DNA from: Sphaerolaimus hirsutus
Lineage: Eukaryota > Nematoda > Chromadorea > Monhysterida > Sphaerolaimidae
Direction of reading: 5' to 3'
NCBI GenBank assembly: GCA_964036195.1
Contig: OZ038450.1
Location: 31,188,794 to 31,252,793 of the forward strand
DNA length: 64,000 nucleotides
Under the pieces are notes generated by a model. It searched no databases, was not told the origin of the DNA, and saw only the letters and a list, made by a program, of their open reading frames with translations. Of the stretch, positions 1 through 64,000 are shown piece by piece. The first letter of the stretch is position 1. Each line of letters begins with the position of its first letter. The translations under genes and the position numbers were made by a program.

Positions 1-24
1 TACACAATAGTCAACCGTTTGCAG

Positions 25-128
25 GTCTGCTAATCACGACGGACTTCAATGAAATCGAGCAGAGTGTGTCTGGTTTCCTGTCCAAGGTGCAGTCCACGCT
101 CCAGGCCGGCACCCAGTGCGTCGCCTGA
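25..128 (+). CDS. Last exon of an upstream VWA-domain gene (partial)
   Basis: This is the final coding exon of a VWA family member whose other exons lie left of the window. The acceptor is ttgcag at 19-24. Two bases complete a split codon, then 33 residues run from LLITTDFNEI to the C-terminal GTQCVA, with TGA at 126-128. Length (104 nt), phase and sequence match the last exons of gene A (8540-8643) and gene B (41419-41522); the last five residues are identical to B. By homology it forms the C-terminal helix region of a secreted VWA domain with one terminal cysteine. An F1 transposon starts 12 bp after the stop, so it probably lies in the 3' UTR. Confidence 0.82.
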
Positions 129-140
129 GCCGTGGTACTG

Positions 141-361
141 GTGCCACTCCCAGACCCTGTAAAAAGCCCTGTAAAATGTCAAATGTCATGCAAAGTGTCC
201 AAAGTCATTGAAAATGCCCTGCAATATGGCAACTCGGTTCTGGTAACCTGGCAAAATGGCAACTCGGCAACTCGCATTCTGCAGGGCATTTACCATGACT
301 TTTGACATTTTGCATGACATTTGACATTTTACAGGGCTTCTACAGGGTCCGAGAGTGCCCC
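141..361 (+). mobile_element. F1 MITE (CWG target), sense orientation
   Basis: Non-autonomous foldback element with ends GTGCCACTCCCAG and GAGTGCCCC, flanked by the 3-bp duplication CTG (138-140 and 362-364). The arms carry the family repeats TGTAAAATGTCAAATGTCAT and complement, with an inner palindrome around CAACTCGG. It sits just after the VWA stop codon. Confidence 0.75.
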
Positions 362-624
362 CTGGTTGATGTGAATTTTGTTTTAAGTGGGCACGTAGGT
401 GCCTGTGAAAATGAGATAGGTATATGGGAAACGGTTGCATGGGTTTTTATCTAATGATCATTCCTCCACTGCTGTCCATTTGTGATTATAAATATGATTG
501 AATGTGGTTTTATATGTTTATAATTAAGCTTACCAACCCGTGCAAATGGGAAATGTGGAAGAAAATCACATTAAACGAAAAGATTTGGCCGTTCAACGAC
601 TTTCAGCACGGTAATTTGTCAATG

Positions 625-808
625 TAAAACACCCTGTAAAAAGCCCTGGCAAATGTCAAATGTCAATGGTTAAAGTATCAAAAGTCCTGGAAATGCCCTG
701 AAAAATGGCAACTCGGTTGCCATTTTGCAGGGCATTTCACACGACATTTGACACTTTGCATGACATTTGACATTTGACAGGGCTTTTTACAGGGTCTGGG
801 ACTGCCCC
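625..808 (+). mobile_element. F1 MITE, left end damaged
   Basis: The right end is intact (GGGACTGCCCC followed by CAG at 809-811). The left terminal dozen bases are lost, but the inner arm ACCCTGTAAAAAGCCCTG is present. Internal arms match the copy at 141-361. Confidence 0.65.
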
Positions 809-811
809 CAG

Positions 812-1164
812 GTTTACGTTCACAACTCAATATATTTATATACCTAATACTTTTCTCAATAGCTAGCTCAGCACTTTCCGGAGTTCCTATCTTCATGGAC
901 AATCTATTTGCGGGTACTGACTACCTAAATTGTTTTGTGCCATTATTATATTTGCTCTGGTGTGAAATGGTTTATTTGGTGTGTGTGGTTTTTTATCTTG
1001 TTGAACCTAATTTTTTACAGGTTTTGTCGATTCACAAACGATGAACTTTACAATGAAGTTGTTTAGCAATTTTAACAATTCACTCATCACAGACACAACA
1101 CAGTAAAATCAAGTTATCAGCAAACTGTGAATATAAGAAAACTGCTGAATCACTGTTGTTGAAC
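812..1164. other. Intergenic, nothing recognised
   Basis: AT-rich sequence with no convincing exon, RNA gene or element ends on either strand. Confidence 0.5.
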
Positions 1165-1655
1165 CATAGTTGTTAAAACGTATTTACGTTTACTCGATAA
1201 ATACGGATACTCGAGTACTGCGTAAATACGTTTACGTTTCCCCCCGACAAAATACCGGTACGCACTTACTCGCGTACTTTTTGAAAGTACGCGAGTACAG
1301 AAAACGTATTTCAAACAGGCTTTTAAATAGGCCTTATCTAGGCATAAAGGAAAGAAAAGCTAAAAATAGGGTAAAAATATCTAAAATAGAATAAAAATAG
1401 GCAAAAATACATTGAATAGTGAATGTTATGGTGAAAAAAGTTTGAAAATTAGTGATTTTGAGCGAAAATTGGGGCAAAATTTCTCAAAAATACTCATTTT
1501 TTCATTTTCCGGGGACAGAAGTAATTTACTTACGTTTACTCATGAGTAAAAGTTAAAAAAAAACTTTACGTTTTCTGTACTCACCTGTGAGTAAAAAATA
1601 AATACTTTACGTTTGCATTTACTTTTGAAAAAGTTCAGTACTTTTAACAACTCTG
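1165..1655 (+). mobile_element. F7 hAT-like element
   Basis: Starts CATAGTTGTTAAAACG and ends TTTTAACAACTCTG, the same termini as the 28197-28708 copy, which has a perfect 8-bp duplication. Internally rich in TACGTTTACTC motifs. The flanking octamers here do not match, so the duplication has decayed or been lost. Confidence 0.6.
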
Positions 1656-1674
1656 GCCCACACACACACACTCA

Positions 1675-1870
1675 ACGATGGGTAAGTTCTCCAGAAAAAA
1701 ACTCTTTCTGTGTTTTGAGTTTTTCAAAACTGAATACCTGTGTTTTGAGTTTTTTTCTAGAAAAAAACTTGAGTAACTCTGTTATTATTTCTGAGTTTTT
1801 TGTAAAAACTCAAGTTTTTTCATAAAAACCTGAGTTTTTTCATAAAATGCAAGTTTTTACTCAAATACAG
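1675..1870 (+). mobile_element. F11 element (CAACGATGG end)
   Basis: Begins CAACGATGGGTAAGTTCTCC and continues as stutters of GTTTTGAGTTTTTT. A related right end occurs at 27420-27446 in the opposite sense. No coding potential. Confidence 0.4.
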
Positions 1871-2285
1871 TGGTTAAATGCAAAAAACAGTGGTGTTCTC
1901 ATTACAAATTTGTTTATGCATGTCCAGGGACCCTGTAAAATGCTCTGCACAATGTAAACAGTCATGCACAAAAAAAAAAAAGTTTGAACATTTTGTATTT
2001 TTGATGACATTTTACACTACTGGTTTCACTTGACTAACTCATCTTTTGACCCACTAAAGTTTTAAAAATACCATACAAGTGACCAGGTTATGCTTTTGGT
2101 AGCTTTGGGGTAGCTTTCAACTCTGAGCTGGTGGGTGCAAGTCAATCAGTCAGTGTGAATAACAATTCCAATCATTGTCATAATGACCAGGTGCCACTTT
2201 GTTACTTAGGTTGTATTTTGTTACTTGTTATTAAATTTGGACCCTTTGTTATCTGTTGATATGGACTTGTGCACATTTCTTATTT
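1871..2285. other. Intergenic with an F1 fragment
   Basis: A short piece near 1926-1970 (GGGACCCTGTAAAATG) looks like an F1 arm. The rest shows nothing recognisable. Confidence 0.4.
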
Positions 2286-2507
2286 TGTTCAGTGAAACAC
2301 AGCACAGTATTCCTCCAATCCAATGAAAAAAACTCAAAAAACTTTTCTGTGTTTCCGTGTTTCTGTGTTTCTGTGTTCTCCAATAAAAAACTCATTTGAG
2401 TTTTGAGTTTTTCAAAAATTTTGAGTTTCTGTGTTTCTGTGTAAAACAAAAACACAGAAACTCAATGAGTTTCTGTGTTCAATTTCTGTGTTTTTTTCCA
2501 TCGTTGC
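2286..2507 (-). mobile_element. F11 element
   Basis: AT-rich stutter of TTTCTGTGTTTCTGTG and CTCAAAA motifs ending in TTTTTTCCATCGTTG, the complement of the CAACGATGG terminus. Same family as 26280-26478. Confidence 0.4.
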
Positions 2508-2740
2508 ACACACTAGGTTACCATATGATATCCTCAAACATTTTGCTAAACTGTTTCAAACACAAATTGCCAAAATGGTCGAGCATTTCATAATGCTAAA
2601 CTAGTGTGGTCAAATTGCTGGACTTGGCTTCTTTTTTTTGCTTTTTTTTTACAAATTTGTCAAAAAGTGTCAAAATGACAAATGGGAAGAAATGTGAAAA
2701 GGTTCTGTATATTAGTGGAAATGGACGGGATAAACCCCAG

Positions 2741-2909
2741 GTGCCAGTCCCAAACCCTGTAAAATGGCCTGTAAAGTGTGAAATGCCATGCAAAGTGTCA
2801 AACGTCATGGAACATGCCTTGCAAAATGGCGACTCGGTTGCCATTTTGCAGGGCATTTTTCATGACATTTGACACTTTACAGGGCAATTTACAGGGTCTG
2901 GGACTGCCC
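2741..2909 (+). mobile_element. F1 MITE, sense, CAG target duplication
   Basis: 169-bp element with ends GTGCCAGTCCCAAACCCTG and CAGGGTCTGGGACTGCCC, flanked by CAG at 2738-2740 and 2910-2912. The junctions read CAG|GTGCC and GCCCCAG|G, a potential donor and acceptor as in the gene A insertion, although no exon is evident here. Confidence 0.75.
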
Positions 2910-2912
2910 CAG

Positions 2913-3543
2913 GTGCCGTTTCCGTGGTTTATTTAACGTTCAAAGTTATGAATGGGTCAAGTGCTCTTAATTGAATGAACAATTCAATTGTAAATACATG
3001 GCTTTTAACAAACAATTGAGTAATGATGGACATCCGGTTTACTATTTTTGAAAGGAAAAAAATCATTTAACATGCTCCTCAGTTTTCATGCGACAACGAG
3101 TTGTTTTTATGAAAAAATTTCCAAAAAAAAAATTTCGGTGTTTCAAGCTGATGTTTTGAGGGAACATGTGTGAAAAAATGAAACCACAACAATGAAAAAA
3201 GTCTGCTGAGTGAAAGAGAAGATGGTCTCTGATAAAAAAATATTAGAACTACAGCAGATACGGATTTGATTACCATTTATTTTTTATCTGGACATTCGCA
3301 TTGTTGATAATAAAACCCTTCACATTTTGAAGGAATAAAAATGACATGCTACATTTTGAGTAAAATTTTTAATCTATTCATTGATGTATTTTCCTCTAAT
3401 AAAGAAAGGTTTTACATGTAACCGAGTGAAAATGCAAATGGACTCTTACACTTACGCTCTTTTTACACATTCACATGAAAAAATGTGATGTGAACATGGG
3501 AACGCAAAAGACAATTAGACTCCGCCCACGCATCGCACCAAGA
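2913..3543. other. Upstream flank of VWA gene A
   Basis: AT-rich, no exon found. Presumed to contain the distal promoter of gene A. Confidence 0.4.
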
Positions 3544-3550
3544 TATAAAA
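3544..3550 (+). promoter_or_regulatory. TATA box of VWA gene A
   Basis: TATAAAA lies 96 bp before the ATG at 3640. Paralogue B has TATAAAT 93 bp before its ATG at 37500, so motif and spacing are conserved. Transcription would be expected to start about 30 bp downstream. Confidence 0.6.
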
Positions 3551-3639
3551 TGGATTCCAAAATCCTGTGTGAAGTGACCTTTTTGTCAGTCATTGAAAAA
3601 TCACTCAGCCGCATAAAAGATACACGGAAACTTGCAAAA

Positions 3640-3800
3640 ATGTCCAAACTGCTATCTATTTTTGCCCTGACATGTCTCATAATAACCGAGACACGAGGAG
3701 CTACATTCAGTTCAACATTGAAAAGTTTGGGCCAGCGAAAATTCAACAAGGAAAATAGCCATTTGAACCCTAGCTTTAGGAGAATCGCATCAATGGCCAG
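3640..3800 (+). CDS. VWA gene A exon 1a
   Basis: Signal peptide plus residues 21-53 (ATFSSTLKSL...), ending in two bases of the R54 codon at the transposon-derived donor CAG|GTGAC. Confidence 0.88.
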
Positions 3801-6800
3801 GTGACAGTCCCAAGCCCTGTAAAGTGTAAAGTAAAGTGTCAAATGTAAAGTCAAATGCAAAGTAAAGTGTCAAATGTCATGCAAAGTTCAGTAATTAAAT
3901 CTTTTACTTTTTTGTTTTGATTGACACTTGACTTTGCATTTGACTTTACATTTGACACTTTACTTTACACTTTACAGGGCTTGGGACTGCCCCCAGGCAA
4001 TTTCAATCTGATTCGATGGTGATGGTTTTCGATGAAAGTGGCAGCATCACTCAGAGGCACTTTGAAACGGTCAGTGCAGTTGTTAAAAGTATCGAATTTT
4101 TAAGTTTATGTTAAAAGTAAATGTAAACGTAAATTATTTATTTTTTACTCATTCCTGGCCGCGAGTACGGAAAACGCAAAGTAAATTTTTTATTACTTTT
4201 ACTCATATAAAGGTGGATATTTCCGCATTTCTGAACCTGTTCGACTAAACTTCACCACAAATATGTTTTTGTCATGGAAAAAGTCACGAAAAATGCTTCA
4301 TTTGTAACAAATTGATTGTCACACTAAACTTCATCAATATCCGAAATTTTGAGAACCCCTTCAAAATTCAGAGCAAAGAATTCGCAAGGGATGTCATAAA
4401 CGGTGAAACAGATCCATATGGGAGTCTGTTCTTAGAGTTAGGTATCCAAAAGTTTGGTGCCACTGCCACTTTAGTGCAAAGTATGACGTCATCTGCGAGT
4501 CAGGCATTGGCAGCTGTGAATTTCATGACATATGGCACTGGAGCGACGAATATTGCTGAGTTAGTTGAGTTGATATTGAGTGACCGTGAATATACTCGGC
4601 GTACGTGATACTCTGCCCTCGCACTGATTTATGTCTCGTGTTGGAAGTGTGCCAATGATTACTACATCATGCGACTTCCAAAAAAATATGAAAAAATTCA
4701 TCGATGTGAATATGTTAATGAATAACATTATAACAACAATCAATTTTGTCATCTTTTTATGAAACTCGGACGCGTTAACCATCGTTGGCACACTTCCAGC
4801 GGGAACCACGCGTGCAGGGTGTAAAGTAACCGGAGTACAGTGACATGGAGTTATCACTATTCATGGTACAATTTTTCATTTGGTCGTTGAATACAAATAC
4901 TTATGTCTAGAATTTTAATTAATCTCATTTAATTTCGAATTTCACTCAAATCCACATTTTTAGAGAAAAAATGTATGTCATGTTTTCTGGCCAAATGCCA
5001 ACAGTTTTTGTTCATTTTGCATGGCAAAATTGCGCCCCTGTTGAAGGTCTGTTACATTCCAGACAATTATATCGCAATCAATACATTTTTACCACTAGAA
5101 TAATATGTGACCATGTGAATGATGCATCTTAAATATTTACCTGTAAATATGTGTTACATTTACCTATTTTTATATTTCAGTGGGCTATCAAAGGCATGGG
5201 AAATGATCAGGTACAACAGAGGAGAAAAGCTGATTTTATTGTGGACTGATGGCAGGTTTGTGAATGTTAGAGGTAGATAAATGCTCAAACTTCACATGAT
5301 AGGAAAAATGGCAGGTGAAAGAAAACTGGTAAGTGAAGCTAAAGCTGCATTCATACTTTGTGATGAAAAAGTGTATAATTTTGGTTCATTGTTCAAATGG
5401 GTTATGGTAGGTTTCCATGAAAAAGTGTGATGCCACCAAGTATACCTCAAAATAAAAAAAGGAACACCACACAGGCACAACCAGGCAGGAGACCCAGTAC
5501 AAGTGGCACGTGACCTAAAATCGCAGGGAGTGTGCATAATCGTCATAGGTATTGGACCCGATGTGGACGATGCCCAGCTGAAGCAAATCGAGGGTTGCTC
5601 AAATAACTCGCCCACAACAGTGAGCTGGAGATGCTCGGGAAATGGTAAGTTGATTTTGTTGTTACTGCTTGGAAATGGAAACTAGTTTGGACATGGAAAC
5701 TAGTTTGGACATGGAAACTAGTTTGGACATGGAAACTAGTTTGGACGTGGAAACTAGTTTGGACATGGAAACTAGTTTGGACGTGGAAACTAGTTTGGAC
5801 ATGGAAACTAGTTTGGACATGGAAACTAGTTTGGACGTGGAAACTAGTTTGGACATGGAAACTAGTTTGGACATGGAAACTAGTTTGGACATGGAAACTA
5901 GTTTGGAATTGGAAACTAGTTTGGACATGGAAACTAGATTGGAATTGGAAACTAGTTTGGACATGGAAACTAGTTTGGACGTGGAAACTAGTTTGGACAT
6001 GGAAACTAGTTTGGACGTGGAAACTAGTTTGGACATGGAAACTAGATTGGAATTGGAAACTAGTTTGGACATGGAAACTAGTTTGGACGTGGAAACTAGT
6101 TTGGACATGGAAACTAGTTTGGACATGGAAACTAGTTTGGACATGGAAACTAGTTTGGACGTGGAAACTAGTTTGGACATGGAAACTAGTTTGGACGTGG
6201 AAACTAGTTTGGACATGGAAACTAGTTTGGACATGGAAACTAGTTTGGACGTGGAAACTAGTTTGGACATGGAAACTAGTTTGGACATGGAAACTAGTTT
6301 GGACATGGAAACTAGTTTGGAATTGGAAACTAGTTTGGACATGGAAACTAGATTGGAATTGGAAACTAGTTTGGACATGGAAACTAGTTTGGACGTGGAA
6401 ACTAGTTTGGACATGGAAACTAGTTTGGACGTGGAAACTAGTTTGGACATGGAAACTAGTTTGGACGTGGAAACTAGTTTGGACATGGAAACTAGATTGG
6501 AATTGGAAACTAGTTTGGACATGGAAACTAGATTGGAATTGGAAACTAGTTTGGACATGGAAACTAGTTTGGACATGGAAACTAAGTTTGGACATGGAAA
6601 CTAGTTTGGACATGAAAACTAGATTGGAAATGGAAACTAGTTTGGACATGAAAACTAGTTTGGAATTGGAAACTAGTTTGGACATGGAAACTAGTTTGGA
6701 CATGGAAACTAGTTTGGACATGGAAACTAGTTTAAGCATGGAAACTAGTTTGGACATGGAAACTAGTTTGGACATGGAAACTAGTTTGGACATGGAAACT

Positions 6801-8643
6801 AGTTTGGACATGGAAACTAGTTTGGACATGGAAACTAGATTGGAATTGGAAACTAGATTGGAATTGGAAACTAGTTTGGAAAGTTTGGAAATGGAAACTA
6901 GTTTGGAAATGGAAACTAGTCTGCAGAGGCAGGCAGAGCATGCAAAGGGTTGATATGATACCACAGTATCAGTATCTGATTCAACAATAACATCTGGCTC
7001 CAGAATTTATTTGGAAGGCAGATTTGTGCCCTCCCTGCCCAGCAGGACTGCCACTTAACATGCAGTATTGATCTGCCAGCAGTCAGGTGGTCACTGTGAG
7101 GTGCCTTGCATGATGGGGGGGGGGGGTTGGGACGTTGGGTATGTTCAATAACCTTTTGCACCAGCCTTTAAAGCAAGCCTTCCTAATAAAATATAGGGTT
7201 TGGGCTCAGTTTTTGTCTTGGTCATTATCATGCAATTGAGCAGTTTAAACTTTTCAACAAATCTACCTATTTACCTGAATTAACAACACCTTCAAAAAAA
7301 CCCCAGGGCCAGATTTGAGAGAGCCGGGGAAAGATAGGTATTTGAAAATTTGAAGAAACTTGAATTCACAACCCTTTTATCCCTGCTGGCACAAAACTAA
7401 ATCCCCTGGGAGTATTTTGAGGATATGCAGTGATGTTGTGTCTAGACGCTCCAAAAATGCTTCACAATTTTTTTTGATATATTTACAGTTTACCTGTTGT
7501 TTTGAATTATAATAAATTTAATATGAGAGAAATGATCTACCGTATTACCTCGAATAGACCCCCCCCCCCCTTGAATTAACCCCCCCTCGAAATACCCCCT
7601 CAAAATTCGGCTGAGGAAATAATAACCCCCCCCCCCTCGATCGAGATACCCCCCCCCCCTAAAATTGAGTATAAAGAGAACGTACAAGACAAATACCGCA
7701 GTTTGTCACCTGTTCAATGCAGAACACACGTTAAAACTGATGATTGAGTGACGTGAGGGGCAGGGTTTATGTGTACCGTATTTCCTCGAAATACCCCCCC
7801 TCGAAATACCCTCCCCCCTCGTTTGACCCCCCCCCTCTCGAGACCACTATGAAACAATCACCCCCCCCCCCTCGAAATACCCCCCCCCTCAAATTGAGTG
7901 TAAAGTTAACGTACATGACAAATACTGCAGTTTGTGTTCTGCGTAGTGCAGAACACACATTAAAACAATGTCGGAATCATGTTAGAACAGTGTTTATACC
8001 ATCTACCTACTACTATTAGTCTACAGGAGTCTATACGTGTCAGTTATTGATGCATTTTTCTACCCAGCGCACATCACAAACAACGATTTTGTACTAGGAT
8101 TTCAAAAAAAGTTCTTGTGAAATATTAACCCCCCTCGAAATACCCCCCCTCGTTTAACCCCCCCCCCCCCCTCTCAGGAGCACTATGAAACAATCACCCC
8201 CGGGTTTTTTTTCGAGGAAATACGGTATATACAGTGATGTATGCCTATAAACACACATATTTACATCTATGTAATGGTTTGATTTTTCTACGTCTGAGTA
8301 TGGGTAATCTCCGAAAATTTCTGGCGAAATACTAGACCCCCCCTCGAATAAACCCCCCTCGAATTATCCCCCCTCACATTTTGCTGGCGAAATAATAAAC
8401 CCCCTGGGGGTATTTCGAGGTAATACGGTAAGTTGAAACTAAGGAACAACACTTTATTGTGCAGCTATGGATTGCATATGAAATCAAACAGCTTGCCCAT
8501 GTGGATTTTATATACCTACAAAAATTTCACCCTTTCCAGGTCTACTGATCAAGACAAATTTCAATGAAATAGAGCGGAATGTGTCTGGTTTCGTGTCCAA
8601 GGTGCAGAGCACATTTGAGGCTGGTGCACAGTGTGCTGCTTGA
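3640..8643 (+). CDS. VWA gene A: secreted von Willebrand factor A domain protein
   Basis: Exons: 3640-3800, 3997-4069, 4372-4559, 5181-5255, 5475-5644, 8540-8643 (771 nt, 256 aa). Residues 1-20 are a signal peptide (MSKLLSIFALTCLIITETRG), so the product is secreted. A single VWA domain follows. Its metal-ion-dependent adhesion site looks intact: D66-x-S68-x-S70 (DESGS), T137 in TNIAD and D164 in WTDG. Such domains bind ligands through a bound divalent cation; the partner here is unknown. The start is fixed by the signal peptide and by agreement with gene B. Intron phases match B, except that A alone has the 196-nt intron 3801-3996, which is a transposon. The fifth intron carries a 1.25-kb minisatellite. 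Single-domain secreted VWA proteins occur in extracellular matrix, shell matrix and plasma; I cannot choose among these. Confidence 0.9.
3801..3996 (+). mobile_element. Intron 1 of gene A: an F1 MITE acting as an intron (introner-like)
   Basis: The F1 element occupies 3801-3993 (193 bp) with ends GTGACAGTCCCAAGCCC and GGGCTTGGGACTGCCCC. CAG flanks both sides (3798-3800 and 3994-3996). Splicing from GTGAC to the second CAG removes element plus one target copy (196 nt). The two pieces, 161 and 73 nt, rejoin to 234 nt, exactly the length of the uninterrupted exon 1 of gene B, and the frame is kept (MAR|QFQ against MARQHQ). The intron therefore appears to be new and to come from one transposition event. 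Element length equals that of the reverse-orientation copy at 54718-54910. Confidence 0.88.
3997..4069 (+). CDS. VWA gene A exon 1b
   Basis: Carries the first MIDAS motif DESGS (residues 66-70) and ends at GAAACG|GTCAGT, the same phase 0 donor as gene B. Confidence 0.88.
4079..4215 (+). mobile_element. F7 fragment in intron 2 of gene A
   Basis: CAGTTGTTAAAAGTATCG followed by TAAACGTAAATTATT and TTTTTACTC runs, a truncated F7 end. It fills much of the 302-nt intron 4070-4371. Confidence 0.45.
4372..4559 (+). CDS. VWA gene A exon 2
   Basis: Residues 79-140, from SKEFARDVIN to ATNIA, including the MIDAS Thr. The donor is GA|GTTAGT, shared with genes B and C. Phase 2 gives D141 on joining. Confidence 0.88.
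4588..4850 (+). mobile_element. F9-type foldback in intron 3 of gene A
   Basis: Begins TATACTCGGCGTACGTGATA and contains inverted copies of TTGGAAGTGTGCCAATGAT and TTGGCACACTTCCAGC around a 100-bp centre. Related copies lie at 27698-27950, 28860-29120 and 43690-43940. Confidence 0.6.
5181..5255 (+). CDS. VWA gene A exon 3
   Basis: 75 nt encoding GLSKAWEMIRYNRGEKL...WTDG, with the third MIDAS residue D164. Exons of identical length occur in B (39745-39819) and C (25663-25737). Confidence 0.88.
5475..5644 (+). CDS. VWA gene A exon 4
   Basis: Residues 167-222, HNQAGDPVQVARDLKSQG... through the hydrophobic core strand VCIIVIGIG to CSGN. The strong donor GTAAGT follows at 5645. The minisatellite starts 26 nt downstream. 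Confidence 0.85.
5671..6920. repeat. 18-bp minisatellite, about 69 copies, in intron 5 of gene A
   Basis: Tandem array of ATGGAAACTAGTTTGGAC with three main variants that differ where one unit meets the next (GACATG, GACGTG, GAATTG). Longer blocks of variants recur, which suggests amplification in larger units. The unit holds the palindrome AAACTAGTTT. Because it is a multiple of three without stops in several frames, it yields long spurious open frames on both strands. Gene B has a single unit at the matching place (40610-40634). Confidence 0.95.
6921..7540. other. Intron 5 of gene A, unassigned part
   Basis: No coding signal. A G9 tract lies near 7116-7125. The piece around 7305-7335 (CCCAGGGCCAGATTTGAGAG) resembles F2 centres. 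Confidence 0.4.
7541..8430. mobile_element. Cluster of F2 C-tract MITEs in intron 5 of gene A
   Basis: At least three adjoining or nested F2 elements. Starts or ends appear at 7541 (CCGTATTACCTCG), 7776 (CCGTATTTCCTCG), 8213-8226 (CGAGGAAATACGGTA) and 8417-8430 (CGAGGTAATACGGTA). Between them are tracts of 8-13 C and remnants of the family centre (GTTCTGC...CAGAACAC). Confidence 0.75.
8540..8643 (+). CDS. VWA gene A exon 5 (last)
   Basis: Acceptor TTTCCAG at 8533-8539, then G223 completed and LLIKTNFNEIERNVSGF... to the end GAQCAA and TGA. Length is 104 nt, as in the two other copies. Confidence 0.88.
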
Positions 8644-8741
8644 AGTCTGATTATATGATTGAATGTGAAAATATTTTTCAATGGGGCATGAAGTGCCCGT
8701 GCAAAACCGGATATATGGGATTGCCCGCAATCAACCAGAAC

Positions 8742-9159
8742 CAGAGTTGCGAAAGCGTAAATATTTACGCTTACCCAAAATACCTGGGTATTTGTGTATT
8801 TCTATTCACACATATGCTTAAGTGTCATAAAATACCCTCACACTTTGTTATGCTATCCTGCCCAAAATTCCCAAAAAAAGTGTAAATTTCTTGCTTTTCA
8901 GAAGAAAGCACAAAACAGAATTGTAGACATAAAAACCTGAATGCGTGCAGTTATATTTACATATGATAAAATTACGGACATTGTTGAAAAATTGTTCAAA
9001 ACTTGAGATTTTTGCTGTCGCAGAAAAACCGGGTGAAAGCAGCCTAAAACTGTTATTACTGTTTGAAAAAATACGTTATGCTTTAGTAGAAATACTCGAA
9101 ATTTGTAAAGTGTATTTATGCTATGCTTTCCAAAAAATACCAGTACTTTAACAACTCTG
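8742..9159 (+). mobile_element. F7 hAT-like element
   Basis: Ends CAGAGTTGCGAAAGCG and TTTAACAACTCTG. The flanking octamers ACCAGAAC and ACCGCAAC agree at 6 of 8 positions, consistent with an old 8-bp duplication. Confidence 0.6.
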
Positions 9160-9339
9160 ACCGCAACTATTAGTTATTTAATGGTTTTTTACCAATAAAT
9201 ATTATGCAGGATTTTGAAACTTTGTCTCACATTTATCACTTAACAGGAGACTTTTCATTGTGCACACCTATTTCACAATCCATATTTGCACACTGCACTT
9301 GGTATAAATATGAAGGTGCATTTGGAGAGTAACTGCATC

Positions 9340-10436
9340 GGGGGTGCACTGATACGCACATCTGCCCGTTACGCACATTTGCCGTTTTTTTCACTCGACA
9401 CTTTTCCAAGTGATTTTCAGATATGAGTGAAGTGAAAAACGCTGCGCAATGACATTAGTGAACTCTTTTCACTTCACTCATATCTAGTGATGGAAAAGCG
9501 CCAGAAAAAATGGCGCCAGGCGCCAAGGGCACCATGGCGCCATTCAGAAAGTGGGCGCCAAGCGCCAAGGGCGCCACAGAAAAAGGGCGCCAGGCGCCAG
9601 GGGCGCCACGGAAAGAGGGCGCCAAGCGCCAAGGGCGCCATGGCGCCATTTGGAAAATAGGGCAAGGGCGCCAAGGGCGCCAGGATAAAAAAGTGCCTAC
9701 AACACCATGCGTGTGCTAAAAATGTTTCTACAGCACTATTGTACGCGCATTCACTTCTTAATTTGCGTTCTCAGGATGTAATGAACAAAAACAAGGCTTG
9801 CAACAAGTTTTTTTTTGAAAAAAATCCACATGACGAATCCAAACGCAATGGAAATTGTCATTTGACAACAATCCATTCATTACAAATAGACCTTTCCAAA
9901 CAATGTTTCCTAATTGCAACGATTTAAATCCGTTTGTTTATGATTTTGCAAGTTAGACGGTCCGTCATTCTTGTCTTCTGATCCGTCAGACAGATCTGAT
10001 GAACCGTTGGACGAAAGATTTCCACCCACTCACACCACTCCGTCCATTTTTCTGGCGAATTCAGATCATCCAGTGATGCGTTTTTCATTTTTTTTTCGTT
10101 TACACAGCACTCACCGTGAAACCCTGCTGGCGCCTTTTTGGCGCCCTTCTAAAGCGGGGCGCCAGGCGCCAAGGGCGCCACGGAAAAAGGGCGCCAAGCG
10201 CCAAGGGCGCCATGGCGCCTTTCAGAATGTGGGCGCCAGGCGCCAAGGGCGCCACAGAAAAAGGGCGCCAAGCGCCAATGGCGCCATGGCGCGGCGCCCT
10301 TTGGCGCCCTCAAATGGCGCCAGCGCCATGGCGCCATTCCATCACTACTCATATCCGAAAATCACTTGAAAAAGTGTCAAGTGAAAAAAATGGGCAAATG
10401 TGCGTAACGGGCAGATGTGCGTATCAGGCCTGCCCC
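9340..10436 (+). mobile_element. F8 palindromic hAT-type element split by F3
   Basis: Ends GGGGTGCACTGATACGCAC and GTGCGTATCAGGCCTGCCCC, with the perfect 8-bp duplication ACTGCATC (9332-9339 and 10437-10444). Removing the nested F3 element leaves a near-perfect palindrome of about 225 bp, as at 41623-41847. Confidence 0.85.
9485..10347 (+). mobile_element. F3 hAT-type element (GGCGCC repeats), nested in F8
   Basis: 863 bp with ends TAGTGATGGAAAAGCGCC and GGCGCCATTCCATCACTA and a perfect 8-bp duplication CTCATATC (9477-9484 and 10348-10355). Both ends are dense in GGCGCC palindromes around a unique AT-rich core. The core is shared with 11860-12300. Confidence 0.88.
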
Positions 10437-10444
10437 ACTGCATC

Positions 10445-10845
10445 ATCTGTTGAAGGTTTCAAGAAGGATGGGCATAGGAAACAAGGTTCTTAACGCACTT
10501 GTCTCTACTTTCATTCCATCCATTCAACAATTTCTGCAAGCACACCATTAGGCTCCGTTTACACAGATTTTTTGACCACTCGATTTATGCTCTGATAAAT
10601 GCAACAGATGCGCTTTTACATCAATACACTTGAACTCGACCCTATAGTGTCCATGGCGCGTGGTACAAAGTGCTTGGCACTATGGCACTTGGTGCTAATG
10701 TCAAAGGAAAAATCATCATAATTTTGTTTTGTTTTTTGGTGTCATTTTGCCAAAGTCCTGATCCTATTTTACTACCAGACTACAAAAAAAAACAGAAATA
10801 ATGAACAACATATATTTAACAATTCCAGGCCAAAAACCTCGTGAG
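10445..10845. other. Intergenic, nothing recognised
   Basis: No exon, RNA gene or clear element end was seen. Confidence 0.4.
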
Positions 10846-10980
10846 TAGTGATGGACAAAGCGCCAAAGGGCGCCCAGGCGCCAATGGTGCCACGGCGCCA
10901 TCTGAAAAATGGCGCCAGGCGCCAAAGGGCGCCAGAAACAATGGCGCCGTGCGCCGAAATGGCGCCAAGGATAAAAGTCA
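10846..10980 (+). mobile_element. F3 fragment
   Basis: Starts TAGTGATGGACAAAGCGCC and stops without the CATCACTA end. The same fragment appears inverted at 13872-13984. Confidence 0.6.
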
Positions 10981-11065
10981 TTTATTAATTGTGTATATCG
11001 TAACAGAAGCACTTATAGAACAGCACACAGTGTCGATACATTTTCCTAGCCCCAAAGTCCATCAA

Positions 11066-12941
11066 AACTAACAAGGTTGCTTGATCTGCCTCTTAAAAAT
11101 GAACTTTGAGATGAACTTTTCATGCGAAATACGTCTCCTCCCCCCAAATCCCCCAGTTACATACCTGTCTATCCCAGAGACAGCTCAGCTATTTATCTAT
11201 CTATACTGGAGGTTTATTTGATTGGTTAAGTGATGTTCCCTTTTTCTGCTATTTTGACCTTGAAAAAGCCTACCTAAATGTATTGAAGACTCTAATACCA
11301 TGAGTCAAATTACCCCATTTGAAAAACACACCTTTCATTGAACATAGCATTTGAGGCGTCAAAAGGTGATATTTCCTAATTTTCAAAAAATGGATTGAGC
11401 GTGGAAACGGTGACTAGAACTGGTACCACACATTTTTTTACCCTCTTTAATTTCTTTCCAACCACATTTGCCCCCTTTTTAAGGTGTCACATTTGAGACA
11501 AGTAGGAACAATATTTGAAAAATCCGAGAAAAAGTCTATAACCCCATGCAGCATCCAGTAAAAAGTCAATTAGGTTACTCTTTTTTGAAGACTATAATTA
11601 CAACATAAAGTAAACTAACCAAAACAATGGCGCCGGGCGCCAAAATAGCGCCAGCGAAAAATGGCGCCAAGCGCCAAGGGCGCCACAGAAAAATTGGCGC
11701 CAGGCGCCAAGGTGCGCCATGGCGCCATTCGGAAAGTGGGCGCCAGGCGCCAGGGGCGCCACGGATAGAGGGCGCCAAGCGCCAAGGGCGCCATGGCGCC
11801 ATTAGGAAAAAAGGGCGCCAGGCGCCAAGGGCGCCAGGAAAAATAAGTGCCTACAACACCCTGCTTGTGCTAAAAATGTTGCTACAGCACCGTGGTACAC
11901 GCATTCACGTCTTAATTCGCGTTCTTCAGGATGTAATGAACAAAAACACATCTGGCAACAAAATTTTTTTCAATAAAATCCACATGACGAATTCAAACAC
12001 AATGGAAATTGTCATTTGATAACAATCCATTCACTTCAAATAGGCTTTTCCAATCAATATTTCCCTGAAATGGACAAAAACGGAATTGCAACGATTTGAA
12101 TCCTTTTTTTATAATTTTGCAAGTTCGACGGTCCATCACTCTTGTCGTCTGATCCGTCAGACACATCTTATGAAACGTTGGACAAAAGATTTCCACCGAC
12201 TCACACCACTTCGTCCGTTTTTTCTGACGAATTTAGATCATCCACAGATGCATTTTTCATTATTTTTTTCATCTCCACAGCACTCACCTTGAATCCCTGC
12301 TGGCGCCTTTTTGGCGCCCTTTCAAAGCAGGGCGCCAGGCGCCAAGGGCGCCACGGAAAAAGGGCGCCAAGCGCCAAGGGCGTCCATGGCGCCTTTCAGA
12401 ATGTGGGCGCCAGGCGCAAGGGCGCCACAGAAAAAGGGCGCCAAGCGCCAATGGCGCCATGGCGCGGCGCCCTTTGCCGCCCTCAAATGGCGCCTGCGCC
12501 ATGGCGCCATTCCATCACTACTCAAATGTGACACTTTAAAAAGGGGGCAAATGTGGTTGGAAAGAAATTAAAGAGGGTAAAAAATGTGTACCAGTTCTAG
12601 TCACCGTTTCCACGCTCAATCCATTTTTTGAAAATTAGGAAATATCACCTTTTGATGCCTCAAATGCTATGTTCAATGAAAGGTGTTTTTCAAATGGGGT
12701 AATTTGACTCATGGTATTAGAGTCTTCAATACATTTAGGTAGGCTTTTTCAAGGTCAAAATAGCAGAAAAAGGGAACATCACTTAACCAATTAAATAAAC
12801 CTCCAGTATAGATAGATAAATAGCTGAGCTGTCTCTGGGATAGACAGGTATGTAACTGGGGGATTTGGGGGAAGACGTATTTCGCATGAAAAGTTCATCT
12901 CAAAGTTCATTTAAGAGGCAGATCAAGCAACCTTGTTAGTT
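11066..12941. mobile_element. Large foldback with 420-430 bp arms
   Basis: Arm 11066-11497 is repeated inverted at 12521-12941 with few differences. Outer termini are AACTAACAAGGTTGCTTG and complement. The 1 kb between the arms is largely an F3 element. No target duplication was resolved, so this could also be an inverted segmental duplication. Confidence 0.75.
11620..12520 (+). mobile_element. F3 element inside the foldback, left terminus missing
   Basis: Direct copy of the 9485-10347 element, including its core (11860-12300), ending GGCGCCATTCCATCACTA at 12520. The left TAGTGATGG end is absent. Confidence 0.75.
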
Positions 12942-13049
12942 AAGTATATGTAAAAGTGAGTACAGGTACGTTCTTCAGGTATATGTGAACATATTTACTC
13001 ATTAAACTCAATAAACTTGAGTATACATATTTTTTGAGAAAACATAAAT

Positions 13050-13152
13050 ACCGTATTTCCTCGAAATACCCCCCCCCCCTCGTTTAACCCCCCCTCAAAA
13101 TTCTCACTCTGAAACAATAAACCCCCCGGGGGTATTTCGAGGAAATACGGTA
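13050..13152. mobile_element. Minimal F2 MITE
   Basis: 103-bp element, ACCGTATTTCCTCGAAATAC to CGAGGAAATACGGTA, one of the shortest complete copies. TA lies at both borders. Confidence 0.8.
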
Positions 13153-13860
13153 TGTTTTAGCAACTTTGAAAAAAAGTTGTACTGTAAAATGGGTGAAAAT
13201 GAAAATTCAGTAAATTCTGAGGGTTCAGAGGGTGATGTCATTGTTTGGGAAGTTCTGCAACCAGAAAAACCAAGCAAAGCACCATTACCATCATCACCTT
13301 CTGGGTCCTTCACAATTGGCAGTTCATGATATTTTTATGAAAGTTGGCTGAAATCAATGCCCAACATTTTGCACTGAATATACTCTGTATAAGTGCTGCT
13401 AGGCTGAGCAGCTTTTCAGTCAGACTTCAGTTGTGACAAATAGGAGTTTGAATGTGAGTGATAAGACTTTTTTGGCATGAGATGTTTTTGAAGAGTGTTG
13501 AAGTAACATTTGTGACTTTTGATAGTTTCAATTGACTCTATTTGAAAATTATATTGTTGTTTCTGTTGTTTGTAATTTCAAATAAAACTGTTTAAGCAAC
13601 ACATAAGAGCTTATTGTATACACATTTACCCTGTGTTGTCCAAACACCTTCAAATATCAAATAAAACGAAAATTCCAGCAGGGAGATTTTTTGGGATTTT
13701 TTTTCAAACATGGGAGATTTTCTCAGAGATTTAATTATATTTTCCAAATGACATGAGAGATTTTATTATATTTTATTTTTAGAGAGATTTTCTGAGATTA
13801 TATTTAATTATATTTTCTCAAACTCTACCATCTTTTGGAACGCTAGTTGCGATATACACC
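13153..13860. other. Intergenic, AT-rich
   Basis: No exon recognised. GAGATTTTATTATATTTT stutters lie at 13680-13830. Confidence 0.4.
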
Positions 13861-13871
13861 CTGAAAAAAAG

Positions 13872-13984
13872 ACTTTTATCCTTGGCGCCATAGTTTCTAG
13901 CGCCCTTTGGCGCCTGGCGCCATTTTTTCAGATGGCGCCATTGGCGCCTGGCGCCATTTTTACTGGCACTTTTCCATCACTAAT
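13872..13984 (-). mobile_element. F3 fragment, reverse
   Basis: Inverted copy of 10846-10980, ending TTTTCCATCACTA. Confidence 0.6.
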
Positions 13985-14177
13985 ATGTATACCTTTTAGT
14001 GTATGTAGGGTACTCTTCTAATGGCTCGCGACCAACTTGAGGTTAACAATCAAATTTAACAACTAAATATGCTGGGTACTTCTGAGTATTTCAGTGAAAA
14101 GTGAGCATGTATGAATAAACAATTCATACATATTTTCTGTGTCATAAAATGTGTAATTTTTTCAGAAGGCAAGCATA

Positions 14178-15358
14178 CCGTATTTCCTCGAAATACCCCC
14201 ATCTCGAACCCCCCCCCCCCTCAAAATGGCCACTATGAATTTATTAGCCCCCCCCCCCATCGAAATACCCCCCAAATTGAGTGTACAGAGAACGTACATG
14301 ACAAAACTGTGGTTTGTGATTTGGGCAATGCAATTGCAAAGCACACATTAAAAACAATGAATTGTTATGTTAGAACAGTCTTTATGCCATCTACATACTT
14401 ATATAAGTCAACAGACTCTTATAAATAGCGGTTATTGTTGCATTTTTCTATGTCTGCGTTAGGGTGTCAAATTTCCGTTTCCGTTTTTTGTTTCCGCCTT
14501 TCTGCAGGAAAATTTTTTACTTTTATGTTTCCGTTTTTCCGGCCCATTTTTCCGTTTTCCGGCTGAAAAATTTTTACCTTTCCATTTCCATTTTACCACG
14601 CCATTTTCCCATTTTCTGGCTCAATTTTCAGTTTTCTGACATTTTTCCATTGTTTTTCCAATCTGTATTTATCTTTTTCCACTATGGTGTTTTTAACTAC
14701 AAGGTTCTTCTGTCATTCAAAATTTTTATCTGTATCCAAATCTGTAAAAAACACAAAGTAATTTTGGACACATTCTTTGCTGTCCGCTAAGTATAGTTTT
14801 TTACTGTTCAGTTACATCAAAGTTCACTTTTGCTAAATTCTTATTGTTGTTGTAGTGTATTTTTGCTACCTTTTGATGATTTTTTGTTGGTTCAGTTAAG
14901 CTTGAACTACAAGTGAAGTTACTGGCATGATCCATAGTTGCAGAATGTACAGCTACCACAATCAAAGCCAAACAGGCAAACCTGCATGCAGGTTTTCCCT
15001 CTGCAAATTTGTCTATTACTGTGCAAATTTCACTTTCCATTTTCAATTTTCCGGCATTTCATTTTTCCGTTTTCTGTTTTCCGGATGACAATACTTTTTA
15101 CCTTTCCGTTTTCCGTTTTCCGTAAAGTGAAAAAAATTTACCTTTCCGTTTTCCGTTTTCCATAAAAAAATTTTTTTGTCACCCTAGTCTGCGTACATTA
15201 CAGACAACAATTTAGTACTGGAATTTCAAAAAATTTCGGGCGAAATAATAAGCCACCCTCACTAAATACCCCCCCCCCTCCTCGTTTAACGGCCCCCCCC
15301 CCTCAAAATTCTCACTCTCAAACAATCACCCCCGGGGGGGGGGGGGGGTATTTCGGGG
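14178..15358. mobile_element. F2 MITE interrupted by F5
   Basis: Left end ACCGTATTTCCTCGAAATAC with C tracts; the right part at 15240-15358 carries G and C tracts. The family core (ACATTAAAAACAATG, TCTTATAAATAGCGG) is split by the F5 insertion. Confidence 0.75.
14460..15186 (+). mobile_element. F5 hAT-type element
   Basis: 727 bp, ends TAGGGTGTCAAATTTCCG and TTTTTGTCACCCTA, perfect 8-bp duplication GTCTGCGT (14452-14459 and 15187-15194). Composed of CCGTTTTCCG stutters around an AT-rich core. Confidence 0.88.
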
Positions 15359-15359
15359 T

Positions 15360-15825
15360 CATTCACTCAAAAATACTTGAAAAAATACTTTTACACAAAT
15401 TTACCCAAGTACTGTATTAAAAAAAAGTATTTTACGCAGGTATTTTTGAGCATGGGTAAAAATGATAGTATTTACCAATATGCGAACTTTTGCAGAGGTT
15501 CAGTACCACAATTGCGAAAGCGTATTTACTCTTACCCGAAATACCCGGGTAAATGGGTATTTATACTTACGCTTATGCTTACACTTTCAAAAAATACCCT
15601 TACGCTTTATTACGCTTTCCCAGCTGAAATACCCGGGCACAGAAAGCGTAAATTTTAAAGCCGATGCTCCCGTTGACGAAGCATTCAACATGCAGTTTTG
15701 CACTGAAAATAGAGATACATGCATGAAATGTGTCAATACATAAAAGTGTATTCAATAGGTACTTGATCGTGTGATATTTTGGGGCTGGTGAAATGGATTC
15801 GATGACAATTTCCGTACACACATAC
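15360..15825. mobile_element. F7-like fragments
   Basis: Contains CAATTGCGAAAGCGTATTTA and repeated ACCCGGGTA motifs typical of F7, but no matching far end or duplication was found. Confidence 0.4.
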
Positions 15826-16085
15826 TTGACAAAGACACCAAATGTCAATTGGTTCCAATCTCAAATCAAAACTTCCTGACAAGCCTATAAAGGGCGTTCA
15901 AATGCAGAAGTTTTGATCATGTTACAAATGAGCTGCAGCGCTTAAAAAAATATTGTGGTATAATATGTGCCATGTCAAAAGCTGGCATGATCTATATGTG
16001 TATACCAAAATGCATATTGCTACTTGTGAGCAATCTTTGAATTGGGATCAGGACCAGTTGACATTTGGTGTCATTGTCAATTAGT
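15826..16085. mobile_element. F10 foldback
   Basis: Inverted ends TTGACAAAGACACCAAATGT and ACATTTGGTGTCATTGTCAA about 250 bp apart. Second copy at 42243-42478. Confidence 0.65.
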
Positions 16086-16433
16086 GTTTCTAGCAGAGTT
16101 GTTCAAATACTGGTATTTTTGGAAAACGTAAACGTAAACGTAAATACCTTTTCAAATTTTGAAGTATAAATACTAAAACGTAAGGTATTTTTAAAATACC
16201 TGGGAATACGTAAAATAAAACGTAAACGTAAAATTTTTTATCAAGTGCAACCATTATCAGAAAATTTAAAAACCACGTTTTTACAACATTATGTGTTCCT
16301 ATGATCTTCATTGACATTGATATTACCTATATTTTATACAGAATGATGGGATCAGGGTATTGAGTTGGACATTGGTTGGACGGTTGACATTAGGCGTCGT
16401 TATCAACTAGTGGGTGTAGGGTTATATTGTGTC

Positions 16434-17652
16434 AATTCCTTAAGTGGAGAACTAAAAAAGAACAATTTTTAAGTGAGAGGTAATGGCTAGTGATGTAAAG
16501 GCACCGGGGCACCGGTGCCCCGGTGCTGGGCACCGAAGGGCACCAGCAACGGTGCTGGTGCGGTGCCATTGCAATCTTCAGGGGTGCCATGCCGGTGCCG
16601 ATGCCATTTTTTTCAGAATAGCACCGGTGCCGGTGCGGTGCGGTGCCATTTTTTTGCCGGTGCCAAAGGTGCTAGCACCAGCGCCAAAGTAAAAGGCACC
16701 GGGAAAGGCACCGGCCAAGGCTTCATGTGCTGTGCTATTTTGTCCATAGTATGTGCTTATTCATATTTCAAAAAACAGCGATATATTTACCCAACCGTTT
16801 TTGCCTATTTTGTAAACCTCCCATCAAATAAATATACCTACTGTGAAATCCATTTTACCCGATACATGATCTGATGAGCGAATCTAAAATTTTGTTGTAT
16901 TTTGAATCATTTTTATATTTTATATTTGTCTTACTTTTTTGTTCAAAATTTGTTGTCAGTTTATGACTGAGATAGTTCCATTCTCTGTACAGCAATGACT
17001 CCGATCAGAAGACAATAGTGGCGATGGACATTGTAGTGAATTAAATATTTTTTCTTTCATTTGTAATCATTGTAATTGCTTCATAAAAGTGATTGCCACG
17101 TCATTCTGATCATTTTAAGTGCTCAACAATCAAAATCGGTTGAAAATTCATGGAAATATGCACTTCCAAAGGTGAGACCACTGAGAAACTGCCCGATATT
17201 TACTTCAGAAATTCCAGCCCGGTGCGGTGCCTTTCGGTGCTAGCACCGGCAACCCGCCAGTGCCCTTCGGTGCCGGTGCCATTTTTTCCAAAAGGCACCG
17301 GTGCCGGTGCGGTGCGGTGCCATTTTCTGGGCGGTGCCCCAGGGTGCCAGGTGCCCTTTTCATGCGTTGGCAAAGGTGCCGGTGCGGTGCGGTGCCATTT
17401 TTCCCGGTGCCTTTAACATCACTAGTAATGGCAGGTGAAAAGTAAAAGAACAGTAAATTTATAAGTGGCAAGTGGAATGGCAAGTGAAATGCCAAGTTAA
17501 ACGACAAATGGCAGGTCACAAGAAAATACTAAAAAAAATTTTGTTATCCTTTACTTGCATTTCACTTCTCACAAATAAATTTACTTCTCTCTCAACTTTT
17601 GACTTCTCACTGATAAATCGTTTTAGTTCTCCACTTGCGGAATTGGCACCCT
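16434..17652 (-). mobile_element. F1b-like foldback, interrupted by F3
   Basis: Inverted ends GTCAATTCCTTAAGTGGAG and CTCCACTTGCGGAATTGGCAC with TTTACTTCTC/GAAGTAAA type inner arms. Related to the F1b copy at 54481-54714. No clean target duplication. Confidence 0.55.
16488..17424 (+). mobile_element. F3 variant (GGCACC/GGTGCC repeats)
   Basis: 937 bp, ends TAGTGATGTAAAGGCACC and GGTGCCTTTAACATCACTA, perfect 8-bp duplication GTAATGGC (16480-16487 and 17425-17432). The terminal motif is GGCACCGG rather than GGCGCC. An inverted relative is at 34589-35462. Confidence 0.88.
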
Positions 17653-18093
17653 TTTAACATTTAAGCATGTTGAACTAACCATATAACACTACATTTGTCA
17701 AATAATCAGGTTCCGTTCACATATTTTTACGTTTTCTCTGGTACCCGGGTAATTGTGCCAGGAAAACGTAACAAAACGTAACGGTATTTTTGGAAAGCGT
17801 AAACGTAAACGTAAGTATAAATATCCGAATAACCGGGTATTTCGGGTAAACGTAAATACGTTTTCGCAACTCTGGTTTCTAGGGCCAAAATCAACACAAA
17901 CGTCAGTACAAAGTTTGGAGTCTCGAGTTTGGAGTTTAGTTTAGAGTCTAAAATCTCGGAGTGAATTTATACTTTGTTCTTGGGTGTGGCGCGTGGGCGT
18001 TGTCCAATTGTGTTTAAGAGTTCTTTTGACAATCCATTGTTCAAATGTAATTTGCAAAAAAACATTCAAAATTTTGCTCAAATTATAGCTAGG

Positions 18094-18527
18094 TACCGTA
18101 AATCCTCGAATAAGTCCCCGGGGGAGTTATTTTTTCCTCAGAATTTTTTGAGGGGGGACTTATTCGAGGGGGAGGGAGTTTTTCGAGGGCGGGAGTTATT
18201 GTTTCGTCGGAATTTTGAGTAAAAAGCATGATCAATATATCATCCGAATGGGGTTAAGTAAGTTGCATAAAGGTCTAAGCCAGTATAGAAATCCCATAAT
18301 TCATGGAATGAAATCAATGTTAGTGTGCATCAAATGCAAAATAATGCATACTTTTAATGAACGTATACATAAATACGTTTTTTTACACGTGGACTTCTTT
18401 CCCACCCATAAAATAGGGGGGAGTTATTCGAGGGGGGAGTAATTTTTTCCTCAGCCTGCTTAGAGGGGGGAGTTATTCGAGGGCGGGAGTTTTTCGAGGG
18501 GGGGGACTTATTCGAGGATTTACGGTA
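18094..18527. mobile_element. F2b MITE (CCGTAAATCCTCG ends)
   Basis: TACCGTAAATCCTCGAATAA to CGAGGATTTACGGTA, about 434 bp. Same architecture as F2 with TTATTCGAGG instead of TATTTCGAGG. Confidence 0.75.
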
Positions 18528-18615
18528 GTCATCTTTCATGCTTCAAAATTCAATGAAAAATACTTTAACGACTTTAGCAACCACGCAAAAATCCTATAAA
18601 TGTCCCTAAAATACA

Positions 18616-18841
18616 TACTATATTTCCTCGAAATACCCCCCCCCCCTCGAAATACCCCCCTCAAAATGGGCACTATGAATTTACTGGGTTACGTTATAAC
18701 ATCGTTTATGCCATCTACATCCTTATATAAGGCTGTAAAAACTTATAAATGGTGGTTATTGTTGCTTTTTTCACGTTTTCCTCTCAAAATTGGCACTTTG
18801 AACAAATAAACCCCCCGGGGGGTAATTCGAGGAAATACGGT
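18616..18841. mobile_element. F2 MITE
   Basis: TATTTCCTCGAAATACCCCC to CGAGGAAATACGGTA with the short core (ACATCGTTTATGCCATCTAC, TGTAAAAACTTATAAATGG). Confidence 0.75.
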
Positions 18842-18890
18842 ACCTAGTCAGCAATTTTCAGCATCAGTAATCATTAATATGCATCAGTAA

Positions 18891-19799
18891 TAGTGATGTA
18901 AAAGCGCCATGGCGCTGGCGCCTGGCGCTAGCGCCAAAGCAAAAAGCGCCATGGCGCTTTTGGCGCTTGGCACCTTTTTGCTGTGGCGCCATTGGCGCTT
19001 GGCGCTGTGCTACGGAAAAGCGCCATGGCGCTTTTGGCGCTTGGCGCTATCATGCCGTGGCGCCATTGGCGCTTGGCGCTGGCATTTTAAAAAGCGCCAA
19101 GGAGTTCAAAAAATAGATCATTATTTTATGTTAAAAGACCTTGTGTGCAAAATTATCACAAGTAAATGTGTTACTGCACATGTATTCCAGGAAGAACAAA
19201 CCCTCCACTTGCTTATTTTGCAAGTATATTCAAAAAAAATCCCCAAAAAATGGGCCTAATGGTTCCCATCCCAATTCAAATCTGCTTCAAATATTGCATT
19301 GTGTTGAAAATAAAGTTTTGTTGTTGTTGAATAAAAAGGTAAATACAATGGTAAAATGTCTGAATGCTTCAAACTGTAGAGGACCCAAAGTAAATAGATA
19401 TCCAAAAGATGTCTGGAAGAATCGCATGGTGCATTCCCAAGCACCTCCAGACAGAAAACCCTGTTTCGACCCTTTTGAACAGACAGGGGATTATTTTGGG
19501 GCGGGTGCCGCCAAGGTCTCATCAGTGCTCCGCACCCTTAGCCTACATAACCTACTTAACCTACTACAAAACCTAACCGACAGGACCTAACCAATACCTG
19601 CATTAGCATGGCTGCCTTTTGGGCAGCAAAAAATGTTTGGCGCTGGCGCTATTGGCGCTTGGCGCCAACATTCTCTGGCGCCATTGGCGCTTGGCGCCGT
19701 GTTCTAGAAAAGCGCCATGGCGCTTTTGGCGCTTGGCGCTATTTTGCTGTGGCGCCATTGGCGCTTGGCGCCAAAAGTCTGGCGCTTTTTACATCACTA
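18891..19799 (+). mobile_element. F3 hAT-type element
   Basis: 909 bp, ends TAGTGATGTAAAAGCGCC and GGCGCTTTTTACATCACTA, perfect 8-bp duplication ATCAGTAA (18883-18890 and 19800-19807). The GGCGCC-rich ends flank a 500-bp core (about 19105-19600) unrelated to the cores of other F3 copies. Confidence 0.88.
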
Positions 19800-19807
19800 A
19801 TCAGTAA

Positions 19808-20290
19808 TAAGTATCAAGATTGGAAATATGCCATTCCTCAAAATTTGGATCATCGGTTGCTGATATGTTCCCAACTCGGCGGACTTTTGTCATGCATTTT
19901 TATCTTATTTATTTTTTGTAAGCGTTTGACGAATAAAGTTACCGATCGGAATTCAGCTAAACCTTAGGCATATTTACTTATGTGCGACTGCAGAGTATCA
20001 GGTCCGCTGAATATAAATATTTACCTGGCATCTTTTTTAGAATAACATTTTCCCGGGAAACATGGTTTAAAACCACAAAACAAAATATGTCATTTATTAT
20101 CAACTTCTTTGTTGCATGAAAACTGAAGAACATGTCAACTGATGCAGACCCAAAACCATTTTATAACACCGGATGTTCATGAATAAAAACTCTATTGTTT
20201 GTCAACGCCTTGTATTGTTCATTGTTCATTGTTCAGTGCATCGTTCATTCAATTAAAAGCACGTCACGCATGTAAATATATTTAAATCAA
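19808..20290. other. Intergenic, nothing recognised
   Basis: No exon, RNA gene or element ends recognised. CATTGTTCATTGTTCAGTGC at 20218 is a short repeat only. Confidence 0.4.
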
Positions 20291-20293
20291 TAT

Positions 20294-21235
20294 GTACCAT
20301 ATTTCCTCGAATGACCCCCCCCCCCCCTCCCTGGATTGACTCCCCAGTAACGATGGCAAAAAAAGATTCGAAAATTCGAAAATATTTTCGAATTTTCGAA
20401 TTTTTTCATAATTTTCGAATTTTTATTCCACCCCTGGAAAAAACACTTAAAAATCGATTTATTTTTTAAAAAATACGAAAATTCAAAAATTCGAAAATAG
20501 TTTTCGAATTTTTCAGGGAATTCAAGGTGACAAAAAGCTATCTTAAGTTCAGCGTACTAAATAAAGCAACAATTGATATGCGGTGGGTCTGAAATTGTCT
20601 AATGTAACGAGAAAAAAGCATTTAAAAAACATTGAAATGGCATCCGCGGGGGCAGCGGCAGACTCCATCTATTTATGACATCTATTTAGGAATGCAGGGA
20701 GCCGCCCAAACAATTAGAACCGCGGCGCTTCACTTCCGCAGATAGATACTCCCGTCCATCAAAAAAATCGCTCGCGGGTCTTCCGAGGGGCAGTCGCACA
20801 AACATTTTTGGAAGGCATTCTGCCCCAGTGAAAATGGTGCTAACTGATCCACATAAATGTTTCTACCATTTGTAATGTTAAAGTGAAGTGAAATTGTCAT
20901 GTCATGCTTCACTTACAGTGAAATTACGGTTAAAAGGGGCTCAAAGCATGAAAACAGTCCAAATACTGTGTTTTAAGCTTCAAATTCAATGTTTTCCTAA
21001 AAAAATTCGAAAATTGCCAAAAAAAATTCGAAAATTCGAAAATTCGAAAATTAAATTCGAAATTCGAAAATTAATTTGGGAAAAAATTTGAAAATTCGAA
21101 AATTCATTTTAGAAAAAACACATAAAAATTTAAATACTTTTTTCTGGGAGGTTTGCCATCGTTACTCCCCAGGTCTGAGAGAGCTGGGGAAATAATAAGC
21201 CCCCCCCCCCCCGAAATACCCCCGTGTAGAATAAT
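20294..21235. mobile_element. F2 MITE interrupted by F4
   Basis: Left part TACCATATTTCCTCGAATGA, right part CTGGGGAAATAATAAGCC with C tract. The F4 insertion splits it. Confidence 0.65.
20348..21164 (+). mobile_element. F4 hAT-type element
   Basis: 817 bp, ends TAACGATGGCAAAAAAAG and GGTTTGCCATCGTTA, perfect 8-bp duplication CTCCCCAG (20340-20347 and 21165-21172). Arms are AAAATTCGAAAATTCG stutters. The core (20540-20960) is partly shared with the 33240-34144 copy. Confidence 0.88.
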
Positions 21236-21417
21236 CTACATCATGTATGCAATGTTCATGATGTATTAATTGCTGCTAATTTGCATCGCAGCATTTCATT
21301 TCATTTCATCAACAATATCACTATTGGCTGCGCGAGTCATGGATATCCGCAATAAACAAGAGAAAAAACGGTTTACCCGAGCGTACGACAAGGGACGTTT
21401 GCGAGCGGAGTATTATT

Positions 21418-21663
21418 TACCGTATTTCCTCGAAATACCCCGCACAAAATGGACACTATGAATTTGTGGTCCGGGAAATGCATAACAGACGTTCAAAACA
21501 CTTACTGTGTTACGTTAGAACATCGTTTATACCATGTACATCCTTATATAAGGCTGTAAAAACTTGTAAATGGTGGTTATTGTTGCATTTTTCACGTTTT
21601 TCTCTCAAAATTTACACTCTGAAAAAATAAACCCCCGGGGGGTAATTCGAGGAAATACGGTAT
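21418..21663. mobile_element. F2 MITE, short-core subfamily
   Basis: About 245 bp, ACCGTATTTCCTCGAAATAC to CGAGGAAATACGGTA, core TTGTGGTCCGGGAAATGCAT. Same subfamily as 49245-49512, 56476-56741 and 63170-63413. Confidence 0.85.
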
Positions 21664-21779
21664 ATTGATAATAATAATACTAAACGGCACATTACATACT
21701 AAAAACGATATACCAAGGCCTTGGATTTTAACTTCGAATGTAGAACCAGAAATAGGTAAGAGCAGCAGTTTTTAATCTG

Positions 21780-22145
21780 TGTTCTGCATTGCCCGGATTA
21801 CAAACTGCAGCTTTTATCATTTAGGTACATTCTCTTTACCAGGGATCCCTAAATCCCAGAAAAAAAATAAAATAGAGAATTGAAGAATAAAATACAAATA
21901 AAATACAATTTTTATAAAAATACAATACAATTTAGAATTTTACTAAAACCAATCCTGGTCACGAACTCAAACAAAAAATAAAAATAAAATGGAAAACTGA
22001 TGAAAAAATAAAAATAAAATGAAAAATTGAAAAATAAAATAAGAATAAAATACAATTTTAGTATAAAGAATTTTACTAAAACCAATCCTGCTAGTAGCTA
22101 TTTTGAGGGCTGTATTTAGAGGGGGGTATTTCGAGGAAATATGGC
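21780..22145. mobile_element. F2 remnant with an inserted F6-like AT block
   Basis: F2 core text (TTCTGCATTGC...TACATTCTCTTTAC) is broken at 21840 by AAAATAAAATAAAATGG stutters bounded by CCAATCCTG, then resumes and ends CGAGGAAATATGG. Confidence 0.55.
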
Positions 22146-22242
22146 ATGTATTAAAATGTTAAATATGTTCAATTTTTATATTCTGTATAACCTGTAATTG
22201 TGAAAAATCACTTGGCCCTCCCGAATAACTCCGCCTTTGGTT

Positions 22243-22830
22243 ACCGTATTACCTTGAATTATCCCCCTTGAATTGACCCCTCCTCAATTAACCCTCCACC
22301 TCAAATTAACCCCCTCTCATAATGGGCTTAGAAAATAACCCCCCCCCCCCGGAAGTATATATTCCTGCTAATTTGCATTGCAGCTACACATATGTAGTAC
22401 CGTATTACCTCGAAATACCCCCAGGGGGTTTATTATTTCGCCAGCAAAATTTGAGGGGGGGATAATTCGAGGGGGGGTTTATTCGAGGGGGGGTCTATTA
22501 TTTCCCCAGAAATTTTCAGAAATTCCCCATACTCAGACGTAGAAAAATCTAACAATTACATAGATGTATATGTGTTTATAGGCATATATAACAGTATCTA
22601 CACATAAACCATTCCCTAACATCACTCAATCATCATTTTTTACGTGTGTTCCGCATTGTACAGATGACAAACTGCGGTATTTGTCATGTACGTTCTCTTT
22701 ACACTCAATTTTAGGGGGGGTATTTCGAGGGGGGGGGTTTATTATTTCCTCAGCCGAATTTAAGGGGGGTATTTCGAGGGGGGGGTTAATTCAAGGGGGG
22801 GGGGGGTTAATTCGAGGTAATACGGTATTT
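22243..22830. mobile_element. Two adjoining F2 MITEs
   Basis: A fragment starts TTACCGTATTACCTTGAATT (22243). A full reverse copy runs 22399-22830 with TACCGTATTACCTCG and CGAGGTAATACGGTA ends and the GTTCTGC-type centre. Confidence 0.75.
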
Positions 22831-22889
22831 GATTGAATAAATATTGTAGTAATTCAATCAAATACTACACATAGATTAGTTTGTGTAGC

Positions 22890-24112
22890 TACCGTATTAC
22901 CTCGAAATACCCCCATGGGGGTTTATTATTTCGCCTGCAAAATTTGAGGGGGGTAATTCGAGGGGGGGGTTATTTGAGGGGGGGTTTATTATTTCGTCAG
23001 AAATTTTCGTAAGGATCGTAGTAAATAGTAGGCATTTGCGTACCCAAAATAGGTAATAAATGTGTCCAAACAGGATATATTTGGACATAAAAACGTAGAT
23101 AACTATTTACACAAACTACTCTAAGTGTAGCTGCAATGCAAATTAACAGTAATATACATCATGTACATTGCGTACATGACGTATTTATTATGTACATGAC
23201 GTACATCATTCCGAAGGGGGGGGGTATTTCGAGGGGGGGTTTATTATTTCCCCAGCCCATTTTGAGGGGGGGTTAATTCGAGGGGGGGGGGGGGGTTAAA
23301 TCAAGGGGGGGAATAATTCGAGGTAATACGGTATCTACATTTTTATGTCCAAATATATACTGTTTCGACACATTTATTACCTGTTTTGGGACGCAAATGG
23401 CTAAACTCGACGGACATTATAGAAGTCAATGGTCTAAGGAATTTTCGTACAACTGCGTATATTCTTAGTTGGCACACGTCCAAGTTACCGTTTGCGAGAA
23501 TGTTACCAAGTATGAAATGCGCAGGATTTCCGTCAGCGTCAACCAAAATGGCTGCGGAATGCGATTCAGCAACCGCAATTGGTCGCTAATGGCAGCCCAC
23601 ACACGAGTTGACACTTGTGTTGACTTAATTGCATTCTGCGGTCATTATCATTGACGCGATCGGAAATCATGCGTCTTTTACTTCGTTCGTATAAAACGCA
23701 ACAGTAAGTTGGATGCAGCGGTAAGTTCATACGTAATTTTTTGAATGAATTTATCGGGACTGCGACGATAAGATCTTACCTAAGACCTAACAATCCGACT
23801 TTCTATAATGATTTGTCTATCAAATTCACATCGTTCTCGCATAAAAAGTAGGATTGAATCAAATATATCGTGAACCGAATGGAATCCGTCCATTCAAGTT
23901 CGAATTAAAAAACATTCGTCATTGGTAACGAAGGGCCGAATCGCTGATTCGTTTCATGTCCGCCGAGTTTACTATTTACTATGATCCTTACAAAAATTTC
24001 TGATGAAATAAAAAAAAACTTGGATAAACCCCCTCGAATTACCCCCCCCCTCAAATTTAGCTGGCGAAATATAAAAAAACCCATGGGGGTAATTCCAGGT
24101 AAAACGTATTTG
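22890..24112. mobile_element. F2 MITE interrupted by F9
   Basis: Begins TACCGTATTACCTCGAAATA. After about 500 bp the core GGTACGCAAATGCC is broken by an F9 insertion at 23402, resumes CTATTTACTATGATCC at 23972, and ends in a decayed GTAATTCCAGGTAAAACG. A further F2-like end lies at 23320-23333. Confidence 0.7.
23402..23972. mobile_element. F9 TA-flanked element
   Basis: About 570 bp, ends TAAACTCGACGGACAT and ATGTCCGCCGAGTTTA. It interrupts an F2 core known intact at 44375-44400, and comparison shows only TA is duplicated, as in Tc1/mariner-type insertion. Confidence 0.75.
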
Positions 24113-24489
24113 ATATGTATATCTACACTGTGTATTTGGATGTTTTGTGTGCTGATGAACACGAATTGTGGCATGAATACCTTGTTGTTGCTGTTGAACT
24201 TGATTACATGAGTTGACAGAATGCATTCATACAAGTGCGAGTTCTGTGGGAAAAATAACTCCCCCTTGAAAAAACACCCCCCTTGAATAACTCCCCTTCA
24301 AAACTTATTATAATAATAACAATAATATAAATAATGATAAAGAAATAATAACCCCTTGGGGTTTTATTTGAGGATATATATATTTATTTGCTGTGTACAT
24401 TTTTTGAGTAATATGTTAATACATTTGAAAATCTATGTCCTTTAAAAAATGTTAAACCATTAAACATACCGTATACCTCGAAATACCCC
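24113..24489. other. F2 remnants
   Basis: AATAACTCCCCCTTG at 24257 and ACCGTATACCTCGAAATACC at 24469 are decayed F2 pieces. No coding signal. Confidence 0.4.
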
Positions 24490-25395
24490 CAAAATTGTAC
24501 AAAATTTTTACAAAAAATCAGAATCATGCATGCAAGGCCAAAAAAATGTTAAATTTAGACCTATACATGAAAAACCTGTGACAAATTTTTCCCTTACTTC
24601 TCAAAAGTTGCATGCAGTATGTATTGTTAGCTAGCTGCAAGTGTAAAGTTACAATTATTGATAAGAATGGTTTGCATTTTCAGTAGAAGGACTAGTGGAG
24701 TGTGCTGGGCACATTTGTAAAATGTAATGCAATTTGTCAATTGTCTTGACAAATATAAAGTGAAGTGTCAATTCTCATGCAAAATGTCAAGTGTCATGTC
24801 AAATTTCAAGCAAAGTGGCAATTGTCATGACAAATGTCATGCAAAGTGTAAATTGTGTATCCAAATCTTGTGTTTTTGTATCCAAAGTATGTTTTGTATC
24901 CAAACCTTATGTTTTTGTATCCAAATGTTCACATAAGATTTGGATACAACAACAACATAATTTGGATACAAAACATAAGATTTAGATATAAAACATAAGA
25001 TTTGGACACAATTTACTTGACAATTGATACTTTATTTTTTACATGTCATGACAATTTACACTTGACCTTACATTTGTCATTACAATTGACACTTTGCATG
25101 ACATTTTACATGACATTGGACACTTTACACTTGGGACTGCTCCCAGATCCATGAATAAACAGGTAGAAACTCAAGCAACGAGATAAAAATTTTACAAAAA
25201 ATATGAATTTTTATACAATTTTACAAAAATACAAATTTTTACACAATTTTACAAAAATTTTACAAAAATTCGAATTTTTATACAATTTTTATTTTTATTC
25301 TTATATTTTCCATTTTATTTTATTTTATTTTATTCTTGAATATTCCATTTTATTTTTATTTTATTTTTATTTTTTTCTGAGATTTTGCCAACCCT
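24490..25395 (-). mobile_element. F6 composite, reverse, carrying an F1 element
   Basis: Right end GAGATTTTGCCAACCCTG matches the F6 terminus. The content from 24495 to 25143 is an inverted relative of 31250-32490, including the flank TTGCATTTTCAGTAGAAGG. AAAATTTTTACAAAAATTCG and TTTTATTTTATT stutters fill the right part. Confidence 0.6.
24712..25143 (+). mobile_element. F1 MITE, long form
   Basis: Right end CACTTGGGACTGCTCC followed by CAG. The arms carry TGTCAATTGTCATG repeats and a second palindrome of TATCCAAATCTTATG motifs. Left end degraded (GGGCACATTTGTAAAATG). Confidence 0.6.
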
Positions 25396-25499
25396 GCTGT
25401 GCAAACACAGCAATGATGTGTCTACACTGCATACACTGCATGTATCTGCTGTCGATGCTGTAGGCTAACATTGTTTTGTATTTTTGTATTGTATTTTTT

Positions 25500-25635
25500 T
25501 CATCCAATGGGGGGAGTTATTCAAGAGGGGGCAGTTACTCGAGGGAAGTTATTTGTCCCTCAGCTCGCCAACAGGGGGGGGGGTTATTCAAGGGACAGTT
25601 ATTCCAGGGGGACTTATTCAAGGATTTGCGGTATG
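25500..25635. mobile_element. F2b remnant
   Basis: GGGGGGAGTTATTCAAG, repeated G tracts and ATTCAAGGATTTGCGGTA, the right half of an F2b copy. Confidence 0.6.
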
Positions 25636-25662
25636 TGTATTTTTGCTATCGTTGCCACTAAC

Positions 25663-25737
25663 CTGCCATCAATATGAAGAATAATAAGCTTGTCACCTCC
25701 GATGTTCTCCATCATTTCTCCCGCTTTCAAAAGGCCA
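25663..25737 (-). pseudogene. VWA gene C exon 3-like
   Basis: 75 nt, frame open, encodes GLLKAGEMMENIGGDK...HIDGR. The metal-binding Asp is kept. Confidence 0.75.
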
Positions 25738-26001
25738 CTGAAAATGAAATGGTTCTGAAGCAGGTAAATATGTATGTTTAATACATCATTGGAATGTTAA
25801 TATTTTATTTACTTCATGTAAAAGTGGATTTACACCATAATGAGAAATTCAGTCTAGACAAATTACAATAACAGAATATGTTTTATGTTTTTTTTCATTT
25901 GAAATAAACATTTGAAAACTCCAAAAAAATTGAAAATGCAAAAACATTTTCGAAATTTTCATTTGCTATTGTTACAAAAAAGCCGCTCAATTTTAACTAA
26001 C

Positions 26002-26192
26002 TCAGCTAGGTGTCTGCTGGCTGCAGTGTCATCAAATGTCATGTTTTCTACAGCTACAAATGCCTGGCTCGGGGATGTGGTCAAACCAAGAACTTCTGTC
26101 GCATACGCACTAAATTTTACAATACCAATTTCCAATTTAAGACTGCCTTGCAAATTGTTGGCGTTTATGATAGCCCTCGCCATGTTTTTGGC
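26002..26192 (-). pseudogene. VWA gene C exon 2-like
   Basis: Open throughout, 191 nt. The intron side of the donor (GTTAGTTAAAATTGAG) is nearly identical to that of gene B (GTTAGTTCAAATTGAG), showing shared ancestry of the intron too. Confidence 0.75.
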
Positions 26193-26279
26193 CTGGAATT
26201 TTAATTTTGGTAATTTTTTTGATGCGGTGTGGAGACTGGTAGTGGTGTAAAATATGTCAGGACTAGTGATGGAAAAGCT

Positions 26280-26478
26280 CCAACCAACGATGGAAAAAAC
26301 ACAGAAATTGAACACAGAAACTCATTGAGTTTCTGTGTTTTTGTTTTACACAGAAACACGGAAACTCATAAATTTTGAAAAACTCAAAACTCAAATGAGT
26401 TTTTTTTTGGAGAACACAGAAACACAGAAACACGGAAACACAGAAAAGTTTTTTGAGTTTTTGTGTTTTTTTCAGCGA
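26280..26478 (+). mobile_element. F11 element behind an F3 stub
   Basis: CAACGATGGAAAAAACACAG, then stutters of ACACAGAAACTC and GAGTTTCTGTG. Directly before it (26269) is TAGTGATGGAAAAGC, a bare F3 end, so F11 may have inserted into an F3 copy. Confidence 0.5.
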
Positions 26479-26644
26479 AGCAGTTGAATGCACATTAATT
26501 CAGTTAAACTAAACAAGATAAGATAAGCATCTATAGTATGTAAATATGTACATAATGTATTCATATTTTATAAGGGTACAAAAAAGAAATTCAAGATGGC
26601 ATGCACATCTCATGGTGGATTTGACAATTTAAGTTTCGACATTT

Positions 26645-26985
26645 TAGTATACCTTATTACCTTGAATTAACCCCCCTTGAATTAACTCCCCTCAAAATGG
26701 ACTGGTGAAATAATAAGCCCTGCCCCCCTCGAAATACCCCCCTCCGGGATGATGTACATCACGTATCCAATGTACATGATGTATTTATTACTGCTAATTT
26801 GCATCGCAGCTACACATAGACTGTACTAGGTTGTGTAGCTATCTACATGTTTATTTCAAATATATCCTGTTTGTACGCATTTATAACCTGTTTTGGGTAC
26901 ATAAATGCCTACTATTTTCTGTGATCCTTACAAAACTTTCTGACGAAATTATAATGCCCATGGGGGTATTTTGAGGTAATATGGT
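26645..26985. mobile_element. F2 MITE, decayed ends
   Basis: TACCTTATTACCTTGAATTA to ATTTTGAGGTAATATGGTA with the long core (GTACATGATGTATTTATTAC, CAGCTACACATAGA). Confidence 0.65.
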
Positions 26986-27199
26986 AGTTGTAGTTGTCAG
27001 TCTGTAGTCTTCCATACAGTGCACATCCATTGAAGAATTTTGGAGTACTGCGTGAATTGTCATTTCTGGGCATTTTGTTGCTGGTGTTGTGATGTTGATG
27101 TCCTCATTGTGGACATTTTTATGGACTTTTTTGACACTTGAATGAATACACAAATGTTATGTGGGGTTAAAACATGTGCAAAACCAATATTTTATAAGA

Positions 27200-27446
27200 A
27201 AACCACTGTTTTCAGATCGAAATGCTGTAAATCAAATTTTTTGGAGGAAAACTCGATTTTTTTTGGAAAAAACTCGAGTTTTTTTAGAAAAAACTCAAAA
27301 TACTCGAGTTTTTACAAAAAACACAGAAATAAAAACAGAGTTACTCAAGTTTTTTTCAAGAAAAAAACTCAAAACACAGGTATTCATTTTTGAAAAACTC
27401 AAAACACAGAAAGTGTTTTTTTTTGGAGAACTTACCCATCGTTGGC
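27200..27446 (-). mobile_element. F11 element, reverse
   Basis: Stutters of GTTTTTTTGGAAAAAACTCG ending GAACTTACCCATCGTTGG, the complement of the 1675 copy's start. Confidence 0.5.
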
Positions 27447-27539
27447 TCCAACAGCCAAACCCCACTCGTCACCAAAGGGTGGCAGACAAAAAGTTGAATT
27501 TACAGCACTCATTTGTGCCGAACTTGATGCGGAAGCAGT

Positions 27540-27620
27540 TTACCGTATTTCCTCGACCCCCCCCCCCCGAAAAACCCCCGTCTCGAAATACCCCCCCCCC
27601 CCTTCAAAATACACACTATG
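27540..27620. mobile_element. F2 fragment
   Basis: ACCGTATTTCCTCG followed by C tracts and CACACTATGG. The right half is missing. Confidence 0.6.
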
Positions 27621-27697
27621 GCTTAGGTCGTATCTTATCGTCGCAGCGTCGACAAATTCATCCAATAAAGTACGTTCGAATTTGGCACACATCGACG

Positions 27698-28756
27698 TTA
27701 TACTCGACGAACATGATACTCTGCCATCGCACTCATTTATGTCTCACGTTGGAAGCGTGCCAATGATGATCAAGCATGCGATTTTTGTATAAAGATTAAC
27801 AAATCATTGTTGTGAATAAGTTAACGTAAATATAAGCGTCATAACGGCGAAGACTTTTTCAACTTTTTCTGAAAATCGCATGCAGACAAAAATCGTTGGC
27901 ACGCTTCCAGCGGGAACCACGCGTGCAGGGTGTAATGTAATTGGAGTATACCATTTGCGTTTTATACGTACTAGAGTAAAAGACACAGGATTTCCGTACG
28001 CGTCGCCGATAATGGCCGCGAATTAGAATTAAGTCAACACAAGTGTCAACTAGTTAAGTGGGCCGCCTTAGCGACCATTTGCTGTCGCTTAAATGCATAC
28101 CGCAGCCATTATTGGCGACTCAGGCAAAAATCCTGCGTCTGAAATTCTCGGACTCAGTTTCGCAAGTGGTAACTTGGATGTGTGCCAAGTAGGAATCATA
28201 GTTGTTAAAACGTATTTACTTTTACTGGATAAATACGTATACTCGAGTACAGAGTAAGTAGTAAATACGTTTACGTATACTTTGAAAAAGTTCCTGTACT
28301 CGCTTTTACGTATACTTTTTGAAAGTACGCGAGTACAGAAAACGTATTTCAGATAGTGTTTTATGTCGATTTTTGAAGGCATAGAATGGAAAAAAATGAG
28401 AGAATTTGCTAAAAACATTGGAAAAATAGTCGAAAATGAACATATAAGCACATATCTAGCCAAAATTTGCTTAAAATATGGAAAAAGTTATGAAAATTTG
28501 TGATTTTGAGTTAAAATTGGAGTGACATTTCTCAAAAATACTCACGTTTACGTTTTGCGGAGGGAAAAGTATGTTTACTCACGTTTACTCATGAGTAAAA
28601 GTAAAAAAATTGTATTTACGTTTTCTGTACTTAAGGGGTGAGTAAAAAAAAAAAAAACTTAACGTTTACATATACATTGAGAAAAGTTCGGTACTTTTAA
28701 CAACTCTGGTAGGAATATGCCCGTTAGACCATTGACTTCCATAATGTCCGCTGAGT
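27698..28756. mobile_element. F9 element interrupted by F7
   Basis: Left end TATACTCGACGAACATGATA, right end CATAATGTCCGCTGAGTTTA. Interior text (GGATTTCCGT, CAAGTTACC, TTGGCACACGTC) is shared with 23402-23972 in inverted order. An inner foldback around TTGGCACGCTTCCAGCGGGA lies at 27735-27945. Confidence 0.6.
28197..28708 (+). mobile_element. F7 hAT-type element
   Basis: 512 bp, ends CATAGTTGTTAAAACG and TTTTAACAACTCTG, perfect 8-bp duplication GTAGGAAT (28189-28196 and 28709-28716). Confidence 0.88.
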
Positions 28757-28859
28757 TTACCAAAGAGCCCATAACGCGTTTTGCTTCGCCGGTGCTGGCA
28801 GCGTGATGCTTTTACATTACTAGAGACTGGAGGGAGAGTGGTCACAGATGGAATCAAAA

Positions 28860-29120
28860 GTCTGGACCACGATATACTGCGGTTACTTTACACCTTGCAC
28901 GCGTGGTTCCCGCTGGAAGTGTGCCAACGATGGTTAGCGCGTGCGAGTTTCATAAAAAAGATGACAAACTTGATTGTTGTTATAATGTTATTCATAAGCA
29001 TAATCACATCGATGAATTTTTTCATCTTTTTACGGAAATCGCACGGTTTAATAATCATTGGCACGCTTCCAACACGAGACATAAATCAGTGCGAGGGCAG
29101 AGTATCATGTCCGCCGAGTA
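28860..29120 (-). mobile_element. F9-type foldback
   Basis: Inverted copy of the 4588-4850 element: ACGCGTGGTTCCCGCTGGAA near the left, GGCACGCTTCCAACACGAGA near the right, end ATCATGTCCGCCGAGTATA. Confidence 0.6.
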
Positions 29121-29142
29121 TAACAGATTGCTAGACTTGTGA

Positions 29143-30624
29143 TTACCGTATTTCCTCGAAATACCCCCCCCCCCCCTTGAATAACCCCACCCCTCGTTTG
29201 ACCCCCCCCCCTCTCGAGACCACTATGAAACAATCACCCCCCCCCCTCGAAATACCCCCCCCCCCCCCAAATTGAGTGTAAAGAGAACGTACATGACAAA
29301 TACGGCAGTTTATGTTCTGCACCACGCAGAACACAAACTGCAGTATTTGTCATGTACATTCTCTTTACATTCCTTAGTCATTTTAGTCAATTGGTAGTCA
29401 TTATTTATTGGGGGGGGGGTATTTCAAGGGGGGGAGTGATTGTTTCATATGTAAAATAATACGGAACTTGTTGAATTGACTTGTGAACGAGCTCCTATTC
29501 CTAACCGAGGAAGAGGACAAATGTGAACGTATGAAAGTTGATGTGAAGCATTGTCTCTTAGTTGACGTTCCGTTATTTTATCAAATGTGATTAGTTGAGT
29601 TGAAGTGAATTGACGTGAATTAGTGTGAAGCAAATTTAGATTGTTTTCAAAAGGTTTTGATGAACGTTTTTATTTAGACAATTAAATACAAAGAAATAAA
29701 TGTAAATAAAATATATAAAATATACGTAAATAAAGAAATTAATTTACAACTAAATTAATTACTTAAACGAAACGTAAAAGAAGCTCTAATTACCGGAGAA
29801 ATAAGGCAATTTAAAGAAGGCACTTAATTACGACAAAAGGCGATAATTAAGTGGCGCTGTTGTGAACAAAGCACCTCAAACAGCGCGGGTGTGAATAAAG
29901 CACTGAGGTGACTTAAAGCACCAAGGGTTAAACTTAGCACCAAAAACAAGCGACTTAATAAAGTGACAACGGCGCTTATTTAGATCCTAGGAAGAGATTC
30001 GTGTGAAGTTGACGAGGTTGCAAACACTGCCGATGTTAGCTGTGAAATCGGCTTTTAAGGGCCAGACCGATGGCGATTGACTTGGCGCCAATCGGTCGGC
30101 TCTAATCTCCGATTTTTACCCAACATTTCCAATTGTGAAATATCAACTCTTGCCCGCTCGCTTCTCCGATGAAACGAGCTAAACTGGCAAGATAGTGAAA
30201 ATGTGAGACAAGCCAGACGGCATTTGAAATGGCGCACGGGCCTGGCCCCTCGCTTGGGGTGGGCCCGCCGCTTAACATAAACATGTCGGCGTATTTGTGT
30301 GCCGCTTGTCAAGGAAATGTGGCGGAATGTGAGCAATGACTAAGATCTAAATATGTGAGCAACGTAAAGGGCACGTTGTAAACATGATCGCTTGAGATAT
30401 TAAATGGTGAATATTGAGATGTTAAAAAGGTGGAATGTGAATTGAAAATGGAATATTGATAACTTGAATTAACTAAAAATATAAAAGCGAACATAAGAAC
30501 GTCAACTTAAATATTAAAGATTTTACATTTTACGATAATGTTACAAATCATAGTGGTCCCGAGAGGGGGGGGGGTGTCAAACGAGGGGGGTATTTCGAGG
30601 GGGGTATTTCGAGGAAATACGGTA
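29143..30624. mobile_element. F2 MITE interrupted by a 1.1-kb insertion
   Basis: TACCGTATTTCCTCGAAATA to CGAGGAAATACGGTA. Without the insert, the two halves join at TTTCAT|AGTGG, as in intact copies (CACTATGAAAC). Confidence 0.8.
29450..30547. mobile_element. Unclassified 1098-bp insertion (possible solo LTR)
   Basis: Flanked by TCATA on both sides (29445-29449 and 30548-30552). Begins TGTAAAATAATACGG and ends CGATAATGTTACAAA, so there is a short imperfect inverted repeat and a TG start. Contains AATAAA-rich sequence and a GC-rich block (30220-30275). No open frame of note. A solo LTR is possible but the CA end is offset by two bases. Confidence 0.55.
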
Positions 30625-30958
30625 GTTAGCACTTTTAAACTGTCTGGTTTTGACACACATGCCCGAATTACATAGATTGACTAATTGACATATTGGTGAA
30701 TCATGGAAGGACCACTGGCGCTAGTCATAATTCAAGTAAAGACATATTATGCACTTATAATTTTCCTGCACTTGAATGTGCCACTGATAAAGTATCAACT
30801 TTTACATTGTATGAAATCTAATCAGCTTGGGAAATGATTTACCCCCAAAAAAACATATGTCAAGTGAACAGGATGTTGTGCATTAACTCCATTGTTTGTG
30901 AAGAGTAAATCTGCAATTTGTAAGTATTTCCTATTAGATAGATTTTAGGTATTTCCTA
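30625..30958. other. Intergenic, nothing recognised
   Basis: No exon or element ends seen. Confidence 0.4.
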
Positions 30959-31258
30959 GATACCGTATTTCCTCTAAATACCCCCATCCAAATACCCCCC
31001 CCCCCCTCAAAATGGGCACTATGAACTTATAACCCATAACCAGGGTTGGCAAAATCTCAGAAAAGAATAAAAATACAATAAAATAAAATGGAAAGTTGAA
31101 GAATAAAATAAAATAAAATGGACAATTTCAAAATAAAAAGTAAAAATTGTAAAAAAATTCAAATTTTTGTAAAAAATTTGTAAAATTGTATACAAATTCA
31201 TCTTTTTTGTAAAATTTTTTTGGTTGTTTACAGTTCAACCTGTTCATTCGTGGAGCTG

Positions 31259-32287
31259 GGGCAGTCCCAAGCCATGTAAAGTGTCACAATTAGGGTGTCA
31301 AATTTCCATTTTCCATTTTCCGTTTCCGTTTTCCGCAGGCAAATTTTTACCGTTTTCCGTTCTGTTTTCCGGCCGCTGAAATTTTTTTCCGTTTTCTGTT
31401 CTGTTTTCTGGCCACCTTTTTTTCCGTTTCCATTTTTCTGGCTCATTTTCCATTTTCCGGTTAAATTTTAAGTTTTTCTGCCTTTTTTTCCATTTTCCGG
31501 CTCAATTTCCAGTTTTTCCGCCTTTTTTCCATATTCCACTCAATTTTCTGCTTTCCGCCACATTTTACCCTTTTCTGGCTCAACTTTCTGTTTTCTGTTC
31601 CAGCCAAACTGGTAAACAGTCATGCAGATTGTCAATTATGTAAAAAAATTCTGTTTCCAGCAAAATTTCAGCGAATTTTATCATGTTTTTTTTGGCAAAA
31701 TTTCAGCAAATTTTTCCATTTCCATGCAAATTCCATTTTTCCGTTTCCGTTTTTCCGGCCCCTTTTTCCATTTTCCACTGAATTTTTTTCCGTTTCAGTT
31801 TCCGTTTTCTGTCAAGTGCAATTTTTTTCCATTTTCCGTTCCGTTTTCCGGCTGCTGAATTTTTTTTCCGTTTCCGTTTTCCATAAAAAAAAATTTTTGA
31901 CACCCTAGTCACAATGTCATATGAAATGGAATGGAAAGTGTCAATTGTCATGAAAATGTTGAGTAAAGTGTCAATTGTCATGTCAAATATAAATTAAAGT
32001 GGAAACTGTAAAGCAAATTGTATCCAAATCTTATCTTTTGTATCCAAATCTTGTTGTTTTTGTAACCAAATCTTATGTGAACATTTGAATAGAAAAACAT
32101 AAGATTTGGATACCAAAATATAAGGTTTGGATACCAAAACATAAGATTCAGATACACAATTTACACTCTGCATGCATGACATTTGTCATGACAATTATAC
32201 TTTGCTTGACATTTGAGATGCCAATTGACTCTTTTTTACATTTGTCATGACAATTGACACTATGCATGATGTTTTACAAATGCGCCC
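31259..32287 (-). mobile_element. F1 MITE, long form, interrupted by F5
   Basis: Left end CTG|GGGCAGTCCCAAGCC in reverse orientation. The right end is degraded at CAAATGCGCC. Inner arms TGTCAATTGTCATG and TATCCAAATCTTATG match the 24712 copy. Confidence 0.65.
31291..31907 (+). mobile_element. F5 hAT-type element
   Basis: 617 bp, ends TAGGGTGTCAAATTTCC and TTTTTGACACCCTA, perfect 8-bp duplication GTCACAAT (31283-31290 and 31908-31915). Confidence 0.88.
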
Positions 32288-32949
32288 AGCACACTCCAGT
32301 AATCCTTCTACTGAAAATGCAAACCATTCTTATCAATAATTGTAACTTAACACTTGCAACTAGCTAACAATACCTACTGCATGCAACTTTTGCAAAGTAA
32401 TGGAAAAATTTGTCACACGTTTTTCATGTTTAGGTCTAATTATCACATTTTTCTGACCTCGCATGCAAGATTCTGATTTTTTGTAAAAATTTCTGTTAAA
32501 TTTTTGTAAATTTTTTGTAAAATAGTCCATTTTATTTTATTTTTATCATTCTGGAATAAAATAAAATGAAACAAGAATAAAATTAAAATAAAATACATTT
32601 TTATACAATTTTTATACAATTTGTATACAAATGATTTTTTATAAAACCAACCCTGCCCATAACCATAAACCTTGAGTGTTATAAATGGCGGTTTTTGTTG
32701 CATTTTTCGACGTTTGTGTACGTTTTAAACAACAAGTGCTGGGATTTCGAAAAATTTCTGGCGAAATAATAAACCCCCATCGAAATACCCCCCCCTCTCG
32801 TTTAATCCCCCTCAAAATTTCCACTCAGAAAAAACAAACCCCCGGGGGGTAATTCGAGGAAATACGGTATGTATTTTCTGTCTGTACTGATGCAGATAAA
32901 GTATATTGTTAAGGGCAAATTGTTAAGGGATATTGAAAACAGCTACCAC

Positions 32950-33035
32950 TCTGGTTCAGCTTATTACAGTGCTCGTGTTCTTTTTCTTTACCATCAGTGA
33001 GGGTTCGATTCCCACCCGTAATAAGTGCAATTTTG
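32950..33035 (+). ncRNA. tRNA-like sequence with Pol III B box (possible SINE head)
   Basis: GGTTCGATTCC at about 33004-33014 is a perfect B box / T-loop. TTATTAC before and GTAATAA after can pair as a 7-bp stem. CTGGTTCAGC upstream loosely resembles an A box. The arms do not fold into a clean cloverleaf (two extra bases before the closing stem), so a tRNA pseudogene or SINE head is likelier than a working tRNA. Confidence 0.3.
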
Positions 33036-33239
33036 CACTATTTCTCAATATATACTCACTTACTTAACAACTTTTTGCCTGTTGATGTTGTTGAGGAGAA
33101 GTGTAAAGACGCACCTGAGAATGAGATCAAACTAGCACCACAGGGGAGAGCTGCGTGAATTGTGCGTGGGCAACTCTCTGACACTGGCACTGTCACACGC
33201 GACTGCAGCCAAGTATGTGAGTTGTACTTTATTGGCTTC

Positions 33240-34144
33240 TAACGATGGCAAAAAAAGATTTGAAAATTCGAAAATATTTTCGAATTTTCGAATTTTTTCA
33301 GAATTTTCGAATTTTTATTTCACTACTGAAAAAAACACTTAAAAATCGATTTTTTTTCAAAAACATTCGAAAATGAATTTTTCAGGGACTTCAGTGAAAT
33401 ATAATACATTCTTAAGTTCAATCAGCTAAATCGATAGATAATTGATATGCGGTGAGTCTGAAAGAGTTATTGAAACAAAAAATAACGTCAAAAAACATTG
33501 AAATGGCATCCACCGCAGACCCATAGCTGGAGTCGGGGATGGCATTTTAGGGGGTGGGTCCACTAGACTTATTCGAGGGGGACTTATTGGAGGATTTACA
33601 GTAAATATATATATATATACATATATATCAATCACATAAATACAGGGTCAAATCGACCCATAACAGCTACCCAACCCCAATTGAGCACCCATAACTATTT
33701 GAACATAAATACCGTAAATCCTCAAATAAGTACCCCTCGAAAAACTCACCCCCCTTGAATAACTCCCCCTCTTTCGAGCGTGATAAAAAATACCACCCTC
33801 AAATAACTCCCCCCTCGATTAACTCCCCCCTCAAAAATATCTGAAGAAAAAATAACTCCCCTGGAGACTTAGCCGAGGATTTACGGTACCTACTTAATTA
33901 CCTACGGTACGTACTACCAGCTAAAAGCACTTAATTCAATATTTTCCCCAAAAAATTCGAAAATTACCCAAAAAAATTCGAAAACTGCCTAAAAAGATTC
34001 GAAAATTCGAAATTTGAAATTTGAAAATTCGAAAATTCGAAATTCAAAAATTAATTTGAGGAAAAATTCGAAAATTCGAAAATTCATTTAGAAAAAAACA
34101 CTTAAAAATTTAAATACTTTTTTTCGGAGGGTTTGCCATCGTTA
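33240..34144 (+). mobile_element. F4 hAT-type element
   Basis: 905 bp, ends TAACGATGGCAAAAAAAG and GGTTTGCCATCGTTA, perfect 8-bp duplication TTGGCTTC (33232-33239 and 34145-34152). Holds a nested F2b element. Confidence 0.88.
33708..33890. mobile_element. F2b MITE nested in F4
   Basis: TACCGTAAATCCTC to GAGGATTTACGGTA, about 180 bp. A further F2b half lies just left (33565-33602). Confidence 0.7.
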
Positions 34145-34152
34145 TTGGCTTC

Positions 34153-34588
34153 ACATAGGATGACTACTATAAGGAGACTTGGATAAAGAAATTTTACTCA
34201 TATCAAATATAGCTAAATTTGTTAGAAAACATAAATAAGATTAATTAATAAAAAAAACAAATTTGCATTAAGACATTGTTTGCTCATCTGGATTTTTATA
34301 GCACTGTTCAAATGTACCTGTGGGGCCACTGTGTGTAAGAACACAACAGTACACATATCATATCATGAAATACATTTTCAATCAAAATGACAAAGTATTT
34401 CAGTCCCCAGTTTAAAGTGCGATTAACTGACGCCACACCTTACAATGAATTCTACAGATTCCATCTGAATAAAACAACTCTTTTCATAACATTACATTGC
34501 TCTCACTAATGCTGCGATTACAGCTCGGACGTAAAATTCCAGCGTAAAATTCCATCGCAAAATTGATTACATGAAAGTGGATGATGAT
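34153..34588. other. Intergenic, nothing recognised
   Basis: AT-rich, no exon or element end seen. Confidence 0.4.
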
Positions 34589-35462
34589 TAGTGATGTTAA
34601 AGGCACCGGGAAAAATGGCACCGCACCGCACCGGCACCATTGCCATTCGGAAAAAATGGCACCGGCACCGAAGGGCACCGGCGGGTTGCCGGTGCTAGCA
34701 CCGAAAGGCACCGCACCGGGCTGGAATTTCTGAGGTAAATATCGGGCAGTTTCTCAGTGGTCTCACCTTTGGAAGTGCATATTTCCATGAATTTTCAACC
34801 GATTTTGATGGTTGAGCACTTAAAATGATCAGAATGATGTGGCAATCAATTTATGAAGCAATTACAATGATTATAAATGAAAGATCAAATATTTAATTTA
34901 CTGCAATGTCCATAGCCACTATTGTCTACTGATCAGAGTCGTTGCTGTACAGAGAATGGAACTATCTCTGTCATAAACTGACAACAAATTTTGAACAAAA
35001 AGTAAGATACCTAAATATAAAATATAAAAATGATTTAAAATTCAACAAAATTTTAGATTCGCTCATCAGATCACGTATCGGGTATAATGGATTTCACAGT
35101 AGGTAAATATATTTATTTGATGGGAGGTTTACAATATAGGCAAAAACGGTTGGGTAAATATATCGCCGTTTTTTGAAATATGAATAAGCGCATACTATGG
35201 ACAAAATTGCACAGCACATGAAGCCTTGGCCGGTGCCTTTCCCGGTGCCTTTTACTTTGGCCGTGGTGCTAGCACCTTTGGCACCGGCAAAAAAATGGCA
35301 CCGCACCGCACCGGCACCGGTGCTATTCTGAAAACAATGGCACCGGCACCGGCATGGCACCCCTGAAGATTGCAATGGCACCGCACCAGCACCGGTGCTG
35401 GTGCCCTTTGGTGCCCACGCCCAGCACCGGGGCACCGGTGCTCCGGTGCCTTTACATCACTA
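34589..35462 (-). mobile_element. F3 variant (GGCACC), reverse
   Basis: 874 bp, ends TAGTGATGTTAAAGGCACC and GGTGCCTTTACATCACTA. Inverted relative of 16488-17424 including the core around GATCAGA...GTACAGAGAATGG. Flanking octamers ATGATGAT and GTTGTGAT match at 5 of 8, so the duplication is decayed or absent. Confidence 0.75.
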
Positions 35463-35948
35463 GTTGTGATCATGAAACTTTGGCTAGTGTAAGCCACCAG
35501 TGTTGGCAATGTGCCAGCACTAACCAACATTAGCTATGATATCATAAGCCTAGTCCATATTGTCGTTACTGTCACTGCTCTCACTACCAAATTTATCATT
35601 CTGTCTCTCCTTCTCAAAAAGTGGTTAATACAGGATGCATTTTGCATGCACACTGCTGTTGAACACAGGTAATGTGTCCACTACAGATTAGTAATGAAAC
35701 ATAGGGAAATTTTAAACACATAACTCACTTACTGCACATTTCAAAACAACATTCGAATGATTGCATTACAACATGATCTCAGATGATCACCAAAAACATC
35801 CATCACAGTTCCAACGTTTCTTGCACATCACTCTGATCCGCATATTAATTTTCCCTGTATAGCTATGATGTTGATGAAAGTGTTGAATACTATCAGCACA
35901 TTGCCAACACTGGTGGCTTACACTAGCCAAAGTTTCATGATCACAACT
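35463..35948. mobile_element. Foldback with 60-bp arms
   Basis: GTTGTGATCATGAAACTTTG (35463) recurs inverted at the right (AAAGTTTCATGATCACAAC near 35925-35946). About 365 bp of unmatched sequence lies between. Confidence 0.6.
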
Positions 35949-37406
35949 TAAAGCAGCATTGAGCTAGAGCACCATTTGTACATCAGTACAAAATGACCGA
36001 AATTGAAACCCCCACAGTCCCACAGTGGGTGGAGCTAGAGGGGTGAAATTTTGGGTGAAAATTCAAAACATCTGATATATTAACGTGTTAAGATTTTATG
36101 ACAATAGCTCGCCCCTAGCGCGACTGGCGAGCACTGCCCGGGGACTTTTCAGCCGGACCATGTACATTGCAGTATTTTTGTGAAATTCATAGAATGCATA
36201 CGTGTTTACGTGCTTTAGAATACCGTTTGTTTAGAACACTTTTTTGGGATAAATACCTTTCAACGACGTTTAAATGAACAATGGGGTATTTATTTCAACC
36301 TGTTTACTGTTTACGTGCTCTTGAGGTTGAACCATTTAACAAGCTCACCAATTTCCATGCTAGAAATAAAGGTATAAAATTGGATGCACACTGAGCTCGA
36401 TACAAATTTCGCGAGACATCTCGTTGTAGAATGATGGCAATTGGTCATTCAATAATGCATGTTTTTTTCACTCACAACACTGTTATAATGTAAAACAAGC
36501 CACACTTTCAGCTGGGGTAGATAAGCTGGAACTAATTTGAGCATAAAATTTTACCATGACATCGATTAGATATAGGTGAATCAAGTACTAATGCAACTCT
36601 TAGTCATGTTCCACAAGTACAAAACTCAACATGCATTTTCCACCATTTCCATACTTTTTTCAATGAAATTTTGATTCTATTTTTCAATGAAATTTTGATG
36701 CAAAATCAGTTGCAAACATAAAATTGGAGACCCTGCCAGAAACATGATCCAGGATGAATAAAATGGGAGATGAGCCATAAACAGCAAGAACTTTCACAAC
36801 ATTCCAATATGTAAATATGCAGTGTGGAGTGATCACATACCACTAATGTGTTGCCCAGAATAAGTTCATTGCTGTGGGTTAGAATAGACCTCTGTAACAG
36901 CTTGGCTGCTGGTGTAGAATTCATGTGCATTATACAAATAACTTGTAACATCTTGCAAAAATGGCGATGCATTAACAGAAATCTGAAACACATTGAGAAT
37001 GCACTTATAGATTGTACACTCAATGTGTTTCACATGCAGCCAGTCTGTTATGTAAGCCAGCACCTAATTTCATATTGTTGTCACAATGAGATACACCACC
37101 TGCACAGTCTGGCAGCGGCTTCTCTACGATTTTTGGCATCACTCCAATGATACTTCAGTCACTGTATCATGGTAAATTACATTCGCATTCATACAATGTG
37201 CACCCTTTGATACTGTGGTTTATTCATGTGATGTGAAAATATAAATTGCTGAAAAACAGCATGGCATGTCATTTGATCAGCATGAAAAATGAGCAGGTTT
37301 CAATGTTTTTTTAGGATTTATGACAAACAACACCTGATGACTAAATGGTGAAAAGCAAAAAGTATGAAAATTAGTAAACACCCCCCTCCCCCACACAAAA
37401 TGCCAG
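35949..37406. other. Upstream region of VWA gene B
   Basis: About 1.4 kb without recognised exons or element termini. Short open frames around 36706-37150 have no support. Confidence 0.4.
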
Positions 37407-37413
37407 TATAAAT
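37407..37413 (+). promoter_or_regulatory. TATA box of VWA gene B
   Basis: TATAAAT, 93 bp before the ATG at 37500, matches gene A in motif and distance. Confidence 0.6.
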
Positions 37414-37499
37414 CCAGCCCGAGATCGTATCCAGTTTCATTTGTTGAGTGATACAAAAATATTTGAGAAACAACAGACACTACCGTCAAAAATACAAAA

Positions 37500-37733
37500 A
37501 TGTCCAAAGTTATATCATTCTTTGCCCTGACATGTCTCATAATAACTGAGACAAAAGGAGCCACATTCAGTTCAACATTGAAAAGTTTGGGCCAGAGAAA
37601 ATTCGACAGGGAAACAAGTCATTTGAGCCCAACTTTGAAGAGAATCGCAGACATGGCCAGACAACATCAATTGGATACGATGGTGATGGTTTTCGATGAA
37701 AGTGGCAGCATCGGACAGCGACACTTTGAAACG
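37500..37733 (+). CDS. VWA gene B exon 1
   Basis: Uninterrupted 78 codons. The sequence at the gene A insertion point is ATGGCCAGACAACAT, with CAG the empty target site. Confidence 0.9.
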
Positions 37734-40700
37734 GTCAGTGCTGTACAGATAAACATGCTTCACGCAATTTCAAAATTTTAAAATATGTGAAAATATGGTG
37801 AAGTGCAGTGAAGCAATCGCCAGCTTTGTGAAGTGCCTGGAAAGGTTTCTATGGGCGCGTTTTGTTGTATTTATGTACAACATAGACCCAAATTTAGTGT
37901 GCCCCAAATTTAGTGTATAGAGAACGTAAATGACAAAAGCTGCGGTTTGTCATCTGGGTAATGCAAAACACACGTTAAAAACGATGACTCTGTTATGTGA
38001 GAACAGTGATTATACGTCTACACACTTATACAAGTCTTTAGAGTCTTATAAATGGCGATTTTTGTTGCATTTTCGACGTCTGCGTACATTTCAAACGACA
38101 ATTTAGTACTTGGTTTTCAAAAAGTTTCTGGCGAAATAATAAACCCCCCTCGAAATACCCCCCCCCCCTCGTTTAACCCCCCTCAAAATTCTCACTCTGA
38201 AAAAACAAACCCCTCGGGCCGGAAGTATTTCGAGGAAATACGGTATTTACACCATTTCAATGCAAATTTTGTTGCACTCCACAAGGTGGCCTTCTATTAT
38301 TAGCAATGCCAATGAATGCCACTTGCAATCATTTCACAGGTTGTGAAAAAAAAGTGTTTCTTGTATAACACGTCCTCAAGGCTCAAGTATACTTTGAGAC
38401 ATTTTCATATGTGTCTTACCATATATACTCGAATAATTCCCCCTTCTTGTATAATCCCCCTTGCGCTTGATTAATTCGTTAATTCGAGTAGTTTAATAAA
38501 AAAGCGTCAATTTCAGAGCAAAATCTTCGCAAGAGATGTGATAAACAGCGAAACGAACTCGAATGGCAATCTCAATTTGGAAATTGGTATCCAAAAATTT
38601 GGTGCCCATGCTACATCAGTTCTGAGTATAACGACATCCCCGAGTCAGGCGTTGGCAGGTGTAAATGGCATGACATATGGCAGTGCGGGAAGCACTAACA
38701 TTGCTGAGTTAGTTCAAATTGAGTTACCGTATTTCCTCGAAATACCCCCCCCCCCTCGAAATACCCCCCCCCCCTCGTTTGACCCCCCCTCTCGGGACCA
38801 CTATGAAACATCACCCCCCCCTCGAAATACCCCCCCCCAAATTGAGTGTAAAGGGAACGTACATGACAACAACTGCAGGTTGTGTTCTGTGTACTGCAGA
38901 ACACACGTTAAAACAATGTCGGTGTCACGTTAGAACAGTGTACATACCATCTACATACTAATATTAGTCTACAGAACCTTATAAATGGCGGTTTTTGTTG
39001 CATTTTTCGACGTCTGCCTACGTTTCAGACGACAATTTCGTACTTGGTTTTCAAAAATTTTCTTGTGAAATAATAACCCCCCCCCCTCGAAATACCCCCC
39101 CCCTCGTTTAACCCCCCCCCCCCTCTCGGGACCACTATGAAACAATCACCCCCCGGGGGTATTTCGAGGAAATACGGTACTTATAGCTATACAATTTTGT
39201 AATAGTTAGATACAAATACTTACCGTATTTGCCTGAATAGTTCCCCCCGCTTGAATAATCCCCCCCTCGAATAATCCCCCCTGTAAGACGAGTGAGGAAA
39301 TAATAATTCCCCCCTCGAATAATCCCCCCTAAAAGATATTTGATCAATAAGTTGTGCCAAATTTAAACAAAAATGGCATATTTTTGTGTTAAAAAAGCAT
39401 ATTTTGTGAAATGACTTAATAGAAAGATGCTCGAAAAATTTGACGAAAGAATAATTCCCCCCCCCCCCCTCGAATAATTCCTACCCTTGAATAGTTCCCC
39501 CTCAAAAAAGTCTTGCGAAATAATAATCCCCCAGGGGGATTATTCAAGCAAATACGGTATCTCTAAATTTCGGATGTCATTTGATGGATTGTACCCGTTT
39601 CATAGTGAAGTTTTCAAAACCAATTAAGCGAAAATAAACTGCATTAAGTTTCCTCGTGTAGTAAGTTGATCTAACTGTTCAATTGAACTGTTATAGCAAG
39701 GGCATTTAACACATTTACCCATATTCACCCATTTTACCTTTCAGTGGTCTGTCAAAAGCGGGTGACATGATGCAGTATAGCAGGGGACAAAAACTGATCA
39801 TGTTGTGGACTGACGGCAGGTTTGTGAATAGATATATTCTGGGGCTTTTATAATCCTAACCATTTATGTGATAAAAAGTAGTTTCGTGTGATGGAACAAG
39901 TCGAAAATTCTAAAATAAACCTTAAAGTGACAATAAAATTTTCAAGTGACTAGATGTTTATTCATCTGAAAACTGAGTGAAATTTCTCATGCCATGCTTT
40001 CATTGGCCTGGCCACTTTTCGACTACATGTATAAGTGACACTTGAAAACAAAAACCACTACACATTATCCATCACACAAAGCTGTCCCCTCGAAAAATCC
40101 CCCCCCCCCCACAACAACCCAGACACAACACAGCCGGAGACCCAGTACAAGTGGCTACCAACCTAAAAGCACAGGGAGTGTGCATAATCGTCATCGCAAT
40201 TGGTTCCAGCGTGGACCAGGCACAACTGTCTCAAATTGAGGGTTGCGGTCAATTTACTCCGGCCCCAGTGGTGTGCCAAAAGCCCCCCTGCCCTTCAAGG
40301 CCCGCCCTACCTGCTTCTAAACCCTGCCCTACTGGAGGTTGGCTGGATCTTATTGGTGTTGTTGTTTTTTGATGGAAAGTGGTTAGCTTGTGCACTTCCA
40401 GACTCTTTAAAATGCCCTGTAAAACGGCATATTTATGTCATGCAAGGCGTCTTAAGTCATGTCATGTCAAATGCGGTTTACTTTGGACACTTTTCATAAC
40501 ATCTGACATTTCGCAGGGTATTTTCCATGACTTTAAACACTTGCATGACATTATACAGGGCATTTTACACGATGTGGTAGTGCCCCAGCTGCAAGATTTG
40601 GATTTCCATATGGAAACTAGTTTGCAGAGACAGTAGGTATAGTCGGCAGACATGATACTATACAATGAGTCGCATGATGTCATATCATGCACGCTGTATC

Positions 40701-41522
40701 CAACCCGTAGAACTCTGTTTTGGTGACTCGTGCTTACGCATATACGGAATGAAACTATTCAATTGTGCCCGCACAATTCAAACCCCCGTCAAAGTGTAGT
40801 TGAGTTTTTTGGCATGATGCCATCCAAGCGTCGTCTGGATCTGAATAAATACAAAGCGGGAACGTTTTCTGAATTCATGATTTTGAACGTAACAAGTTTT
40901 CGTCAAAATGAATCGATAGCGTGTAACTTTTCTAAATATGAATAAGATTAAACGTAGGTAAATGTATAATCAAAAATTTGCAGCACCTATCGGCACAAAA
41001 ATTGGAGTAAACGAGTGCGTAAAGAACAGCACATTTTTATTTTCCTTCTTACTATCTTTATATTTTCTTTTTTACTAAATTCCTTTCTCGTTCGCTCTAC
41101 AAGAACAAAATATAACTTTCCAATTTTGTAGAATGATATGTCCGTCGACTATACATATTGACATATTCACGACCCACTGTGCACCGTTTTTCTACCGTAT
41201 TTAAAATGTATCGCACTTCGCTGTTCAGTAAGATGTTGAATTTCATTGACGCTCAGCGAAGGGAAACATAAGTGGACTAAACCTGTATAATATCATGTCT
41301 GCCGACTATACACTGCTTTGAACATGCAAAAAATCATTTCAACACCTCTTTTGCATATGCAAATGAAACACTTCATTCATATACTTTTCCATTCTGCAAA
41401 ATATTTCACTTTTCACAGCTCTGCTAATCGAGACGGACTTCGATGAGATCGAGCAGAGCGTGTCCGGCTTCCTGTCCCAGGTGCAGGGCACACTCGCGGC
41501 CGGCACACAGTGTGTCGCGTGA
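37500..41522 (+). CDS. VWA gene B: secreted von Willebrand factor A domain protein
   Basis: Exons: 37500-37733, 38517-38707, 39745-39819, 40123-40337, 41419-41522 (819 nt, 272 aa). Same plan as gene A: signal peptide MSKVISFFALTCLIITETKG, then a VWA domain with DESGS at 66-70, TNIAD and WTDG, giving a complete metal site, and the C-terminal GTQCVA. Exon 1 is a single 234-nt piece, whereas in A it is split by a transposon. Exon 4 encodes a Pro/Cys-rich stretch (APVVCQKPPCPSRPALP...) absent from A. The exon 4 donor is the weakest call: GTTGGC at 40338 fits the phase, GTGTTG about 19 nt later is an alternative. Introns hold F2, F1 and F9 elements. Ligand unknown. Confidence 0.88.
37895..38460. 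mobile_element. F2 pieces in intron 1 of gene B
   Basis: Family core (TAGAGAACGTAAATGACAAA, TCTTATAAATGGCG) and right end CGAGGAAATACGGTA at 38231-38244; a decayed start TACTCGAATAATTCCCCC at 38426. Confidence 0.65.
38517..38707 (+). CDS. VWA gene B exon 2
   Basis: Residues 79-141, SKIFARDVINSETNSNG... to TNIA, donor GA|GTTAGT. One codon longer than in A. An F2 element is inserted 18 nt after the exon. Confidence 0.88.
38726..39179. mobile_element. F2 MITE in intron 2 of gene B
   Basis: TACCGTATTTCCTCGAAATA to CGAGGAAATACGGTA, 454 bp, complete, with the long core (GTGTTCTGTGTACTGCAGAA). Confidence 0.85.
39223..39561. mobile_element. F2c MITE in intron 2 of gene B
   Basis: TACCGTATTTGCCTGAATAG to TTCAAGCAAATACGGTA, the CCGTATTTGC subfamily also seen at 48707 and 51890. 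Confidence 0.8.
39745..39819 (+). CDS. VWA gene B exon 3
   Basis: GLSKAGDMMQYSRGQKL...WTDGR, 75 nt, acceptor TTTCAG, donor AG|GTTTGT. Confidence 0.88.
40084..40122 (+). promoter_or_regulatory. C-tract polypyrimidine region at the exon 4 acceptor of gene B
   Basis: CCCCTCGAAAAATCCCC followed by a long C run precedes ACAACAACCCAG|A. The text resembles an F2 arm, and gene A lacks it at the same acceptor. Confidence 0.5.
40123..40337 (+). CDS. VWA gene B exon 4
   Basis: HNTAGDPVQVATNLKAQG..., core strand VCIIVIAIG, then the Pro/Cys-rich stretch to CPTG. Upstream boundary well supported by gene A; downstream donor uncertain. Confidence 0.78.
40390..40586 (+). mobile_element. Degenerate F1 MITE in intron 4 of gene B
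   Basis: GTGCACTTCCAGACTC at left, GTGGTAGTGCCCC at right, arms with TGCAAGGCGTCTTAAGTC type repeats. Target duplication not clear. Confidence 0.5.
40597..40634 (+). repeat. Single unit of the gene A minisatellite
   Basis: CATATGGAAACTAGTTTGCA then GAGACAG. It matches the right border of the gene A array (ATGGAAACTAGTCTGCAGAG), so this locus keeps the unexpanded state. Confidence 0.75.
40638..41310. mobile_element. F9 TA-flanked element in intron 4 of gene B
   Basis: 673 bp, ends TATAGTCGGCAGACATGATA and TATCATGTCTGCCGACTATA. No transposase frame. Confidence 0.75.
41419..41522 (+). CDS. VWA gene B exon 5 (last)
   Basis: Acceptor TTTCACAG, LLIETDFDEIEQSVSGF... to GTQCVA and TGA at 41520-41522. 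Confidence 0.88.
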
Positions 41523-41622
41523 AATGTGATTGATGTGATATTTATGTGTTTTTCAGTGTGTACCGAAGGTGCCTGTGCACATAGATTTGCACATGCAAAT
41601 GGAAGATCTGAGAAGATGAGAA

Positions 41623-41847
41623 GGGCAGGCCTGATAAGCACATCTGCCCGATACGCACATTTGCCCGTTTTTTCACTTGACACTTTTTCAAGTGATTTTC
41701 AGATATGAGTAAAGTGAAAAAAGTTGTGCAATGACATTAGTGAACTTTTTTCACTTCACTCATATCTGAAAATCACTTAAAAAAGTGTCAAGTGAAAAAA
41801 ACGGGCAAATGTGAATAACGGGCAGATGTGCGTATCAGTGCACCCCC
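41623..41847. mobile_element. F8 palindromic hAT-type element
   Basis: 225-bp near-perfect palindrome, ends GGGCAGGCCTGATAAGCAC and GTGCGTATCAGTGCACCCCC, perfect 8-bp duplication GATGAGAA (41615-41622 and 41848-41855). It lies 100 bp after the gene B stop. Confidence 0.9.
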
Positions 41848-41855
41848 GATGAGAA

Positions 41856-42242
41856 TGCATTTAACTGCAGTTTTTTGGCTATTCACTGAGTTTCTGTGTG
41901 CTGATTGGCCAATGTCGTAAATATGTATTTAGGTGACCTTACTTTAAAAGTGAATCCTATGCAAAAACATTCCCCAGATCTCCTATTTGCACGTGCAAAT
42001 CACTTTGCACAGAAATTTTGCGTACTCAATTCAATCGTGTTATGTCCAGGCATAATATTTTTGTGCAATGTTTTATTTTTGGGTTGACGATTCGATACCA
42101 AAGTGCTTTACGATAAAGTTGTTTGCGATACTTTTTTATGTGGTACATATTGATAATAATGCACTAATTAGTCAGAAAACTCAATTGTAACGTCAGTTGA
42201 CAAGTAACGCGTAATTTACGCTTCACACACCATTTGGCCCTT
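41856..42242. other. Intergenic, nothing recognised
   Basis: No exon or element ends seen. Confidence 0.4.
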
Positions 42243-42478
42243 ACACACACAACTTGACAACGACACGAAATGTCAACTGGTTCCCATCCCTATTCAAAGC
42301 TCGCTGACGAGTAACACACGTCAGCCATGGGCATCGCACATCCGAAATATTTTTTTTTACACTAGAGGTTCATTAGCAACATGATTCAACACTTCTGCAT
42401 TTGAACGTCGCTCGACAGCAAGCTTCGAATTGGGATAAGGACCAGTTGACATTTGGTGTCCTTGTAAACTAGTGTGTG
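42243..42478. mobile_element. F10 foldback
   Basis: Ends TTGACAACGACACGAAATGT and ACATTTGGTGTCCTTGT, related to 15826-16085. Confidence 0.65.
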
Positions 42479-42628
42479 CAGGGCTTATAAAAATTTACAA
42501 GAGTTTGAAAAATTTGTGTGGCATCTGAAGATACTTTTCGGGGTGCTCTACCAGTCTCCTATACTACAGCAAAACACTGCTATTTGTGTCATAAAATACA
42601 TCTGGCTAAACCTGAATAGACCCTCTCT

Positions 42629-43419
42629 CAGAGTTGCGAAAGTGTATTTACACTTACCCGAAATACCCGGGTAAATGGGTATATATATTTACACTTACAC
42701 TTACACTTTCATAAAATACCCATACACTTTTTTCACACTTTCCTGAGCAAAATACCCGGGTACAGAAAGTGTATTTTTTTCTTTCAGATGGCCCTGTTTT
42801 ATGCTTTTGAGAAAGCATAAAATAGCGTCATGTACAAAAAATAACTGCACAGTGCACACATGCAGTTATGCATTGAATGTTGAAAATATGACAAATGTAC
42901 AAACTAGCCTTTGATCTCCAACCTTAGATCAGTACTCATGGTATTCTACAGTTTCATCATACTTTTGTAAAAAGGACAAGATCAATGGAAATTCACCAGC
43001 TGGACACAAAGTCAACTGGCTTTTGCATTGACATTTGCTGCATGTCCATTCTTGCATTTAAACAGTGTGTATCGCATTGCTTAATCAGTAAATATCAACA
43101 CTGAAAAAGTGCCATTATTAGTGAACTTCATACCACTACAGTATTTGCTACAGTCTGAAATGTTTCATAAAAGGCAGTGAAATGTGAAATGATGTATAAA
43201 AATGACAAATATATTGATCTAAAGGTGAAAACAGTGGTGTATTCTAATGCTCAACAGTGAGAGCTCTTTCAAAAAAAAATTTTTACACTTACACTTTTTT
43301 TACACTTTCCTAGGTATTTTTAAAATACCTTACACTTTTGGTATCCATACTCAAAATTTGGAAAGTGTATTTACACTTACACTTACACTTTCCAAAAATA
43401 CCGGTTTTTTACAACTCTG
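42629..43419 (+). mobile_element. F7 hAT-type element
   Basis: 791 bp, ends CAGAGTTGCGAAAGTG and TTTTTTACAACTCTG, perfect 8-bp duplication CCCTCTCT (42621-42628 and 43420-43427). Arms are TTACACTTACACTTTC stutters; the core is unique. Confidence 0.88.
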
Positions 43420-43942
43420 CCCTCTCTCAGCTCAATATTTATAATAAAAATTCTCAATAGAAACGTTCAAAACCACACGGAACACGGATAAAAAATATAC
43501 AATTCACAATTGAATATTTAGGTATACTCGGCGGACAGCACACCTAGTATGGAAACATACCATCATTTAGGTAATGAATGAAATCTTGTGATAAATTTCG
43601 TAATTAATTATTCCATAGTAAAAACGAAATATTATGATGAAAAACTGTATACATTTTGGTTCATTATGCAGGTGGGTTATCGTAGGTTTTAGTATTCCGA
43701 TTACTTTACACCCAGCACGCGTGGTTCCCGCTGGAAGCGTGCCAACGATTTTTTACGCATGCGATTCTCATGAAGAGTTGATAAAAGTCAGCTATGTTAT
43801 AACGCTATACGTTAACCTATTCACAACAATGATTTTTCCATCTTTTTTTACAAAAACCGCATGCTTTATCATCATTGGCACGCTTCCAACGTGAGACATA
43901 AATGAGTGCGAGGGCAGAGTATCATGTACGCCGAGTATACTA

Positions 43943-44793
43943 CCGTATTTCTACGTGTAAACCGCCCGGGTGTTATACAAAACCGAGGCACTTTTTAGCA
44001 ACGTTTTTTTAAAAACTTGTATAACGCCCGGGCGTTAAATCATTCGGAGGGGGGCGTTATACACGGCAAATTTTTGCTTTAATATTTACCGTATTACCTC
44101 GAATTATCCCCCCCCCCTTGAATTAACCCCCCCCTCGAATAAACCCCCCCTCAAAATGAGCTGGGGAAATAATAAACCCCCCCCTCGAAATACCCCCCCC
44201 CTTCGGAATTATGTACGTCATGTACATAATAAATACGTCATGTACGCAATGTACATGATGTATATTACTGTTAATTTGCATTGCAGCTACACATAGAGTA
44301 GTTTGTGTAGGTATCTACGTTTTTATGTCCAAATATATCCTGTTTGGACACATTTATTACCGATTTTGGGTACGCAAATGCCTACTATTTACTACAATCC
44401 TTACAAAAATTTCTGACGAAATAATAAACCCCCCCCTCGAATAAACCCCCCCCTCGAATTAACCCCCCCTCAAATTTTGCTGGCGAAATAATAAACCCCC
44501 ATGGGGGTATTTCGAGGTAATACGGTACATATTTTGTGTTCGCTCCCAGCGTGCAACGAATTCAATAGAAAAAGGTGCATACTGCGGAATTCGTGCATGC
44601 CGCAGCGATGCACAACATTCAAACAATCCAAACCAAGTGGACATTTCGTTATAATTCAGCTTGATTTGTCATGTAAATATTTTAACTTGGCTAATGTTTT
44701 TCAAACCAAGCATAGCGCTCCGGGGGCGCTATAAAGCTGTATAACGCCCCGGGCGTTGTGCACGGGGGGGCGGTTTACACGGAGAAATACGGT
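43943..44793. mobile_element. F2d MITE (CCGTATTTCTACGTG ends)
   Basis: Starts CCGTATTTCTACGTGTAAAC with CGCCCGGG motifs and ends CACGGAGAAATACGGTA. Motifs GTTATACA and GCCCGGGCGTT recur on both sides. Holds an F2 element at 44088-44527. Confidence 0.7.
44088..44527. mobile_element. F2 MITE nested in F2d
   Basis: TACCGTATTACCTCGAATTA to CGAGGTAATACGGTA, 440 bp, with the intact long core used to define other interrupted copies. Confidence 0.85.
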
Positions 44794-44818
44794 AAGTGTG
44801 ATATCCGCCGAGTATAGA

Positions 44819-46296
44819 TCGAAATGCCCAGCTGTGTGTTTACACAAAAACCATTTCACACAGGTAAAAATGAATGTGAAAACAGAACAATGACAAAAGA
44901 CTGTACATAAATACAATAAAATCGTGCGTACATTGCATAATATTTACTGACTGACGCATGTAAGAGGATATTTCGCCATGGAAATGTGTTATGACTTGTA
45001 TTTCAGTATTGGGTACATAGGTAGATATATTTTGACTGTATTTTTGATAGAAATAATCCTGTTTTGTACATACCATATACAAAACAGCAAAGCAGGTATA
45101 AACTTCAATTTGAAACTCCCTACCAAAATTTTAATCATCAAATTACGGTAATTCTCCAAAGTAGCCAACCCCAATTTCCTCAAGAAAACAGACAAATTTC
45201 AGGCAACCTTCATTCAATGTCGACCTGCCTTCCAATCGAAATAATTCCCGATCCGAAATATTCACGTGCGCTCCGTGCAATGTGCATGCATATGCATGTG
45301 ACTGGATTTAACGCGTCCGCGTTACACGACCCCACTACCAGATCTGACCCGAGATAGCGTTGGGTGGCGCCATTTTTATGGCGCCAGCGCCATTTTTTTA
45401 AAAAAACCATGCAATGACGTTTTTGTGCTCAAATCACTTTTGTGAAGGTATTCTCTTTCTGAGATCAATACATGAAAAAATAGCTTAAGAGACATAAGAC
45501 AGAAAACTGGATGTTTATGAAGCAGCTTGCACTATTCATGCTTCCACCATCATCATGAGATTTTCACGCAGCAAAAAAAAAACAGTGCATGGATTCTTAA
45601 TATCGCACAGCCACACAAATATACAGAAATATATTGGTAAAGCATGTGCATGTGGAAGCACCAATGTCACAATGTGTCCTCCACAAAATTGGTAGCGCCT
45701 GCAGCAGTGGTGAAGCTGGGTGAAGCTGATGTGAAGACACTTCACCAAAAATCTCGTGATGTTGGCGGCAGCATGTGGAAGCGTGTGAAAGTGTCATGTT
45801 TCTACTGCATTCGGCTTGTTTCCACATGCTTCATGGACCCATTTCTTGCCATGTCAGTGAAATGTATTCCACATGCTTCACATACTATACAAAATATGTA
45901 AGACACTTCACCATGCTAGACCTTTAACATCAAAATACACATAAAGTTGGCAACACCATTTTTAAGGGTAAAATGTGACTTTACAGGAACCTTTGATGAA
46001 ACAGTAGGTGCTGGTGACCTCAGTGAAGCAGCTGTGAGTATCTGCATAAAAATTGATCACGAAACTTCACTGTGCAGCCACACACTCATTCATTGGTGTT
46101 GGTTTTCAAAGGTTTTTGTTGCAAAAGCAAATGTATTTGATGGAGTGTTGGTGAGCTGAATGATAGTGATGTTGAAAAATTTCATCTAAATTGGTCAATA
46201 CAGAGATTACCTGAATAATTTCTGTACATAGCTTGTGTAAAGAATGCATGTATTTGTAATCAATGCAAAACTATTTCTGAGAACAAATAAATAATT
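44819..46296. other. Intergenic, nothing recognised
   Basis: No exon or RNA gene found. A short GGCGCC cluster lies at 45363-45400, and GTGAAGCTGATGTGAAG type repeats near 45710-45760. Confidence 0.4.
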
Positions 46297-46735
46297 ACCG
46301 TATTACCTCGAAATACCCCCAGGGGGTTTATTATTTCGCCAGCAAAATTTGAGGGGGGGATAATTCGAGGGGGGGGGGTTTATTCGAGGGGGGGGTCTAT
46401 TATTTCGCCAGAAATTTTCGGAAATTCCCCATACGCGGACGTAGAAAAATCGAACAATTACATTGATGTATATGTGTTTATACGCATATATAACTGTAGA
46501 TACACAAAAACCCTTCCCTAACGTCGCTTAATCATCAGTTTTAACGTGTGTTCTGCATAGTACAGATCACAAACTGCGGTATTTGTCATGTACATTCACG
46601 TTACACTCAATCTTAGGGGGGGGGTATTTCGAGGGGGGGGTTTATTATTTCCTCAGCCGAAATTTAGGGGGGGTATTTCGAGGGGGGGGTTAATTCAAGG
46701 GGGGGGGGGGGGGGTTAATTCGAGGTAATACGGTA
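46297..46735. mobile_element. F2 MITE, complete
   Basis: TACCGTATTACCTCGAAATA to CGAGGTAATACGGTA, close relative of 22399-22830 in both core and orientation. Confidence 0.88.
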
Positions 46736-47278
46736 TTCACACTTTTAATGTAATAAAAATTATTACCAAAATTTCAAAAATATTTTTTCACGCCAAAAAT
46801 AATTAACCATGGCACATTTACCAGCACTCACACCTGCTCAAAATCAGTTGCATGCAACCCCATGCGAATTTGGTGAATGTGAATGTACGCATGTATGGAT
46901 ACTTTACATAGGTATTTAGATAAATAGGTATGCATGTACGAGTGCATGTATTCTCCATGAGTAACACACTGGTGACTTTTCATGAACATTATTGTTCTGT
47001 CGGATAGACATTTTTGTAATATATCGATCGTTTTCGGATAGATTTTAAGGGTTTTAAATCTTTCCTCAGTTATTTTGTCAGCCGTCCCGAAATTTGCTTA
47101 GTAAATTTGGTTTATTTGTGAAAATTCGACGTTTCAATTTCAATTTTTCAATGTCACTCTGTTTCACACTCTTTTAGCAATTTGTACGTTGACATTGGTT
47201 TGCGCACAGCAAACAAGGTCTCTGAACTCAAATCATAGTGCTAAAGTATTTGAAATAGGGTTGGGGATGTGAACTGAC
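46736..47278. other. Intergenic, nothing recognised
   Basis: No exon or element end seen. Confidence 0.4.
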
Positions 47279-47413
47279 TAGTGACGGAAAAGCGCCAAGA
47301 AAATTTGCGCCAAGCGCCATGGCGCCATTGAAAAAATGGCCGTGCTGAAAATGGCGTCATAGCGCTGACGCCATTCAAGAACGCCAGCGCCATGGCGCCA
47401 TAATCCATCACTA
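47279..47413 (+). mobile_element. Short F3 element
   Basis: 135 bp, TAGTGACGGAAAAGCGCC to GCGCCATAATCCATCACTA. Octamers on the two sides do not match. Confidence 0.65.
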
Positions 47414-47439
47414 GACCCGATCACATACCAGACCCGATG

Positions 47440-47666
47440 GGGGGTGCACTGATACGCACATCTGCCCGATACGCACATTTGCCCGTTTTTTCCACTTGAC
47501 ACTTTTTCAAGTGATTTCCAGATATGAGTGAAGTGAGAAAAGTTCACTAATGTCATTGCGCATCTGTTTTCACTTCACTCATATCTGAAAATCACTTGAA
47601 AAAGTGTCAAGTGACAAAAACGGGCAAATGTGCGTATCGGGCAGATGTGCGTATCAGGCCTGCCCC
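47440..47666. mobile_element. F8 palindromic hAT-type element
   Basis: 227 bp, same termini as the other F8 copies, perfect 8-bp duplication ACCCGATG (47432-47439 and 47667-47674). Confidence 0.9.
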
Positions 47667-47674
47667 ACCCGATG

Positions 47675-48347
47675 AATCTTTCAGCCTTTTTCTCCGGCCA
47701 GCAGAGGTTTTTTCGACCCGAAACCGATCCAGACTATTTTCACCCGAAACCAGACCCGGAATCCAATTTTTTGACCCGAAAACCAATACCCGAATCGAAG
47801 AATTGTGAAATACATTCCCAACACTCATTCGCAATTTCGCAAACAAAACATGATTTATATTGGTTCACTTTTCATCTTTACACAACCGATTTTGATGGGT
47901 ATCCTATCTTTAATAAAATTCCAATTTTTTTTAGATTTTTAAAATAATCTGTCGTTTTTTTCAAATCGAAATCGATTGCAATTTTATAACGACAGGTTTG
48001 AATTGAGAAAATTCGAGCGAAATAAGGAATTCAAGTATTTTTTCGAGTGGAAAATGGTAGAGTTTTTTAATGTGAAGGGTATGTGCTAAGTGCATTCGAC
48101 ATTTATGCTGTTGAAATAAGTGGAATTTAAGATTTTTAGAAAATCTCACGCTGCAGGTGCGGATGTTTTTGTCGTTTTTTTCATTCATTCCAACATTTTA
48201 TTCATGTTGGATTTTCCGAGGGCATAACTCACGTTAAAAATTCGAGTATTTCTTGAAAGACCGTTGTGTTTTTCGCTGATTTGTAATTCAAGTGATAAGT
48301 CGACTGATGTCAAAATTTAAAATTCCACACGAGTAACACCTTACCAG
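47675..48347. other. Intergenic, nothing recognised
   Basis: Contains several ACCCGAAA motifs (47700-47780), also near 49915-49960. No exon support. Confidence 0.4.
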
Positions 48348-48475
48348 GCGACAGTCCCGCACCGTGTAAATGTCGTGTCAAATGTCAAATGTCATGCTAA
48401 GTGTCAATCAACATAAAATAATTTTTGACTGAACTCACATGACTTTGCATGACATTTTACGGTGTCAATATACCT
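48348..48475 (+). mobile_element. F1 MITE, right end lost
   Basis: CAG|GCGACAGTCCCGCACC at left, arms TGTCAAATGTCATGC and GCATGACATTTTAC. The terminal right bases are missing. The first base pair is GC rather than GT. Confidence 0.55.
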
Positions 48476-48706
48476 CGTTAGGGTCCTGCATTAAATGACA
48501 TAAGTTTACGAATTTGTTCTAAAAGAAGAGCGCCGTATTTTTATCAACTTTTACCTGCCGCTGTAATGGAGATGCCCCATTATTGGAAGTATGTCTTTCT
48601 ATTAGAAGAAATACGGTATTACATAAGGTAATCAATTATAATAACAGTATATGCAAAGCATCTATAGGTACAATAAAGCCCCTCATTATACACATCATTA
48701 AATCAT

Positions 48707-48873
48707 ATACCGTATTTGCTTGAATAATCCCCCTGGGGGATTATTATTTCGTCAGACATTTTTGAGGGGGAACTATTCGAGGGGGGAATTATGATTTCCT
48801 CATTCGTCTTACAGGGGGGATTATTCGAGGGGGGGATTATTCAAGGGGGGAACTATTCAAGCAAATACGGTAG
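48707..48873. mobile_element. F2c MITE
   Basis: TACCGTATTTGCTTGAATAA to TTCAAGCAAATACGGTA, about 165 bp. A decayed piece at 48530-48620 (AGAAATACGGTA) precedes it. Confidence 0.8.
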
Positions 48874-49244
48874 GTAACTAAAATACCATTGGGATTTTTT
48901 TAAAGTTTACATGCTGACACCCTCACACATGTTCCAGGACCCGGTTGCGTATTTGAGAGCATTTAATTCATGTATCGAAATTTTAGATATTTTAATTTGT
49001 AAAAGAAATATAGGAGATCTTTTAATTAAAATGCAATTGCTATTTACTTGCAGTTGCAGTTTCATTGAGCATACTCAAATCAATTCAGTCTCTGAGGTCT
49101 GAGATTATGCCCAGCGTAAAATCCCATTTATCTAATTGCCAGTCACAATTCCACAAATATGTCTTCAGAATTCAGATGCTTGTCAAACATGATTATTAGA
49201 TGCACACAATATCTACCTATGTACACACCCACATAAAAAGTACA
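48874..49244. other. Intergenic, nothing recognised
   Basis: No exon or element end seen. Confidence 0.4.
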
Positions 49245-49512
49245 TACCGTATTTCCTCGAAATACCCCCCGGGGGTTTATTGTTTCAGAGTGAGAATTTT
49301 GAGAGAAAAACGTGAAAAATGCAACAATAACCACCATTTTTAAGTTTTTACAGCCTTATATAAGGATGTAGATGGTATAAACGATGTTCTAACGTAACAC
49401 TAAAGTGTTTTGAACGTCTGTTATGCATTTCCCGGACCACAAATTCATAGTGCCCATTTTGAGGGGGGGGGTATTTCGAGGGGGGTGGGGGGGTATTCCG
49501 AGGAAATACGAT
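49245..49512. mobile_element. F2 MITE, short-core subfamily
   Basis: TACCGTATTTCCTCGAAATA to CGAGGAAATACGATA with core ATGCATTTCCCGGACCACAA. Confidence 0.85.
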
Positions 49513-50085
49513 AATTATGTACACACCTAAATACTCAAATGTTGCAGTAGACTAGTATACTAAGGAAATTTTGAAAATTGAGTAAACTAATAAATTAGGT
49601 AGCCTTGAACGCATTTGAGTTTACTGAAATATTTTTTACTCCCCGTAAACTGTATTTGACGATATCCTAGTTCCAGTAAACTCGAATGCCATTTTAAGTA
49701 TTTTTATGAGTTTACTAAATTTTCAGTTTACTGAGTTGACTAAATTTTCAGTTTCAGTTTACAGTAAACTAGAGTGCGCGGCACCAAGGCATTCGCATAA
49801 ATATGGGCATGTTAGCAATTACCATACAAGCAAGTAATCAGCATATCAGTAAATACAGCTGCAAAATGGCCGCTATCCCCTGGAGGAATTTCCTCTGCGC
49901 ATACACCTAGCGATCGAAACCCGACCCGAAAAGCTTAAAGACCGAAACCCAGAACCCGCAAGGGGGTTTGTAGGGTAACCCATCAAATCGCGCAGCTATC
50001 TTTCTATCCCGGAGGCAAATTTTTTTGGGCTACTATCCCCTGAAACCGACCTTAAATTGGACCCTAACGATCCACCTACCCTAAA
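49513..50085. other. Intergenic, nothing recognised
   Basis: GTTTACTGAATTGACTAA-like stutters around 49600-49760 may be an old foldback. No exon support. Confidence 0.35.
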
Positions 50086-51130
50086 TCCTCGAATAAGACC
50101 CCAGGGGCCAGATTTAATACTCCCTACAGATTTGTAGGGTAGGGCGTACGCCCGATAGATTTTTTAAAGTTCAGCCGCATCGACGCATATGCACGGAGAT
50201 TAAGGCGGTTCGTAAAATACACGTAACTATCCCTTAAGGTCGCCGATATTGCAATATGACGTATATCACTTCGATTTTGGCCCGGAAATCACGATTTCGT
50301 CATTTCTTGGCCGTCTGCCAATTCGTTTTTATTTTATTTTGTCGGGCGGGTTACTCGCATAGGTCGCGCTTTTGTGTAGTCAGGTGGTCACTTTTTTAGT
50401 GTTCACTGTCTGCAACCGAAACCATGAGGGCAGCGACAAGAAAGGAATGCATGCACGAGCGTACAAAAGTGCGACTTATGCGAGTAACCCGCCCGACAAA
50501 ATAAAATAAAAAACGAATTGGCAGACGGCCAAGAAATGACGAAATCGTGATTTCCGGGCCAAAATCGAAGCGATATACGTCATATTGCAATATCGGCGAC
50601 CTTAAGGGATAGTTTCGTGTATTTTATGAACCGCCTTGCTCTCGGTGCATGTGCGTTGATGCGGCTGAACTTTAAAAAATCTATCGGGCGTACTCCCTAC
50701 CCTACAAATTTGTAGGGAGAATTAAATCTGGCCCCAGGGGAGTTATTTTTTCCTCAGACGTTTTGGAGGGGGGAGTTATTCAAGGGGGGAGTTATTCGAG
50801 GGGGGGAGTTATTTTTTCCCCAGAAAACTTGGACTTTATTCATTGCATGGATGTAGTCTGTAACTCATATAATTCATGTATTTAACTGTCCAACAACAAC
50901 AAAAAGAGTGTATACATTGCATACACACCATGTATTTGCTTTCGCTGCTGTAGGCTCATATTCATTTGTATTTTTGTATTGTATTGTTTTCATCCAAAAG
51001 GGGGAGTTATTCATGAGGGGGGAGTTATTCGAGGGGGGAGTCATTTTTTCCTCACCTCGCCAACAGGGGGGAGTTATTCAAGGGGGGGAGTTATTCGAGG
51101 GGGGGGTCTTATTCAAGGATTTGTGGTATC
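50086..51130. mobile_element. F2b MITEs interrupted by a large palindrome
   Basis: Left CCTAAATCCTCGAATAAGAC. After the palindrome the text resumes GGGGAGTTATTTTTTCCTCA with G tracts to about 51130 (CAAGGATTTGTGGTA). Confidence 0.65.
50104..50735. mobile_element. Palindromic element with 270-bp arms
   Basis: Outer arm GGGGCCAGATTTAAT, then TACAAATTTGTAGGG. The inner arm (50125-50385) recurs inverted at 50470-50720 with few mismatches, around an 80-bp spacer. High arm identity points to a recent insertion or conversion. Confidence 0.7.
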
Positions 51131-51280
51131 TGGAGCTATTTATTCGAAATTTTGCCTTAATTATTGATAAAAATCACTATTTTGCACACATTTTTCTCAT
51201 TTTCAGCTTTTAATCACAGTTCATGTGCATTTTCGCCTATTTTCACCTATTTTTGGCTATATGTGGTGGTATTTCGTATA

Positions 51281-51288
<8 letters not shown>

Positions 51289-51320
<32 letters not shown>
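51289..51320. repeat. (TA)n microsatellite
   Basis: About 16 TA units; shorter TA runs follow at 51353-51395. Confidence 0.9.
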
Positions 51321-51323
<3 letters not shown>

Positions 51324-51397
51324 GAAATTTTGCCTTAATTATTGATAAAAATATATATATATACATTTTTCGAGGATATACGGTATATATATATACA

Positions 51398-51543
51398 TAC
51401 CGTATATCCTCGAAAAAGACCCCCCTCGAAAAATCCCCACTCAAAACCTCTGACTAAATAATAAGTCCCCCTGAATAACTCCCCCTCAAAAACGCTAACG
51501 AAAAAAAAACTTCCCTGGGGACTATTCAAAGATAAACGGTATA
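51398..51543. mobile_element. F2b MITE
   Basis: TACCGTATATCCTCGAAAAA to a decayed right end AAGATAAACGGTATA. Confidence 0.65.
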
Positions 51544-51603
51544 TATTCCCTATTTCTCCCTATTCTAACTTCTACACTTTGAAAAAGCCTATATATTGAA
51601 CCA

Positions 51604-51657
51604 CCTGAAAAGCCTGAAAAGCCTGAAAAGCCTGAAAAGCCTGAAAAGCCTGAAAAG
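51604..51657. repeat. 9-bp tandem repeat, six copies
   Basis: CCTGAAAAG repeated without interruption. Confidence 0.95.
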
Positions 51658-51889
51658 GTGAATCACCAGTCATACATTTTCCACCACTACTCAAAACAGG
51701 AGTGACCCAACACACCCCAATTTTCTAGCTGCATGTTTAGTTACATATCACATTAGCAGAGATGCTCATTGCCTGTTTGCGGCTGTGTTGAGTTTGACTT
51801 GAATTTGGCATACATACATATTGAGGTATTTATTTCAAGATTGTGGTTTATATGATGTACCTATGTAAATACTTATTACATACCTATGA

Positions 51890-52287
51890 ATATACTGTAT
51901 TTGCTTGAATAGCCCACTTGAATAATTACCCCTCTTTCATAATTTTTCCTGTAAAACAAGTGAATAAAAAATACCCCACCCCCTTGAACAATTACCATAG
52001 TTATTTCATAATTCCCCCTGTAAAACCAGTGAGGAAAAATACCCTATTGGGGTACCAGATAATAATAATAATAATTTTCCTATTACGGCATATGATCAAT
52101 GTGTTATGGCCAATTTTAACAAAAAATGGCATGTTGAGGTGTTAATAAAGCATGTTTTGTGGAATAACTTCATAGAAACATGCCTGAAAGTTTTGACAAT
52201 ATAATATTTCCACCCCTTCATACTTACCCCCTCAAAAAGTCAGACAGAAAAAATTACCCAGGGGAATTATTCGAGCAAATACAGTAT
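51890..52287. mobile_element. F2c MITE, decayed
   Basis: TACTGTATTTGCTTGAATAG to TTCGAGCAAATACAGTA, about 395 bp. Confidence 0.7.
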
Positions 52288-52528
52288 ACACTTCTGTTTT
52301 TATCTGTGAACATGTTTTTTTTAAATATGTCGTGCAGGTTACTAATGATGACCAACAATTGTACGAATGTTTGAAAAAGCTCCAGCAGAAATATCTTCTT
52401 ATCAAAAAATGACACGCAAAGCGTGTCGCCATTGTTATCATTGATCACAAAAGATCCCATTTAAAAAAATAAACAAAAACGATAAAAAATATCCCCCAAA
52501 CACAGGATTAACATTATGACGATTTAGC

Positions 52529-52830
52529 TAGTGATGTAAGAACGCCATGACGCTTTTGGCGCTCGGCGCCATTTCGGTCTGGCGCCAATGGCGCTTGGCG
52601 CTGGGGTGTCGAACATGTACATCATTAGCTCTAGCACAGAACTTTTGCTCGCGCAAAGAGTAATTTATTAATTATTTGAGCCCAACTCAATATTTCAACT
52701 GCGAAAAACTTCCCGGCGATAAATAACATATTTGATTTAAAGTAAGCATGGCGCCTGGTGCTTTTGGCGTTTGACGCCATTTTGCTATGGCGCCATTTTC
52801 TCTTGGCGCTAGGCACTTTTTTGCGCTTTT
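52529..52830 (+). mobile_element. F3 remnant
   Basis: TAGTGATGTAAGAACGCC and scattered GGCGCCA motifs to 52825; no CATCACTA end found. Confidence 0.5.
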
Positions 52831-53394
52831 CACTTCGCGTATCACGATAAACTGCGTATGCTAGTTTCAAAAACACTTATCACAACCAAGTTAAATATTT
52901 TGCCGCGTGAATTTCAGAATCGTGATCGATTTATCGGTGTTATCTTTGATTTTGTTTCGCCACTTTCGCGTGTAAACTCGATGAAATATGTTTGCATTTA
53001 AACTACTCATCTCTACTACTAGTTTTGCTAAGAATATTTGAGGCTACTTAAAGCCAAATGGATATAAAATAACTAGGTACTTACATTTTAATAACTCGCT
53101 TTATTTGACCTATTTTATAGAAGTATCACTTTCTGAATAAAAGTGAAAAATGTCATTATAAAGACCTTTTTAAAGAAAAACTATAGTCCACTTACTGCAC
53201 ACTTTTTATTGAAATCTGTCATATTCATTTTTTAAATGCGTTTTTCTCACACCACGTTACTTTTATGTGAACTTTATGCACAATTTTTCACGTCACTCTA
53301 TTCATCAAAATACGGTAACATTCTATGCATGGCCTTCACTTTGATCAGTTCATTTAAATTTAGAATTTCCACCACCAACTTAAACCGAACGAAA
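52831..53394. other. Intergenic, nothing recognised
   Basis: No exon or element end seen. Confidence 0.4.
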
Positions 53395-53397
53395 CAT

Positions 53398-53565
53398 GTG
53401 CCAGTCCCAGCAATGTCAAATGTCATGCAAAGTGTCAAAAGTCATGGAAAATACCCTGCAAAATGGCAACTCGGTTGCCATTTTGCAGGGTATTTTCCAT
53501 GACTTTTGACACTTTGCATGACATTTGACATTTTACAGGGCTTTTACAGGGTCTGGAAATGCCCC
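53398..53565 (+). mobile_element. F1 MITE with CAT target duplication
   Basis: 168 bp, GTGCCAGTCCCAGC to GTCTGGAAATGCCCC, flanked by CAT (53395-53397 and 53566-53568). Shows that targets other than CWG are used. Confidence 0.75.
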
Positions 53566-53852
53566 CATTTCTATCATAAAAAAGCTGTCAAAACGGACTA
53601 AAACAGACCGATTTTCACAATTGTTCACTTCCGAGTTAAGAATGGACATTTGCGCATGCAGGGAACAAAGGTGGTGTTAGAATAGGTGCCCTATTTATCT
53701 GCATACCTAAATACATGAATTGTTATGTGTAGGCATGTTCGTAAATACCTTATATGGATGTAATTTTATATGCCCGACATTTTTGTCGGGCGACCCGACT
53801 TATTGTGTGTAAAGCACCTGTATTGTGTTGTGCCCGATAACGTGTTGTACAG

Positions 53853-54384
53853 GGGGCACTCCCAGACTCTGTAAAAAAACCTGCAAAGTGTCAAAGAACC
53901 TGTAAAATGTCATGTGTCATGTAAAAAACCCTGTAAAGTGTCAAAGACCCTGTAAAATGTCATCTATCATGTAAAAGACCCTGTAAACTGTAAAGTGTCA
54001 AAGACCCTGTCAAATGTTATGTGTCATGGAAACGACCCTGTAAAGTGTCAAATGTCATGTAACAGACCCTGTAAAGTGTCATGTATGTCCAAATCTTTTT
54101 TTATCATATCCAAATCTGATGTTTTTGTATCCAAATCAAAAAGTCAATTATGTCAAACAGTAACATTTGGGTACAAAAACATAACATTTGGATATGATAA
54201 AATAAGATTTGGATACACATGACACTTTACAGGGTCTTTTACATGACATTTGACACTTAACAGGGTCTTTTACATAACACATGACATTTTACATGGTCTT
54301 TTACATAACACATTACATTTTACACGGTCTTTTACATGACACGTGACATTTTACAGGGTCTTTTACAGGGTCTGGGAGTGGCAC
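53853..54384 (-). mobile_element. F1 MITE, long form, reverse
   Basis: 532 bp, GGGGCACTCCCAGACTC to GGGTCTGGGAGTGGCAC. Arms are stacked copies of CCTGTAAAATGTCATGTGTC with an inner TATCCAAATC palindrome. Flanks (CAG, AAA) do not match. Confidence 0.7.
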
Positions 54385-54480
54385 AAATGAATAAGTGACA
54401 TTGAATAGTGCTAAGTCAAGTTATGAGTGGTGGTAACTTTTGAGTAGTGATGGTATGGCGCCATGGCGCTTAGAGCACTG

Positions 54481-54714
54481 GTGCCGGTTCCGCAAGTGGA
54501 AAAGTTAAGAGTTAAAACTTAAGAGTTAAAACTTAAGAGTTGAGTAAAATGACAAATGACAAGTTATGAGTAAAGTTAAGAGTTAAGAGTTGAGTAAAAC
54601 GACAAATGATTTTACTCAATTGTTAACTCTTAACTTTACTCATAACTTGTCATTTGTCATTTTACTCAACTCCTCACTTTTAACTCTTAACTTTTCCACT
54701 TGCGGAACCGGCCC
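54481..54714 (+). mobile_element. F1b MITE, CTG target duplication
   Basis: 234 bp, GTGCCGGTTCCGCAAGTGG to CCACTTGCGGAACCGGCCC, flanked by CTG (54478-54480 and 54715-54717). Inner arms TTAAGAGTTAAAACTTAAG differ from F1, but the outermost bases GTGCC and GCCC are the same. Confidence 0.75.
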
Positions 54715-54717
54715 CTG

Positions 54718-54910
54718 GGGGCAGTCCCAAGCCCTGTAAAGTGTAAAGTAAAGTGTCAAATGTAAAGTCAAATGCAAAGTAAAGTGTCAATCAAAACAAA
54801 AAAAGAAAAGATTTTATTACTGAACTTTGCATGACAATTGACACTTTACTTTGCATTTGACTTTACATTTGACACTTTACTTTACACTTTACAGGGCTTG
54901 GGATTGGCAC
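54718..54910 (-). mobile_element. F1 MITE, reverse, 193 bp
   Basis: GGGGCAGTCCCAAGCCC to GGGCTTGGGATTGGCAC, flanked by CTG (54715-54717 and 54911-54913). Same length and closely similar arms to the intron-forming copy in gene A. It shares the CTG at 54715-54717 with the F1b element before it. Confidence 0.8.
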
Positions 54911-54913
54911 CTG

Positions 54914-55758
54914 GTGTCACTTGCCATAACGACTTTTCTTGTCCACATTTGGAATAGGCCCCTGGTGGTCAGATAATATTGCATTTAATTGGGCTGAGCT
55001 CAGATAAGGTGTCAAATGAATCACATTCAGACTAATTTTGATCTGTGCCCTGGTAAATTTGAAAAATTCCGCCTAAATGTCTGGAACGCAGGCGTGTTAC
55101 GCTTTTATAATTTTGATGGAATACAAGTGAAAAGGTGTAGAATAGTAAATATATTCTTCCAGCGGACGGAAATGTCTGAAAATCTGAAAAATGTTCGCAT
55201 TGAATTATTAAAGTCCATTTTCCATACGTTGATTGTGGTGACCAGGTATAGCTGAAATACTTGATTTACTTTACTCCAATGTTATTCCGGTATCTTTTCA
55301 CATTTGCATGTGTAAATCAATTTGCATAGTGCACACCCACTAACGGGTTTGTATACAAAAAAATTCATTGCATTCAAACTTTTTGGTTAGGAAAATCAAT
55401 TTCCAATTTTTAACACAATGTGATTTATCACAACAAAATTTATTCAAATTTTATCACAAATTCCCAGCATATCTCCATCTAAACGAAATGCAACATCATT
55501 CCGAAATATGTTAATCCTTTGGGACACTTCGTAAAATCACGCACCGTAACACTTTATGTAAAACAATTGAAGCATGAACTTGAAAACATGTAAAGTGTCT
55601 CATTCATGATGTGATCATTTAGTTGTCTTATAAATGTCTTCATTGCAATAATCGGAAGTCAAGTATTTATGTTTATAGGTATTTTGGGGAACCTGCCTCA
55701 GGTCCCAAATTCAATGAAAATGTTAGGCGCCTTATGTGCGCCTTAAGTTCTGGGGTTG
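54914..55758. other. Intergenic, nothing recognised
   Basis: An open stretch at 55016-55255 has no recognisable homology or splice support. No element ends. Confidence 0.35.
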
Positions 55759-55927
55759 GAGGCAGTCCCAAACCTTGTAAAATGTAGAATGTCATGCAAA
55801 GTGTCAAAATTCATGTAAAATGCCCTGCAGAATGGAAAAAACGTTTGCCATTTTCCAGGGCATTTTGCATGACTTTAGACCTTTGCAAGACATTTGACAT
55901 TTACAGGGCATTTTTATGGACTGGCTC
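55759..55927 (-). mobile_element. F1 MITE, reverse
   Basis: GGCAGTCCCAAACCTTG at left, ATGGACTGGCTC then CTG at right. Left flank TTG against right CTG, an imperfect duplication. Confidence 0.65.
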
Positions 55928-55946
55928 CTGATGGAGCTGGCACCAG

Positions 55947-56138
55947 GGGGCAATCCCAAGCCATGTAATGTGTAAAGTAAATTGTCAAATGTAAAGTCAA
56001 ATGCAAAGTAAAGTGTCAATCAAAACAAAAAAGAAAAGATTTTATTACTGAACTTTGCATGACAATTGACACTTTACTTTGCATTTGACTTTACATTTGA
56101 CACTTTACTTTACACTTTACAGGGCTTGGGATTGCCAC
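55947..56138 (-). mobile_element. F1 MITE, reverse, 192 bp
   Basis: GGGGCAATCCCAAGCC to GGGCTTGGGATTGCCAC, flanked by CAG (55944-55946 and 56139-56141). Confidence 0.8.
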
Positions 56139-56141
56139 CAG

Positions 56142-56473
56142 GGGGGTTGGAAATGAATGATATTTCGATAGCAATATTTGATATTTTAGAAATTTTTATG
56201 TCAATACGTTGGCATGATAAAAGTGTTCGATATTGAAATTATATATTTACAATATCTAGAAAAAAATGTGTGTGTTATTTCAATATCCATTGTTCTGCCT
56301 ATATTGTTTCAAAATTATCGATACTCAATATTTGATAACTTTCATAGGAATTTTTTATATTTTCTCAACTTTTATCAACATGATGAGAAATATTCGACAT
56401 CCAACATCCAGATCCAATTTAAAAAACCCTCAACTCTCTATTGAAAAACATCGTTTACCCGCAAATATATGAC
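56142..56473. other. Intergenic, nothing recognised
   Basis: AT-rich; open frames here lack any support. Confidence 0.4.
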
Positions 56474-56475
56474 TG

Positions 56476-56741
56476 CCGTATTACCTCGAATTACCCCCCG
56501 GGTGGGTTTATTTTTTCAGAGTTAAAATTTTGAGAGAAAAACGTGAAAAATGCAACAATAACCACCATTTATAAGTTTTTACAGCCTTTTATAAGGATGT
56601 AGATGGTATAAACGATGTTCTAACGTAACACAGTAAGTGTTTTGAACGTCTGTTATGCATTTCCCGGACCACAAACTCATAGTGCCCATTTTGAGTGGGG
56701 GTATTTCGAGGGGGTGGGGGTATTTCGAGGAAATACGGTAT
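56476..56741. mobile_element. F2 MITE, short-core subfamily
   Basis: CCGTATTACCTCGAATTACC to CGAGGAAATACGGTA with the GTCCGGGAAATGCATAAC core in reverse. Confidence 0.85.
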
Positions 56742-57089
56742 ATCAAGCGCCCTACAGCGCCCTACCTTCCAATTGGAATTGGCACCAGGAAAGTGGTGGG
56801 GGGTGCGTGTATATTATAATGAATGCCATGCGCTCCTGGTGACAGGAAGTAATTATCATGGCCGCAAGTGCAATGTTACCTGCGCAATAATGTTTAGAAA
56901 TCGGCGCTGTCCAAAAGTTGCATTTGGTTGTTCTGGAATTTGCGAGCAAATTTAGCGCGATATTAGTGGGATAGTGTTTTTGCATGCAAAGCTGAATGTG
57001 AAGCATTTTTTTAGTGATTCACTGAAACTTTCTTGGTAATTGAAAACTCATCGATCGATTATTATCGACTAATCGATTAGGCTTTGTGA
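56742..57089. other. Intergenic, nothing recognised
   Basis: No exon support. ATCGATCGATTATTATCGAC near 57050 is a short palindromic cluster. Confidence 0.35.
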
Positions 57090-57097
57090 GTTCCGTG

Positions 57098-57412
57098 CAG
57101 GGTTAGTTTTAGTAAAATTCTTTTTACTAAAATTGTATTTTATTTTTATTAAAATTGTATTTTATTTTTATTTTATTCTTCAATTTTCCATTTTATTTTT
57201 ATTTTATTCTTCAATTTTTCATTTTATTTTTATTTTTTATTATAGTTCGTGACCAGGATTGATTTAAGTAAAGTTCTTTTTACTAAAATTGTATTTTATT
57301 TTTATTAAAATTGTATTTTATTTTTATTTTATTCTTCAATTTTACATTTTATTTTTATTTTATTCTTTATTTTATTTTTTTTATATTTTTTTCTGAGATT
57401 TTGCCAACCCTG
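57098..57412 (-). mobile_element. F6 hAT-type element
   Basis: 315 bp, CAGGGTTAGTTTTAGTAAAA to GAGATTTTGCCAACCCTG, perfect 8-bp duplication GTTCCGTG (57090-57097 and 57413-57420). TTTTATTTTTATT stutters in two internal copies. Confidence 0.88.
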
Positions 57413-57420
57413 GTTCCGTG

Positions 57421-57986
57421 CGATTCCAGATACCGTATTACCTCAAATATCTCCCAATATCCCCAAACTGTGGAATGACAGCCCCTTGAATAACTCCCCA
57501 GTATATGACTGGGAGGGCCTTCACTTTGTAAGCAATTATCCCCTTAAAATAACTCCTCACTTAAAAACACCTGGCAAAAAGCTACCGAAAGGGGTAGTTC
57601 AAATGACAGTGTATGTATCCAAATAGACCTACATGTATCCAAAATCTAAATCTGAATTTTTGAATTCAGCTGTCCCACTAATATTGGATCAGACAAATAC
57701 ATTTTATCTATGCATACACACATTTATCTGTAAGATTTACTGATACAAGTATGCAAGCGCATAGAGCTATAAATTTGTATCATAAAAACTCGAAAATTTC
57801 GTGTTCAATTGCAGGTAAACGATCGACAATTAACAGTATTTTAGTCAACGGAAACGAAACTATTTCGCAGCGACTAAAATCTGGGTTATGCGAAATTTTG
57901 GCATGATGCCAATTTAGTAAAATGTTGATAGTCCTATCACAATGGCTACTCTAATCCTACATTATAATCCTTAAAAATCCCTTAAA
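57421..57986. other. Upstream flank of the GalNAc-T gene
   Basis: A decayed F2 copy (TACCGTATTACCTCAAATAT at 57431 to about 57610). No clear TATA box before the ATG at 57987. Confidence 0.45.
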
Positions 57987-58145
57987 ATGGCGCTGTTATG
58001 GCGGCGGTGCCGCAGAAGGGCAGTTTTATTATATATAGCATCGGTCTTGCTATTTTTCTGCGCTTGGACATTTTTGACACTTTTGGTGATAATTGCCCAG
58101 GAGCAATATGTCGATGATGATGATAATAATGGGATTAGTAAACAG
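57987..58145 (+). CDS. GalNAc-T exon 1
   Basis: 53 codons: [11 protein letters not shown], hydrophobic anchor, acidic stem DDDDNN. Donor CAG|GTGAGA. Confidence 0.88.
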
Positions 58146-61100
58146 GTGAGATTTTCAGTCTTTTTGGCTGAATGGTACCGTATTTCCTCGAAATACCCCC
58201 AGGGGGTTTATTTTTTCAGAGTGGAAATTTTGATGGGGGTATTTCGAGGGGGGGGGGGGCTTATTCGAGGGGGGGTTATTATTTCGTCAGAAATTTTCAT
58301 GAAATTCATAGTAAAGAATACGCTTTTCATAAACAAAACCGGTAATAAACATGACAATATGGGACATATCTGGGCATATACACGTACATCTGTACACAAA
58401 TTGACGTAAATATATGCGTATCTGCGATGGAAACTGGCACCAATAAATACATCATGTACATTGCATGCATGATGTACATCATTCAAGATGGGGGGTATTT
58501 CGAGGGGGGGGGGTATTTTTTCCTCAGCTCGAAAACACCTGGGGGTATTTCGAGGGGGGTTAATTCAAGGGGGAGGGGTAAATCGAGGAAATACGGTATA
58601 TATTTTTTGAAAATTTTTTGTCAGGCGTTTCTTGAGGGGGAACTATTCAAGGGGGATTATTCAAGTGGGGGATTACTATTTCGTCTCAACAAATTTATTG
58701 GACAACAAATTTATTATATGCCCAAGGTCCCCTCACTCCTCTTATGGGGGAGGGGGGTTTTCAAAACGGGGGAATTATTTGAGCAAATATGGTAGTTATG
58801 AAAACCAAACTAAACCAACAAATTTTAATTTTTTTCGCAGGTACCAGAAGAGGATTCCTATATGGGCAGGGGTATTCAGGTTGTAGTGGGTCACTATAAT
58901 GGAAAGTTGCCAAGTGAAAGAAAAATAAATTTGACTGATGGTGAGTCAATAATTTACTCTTTACTATTCTGTGGAGTATGTTGATACTATAACTGACAGT
59001 TTTCCGGAAAAAACGTCATAAATGCCCTGTCAAATTTATATTTTATGATAGCTTGTATACCGTCTATCCTTGATACATAAAATCGTTATAATGTCTGCAC
59101 TCTGCAGTATTTAGTGCCATAACAAACCAAAATAGGTATTCTAATCAAAAACCCAATCATAAAGCTATTCTTCCAATTAGCCGGTCCATTTTCAAGAAAA
59201 AAATATAAAAAGTTCCATCTTCAAAAGTCAAATAGATTTTAGAACATTCCACTTTCAAAAGTACCTTGCATTTTTGAACATTGTCAAAAGTATTAAATGC
59301 CACCTCAACACATTCCGTTTTCACAAAATGCCTACCTACACATATCATTCTACCTTCAACAACACCTTCAATTTCAGCACATCCACTTTTTCAAAAGTGC
59401 CTTAATAAAAAAAACCCTTTCAAAAGTGCCTTAAATTGCAGATCAAATGAACACCAATGCCTATGCACCGGTGCCAGGGGTGGGAGATCTGGGCAGGGCA
59501 ATTCATTTGACCAAGGAGGAGGAAGAAATTGCAGATGAATTATTTTCAATTAATCAGTTCAATTTGCTGGTTTGTTTTTTTGGATTTTTTAAAGTGTATT
59601 TTCTGGCATGTAGAATTCATTCTATCTGTTGCTTCTGGGTAAGGCTCATAATATGTGAATAATTTTATTTATCTTTAAATGATTTCTGGCATTTTAGTTG
59701 TTGTTCTTTTTTCTCATTTTCATATGCAAGTCAATTGACAATTAAATGGCATACCTTGTGCAGTGCTGTTCTATGCTTATTCAATAGATGGGACATCTGT
59801 GAACTACTTGTATTAGCATTGAAAAATTTATATTTAAGAAGTACATAAGTATCAATAAATACAAAAATATAAGATTTTCTATACCTATATATATTTTTCA
59901 GACACATGCACATTTCAGATTAATCCGCTGCTCGCATTTTTTTGGCAACCCGCCAATGAGCATAACGCCCACATCGAAAAATCATTCATTTTTTCTCAAA
60001 CAACCCCCAGCCCCCTCAAAAACACAGGCATCAGACAGAATAGCAGTAAACAGAAGTTTATTAGACATGAGAAAACCGGCGTGCAGAGAAAAACTGTACC
60101 CAGATCCACACAAATTGCCAACTACCAGTGTCATAATTGTGTATCACAATGAGGCATTTTCTACACTTTTGAGAACTGTAACTAGCGTTATGAATAGATC
60201 TCCACAGCCAACTTTGAAGGAAGTCATTTTGGTGGATGATTTTAGTAATAGAAGTGAGTTTATCGTTTTGGGTATTGTTTCAAAGTAAATAACTGCTAGT
60301 GCTAGTGATGTGAACAGCCCCAGGACTTTGGCGCCAAACGCCATGGCGCTTTTCCTACCCCCAGCGCCAAGCGCCAATGCACAGCAAATAATGTGCTCGT
60401 GAAGTGCACTGAAGTGGTCTGAAGTGCCCCTTGTGATCACACTTCAGACCCTGATCACGCCTGATCACCAGGCACTTCACCGCTCGTGATCACACTTCAG
60501 AGCCTGATCACGCCTGATCACCGTTGGAATGCACTTCACCGACACTTCACGGATTTGTTTACTAAATTGTTTACAGAAATAAAAAATCTGTAATTCGTGA
60601 AGTGCGTTGAAGTGCCTGCGAGCGTCTGCGTGAAGGCACTTCACCGCAGATCATGGCAGATCACCAGCACATTTTTTGCTGTGATGGCGCTAGAGCAAAA
60701 TGGCGCCAAGCGCCAGAAGCGCCATGGCGCTTTTCAAGGGCATGGAGTAAAGCGCCAATGGCGCCACAGCATGCTAGCGCCAAAAGCGCCATGGCGCTTT
60801 TACATCACTAGTGATTGCGTTTAGTGTTGAAAATACAGATAGAACGACGATTGTGAATTTTTCCAAATAAAAAAGTGTTGCACTGTCACATGAAAAACCA
60901 GATTTGTGCATGAATAACATGGTGATGGAAAAGTGCCAGAAAAAATGATGAATGGGGCGATGAAATACTAAATGGTGGCGCCATTCAAAAATGGTGTCAG
61001 TCACGCATAAACATTTTGATGCAAATGAAAAAGCTTCCCAGACGCTGTAAAATATCATAAAAATTGGCAATCTCACAAAAAAAGCAAAATGTCACAAAAA

Positions 61101-63834
61101 TGTTATGAAAGATGTAAAGTACCCAGTAAAAAATAAAATCAAAATTTACAATTTACTCATTTGACATTACCTGCACTTTACATGACATTTTACATGTCCA
61201 ATTTGACGTTTTACCGCCGCAGCATTTCTCCGCGACGAATTGGACGATTACGTGTCAAAACTGCCCGTGCCCGTCAAAATAATTCGGGCATCCCAACGTG
61301 TCGGGTTAATTCGGGCGCGTTTGATGGGCGCCGCCCAGGCGGATGGCGATGTTTTGACGTTTTTGGATTCACATTGCGAATGTACGGAAGGGTGGCTGGA
61401 GCCTATGTTGGCTAGGATAAAGGAAAATAGGTTGGTGCATTTTGGTCAACTGGATGTCAACTCAGATTCGATTCGATGCGACTGTGTGTCAATTCAGATT
61501 TTAGTTGACGGGTCGCAGCACAATTTTCGTGTACACGTGCGGCCCTATACCTCTCTGCAAGCAGTGGGGGCCTGCGAGTAATGATGACTGCTCTAACCCT
61601 GCAAGTACGCATGGCAGCTAGCATATTGTTTTATCAATGCAGTGATGCCTGCTTGCACTTGCAGAGCGGTCATAATTACTTGCAAACTGCTACTTTTACT
61701 TGCAGAGAGGGTTTACTACTCAAAAGGTTACTGCGACTACTGCCCCCCCAGCACAATACCAACTAGCATTTTTAAGTCAGGTGTTTTTTTTCAACTGACA
61801 CAAGATTCATTTGTTAAAAATTCGCATTTAATTTAAAAAAAAACACGCTCAAATCCGTTTCAGAAAAGCAGTGGTCTGCCCAGTAATCGACGTGATAAAC
61901 GACAGAACATTCGCTTATCAAAAGGGCATTGAATTATTCAGGGGCGGATTTAATTGGAACTTGCAATTTCGATGGTACGCTGTGCCCCCGGCAGATGTGA
62001 AACTTAGAGCCGCTGATGGCACGATGCCAATTGCGTGAGTTTTTGAGGTGCACGCACATTGAAAACCAGTTTAATGAACCTCTGAATGAATACTGTCAAG
62101 TTCTTATTTTCCTAAACGATTCAGTTGACATTATCATCTTGCTTATACTCAGCAGACCGCAAAGTGTGCATCGAAAATTACTTATGTCTTGGGCGAAAAC
62201 CCGTGAGCAGAAAACTTATGCACACGCTTTCACAGAAATTACTTGAAAAAAGAAAAATGTGGAGTCGCGATCGCGATGCGACATGCGTTTTTTCTGAAAC
62301 GTTGTTTTTTTATTGTTTTTTTTTTATAACCACTTTTATTTTATTAACGATGACGTTATGATGGAGTGTTCCCTTCCAAAAAAATTCATAGCATGCGGTC
62401 TGCGGAGTATATGCGATTTTGTAGATCGACGAATTTTTTCGACAAAACAAGTTATTTTTAACAGTGTATATTTTTTCAGTCAGGCTTTTCAAAAACGTGC
62501 CCCATAATTAGATTTATTCCAGGCACATTTTTATCAAAATTGGAAAGTTGCCAACCCAGACACTTGACACTTAACAGGTCTCCCACAATGGCCGGGGGTT
62601 TATTCGCAATTGATAGAACATATTTTGAGGAGCTTGGTGCGTACGATCCACTGATGGACATTTGGGGTGGAGAAAATCTGGAGATTTCATTCAGAGTTTG
62701 TCAATTTTCACGCGTTTACTTTACCGTAGGTGTTTAAATACCCCCCCCCCACTTGAATAATTTCCCAGTCCATTAATCCTGCATTTTAGAGAATGAGTAA
62801 GTTCAAGCAAACTTCGAATGTTCCAGGGAAGCTGTTTGTGTAAAAGTCACACATTGCCAGTAACGTGTAAAATCAAGTGTTTGTTAACACTTTACAGGAA
62901 GGTAGAAAACTTAGTCTGAAATTTGTCACTTGATAAATAACAATAGGGAACTTCAAATTCTGCGGAATTGTTTTAACAGTTTAAGGAATAGTCGAATATT
63001 TTCGCAATAAATTCACAATTTCATTTCAGAAATATCTCATAAAAAGACCCTCTTTGAAAAACCCCCACATCAAAATTCTCAGACAAAAATATCCCTGGAT
63101 CACTTATCATGACATATCTCCCATACTTCACACTTCCCTTCAAAATCACCCAAACCACAAAAAGAAAAGTACCGTATTTCCTCGAAATACCCACGTCAAA
63201 ATGGGCACTATGAATTTGTGGTCCGGGAAATGCATAACAGACGTTCAAAACACTTACTGTGTTACGTTAGAACATCGTTTATACCATCTACATCCTTATA
63301 TAAGGCTGTAAAAACTTATAAATAGTGGTTATTGTTGCATTTTTCACGTTTTTCTCTTAAAATTCTCACTCTGAAAAAAAAACCCCTGGGGGTATTTCGA
63401 GGAAATACGGTATCCAAAAAAATTACCCCCCCCCCAGATTTGGCAATGTGGTGGCAGGGTAGAAATTTTACCATGTTCCCACGTGGGGCATATTTTTCGA
63501 AAGGCATCCCCACACGATTTTCCTGACAAGGGGTCCAGCAAAATATTGAACACAAATTTGGTCAGAGTAGCTGAAGTTTGGATGGATAGTTATAAATGGA
63601 TGTTTTACAAAACTGCGCCGCGTGGGTTTTTTAAAATAGTTTTTACAAATATTGTTGTTTTAAAAAAAATTTGTTTTCTTGTGTTTTTCAGAAGCATTAA
63701 AGCTGGTGCCATTGATCGACGTGTCAGACAGAATAGAATTGAGAAAGAAATTGGAATGTAACGATTTCAAATGGTACTTGGAAAATGTTTGGCCGGACAA
63801 TTTTTTGCCGAAGGAAAATGACTTTTTCGGCAGG
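57987..63834 (+). CDS. Polypeptide N-acetylgalactosaminyltransferase (GalNAc-T), 3' end beyond the window
   Basis: Starts mucin-type O-glycosylation by moving GalNAc from UDP-GalNAc to Ser/Thr in the Golgi. Nine exons: 57987-58145, 58841-58940, 59442-59569, 60028-60253, 61223-61430, 61864-62034, 62578-62695, 63438-63621, 63692-63834 (1437 nt, 479 codons). Short basic tail, then a signal anchor at residues 12-37, so a type II membrane protein. The GT-A catalytic domain is complete: HNEA 169-172, LVDD 197-200, the metal-binding DSH 253-255, PTMAGGLF 333-340, WGGEN 360-364, and CSHVGH 383-388 with the third metal ligand H388. It most resembles the GALNT1-type subfamily ([17 protein letters not shown]). 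The usual G before DVSxR is I440. The ricin-type lectin domain expected at the C-terminus lies beyond 64000. The exon 9 end is tentative. Confidence 0.95.
58176..58797. mobile_element. F2 and F2c MITEs in intron 1 of the GalNAc-T gene
   Basis: F2 copy TACCGTATTTCCTCGAAATA to CGAGGAAATACGGTA (58176-58600), directly followed by an F2c half ending TTTGAGCAAATATGGTA. Confidence 0.8.
58841..58940 (+). CDS. GalNAc-T exon 2
   Basis: [11 protein letters not shown] then [10 protein letters not shown], a conserved stem motif of the family. Donor G|GTGAGT. Confidence 0.9.
58941..59441 (+). other. GalNAc-T intron 2
   Basis: 501 nt, no recognised insert. TTCAAAAGTGCCTTAA is repeated near the 3' end. Confidence 0.6.
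59442..59569 (+). CDS. GalNAc-T exon 3
   Basis: [19 protein letters not shown]... to INQFNLL. The NxYxPVPG and FN motifs precede the catalytic domain in this family. Donor CTG|GTTTGT. Confidence 0.9.
60028..60253 (+). CDS. GalNAc-T exon 4
   Basis: [20 protein letters not shown], then [18 protein letters not shown] and [10 protein letters not shown]: the nucleotide-binding half of the catalytic domain. Donor A|GTGAGT. Confidence 0.93.
60304..60810 (+). mobile_element. F3 element in intron 4 of the GalNAc-T gene
   Basis: 507 bp, TAGTGATGTGAACAGCC to GCGCTTTTACATCACTA, GGCGCC motifs at both ends, core with repeated GATCACGCCTGATCACC. Flanking octamers do not match. Confidence 0.75.
61223..61430 (+). 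CDS. GalNAc-T exon 5
   Basis: [30 protein letters not shown], then [15 protein letters not shown] with the DxH metal motif. Confidence 0.95.
61431..61863 (+). other. GalNAc-T intron 5
   Basis: 433 nt, weak donor AG|GTTGGT, acceptor GTTTCAG. ACTTGCAGAG-type repeats occur at 61600-61720; no element ends. Confidence 0.6.
61864..62034 (+). CDS. GalNAc-T exon 6
   Basis: [19 protein letters not shown] and [15 protein letters not shown]: acceptor-peptide side of the active site. Confidence 0.93.
62035..62577 (+). other. GalNAc-T intron 6
   Basis: 543 nt, donor GC|GTGAGT, acceptor TTAACAG. Nothing else recognised. Confidence 0.6.
62578..62695 (+). CDS. GalNAc-T exon 7
   Basis: [19 protein letters not shown] to [20 protein letters not shown], the most conserved block of the family. 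Confidence 0.95.
63170..63413. mobile_element. F2 MITE in intron 7 of the GalNAc-T gene
   Basis: TACCGTATTTCCTCGAAATA to CGAGGAAATACGGTA, short-core subfamily, ending 24 bp before exon 8. Confidence 0.88.
63424..63437 (+). promoter_or_regulatory. Poly-C acceptor of GalNAc-T exon 8
   Basis: A run of about ten C followed by AG|ATTTGG forms the acceptor. The F2 element ends just upstream, so the tract may derive from an adjoining F2 remnant. Confidence 0.6.
63438..63621 (+). CDS. GalNAc-T exon 8
   Basis: [20 protein letters not shown] through [17 protein letters not shown]. Donor C|GTGGGT gives Q432 on joining. Confidence 0.9.
63692..63834 (+). CDS. GalNAc-T exon 9 (end tentative)
   Basis: [37 protein letters not shown]. 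The donor AGG|GTTGGT is assumed; reading through would stop at 63856, which would give a protein without a lectin domain. Confidence 0.75.
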
Positions 63835-64000
63835 GTTGGTGGCGAAAAATTTGAATAGAATAGCAAATTAAAAATATTAATTTATTTTTTTCTGGAACAT
63901 TTTGTGCGAAAACAGCTCAAATTTAAATCACGAAAAATGGTTTTTCTCCTTGAACAAAAACTTCTGTGATTTGGAGGGCAGGGGTCAACACGCTCCAACA
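63835..64000 (+). other. Presumed intron 9 of the GalNAc-T gene
   Basis: AT-rich to the window edge. Confidence 0.5.

Follow-up and report, generated by a model that had tools for sequence, protein, structure and literature searches.

A CWG-targeting MITE family that probably supplies introns to genes of the nematode Sphaerolaimus hirsutus

A MITE inside a VWA gene

The window is a 64,000-nt stretch of the S. hirsutus genome (assembly GCA_964036195.1, contig OZ038450.1) that carries a cluster of VWA paralogues at 24–125, 3640–8642, 25662–26192 (reverse strand), and 37500–41522. The first of these resembles the last exon of a VWA gene whose start lies upstream of the window. Gene A, on the forward strand, has six coding pieces in all: exon 1a (3640–3800), which begins with the start codon at 3640 and is homologous to exon 1 of paralogue B; exon 1b (3997–4069), which holds the start of the VWA domain and a DESGS motif; and modeled exons at 4372–4559, 5181–5255, 5475–5644, and 8540–8642, with GT-AG borders and no internal stop. 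Its four other introns are GT-AG. Paralogue B, also on the forward strand, has an unsplit exon 1 (37500–37733) and modeled exons at 38517–38707, 39745–39819, 40123–40247, and 41419–41522; the A and B first exons are 79% identical at the amino acid level. Other repeats lie in the introns of both genes. The last intron of gene A contains a long tandem minisatellite with a GGAAACTAGTTTGGACAT-type unit (5660–6930), and C-rich TCGAAATACCCCCC blocks at 7550–8430 and 38000–39400 belong to a further dispersed repeat, within introns of the two genes.

Exon 1 of gene A is interrupted after ATGGCCAG, and the coding frame picks up again at 3997. The insert is 196 bases long (3801–3996) and consists of one 193-bp inverted-repeat element, a MITE that we call F1 (3801–3993, forward strand), plus one CAG. 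The sequence reads CAG on both sides of the element, at 3798–3800 and 3994–3996, and its arms (3792–3873 and 3921–4002) are 94% complementary. The 5′ target copy would form the last exonic bases ahead of a putative donor, CAG/GTGACA, and the 3′ copy would be the acceptor; a competing AG lies inside the element at 3976–3977 (TTTACAG/GG). Left unspliced, gene A reads ATG GCC AGG TGA, and so meets a stop within the first four bases of the element (one TGA counted). With 3801–3996 removed, it encodes an intact 256-residue VWA protein, the whole of which matches the Pfam VWA family (E = 5.6e-23). The first-pass annotation had described this insert as an intron composed of one F1 MITE and one copy of its target, and had noted that the 161-nt and 73-nt exon pieces rejoin, in frame, to the 234 nt of the unsplit exon 1 of B. 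The borders and the lengths were both re-found, as was the empty site that B was said to keep, ATGGCCAGACAAC at 37653.

That gene A contains an F1 insertion is near certain. That the insertion postdates the split between A and B is shown directly by the whole element, the CAG repeat, the 96%–98% identity to the scored copies, and the empty site in B. The “recent” part of the recent intron gain proposed earlier stands as an observation. The “intron” part draws on the family, whose copies split many conserved genes with, in the sample, a bias toward the sense orientation, and one of which sits in the only MSH2 stretch and another in the only cyclin-Y stretch found in the genome. On that basis, there is a strong case that the F1 copy in gene A is an intron. 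The window holds two more F1 copies, both near-full and on the reverse strand, at 54715–54913 (CAG/CAG) and 55946–56139 (CTG/CTG; also given as 55944–56141).

Targets, age classes, and orientation across the genome

A DNA search of the whole genome (348 Mb) gave 741 candidates, 40 of which were scored; these correspond to 80 search rows, with each place read on both strands, and all 40 places match at 96%–100%. Full copies were fetched for 29 places other than gene A, chosen as the best-scoring matches to the element in A rather than at random, and they differ from one another at ~2 positions on average. CWG lies beside the 5′ end in 28 of the 29, beside the 3′ end in 26, and on both sides in 25. 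The left end starts with GT in 27/29, and the right end, inverted, reads GGGGCAGTCCC. The earlier description named CAG, as in gene A (CAG/CAG); the target of the family is CWG (CAG or CTG), and a CAG-only target was rejected. The middle base of the target differs between the two sides in 11 of the 25 copies with CWG on both. Among these F1 copies (L007–L035), seven of the mismatched targets are CTG/CAG and four are CAG/CTG, as if an overhang mismatch had been repaired either way. The copy in gene A differs from the family consensus in seven alignment columns. One of these falls in the target, and two lie close to the donor, where the copy reads GTGACAGT and the family reads GTGCCAAT or GTGGCAGT. 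At donor position +4, it has A (GTGACA), in contrast to C or G in the other 31 aligned copies. An A at +4 also occurs elsewhere in the genome, with at least one CTG-ended copy (L105) starting GTGACA.

The strict shape G/GTG...CAG matches 477 + 477 = 954 copies across the genome, versus 0 for the reversed control. The shape GTG...CTG matches 642. The first 30 CAG-shape and the first 30 CTG-shape copies along contig C1, a single chromosome, served as a sample. Flanks were joined at the target copy, and the scan took every frame that stayed open for 25 residues or more to either side of the join. In the CAG set, 22 loci carry 34 such ORFs in sense and 17 carry 24 in antisense; for the CTG set, the tallies are 23 ORFs in sense (14 loci) and 23 in antisense (16 loci). 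All 34 sense ORFs of the CAG set, and the three positive ORFs of the CTG set, were traced to loci. At E ≤ 0.01, Pfam matches occur in sense orientation at 9/30 loci of the CAG set (13 families) and in antisense orientation at 0/30. The domains are LRR, STAG, peptidase S9, a weak zinc finger, two cadherins, a cyclin, RsmB/F, and a marginal DUF4715/RGS-like match at L079. In the CTG set, sense matches occur at 3/30 loci (GPCR, E1 dehydrogenase, and sugar transporter), and the one antisense match (1/30) is a marginal PHD_3 (E = 0.0076). Pooled, sense exceeds antisense by 12/60 to 1/60 (p = 0.002). At E ≤ 0.001, seven CAG-set loci remain in sense and none in antisense, and the CTG set has three and none, for a pooled 10/60 versus 0/60 (p = 0.0013). 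The difference between the two sets in sense loci, 9/30 versus 3/30, is not significant (p = 0.10). Domain matches miss genes that are not recognized, so these coding counts are lower bounds.

The position of the domain relative to the junction varies among the positive loci. In the CAG set, the Pfam stretch spans the junction at L056, L066 (E = 0.0065), L068, L074, and L079 (E = 0.0032), is one-sided at L052, L067, and L078, and ends at the junction at L059. It spans the junction at all three positive loci of the CTG set (L101, L104, and L109). A further CAG-set locus, L072, is MSH2-like; it has no Pfam match and lies outside the nine. Two near-identical CTG-set loci, L100 and L102, carry a CTG-ended element that, by eye, seems to run opposite to a coding frame and so may break the sense rule; these long frames have no Pfam match, and the marginal PHD_3 match lies in neither of them. 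The CTG-ended coding copies L101, L104, and L109, together with L043 (a VWA paralogue described below), have GTG directly after the target (CTG/GTG), which extends the direct repeat with the GTG end of the element. GTG directly follows the target in 10/30 copies of the CTG set and 7/30 of the CAG set.

The sampled copies fall into two age classes. Copies whose leader is not CAAGCC are termed F2-type (39 copies), and the remaining 21 are F1-type; by this rule L096 counts as F2-type, although its leader, AGGCC, is close to F1. Mean identity is 82% for the F2-type copies and 96% for the F1-type. The flanks of F2-type copies are GC-rich (means 0.595 and 0.573), while those of F1-type copies are AT-rich (0.393 and 0.417). 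The Pfam-positive sense loci are all F2-type: 12/39 versus 0/21 at E ≤ 0.01 (p = 0.005), and 10/39 versus 0/21 at E ≤ 0.001 (p = 0.011). A single animal genome thus holds F1, which is young and highly uniform, beside an older family (F2-type) lodged in genes.

Genome-wide, F1-type copies number 438 with CAG and 340 with CTG, and F2-type copies, by subtraction, 516 and 302. If orientation were free, CAG and CTG should be equally common. F1-type copies are already skewed (438:340, p = 0.0005), and hence we attribute to selection for an AG only the additional skew seen in F2-type copies (odds ratio 1.33, p = 0.006). Mixed borders are also uneven: CTG/CAG is somewhat commoner than CAG/CTG, with 10 mixed copies in the CAG set versus 4 in the CTG set. 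With F1-type copies showing it as well, the CAG excess looks partly intrinsic, and its value as pure proof of selection is weakened accordingly.

Conserved genes and VWA paralogues that hold copies

Six joined peptides, picked for their conserved look, were aligned to PDB sequences. Four of the alignments cross the join without a gap: cyclin-Y (85 residues, 1e-40), MSH2 (91 residues, 2.4e-13), the cohesin subunit SA-1 (STAG; 45 residues, 3.5e-11), and a D-xylose symporter (60 residues, 4.1e-10). The alignment to BCKDHA, the branched-chain ketoacid dehydrogenase alpha subunit, crosses the join with one gap elsewhere (2.4e-16). An alignment to NSUN6 (L078; 5.6e-7) has one 4-residue gap off the junction and only five residues left of the join. 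Borders are element-exact at gene A and at the cyclin-Y, MSH2, STAG, and NSUN6-like loci, all of which would be introns by the same reasoning. MSH2 is a DNA-repair gene, and its stretch is found once in the genome. Indeed, neither the MSH2 nor the cyclin-Y stretch was found unsplit anywhere in the whole genome, each matching only as two MITE-flanking halves. The BCKDHA-like gene has one other, unsplit relative in the genome, 43% identical. In cyclin-Y, the 5′ target copy is CTG and encodes a leucine common to the cyclin-Y structure, and the 3′ copy is CAG. The VWA gene at L042 has the same arrangement, with a 5′ CTG for a leucine shared with its paralogues and a 3′ CAG. In both cases, therefore, the 5′ copy would remain in the message and the 3′ copy would leave with the element. 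CTG-ended copies, without a border AG, are also found in conserved genes, namely those for BCKDHA, the sugar transporter, and the GPCR.

The VWA paralogues themselves have been hit repeatedly. Searching the genome with the A exon-1 peptide gave 15 scored candidates and 14 matches, at 11 loci. Exon 1 is unsplit at five of these (B, L037, L039, L040, and L041) and split by related MITEs at six (A, L042, L045, L044, L047, and L043). The split sites are at four different positions within the 234 nt, with one site common to L042, L045, and L044, and all six elements are in sense orientation. The L043 copy ends in CTG and lacks a border AG. L042 has homologues of exons 2–5; joined as far as exon 4, they keep an open frame. 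The elements at L042 and L045, which represent a common F2-type insertion, differ at 6/195 positions, and their first exons differ by seven synonymous changes and one non-synonymous change (dN/dS = 0.037). This low ratio is weaker support than it seems at first sight, because L045 has no downstream exons in the next ~10 kb and L044 is frame-shifted.

How the element would become an intron, and what is known of similar systems

How could a MITE give rise to introns? In the mechanism we propose, a non-autonomous, CWG-targeting MITE makes an intron upon landing in sense orientation in a coding exon. The left end would supply GT and the duplicated CWG the rest, such that a CAG target yields exon...CAG/GTG......CCCCAG/exon. 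The 5′ CAG copy would remain exonic and strengthen the donor, the 3′ copy would become the acceptor, and excision would restore the empty site and the frame exactly. The transcript would fold into a long hairpin, which draws the ends of the element close to each other and hides the GT and AG sites in between. Gene A would be the host of a recent F1 copy, and older F2-type relatives would have done likewise in other genes. We infer removal by the spliceosome, the role of the hairpin, and mobilization by a NuwaI/PIF-Harbinger-type transposase. Judged from the sequences described above, S. hirsutus very probably has an introner system built on this MITE, with spliceosomal removal, and at the level of the family the introner claim is strong.

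RNA folding is consistent with a role for the hairpin. The insert in gene A is predicted to form a single long hairpin of −132.7 kcal/mol (shuffled sequences, −45.3 ± 4.1; z = −21), and the cyclin-Y copy folds at −128 kcal/mol (z = −18). The post-loop arm of the predicted fold in gene A contains two AGs only: the AG of TTTACAG is fully paired within the stem, and the terminal CAG is partly open, with the open part at the base of the hairpin, beside the donor. This suggests, rather than shows, that the fold selects the terminal splice sites. Most copies have a GTGCCA donor, which past +3 matches the general consensus poorly. TTTACAG lies 19 nt upstream of the acceptor; it could be preferred, and its use would shift the frame.

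Because CTG-ended copies lie in conserved coding exons, an absolute requirement for a border AG is not supported, and the simple model does not account for these copies. Splicing of the CTG copies through the internal TTTACAG was considered, but the 19 nt left behind would break the frame. A more speculative idea, which we regard as possible but doubtful, is that the hairpin and the direct repeats, rather than an AG, mainly direct removal, and that CTG copies are spliced out of conserved genes (BCKDHA-like, sugar transporter) with TG or another non-AG 3′ end. If so, either center base of CWG would work, and the whole transposon family would be pre-adapted as introns whichever strand of the target is taken. 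TG acceptors are on record in human (PMC2374985), and non-AG ends are reported for Fritillaria (PMC13326754); neither is evidence for the present species.

Each part of this reading has rivals. Intron loss is generally thought to be commoner than intron gain in animals, and this favors an old intron in the ancestor of A and B that B has lost. The probability of such a loss is nonetheless negligible, and it was rejected: the insert in A consists of a single MITE bounded by its two target copies and 96%–98% identical to the other scored copies, and exon 1 is whole in B and four more paralogues and interrupted at different positions in others. It is also highly improbable that the copies in coding exons are a chance overlap, with MITEs favoring GC-rich open chromatin and with host genes that are dead or joins that are artefactual. 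The GC-rich flanks of F2-type copies fit this picture. On the other hand, antisense insertions in recognizable coding sequence are nearly absent from the sample, the joined proteins are conserved and open through the junction, and the genome search turned up no second copy of MSH2 or cyclin-Y. Slightly less improbable is removal mainly via the internal TTTACAG, with 19 extra nt kept and the frame-shifted or nonsense transcripts acting on gene dose. This AG is the first past the loop in A, and 33/39 F2-type and 21/21 F1-type sampled copies retain an AG 16–22 nt ahead of the 3′ target copy. However, it is fully paired in the predicted stem in A, its use would inactivate the only MSH2 and cyclin-Y copies found, and it has been lost at L066, L069, L078, and L079 in the CAG set and at L102 and L106 in the CTG set.

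The most serious rival concerns gene A alone. The family may make introns while the copy in A is a disrupting insertion, with A a young pseudogene or a null allele in the assembly. The immediate in-frame TGA, the weak donor, and the rate of protein change all favor disruption: dN to Y, the gene at L042, is 0.253 for A and 0.145 for B, with dS alike, and gene A may be decaying, given its faster protein change. Set against this, A has kept its other exons, its splice borders, and a 256-residue open frame, the dN/dS between A and B is 0.21, and the donor of A is nearer the consensus than that of the family. If the insertion is very young, however, the intactness of A is weak evidence. We consider disruption of A unlikely, with more weight than the other rivals carry. 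Given the faster protein change in A than in B, we are less sure that its copy is spliced than that the family is; splicing of the A copy is likely rather than proven, and the preferred reading is still that the element in A is a newly gained intron.

Where animals acquire new introns from has long been asked, and few recent cases are proven. With young F1 and older F2-type copies in one animal genome, the steps by which a transposon turns into a fixed intron could be traced directly, as could the tuning of donors and acceptors and the need, if any, for a border AG. Introners have been found elsewhere. Those of Micromonas and Aureococcus are said, in work by Huff et al. from 2016, to be DNA-transposon MITEs whose target duplication supplies a splice site; the present system differs in host group and in the length and sequence of the target. 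The first-pass annotation was right that introns are known to be built by such a route, but introners are not confined to algae: according to passages of Gozashti et al. 2022 (PMC9860276), introners are reported in two animal groups only. As in the portions of that survey describing them, the elements here are non-autonomous repeats in exons, with target duplications and terminal inverted repeats (present in many of the surveyed families) and, as in some, a splice site drawn from the duplicated target. Unlike those described there, they have a CWG target and an almost full-length hairpin. By keyword, the main text of PMC9860276 mentions neither Harbinger nor CACTA nor superfamilies. Among the titles and abstract starts listed by a literature search mostly of open papers, none describes a CWG or Harbinger-type introner in an animal; this does not prove their absence. 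Fritillaria borealis is likewise an animal host, for which introner transposons with weak splice sites are mentioned in passages of a 2026 NAR paper (PMC13326754); fewer than 10% of its introns are GT/AG, whereas the four other introns of gene A are GT-AG. In the present genome, a GH6 search as a tunicate marker, run without a positive control, found no match; COX1 lies on contig C762 with 14 in-frame TGA codons, in keeping with a mitochondrial code, and the gene content encountered suggests an animal host. The closest match to the transposon itself may be NuwaI, of the PHIS (PIF/Harbinger-related) group, which passages of Han et al. 2015 (PMC4482050) describe from animals, with CWG duplications and terminal inverted repeats usually starting GGG. 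Those NuwaI passages do not mention introns, and the left end here begins GTG. The 3-bp CWG duplication (25/29 F1 copies) and the animal host are shared, and a GGG-type end may fit through the inverted right end; in its target and end sequence the MITE resembles NuwaI transposons.
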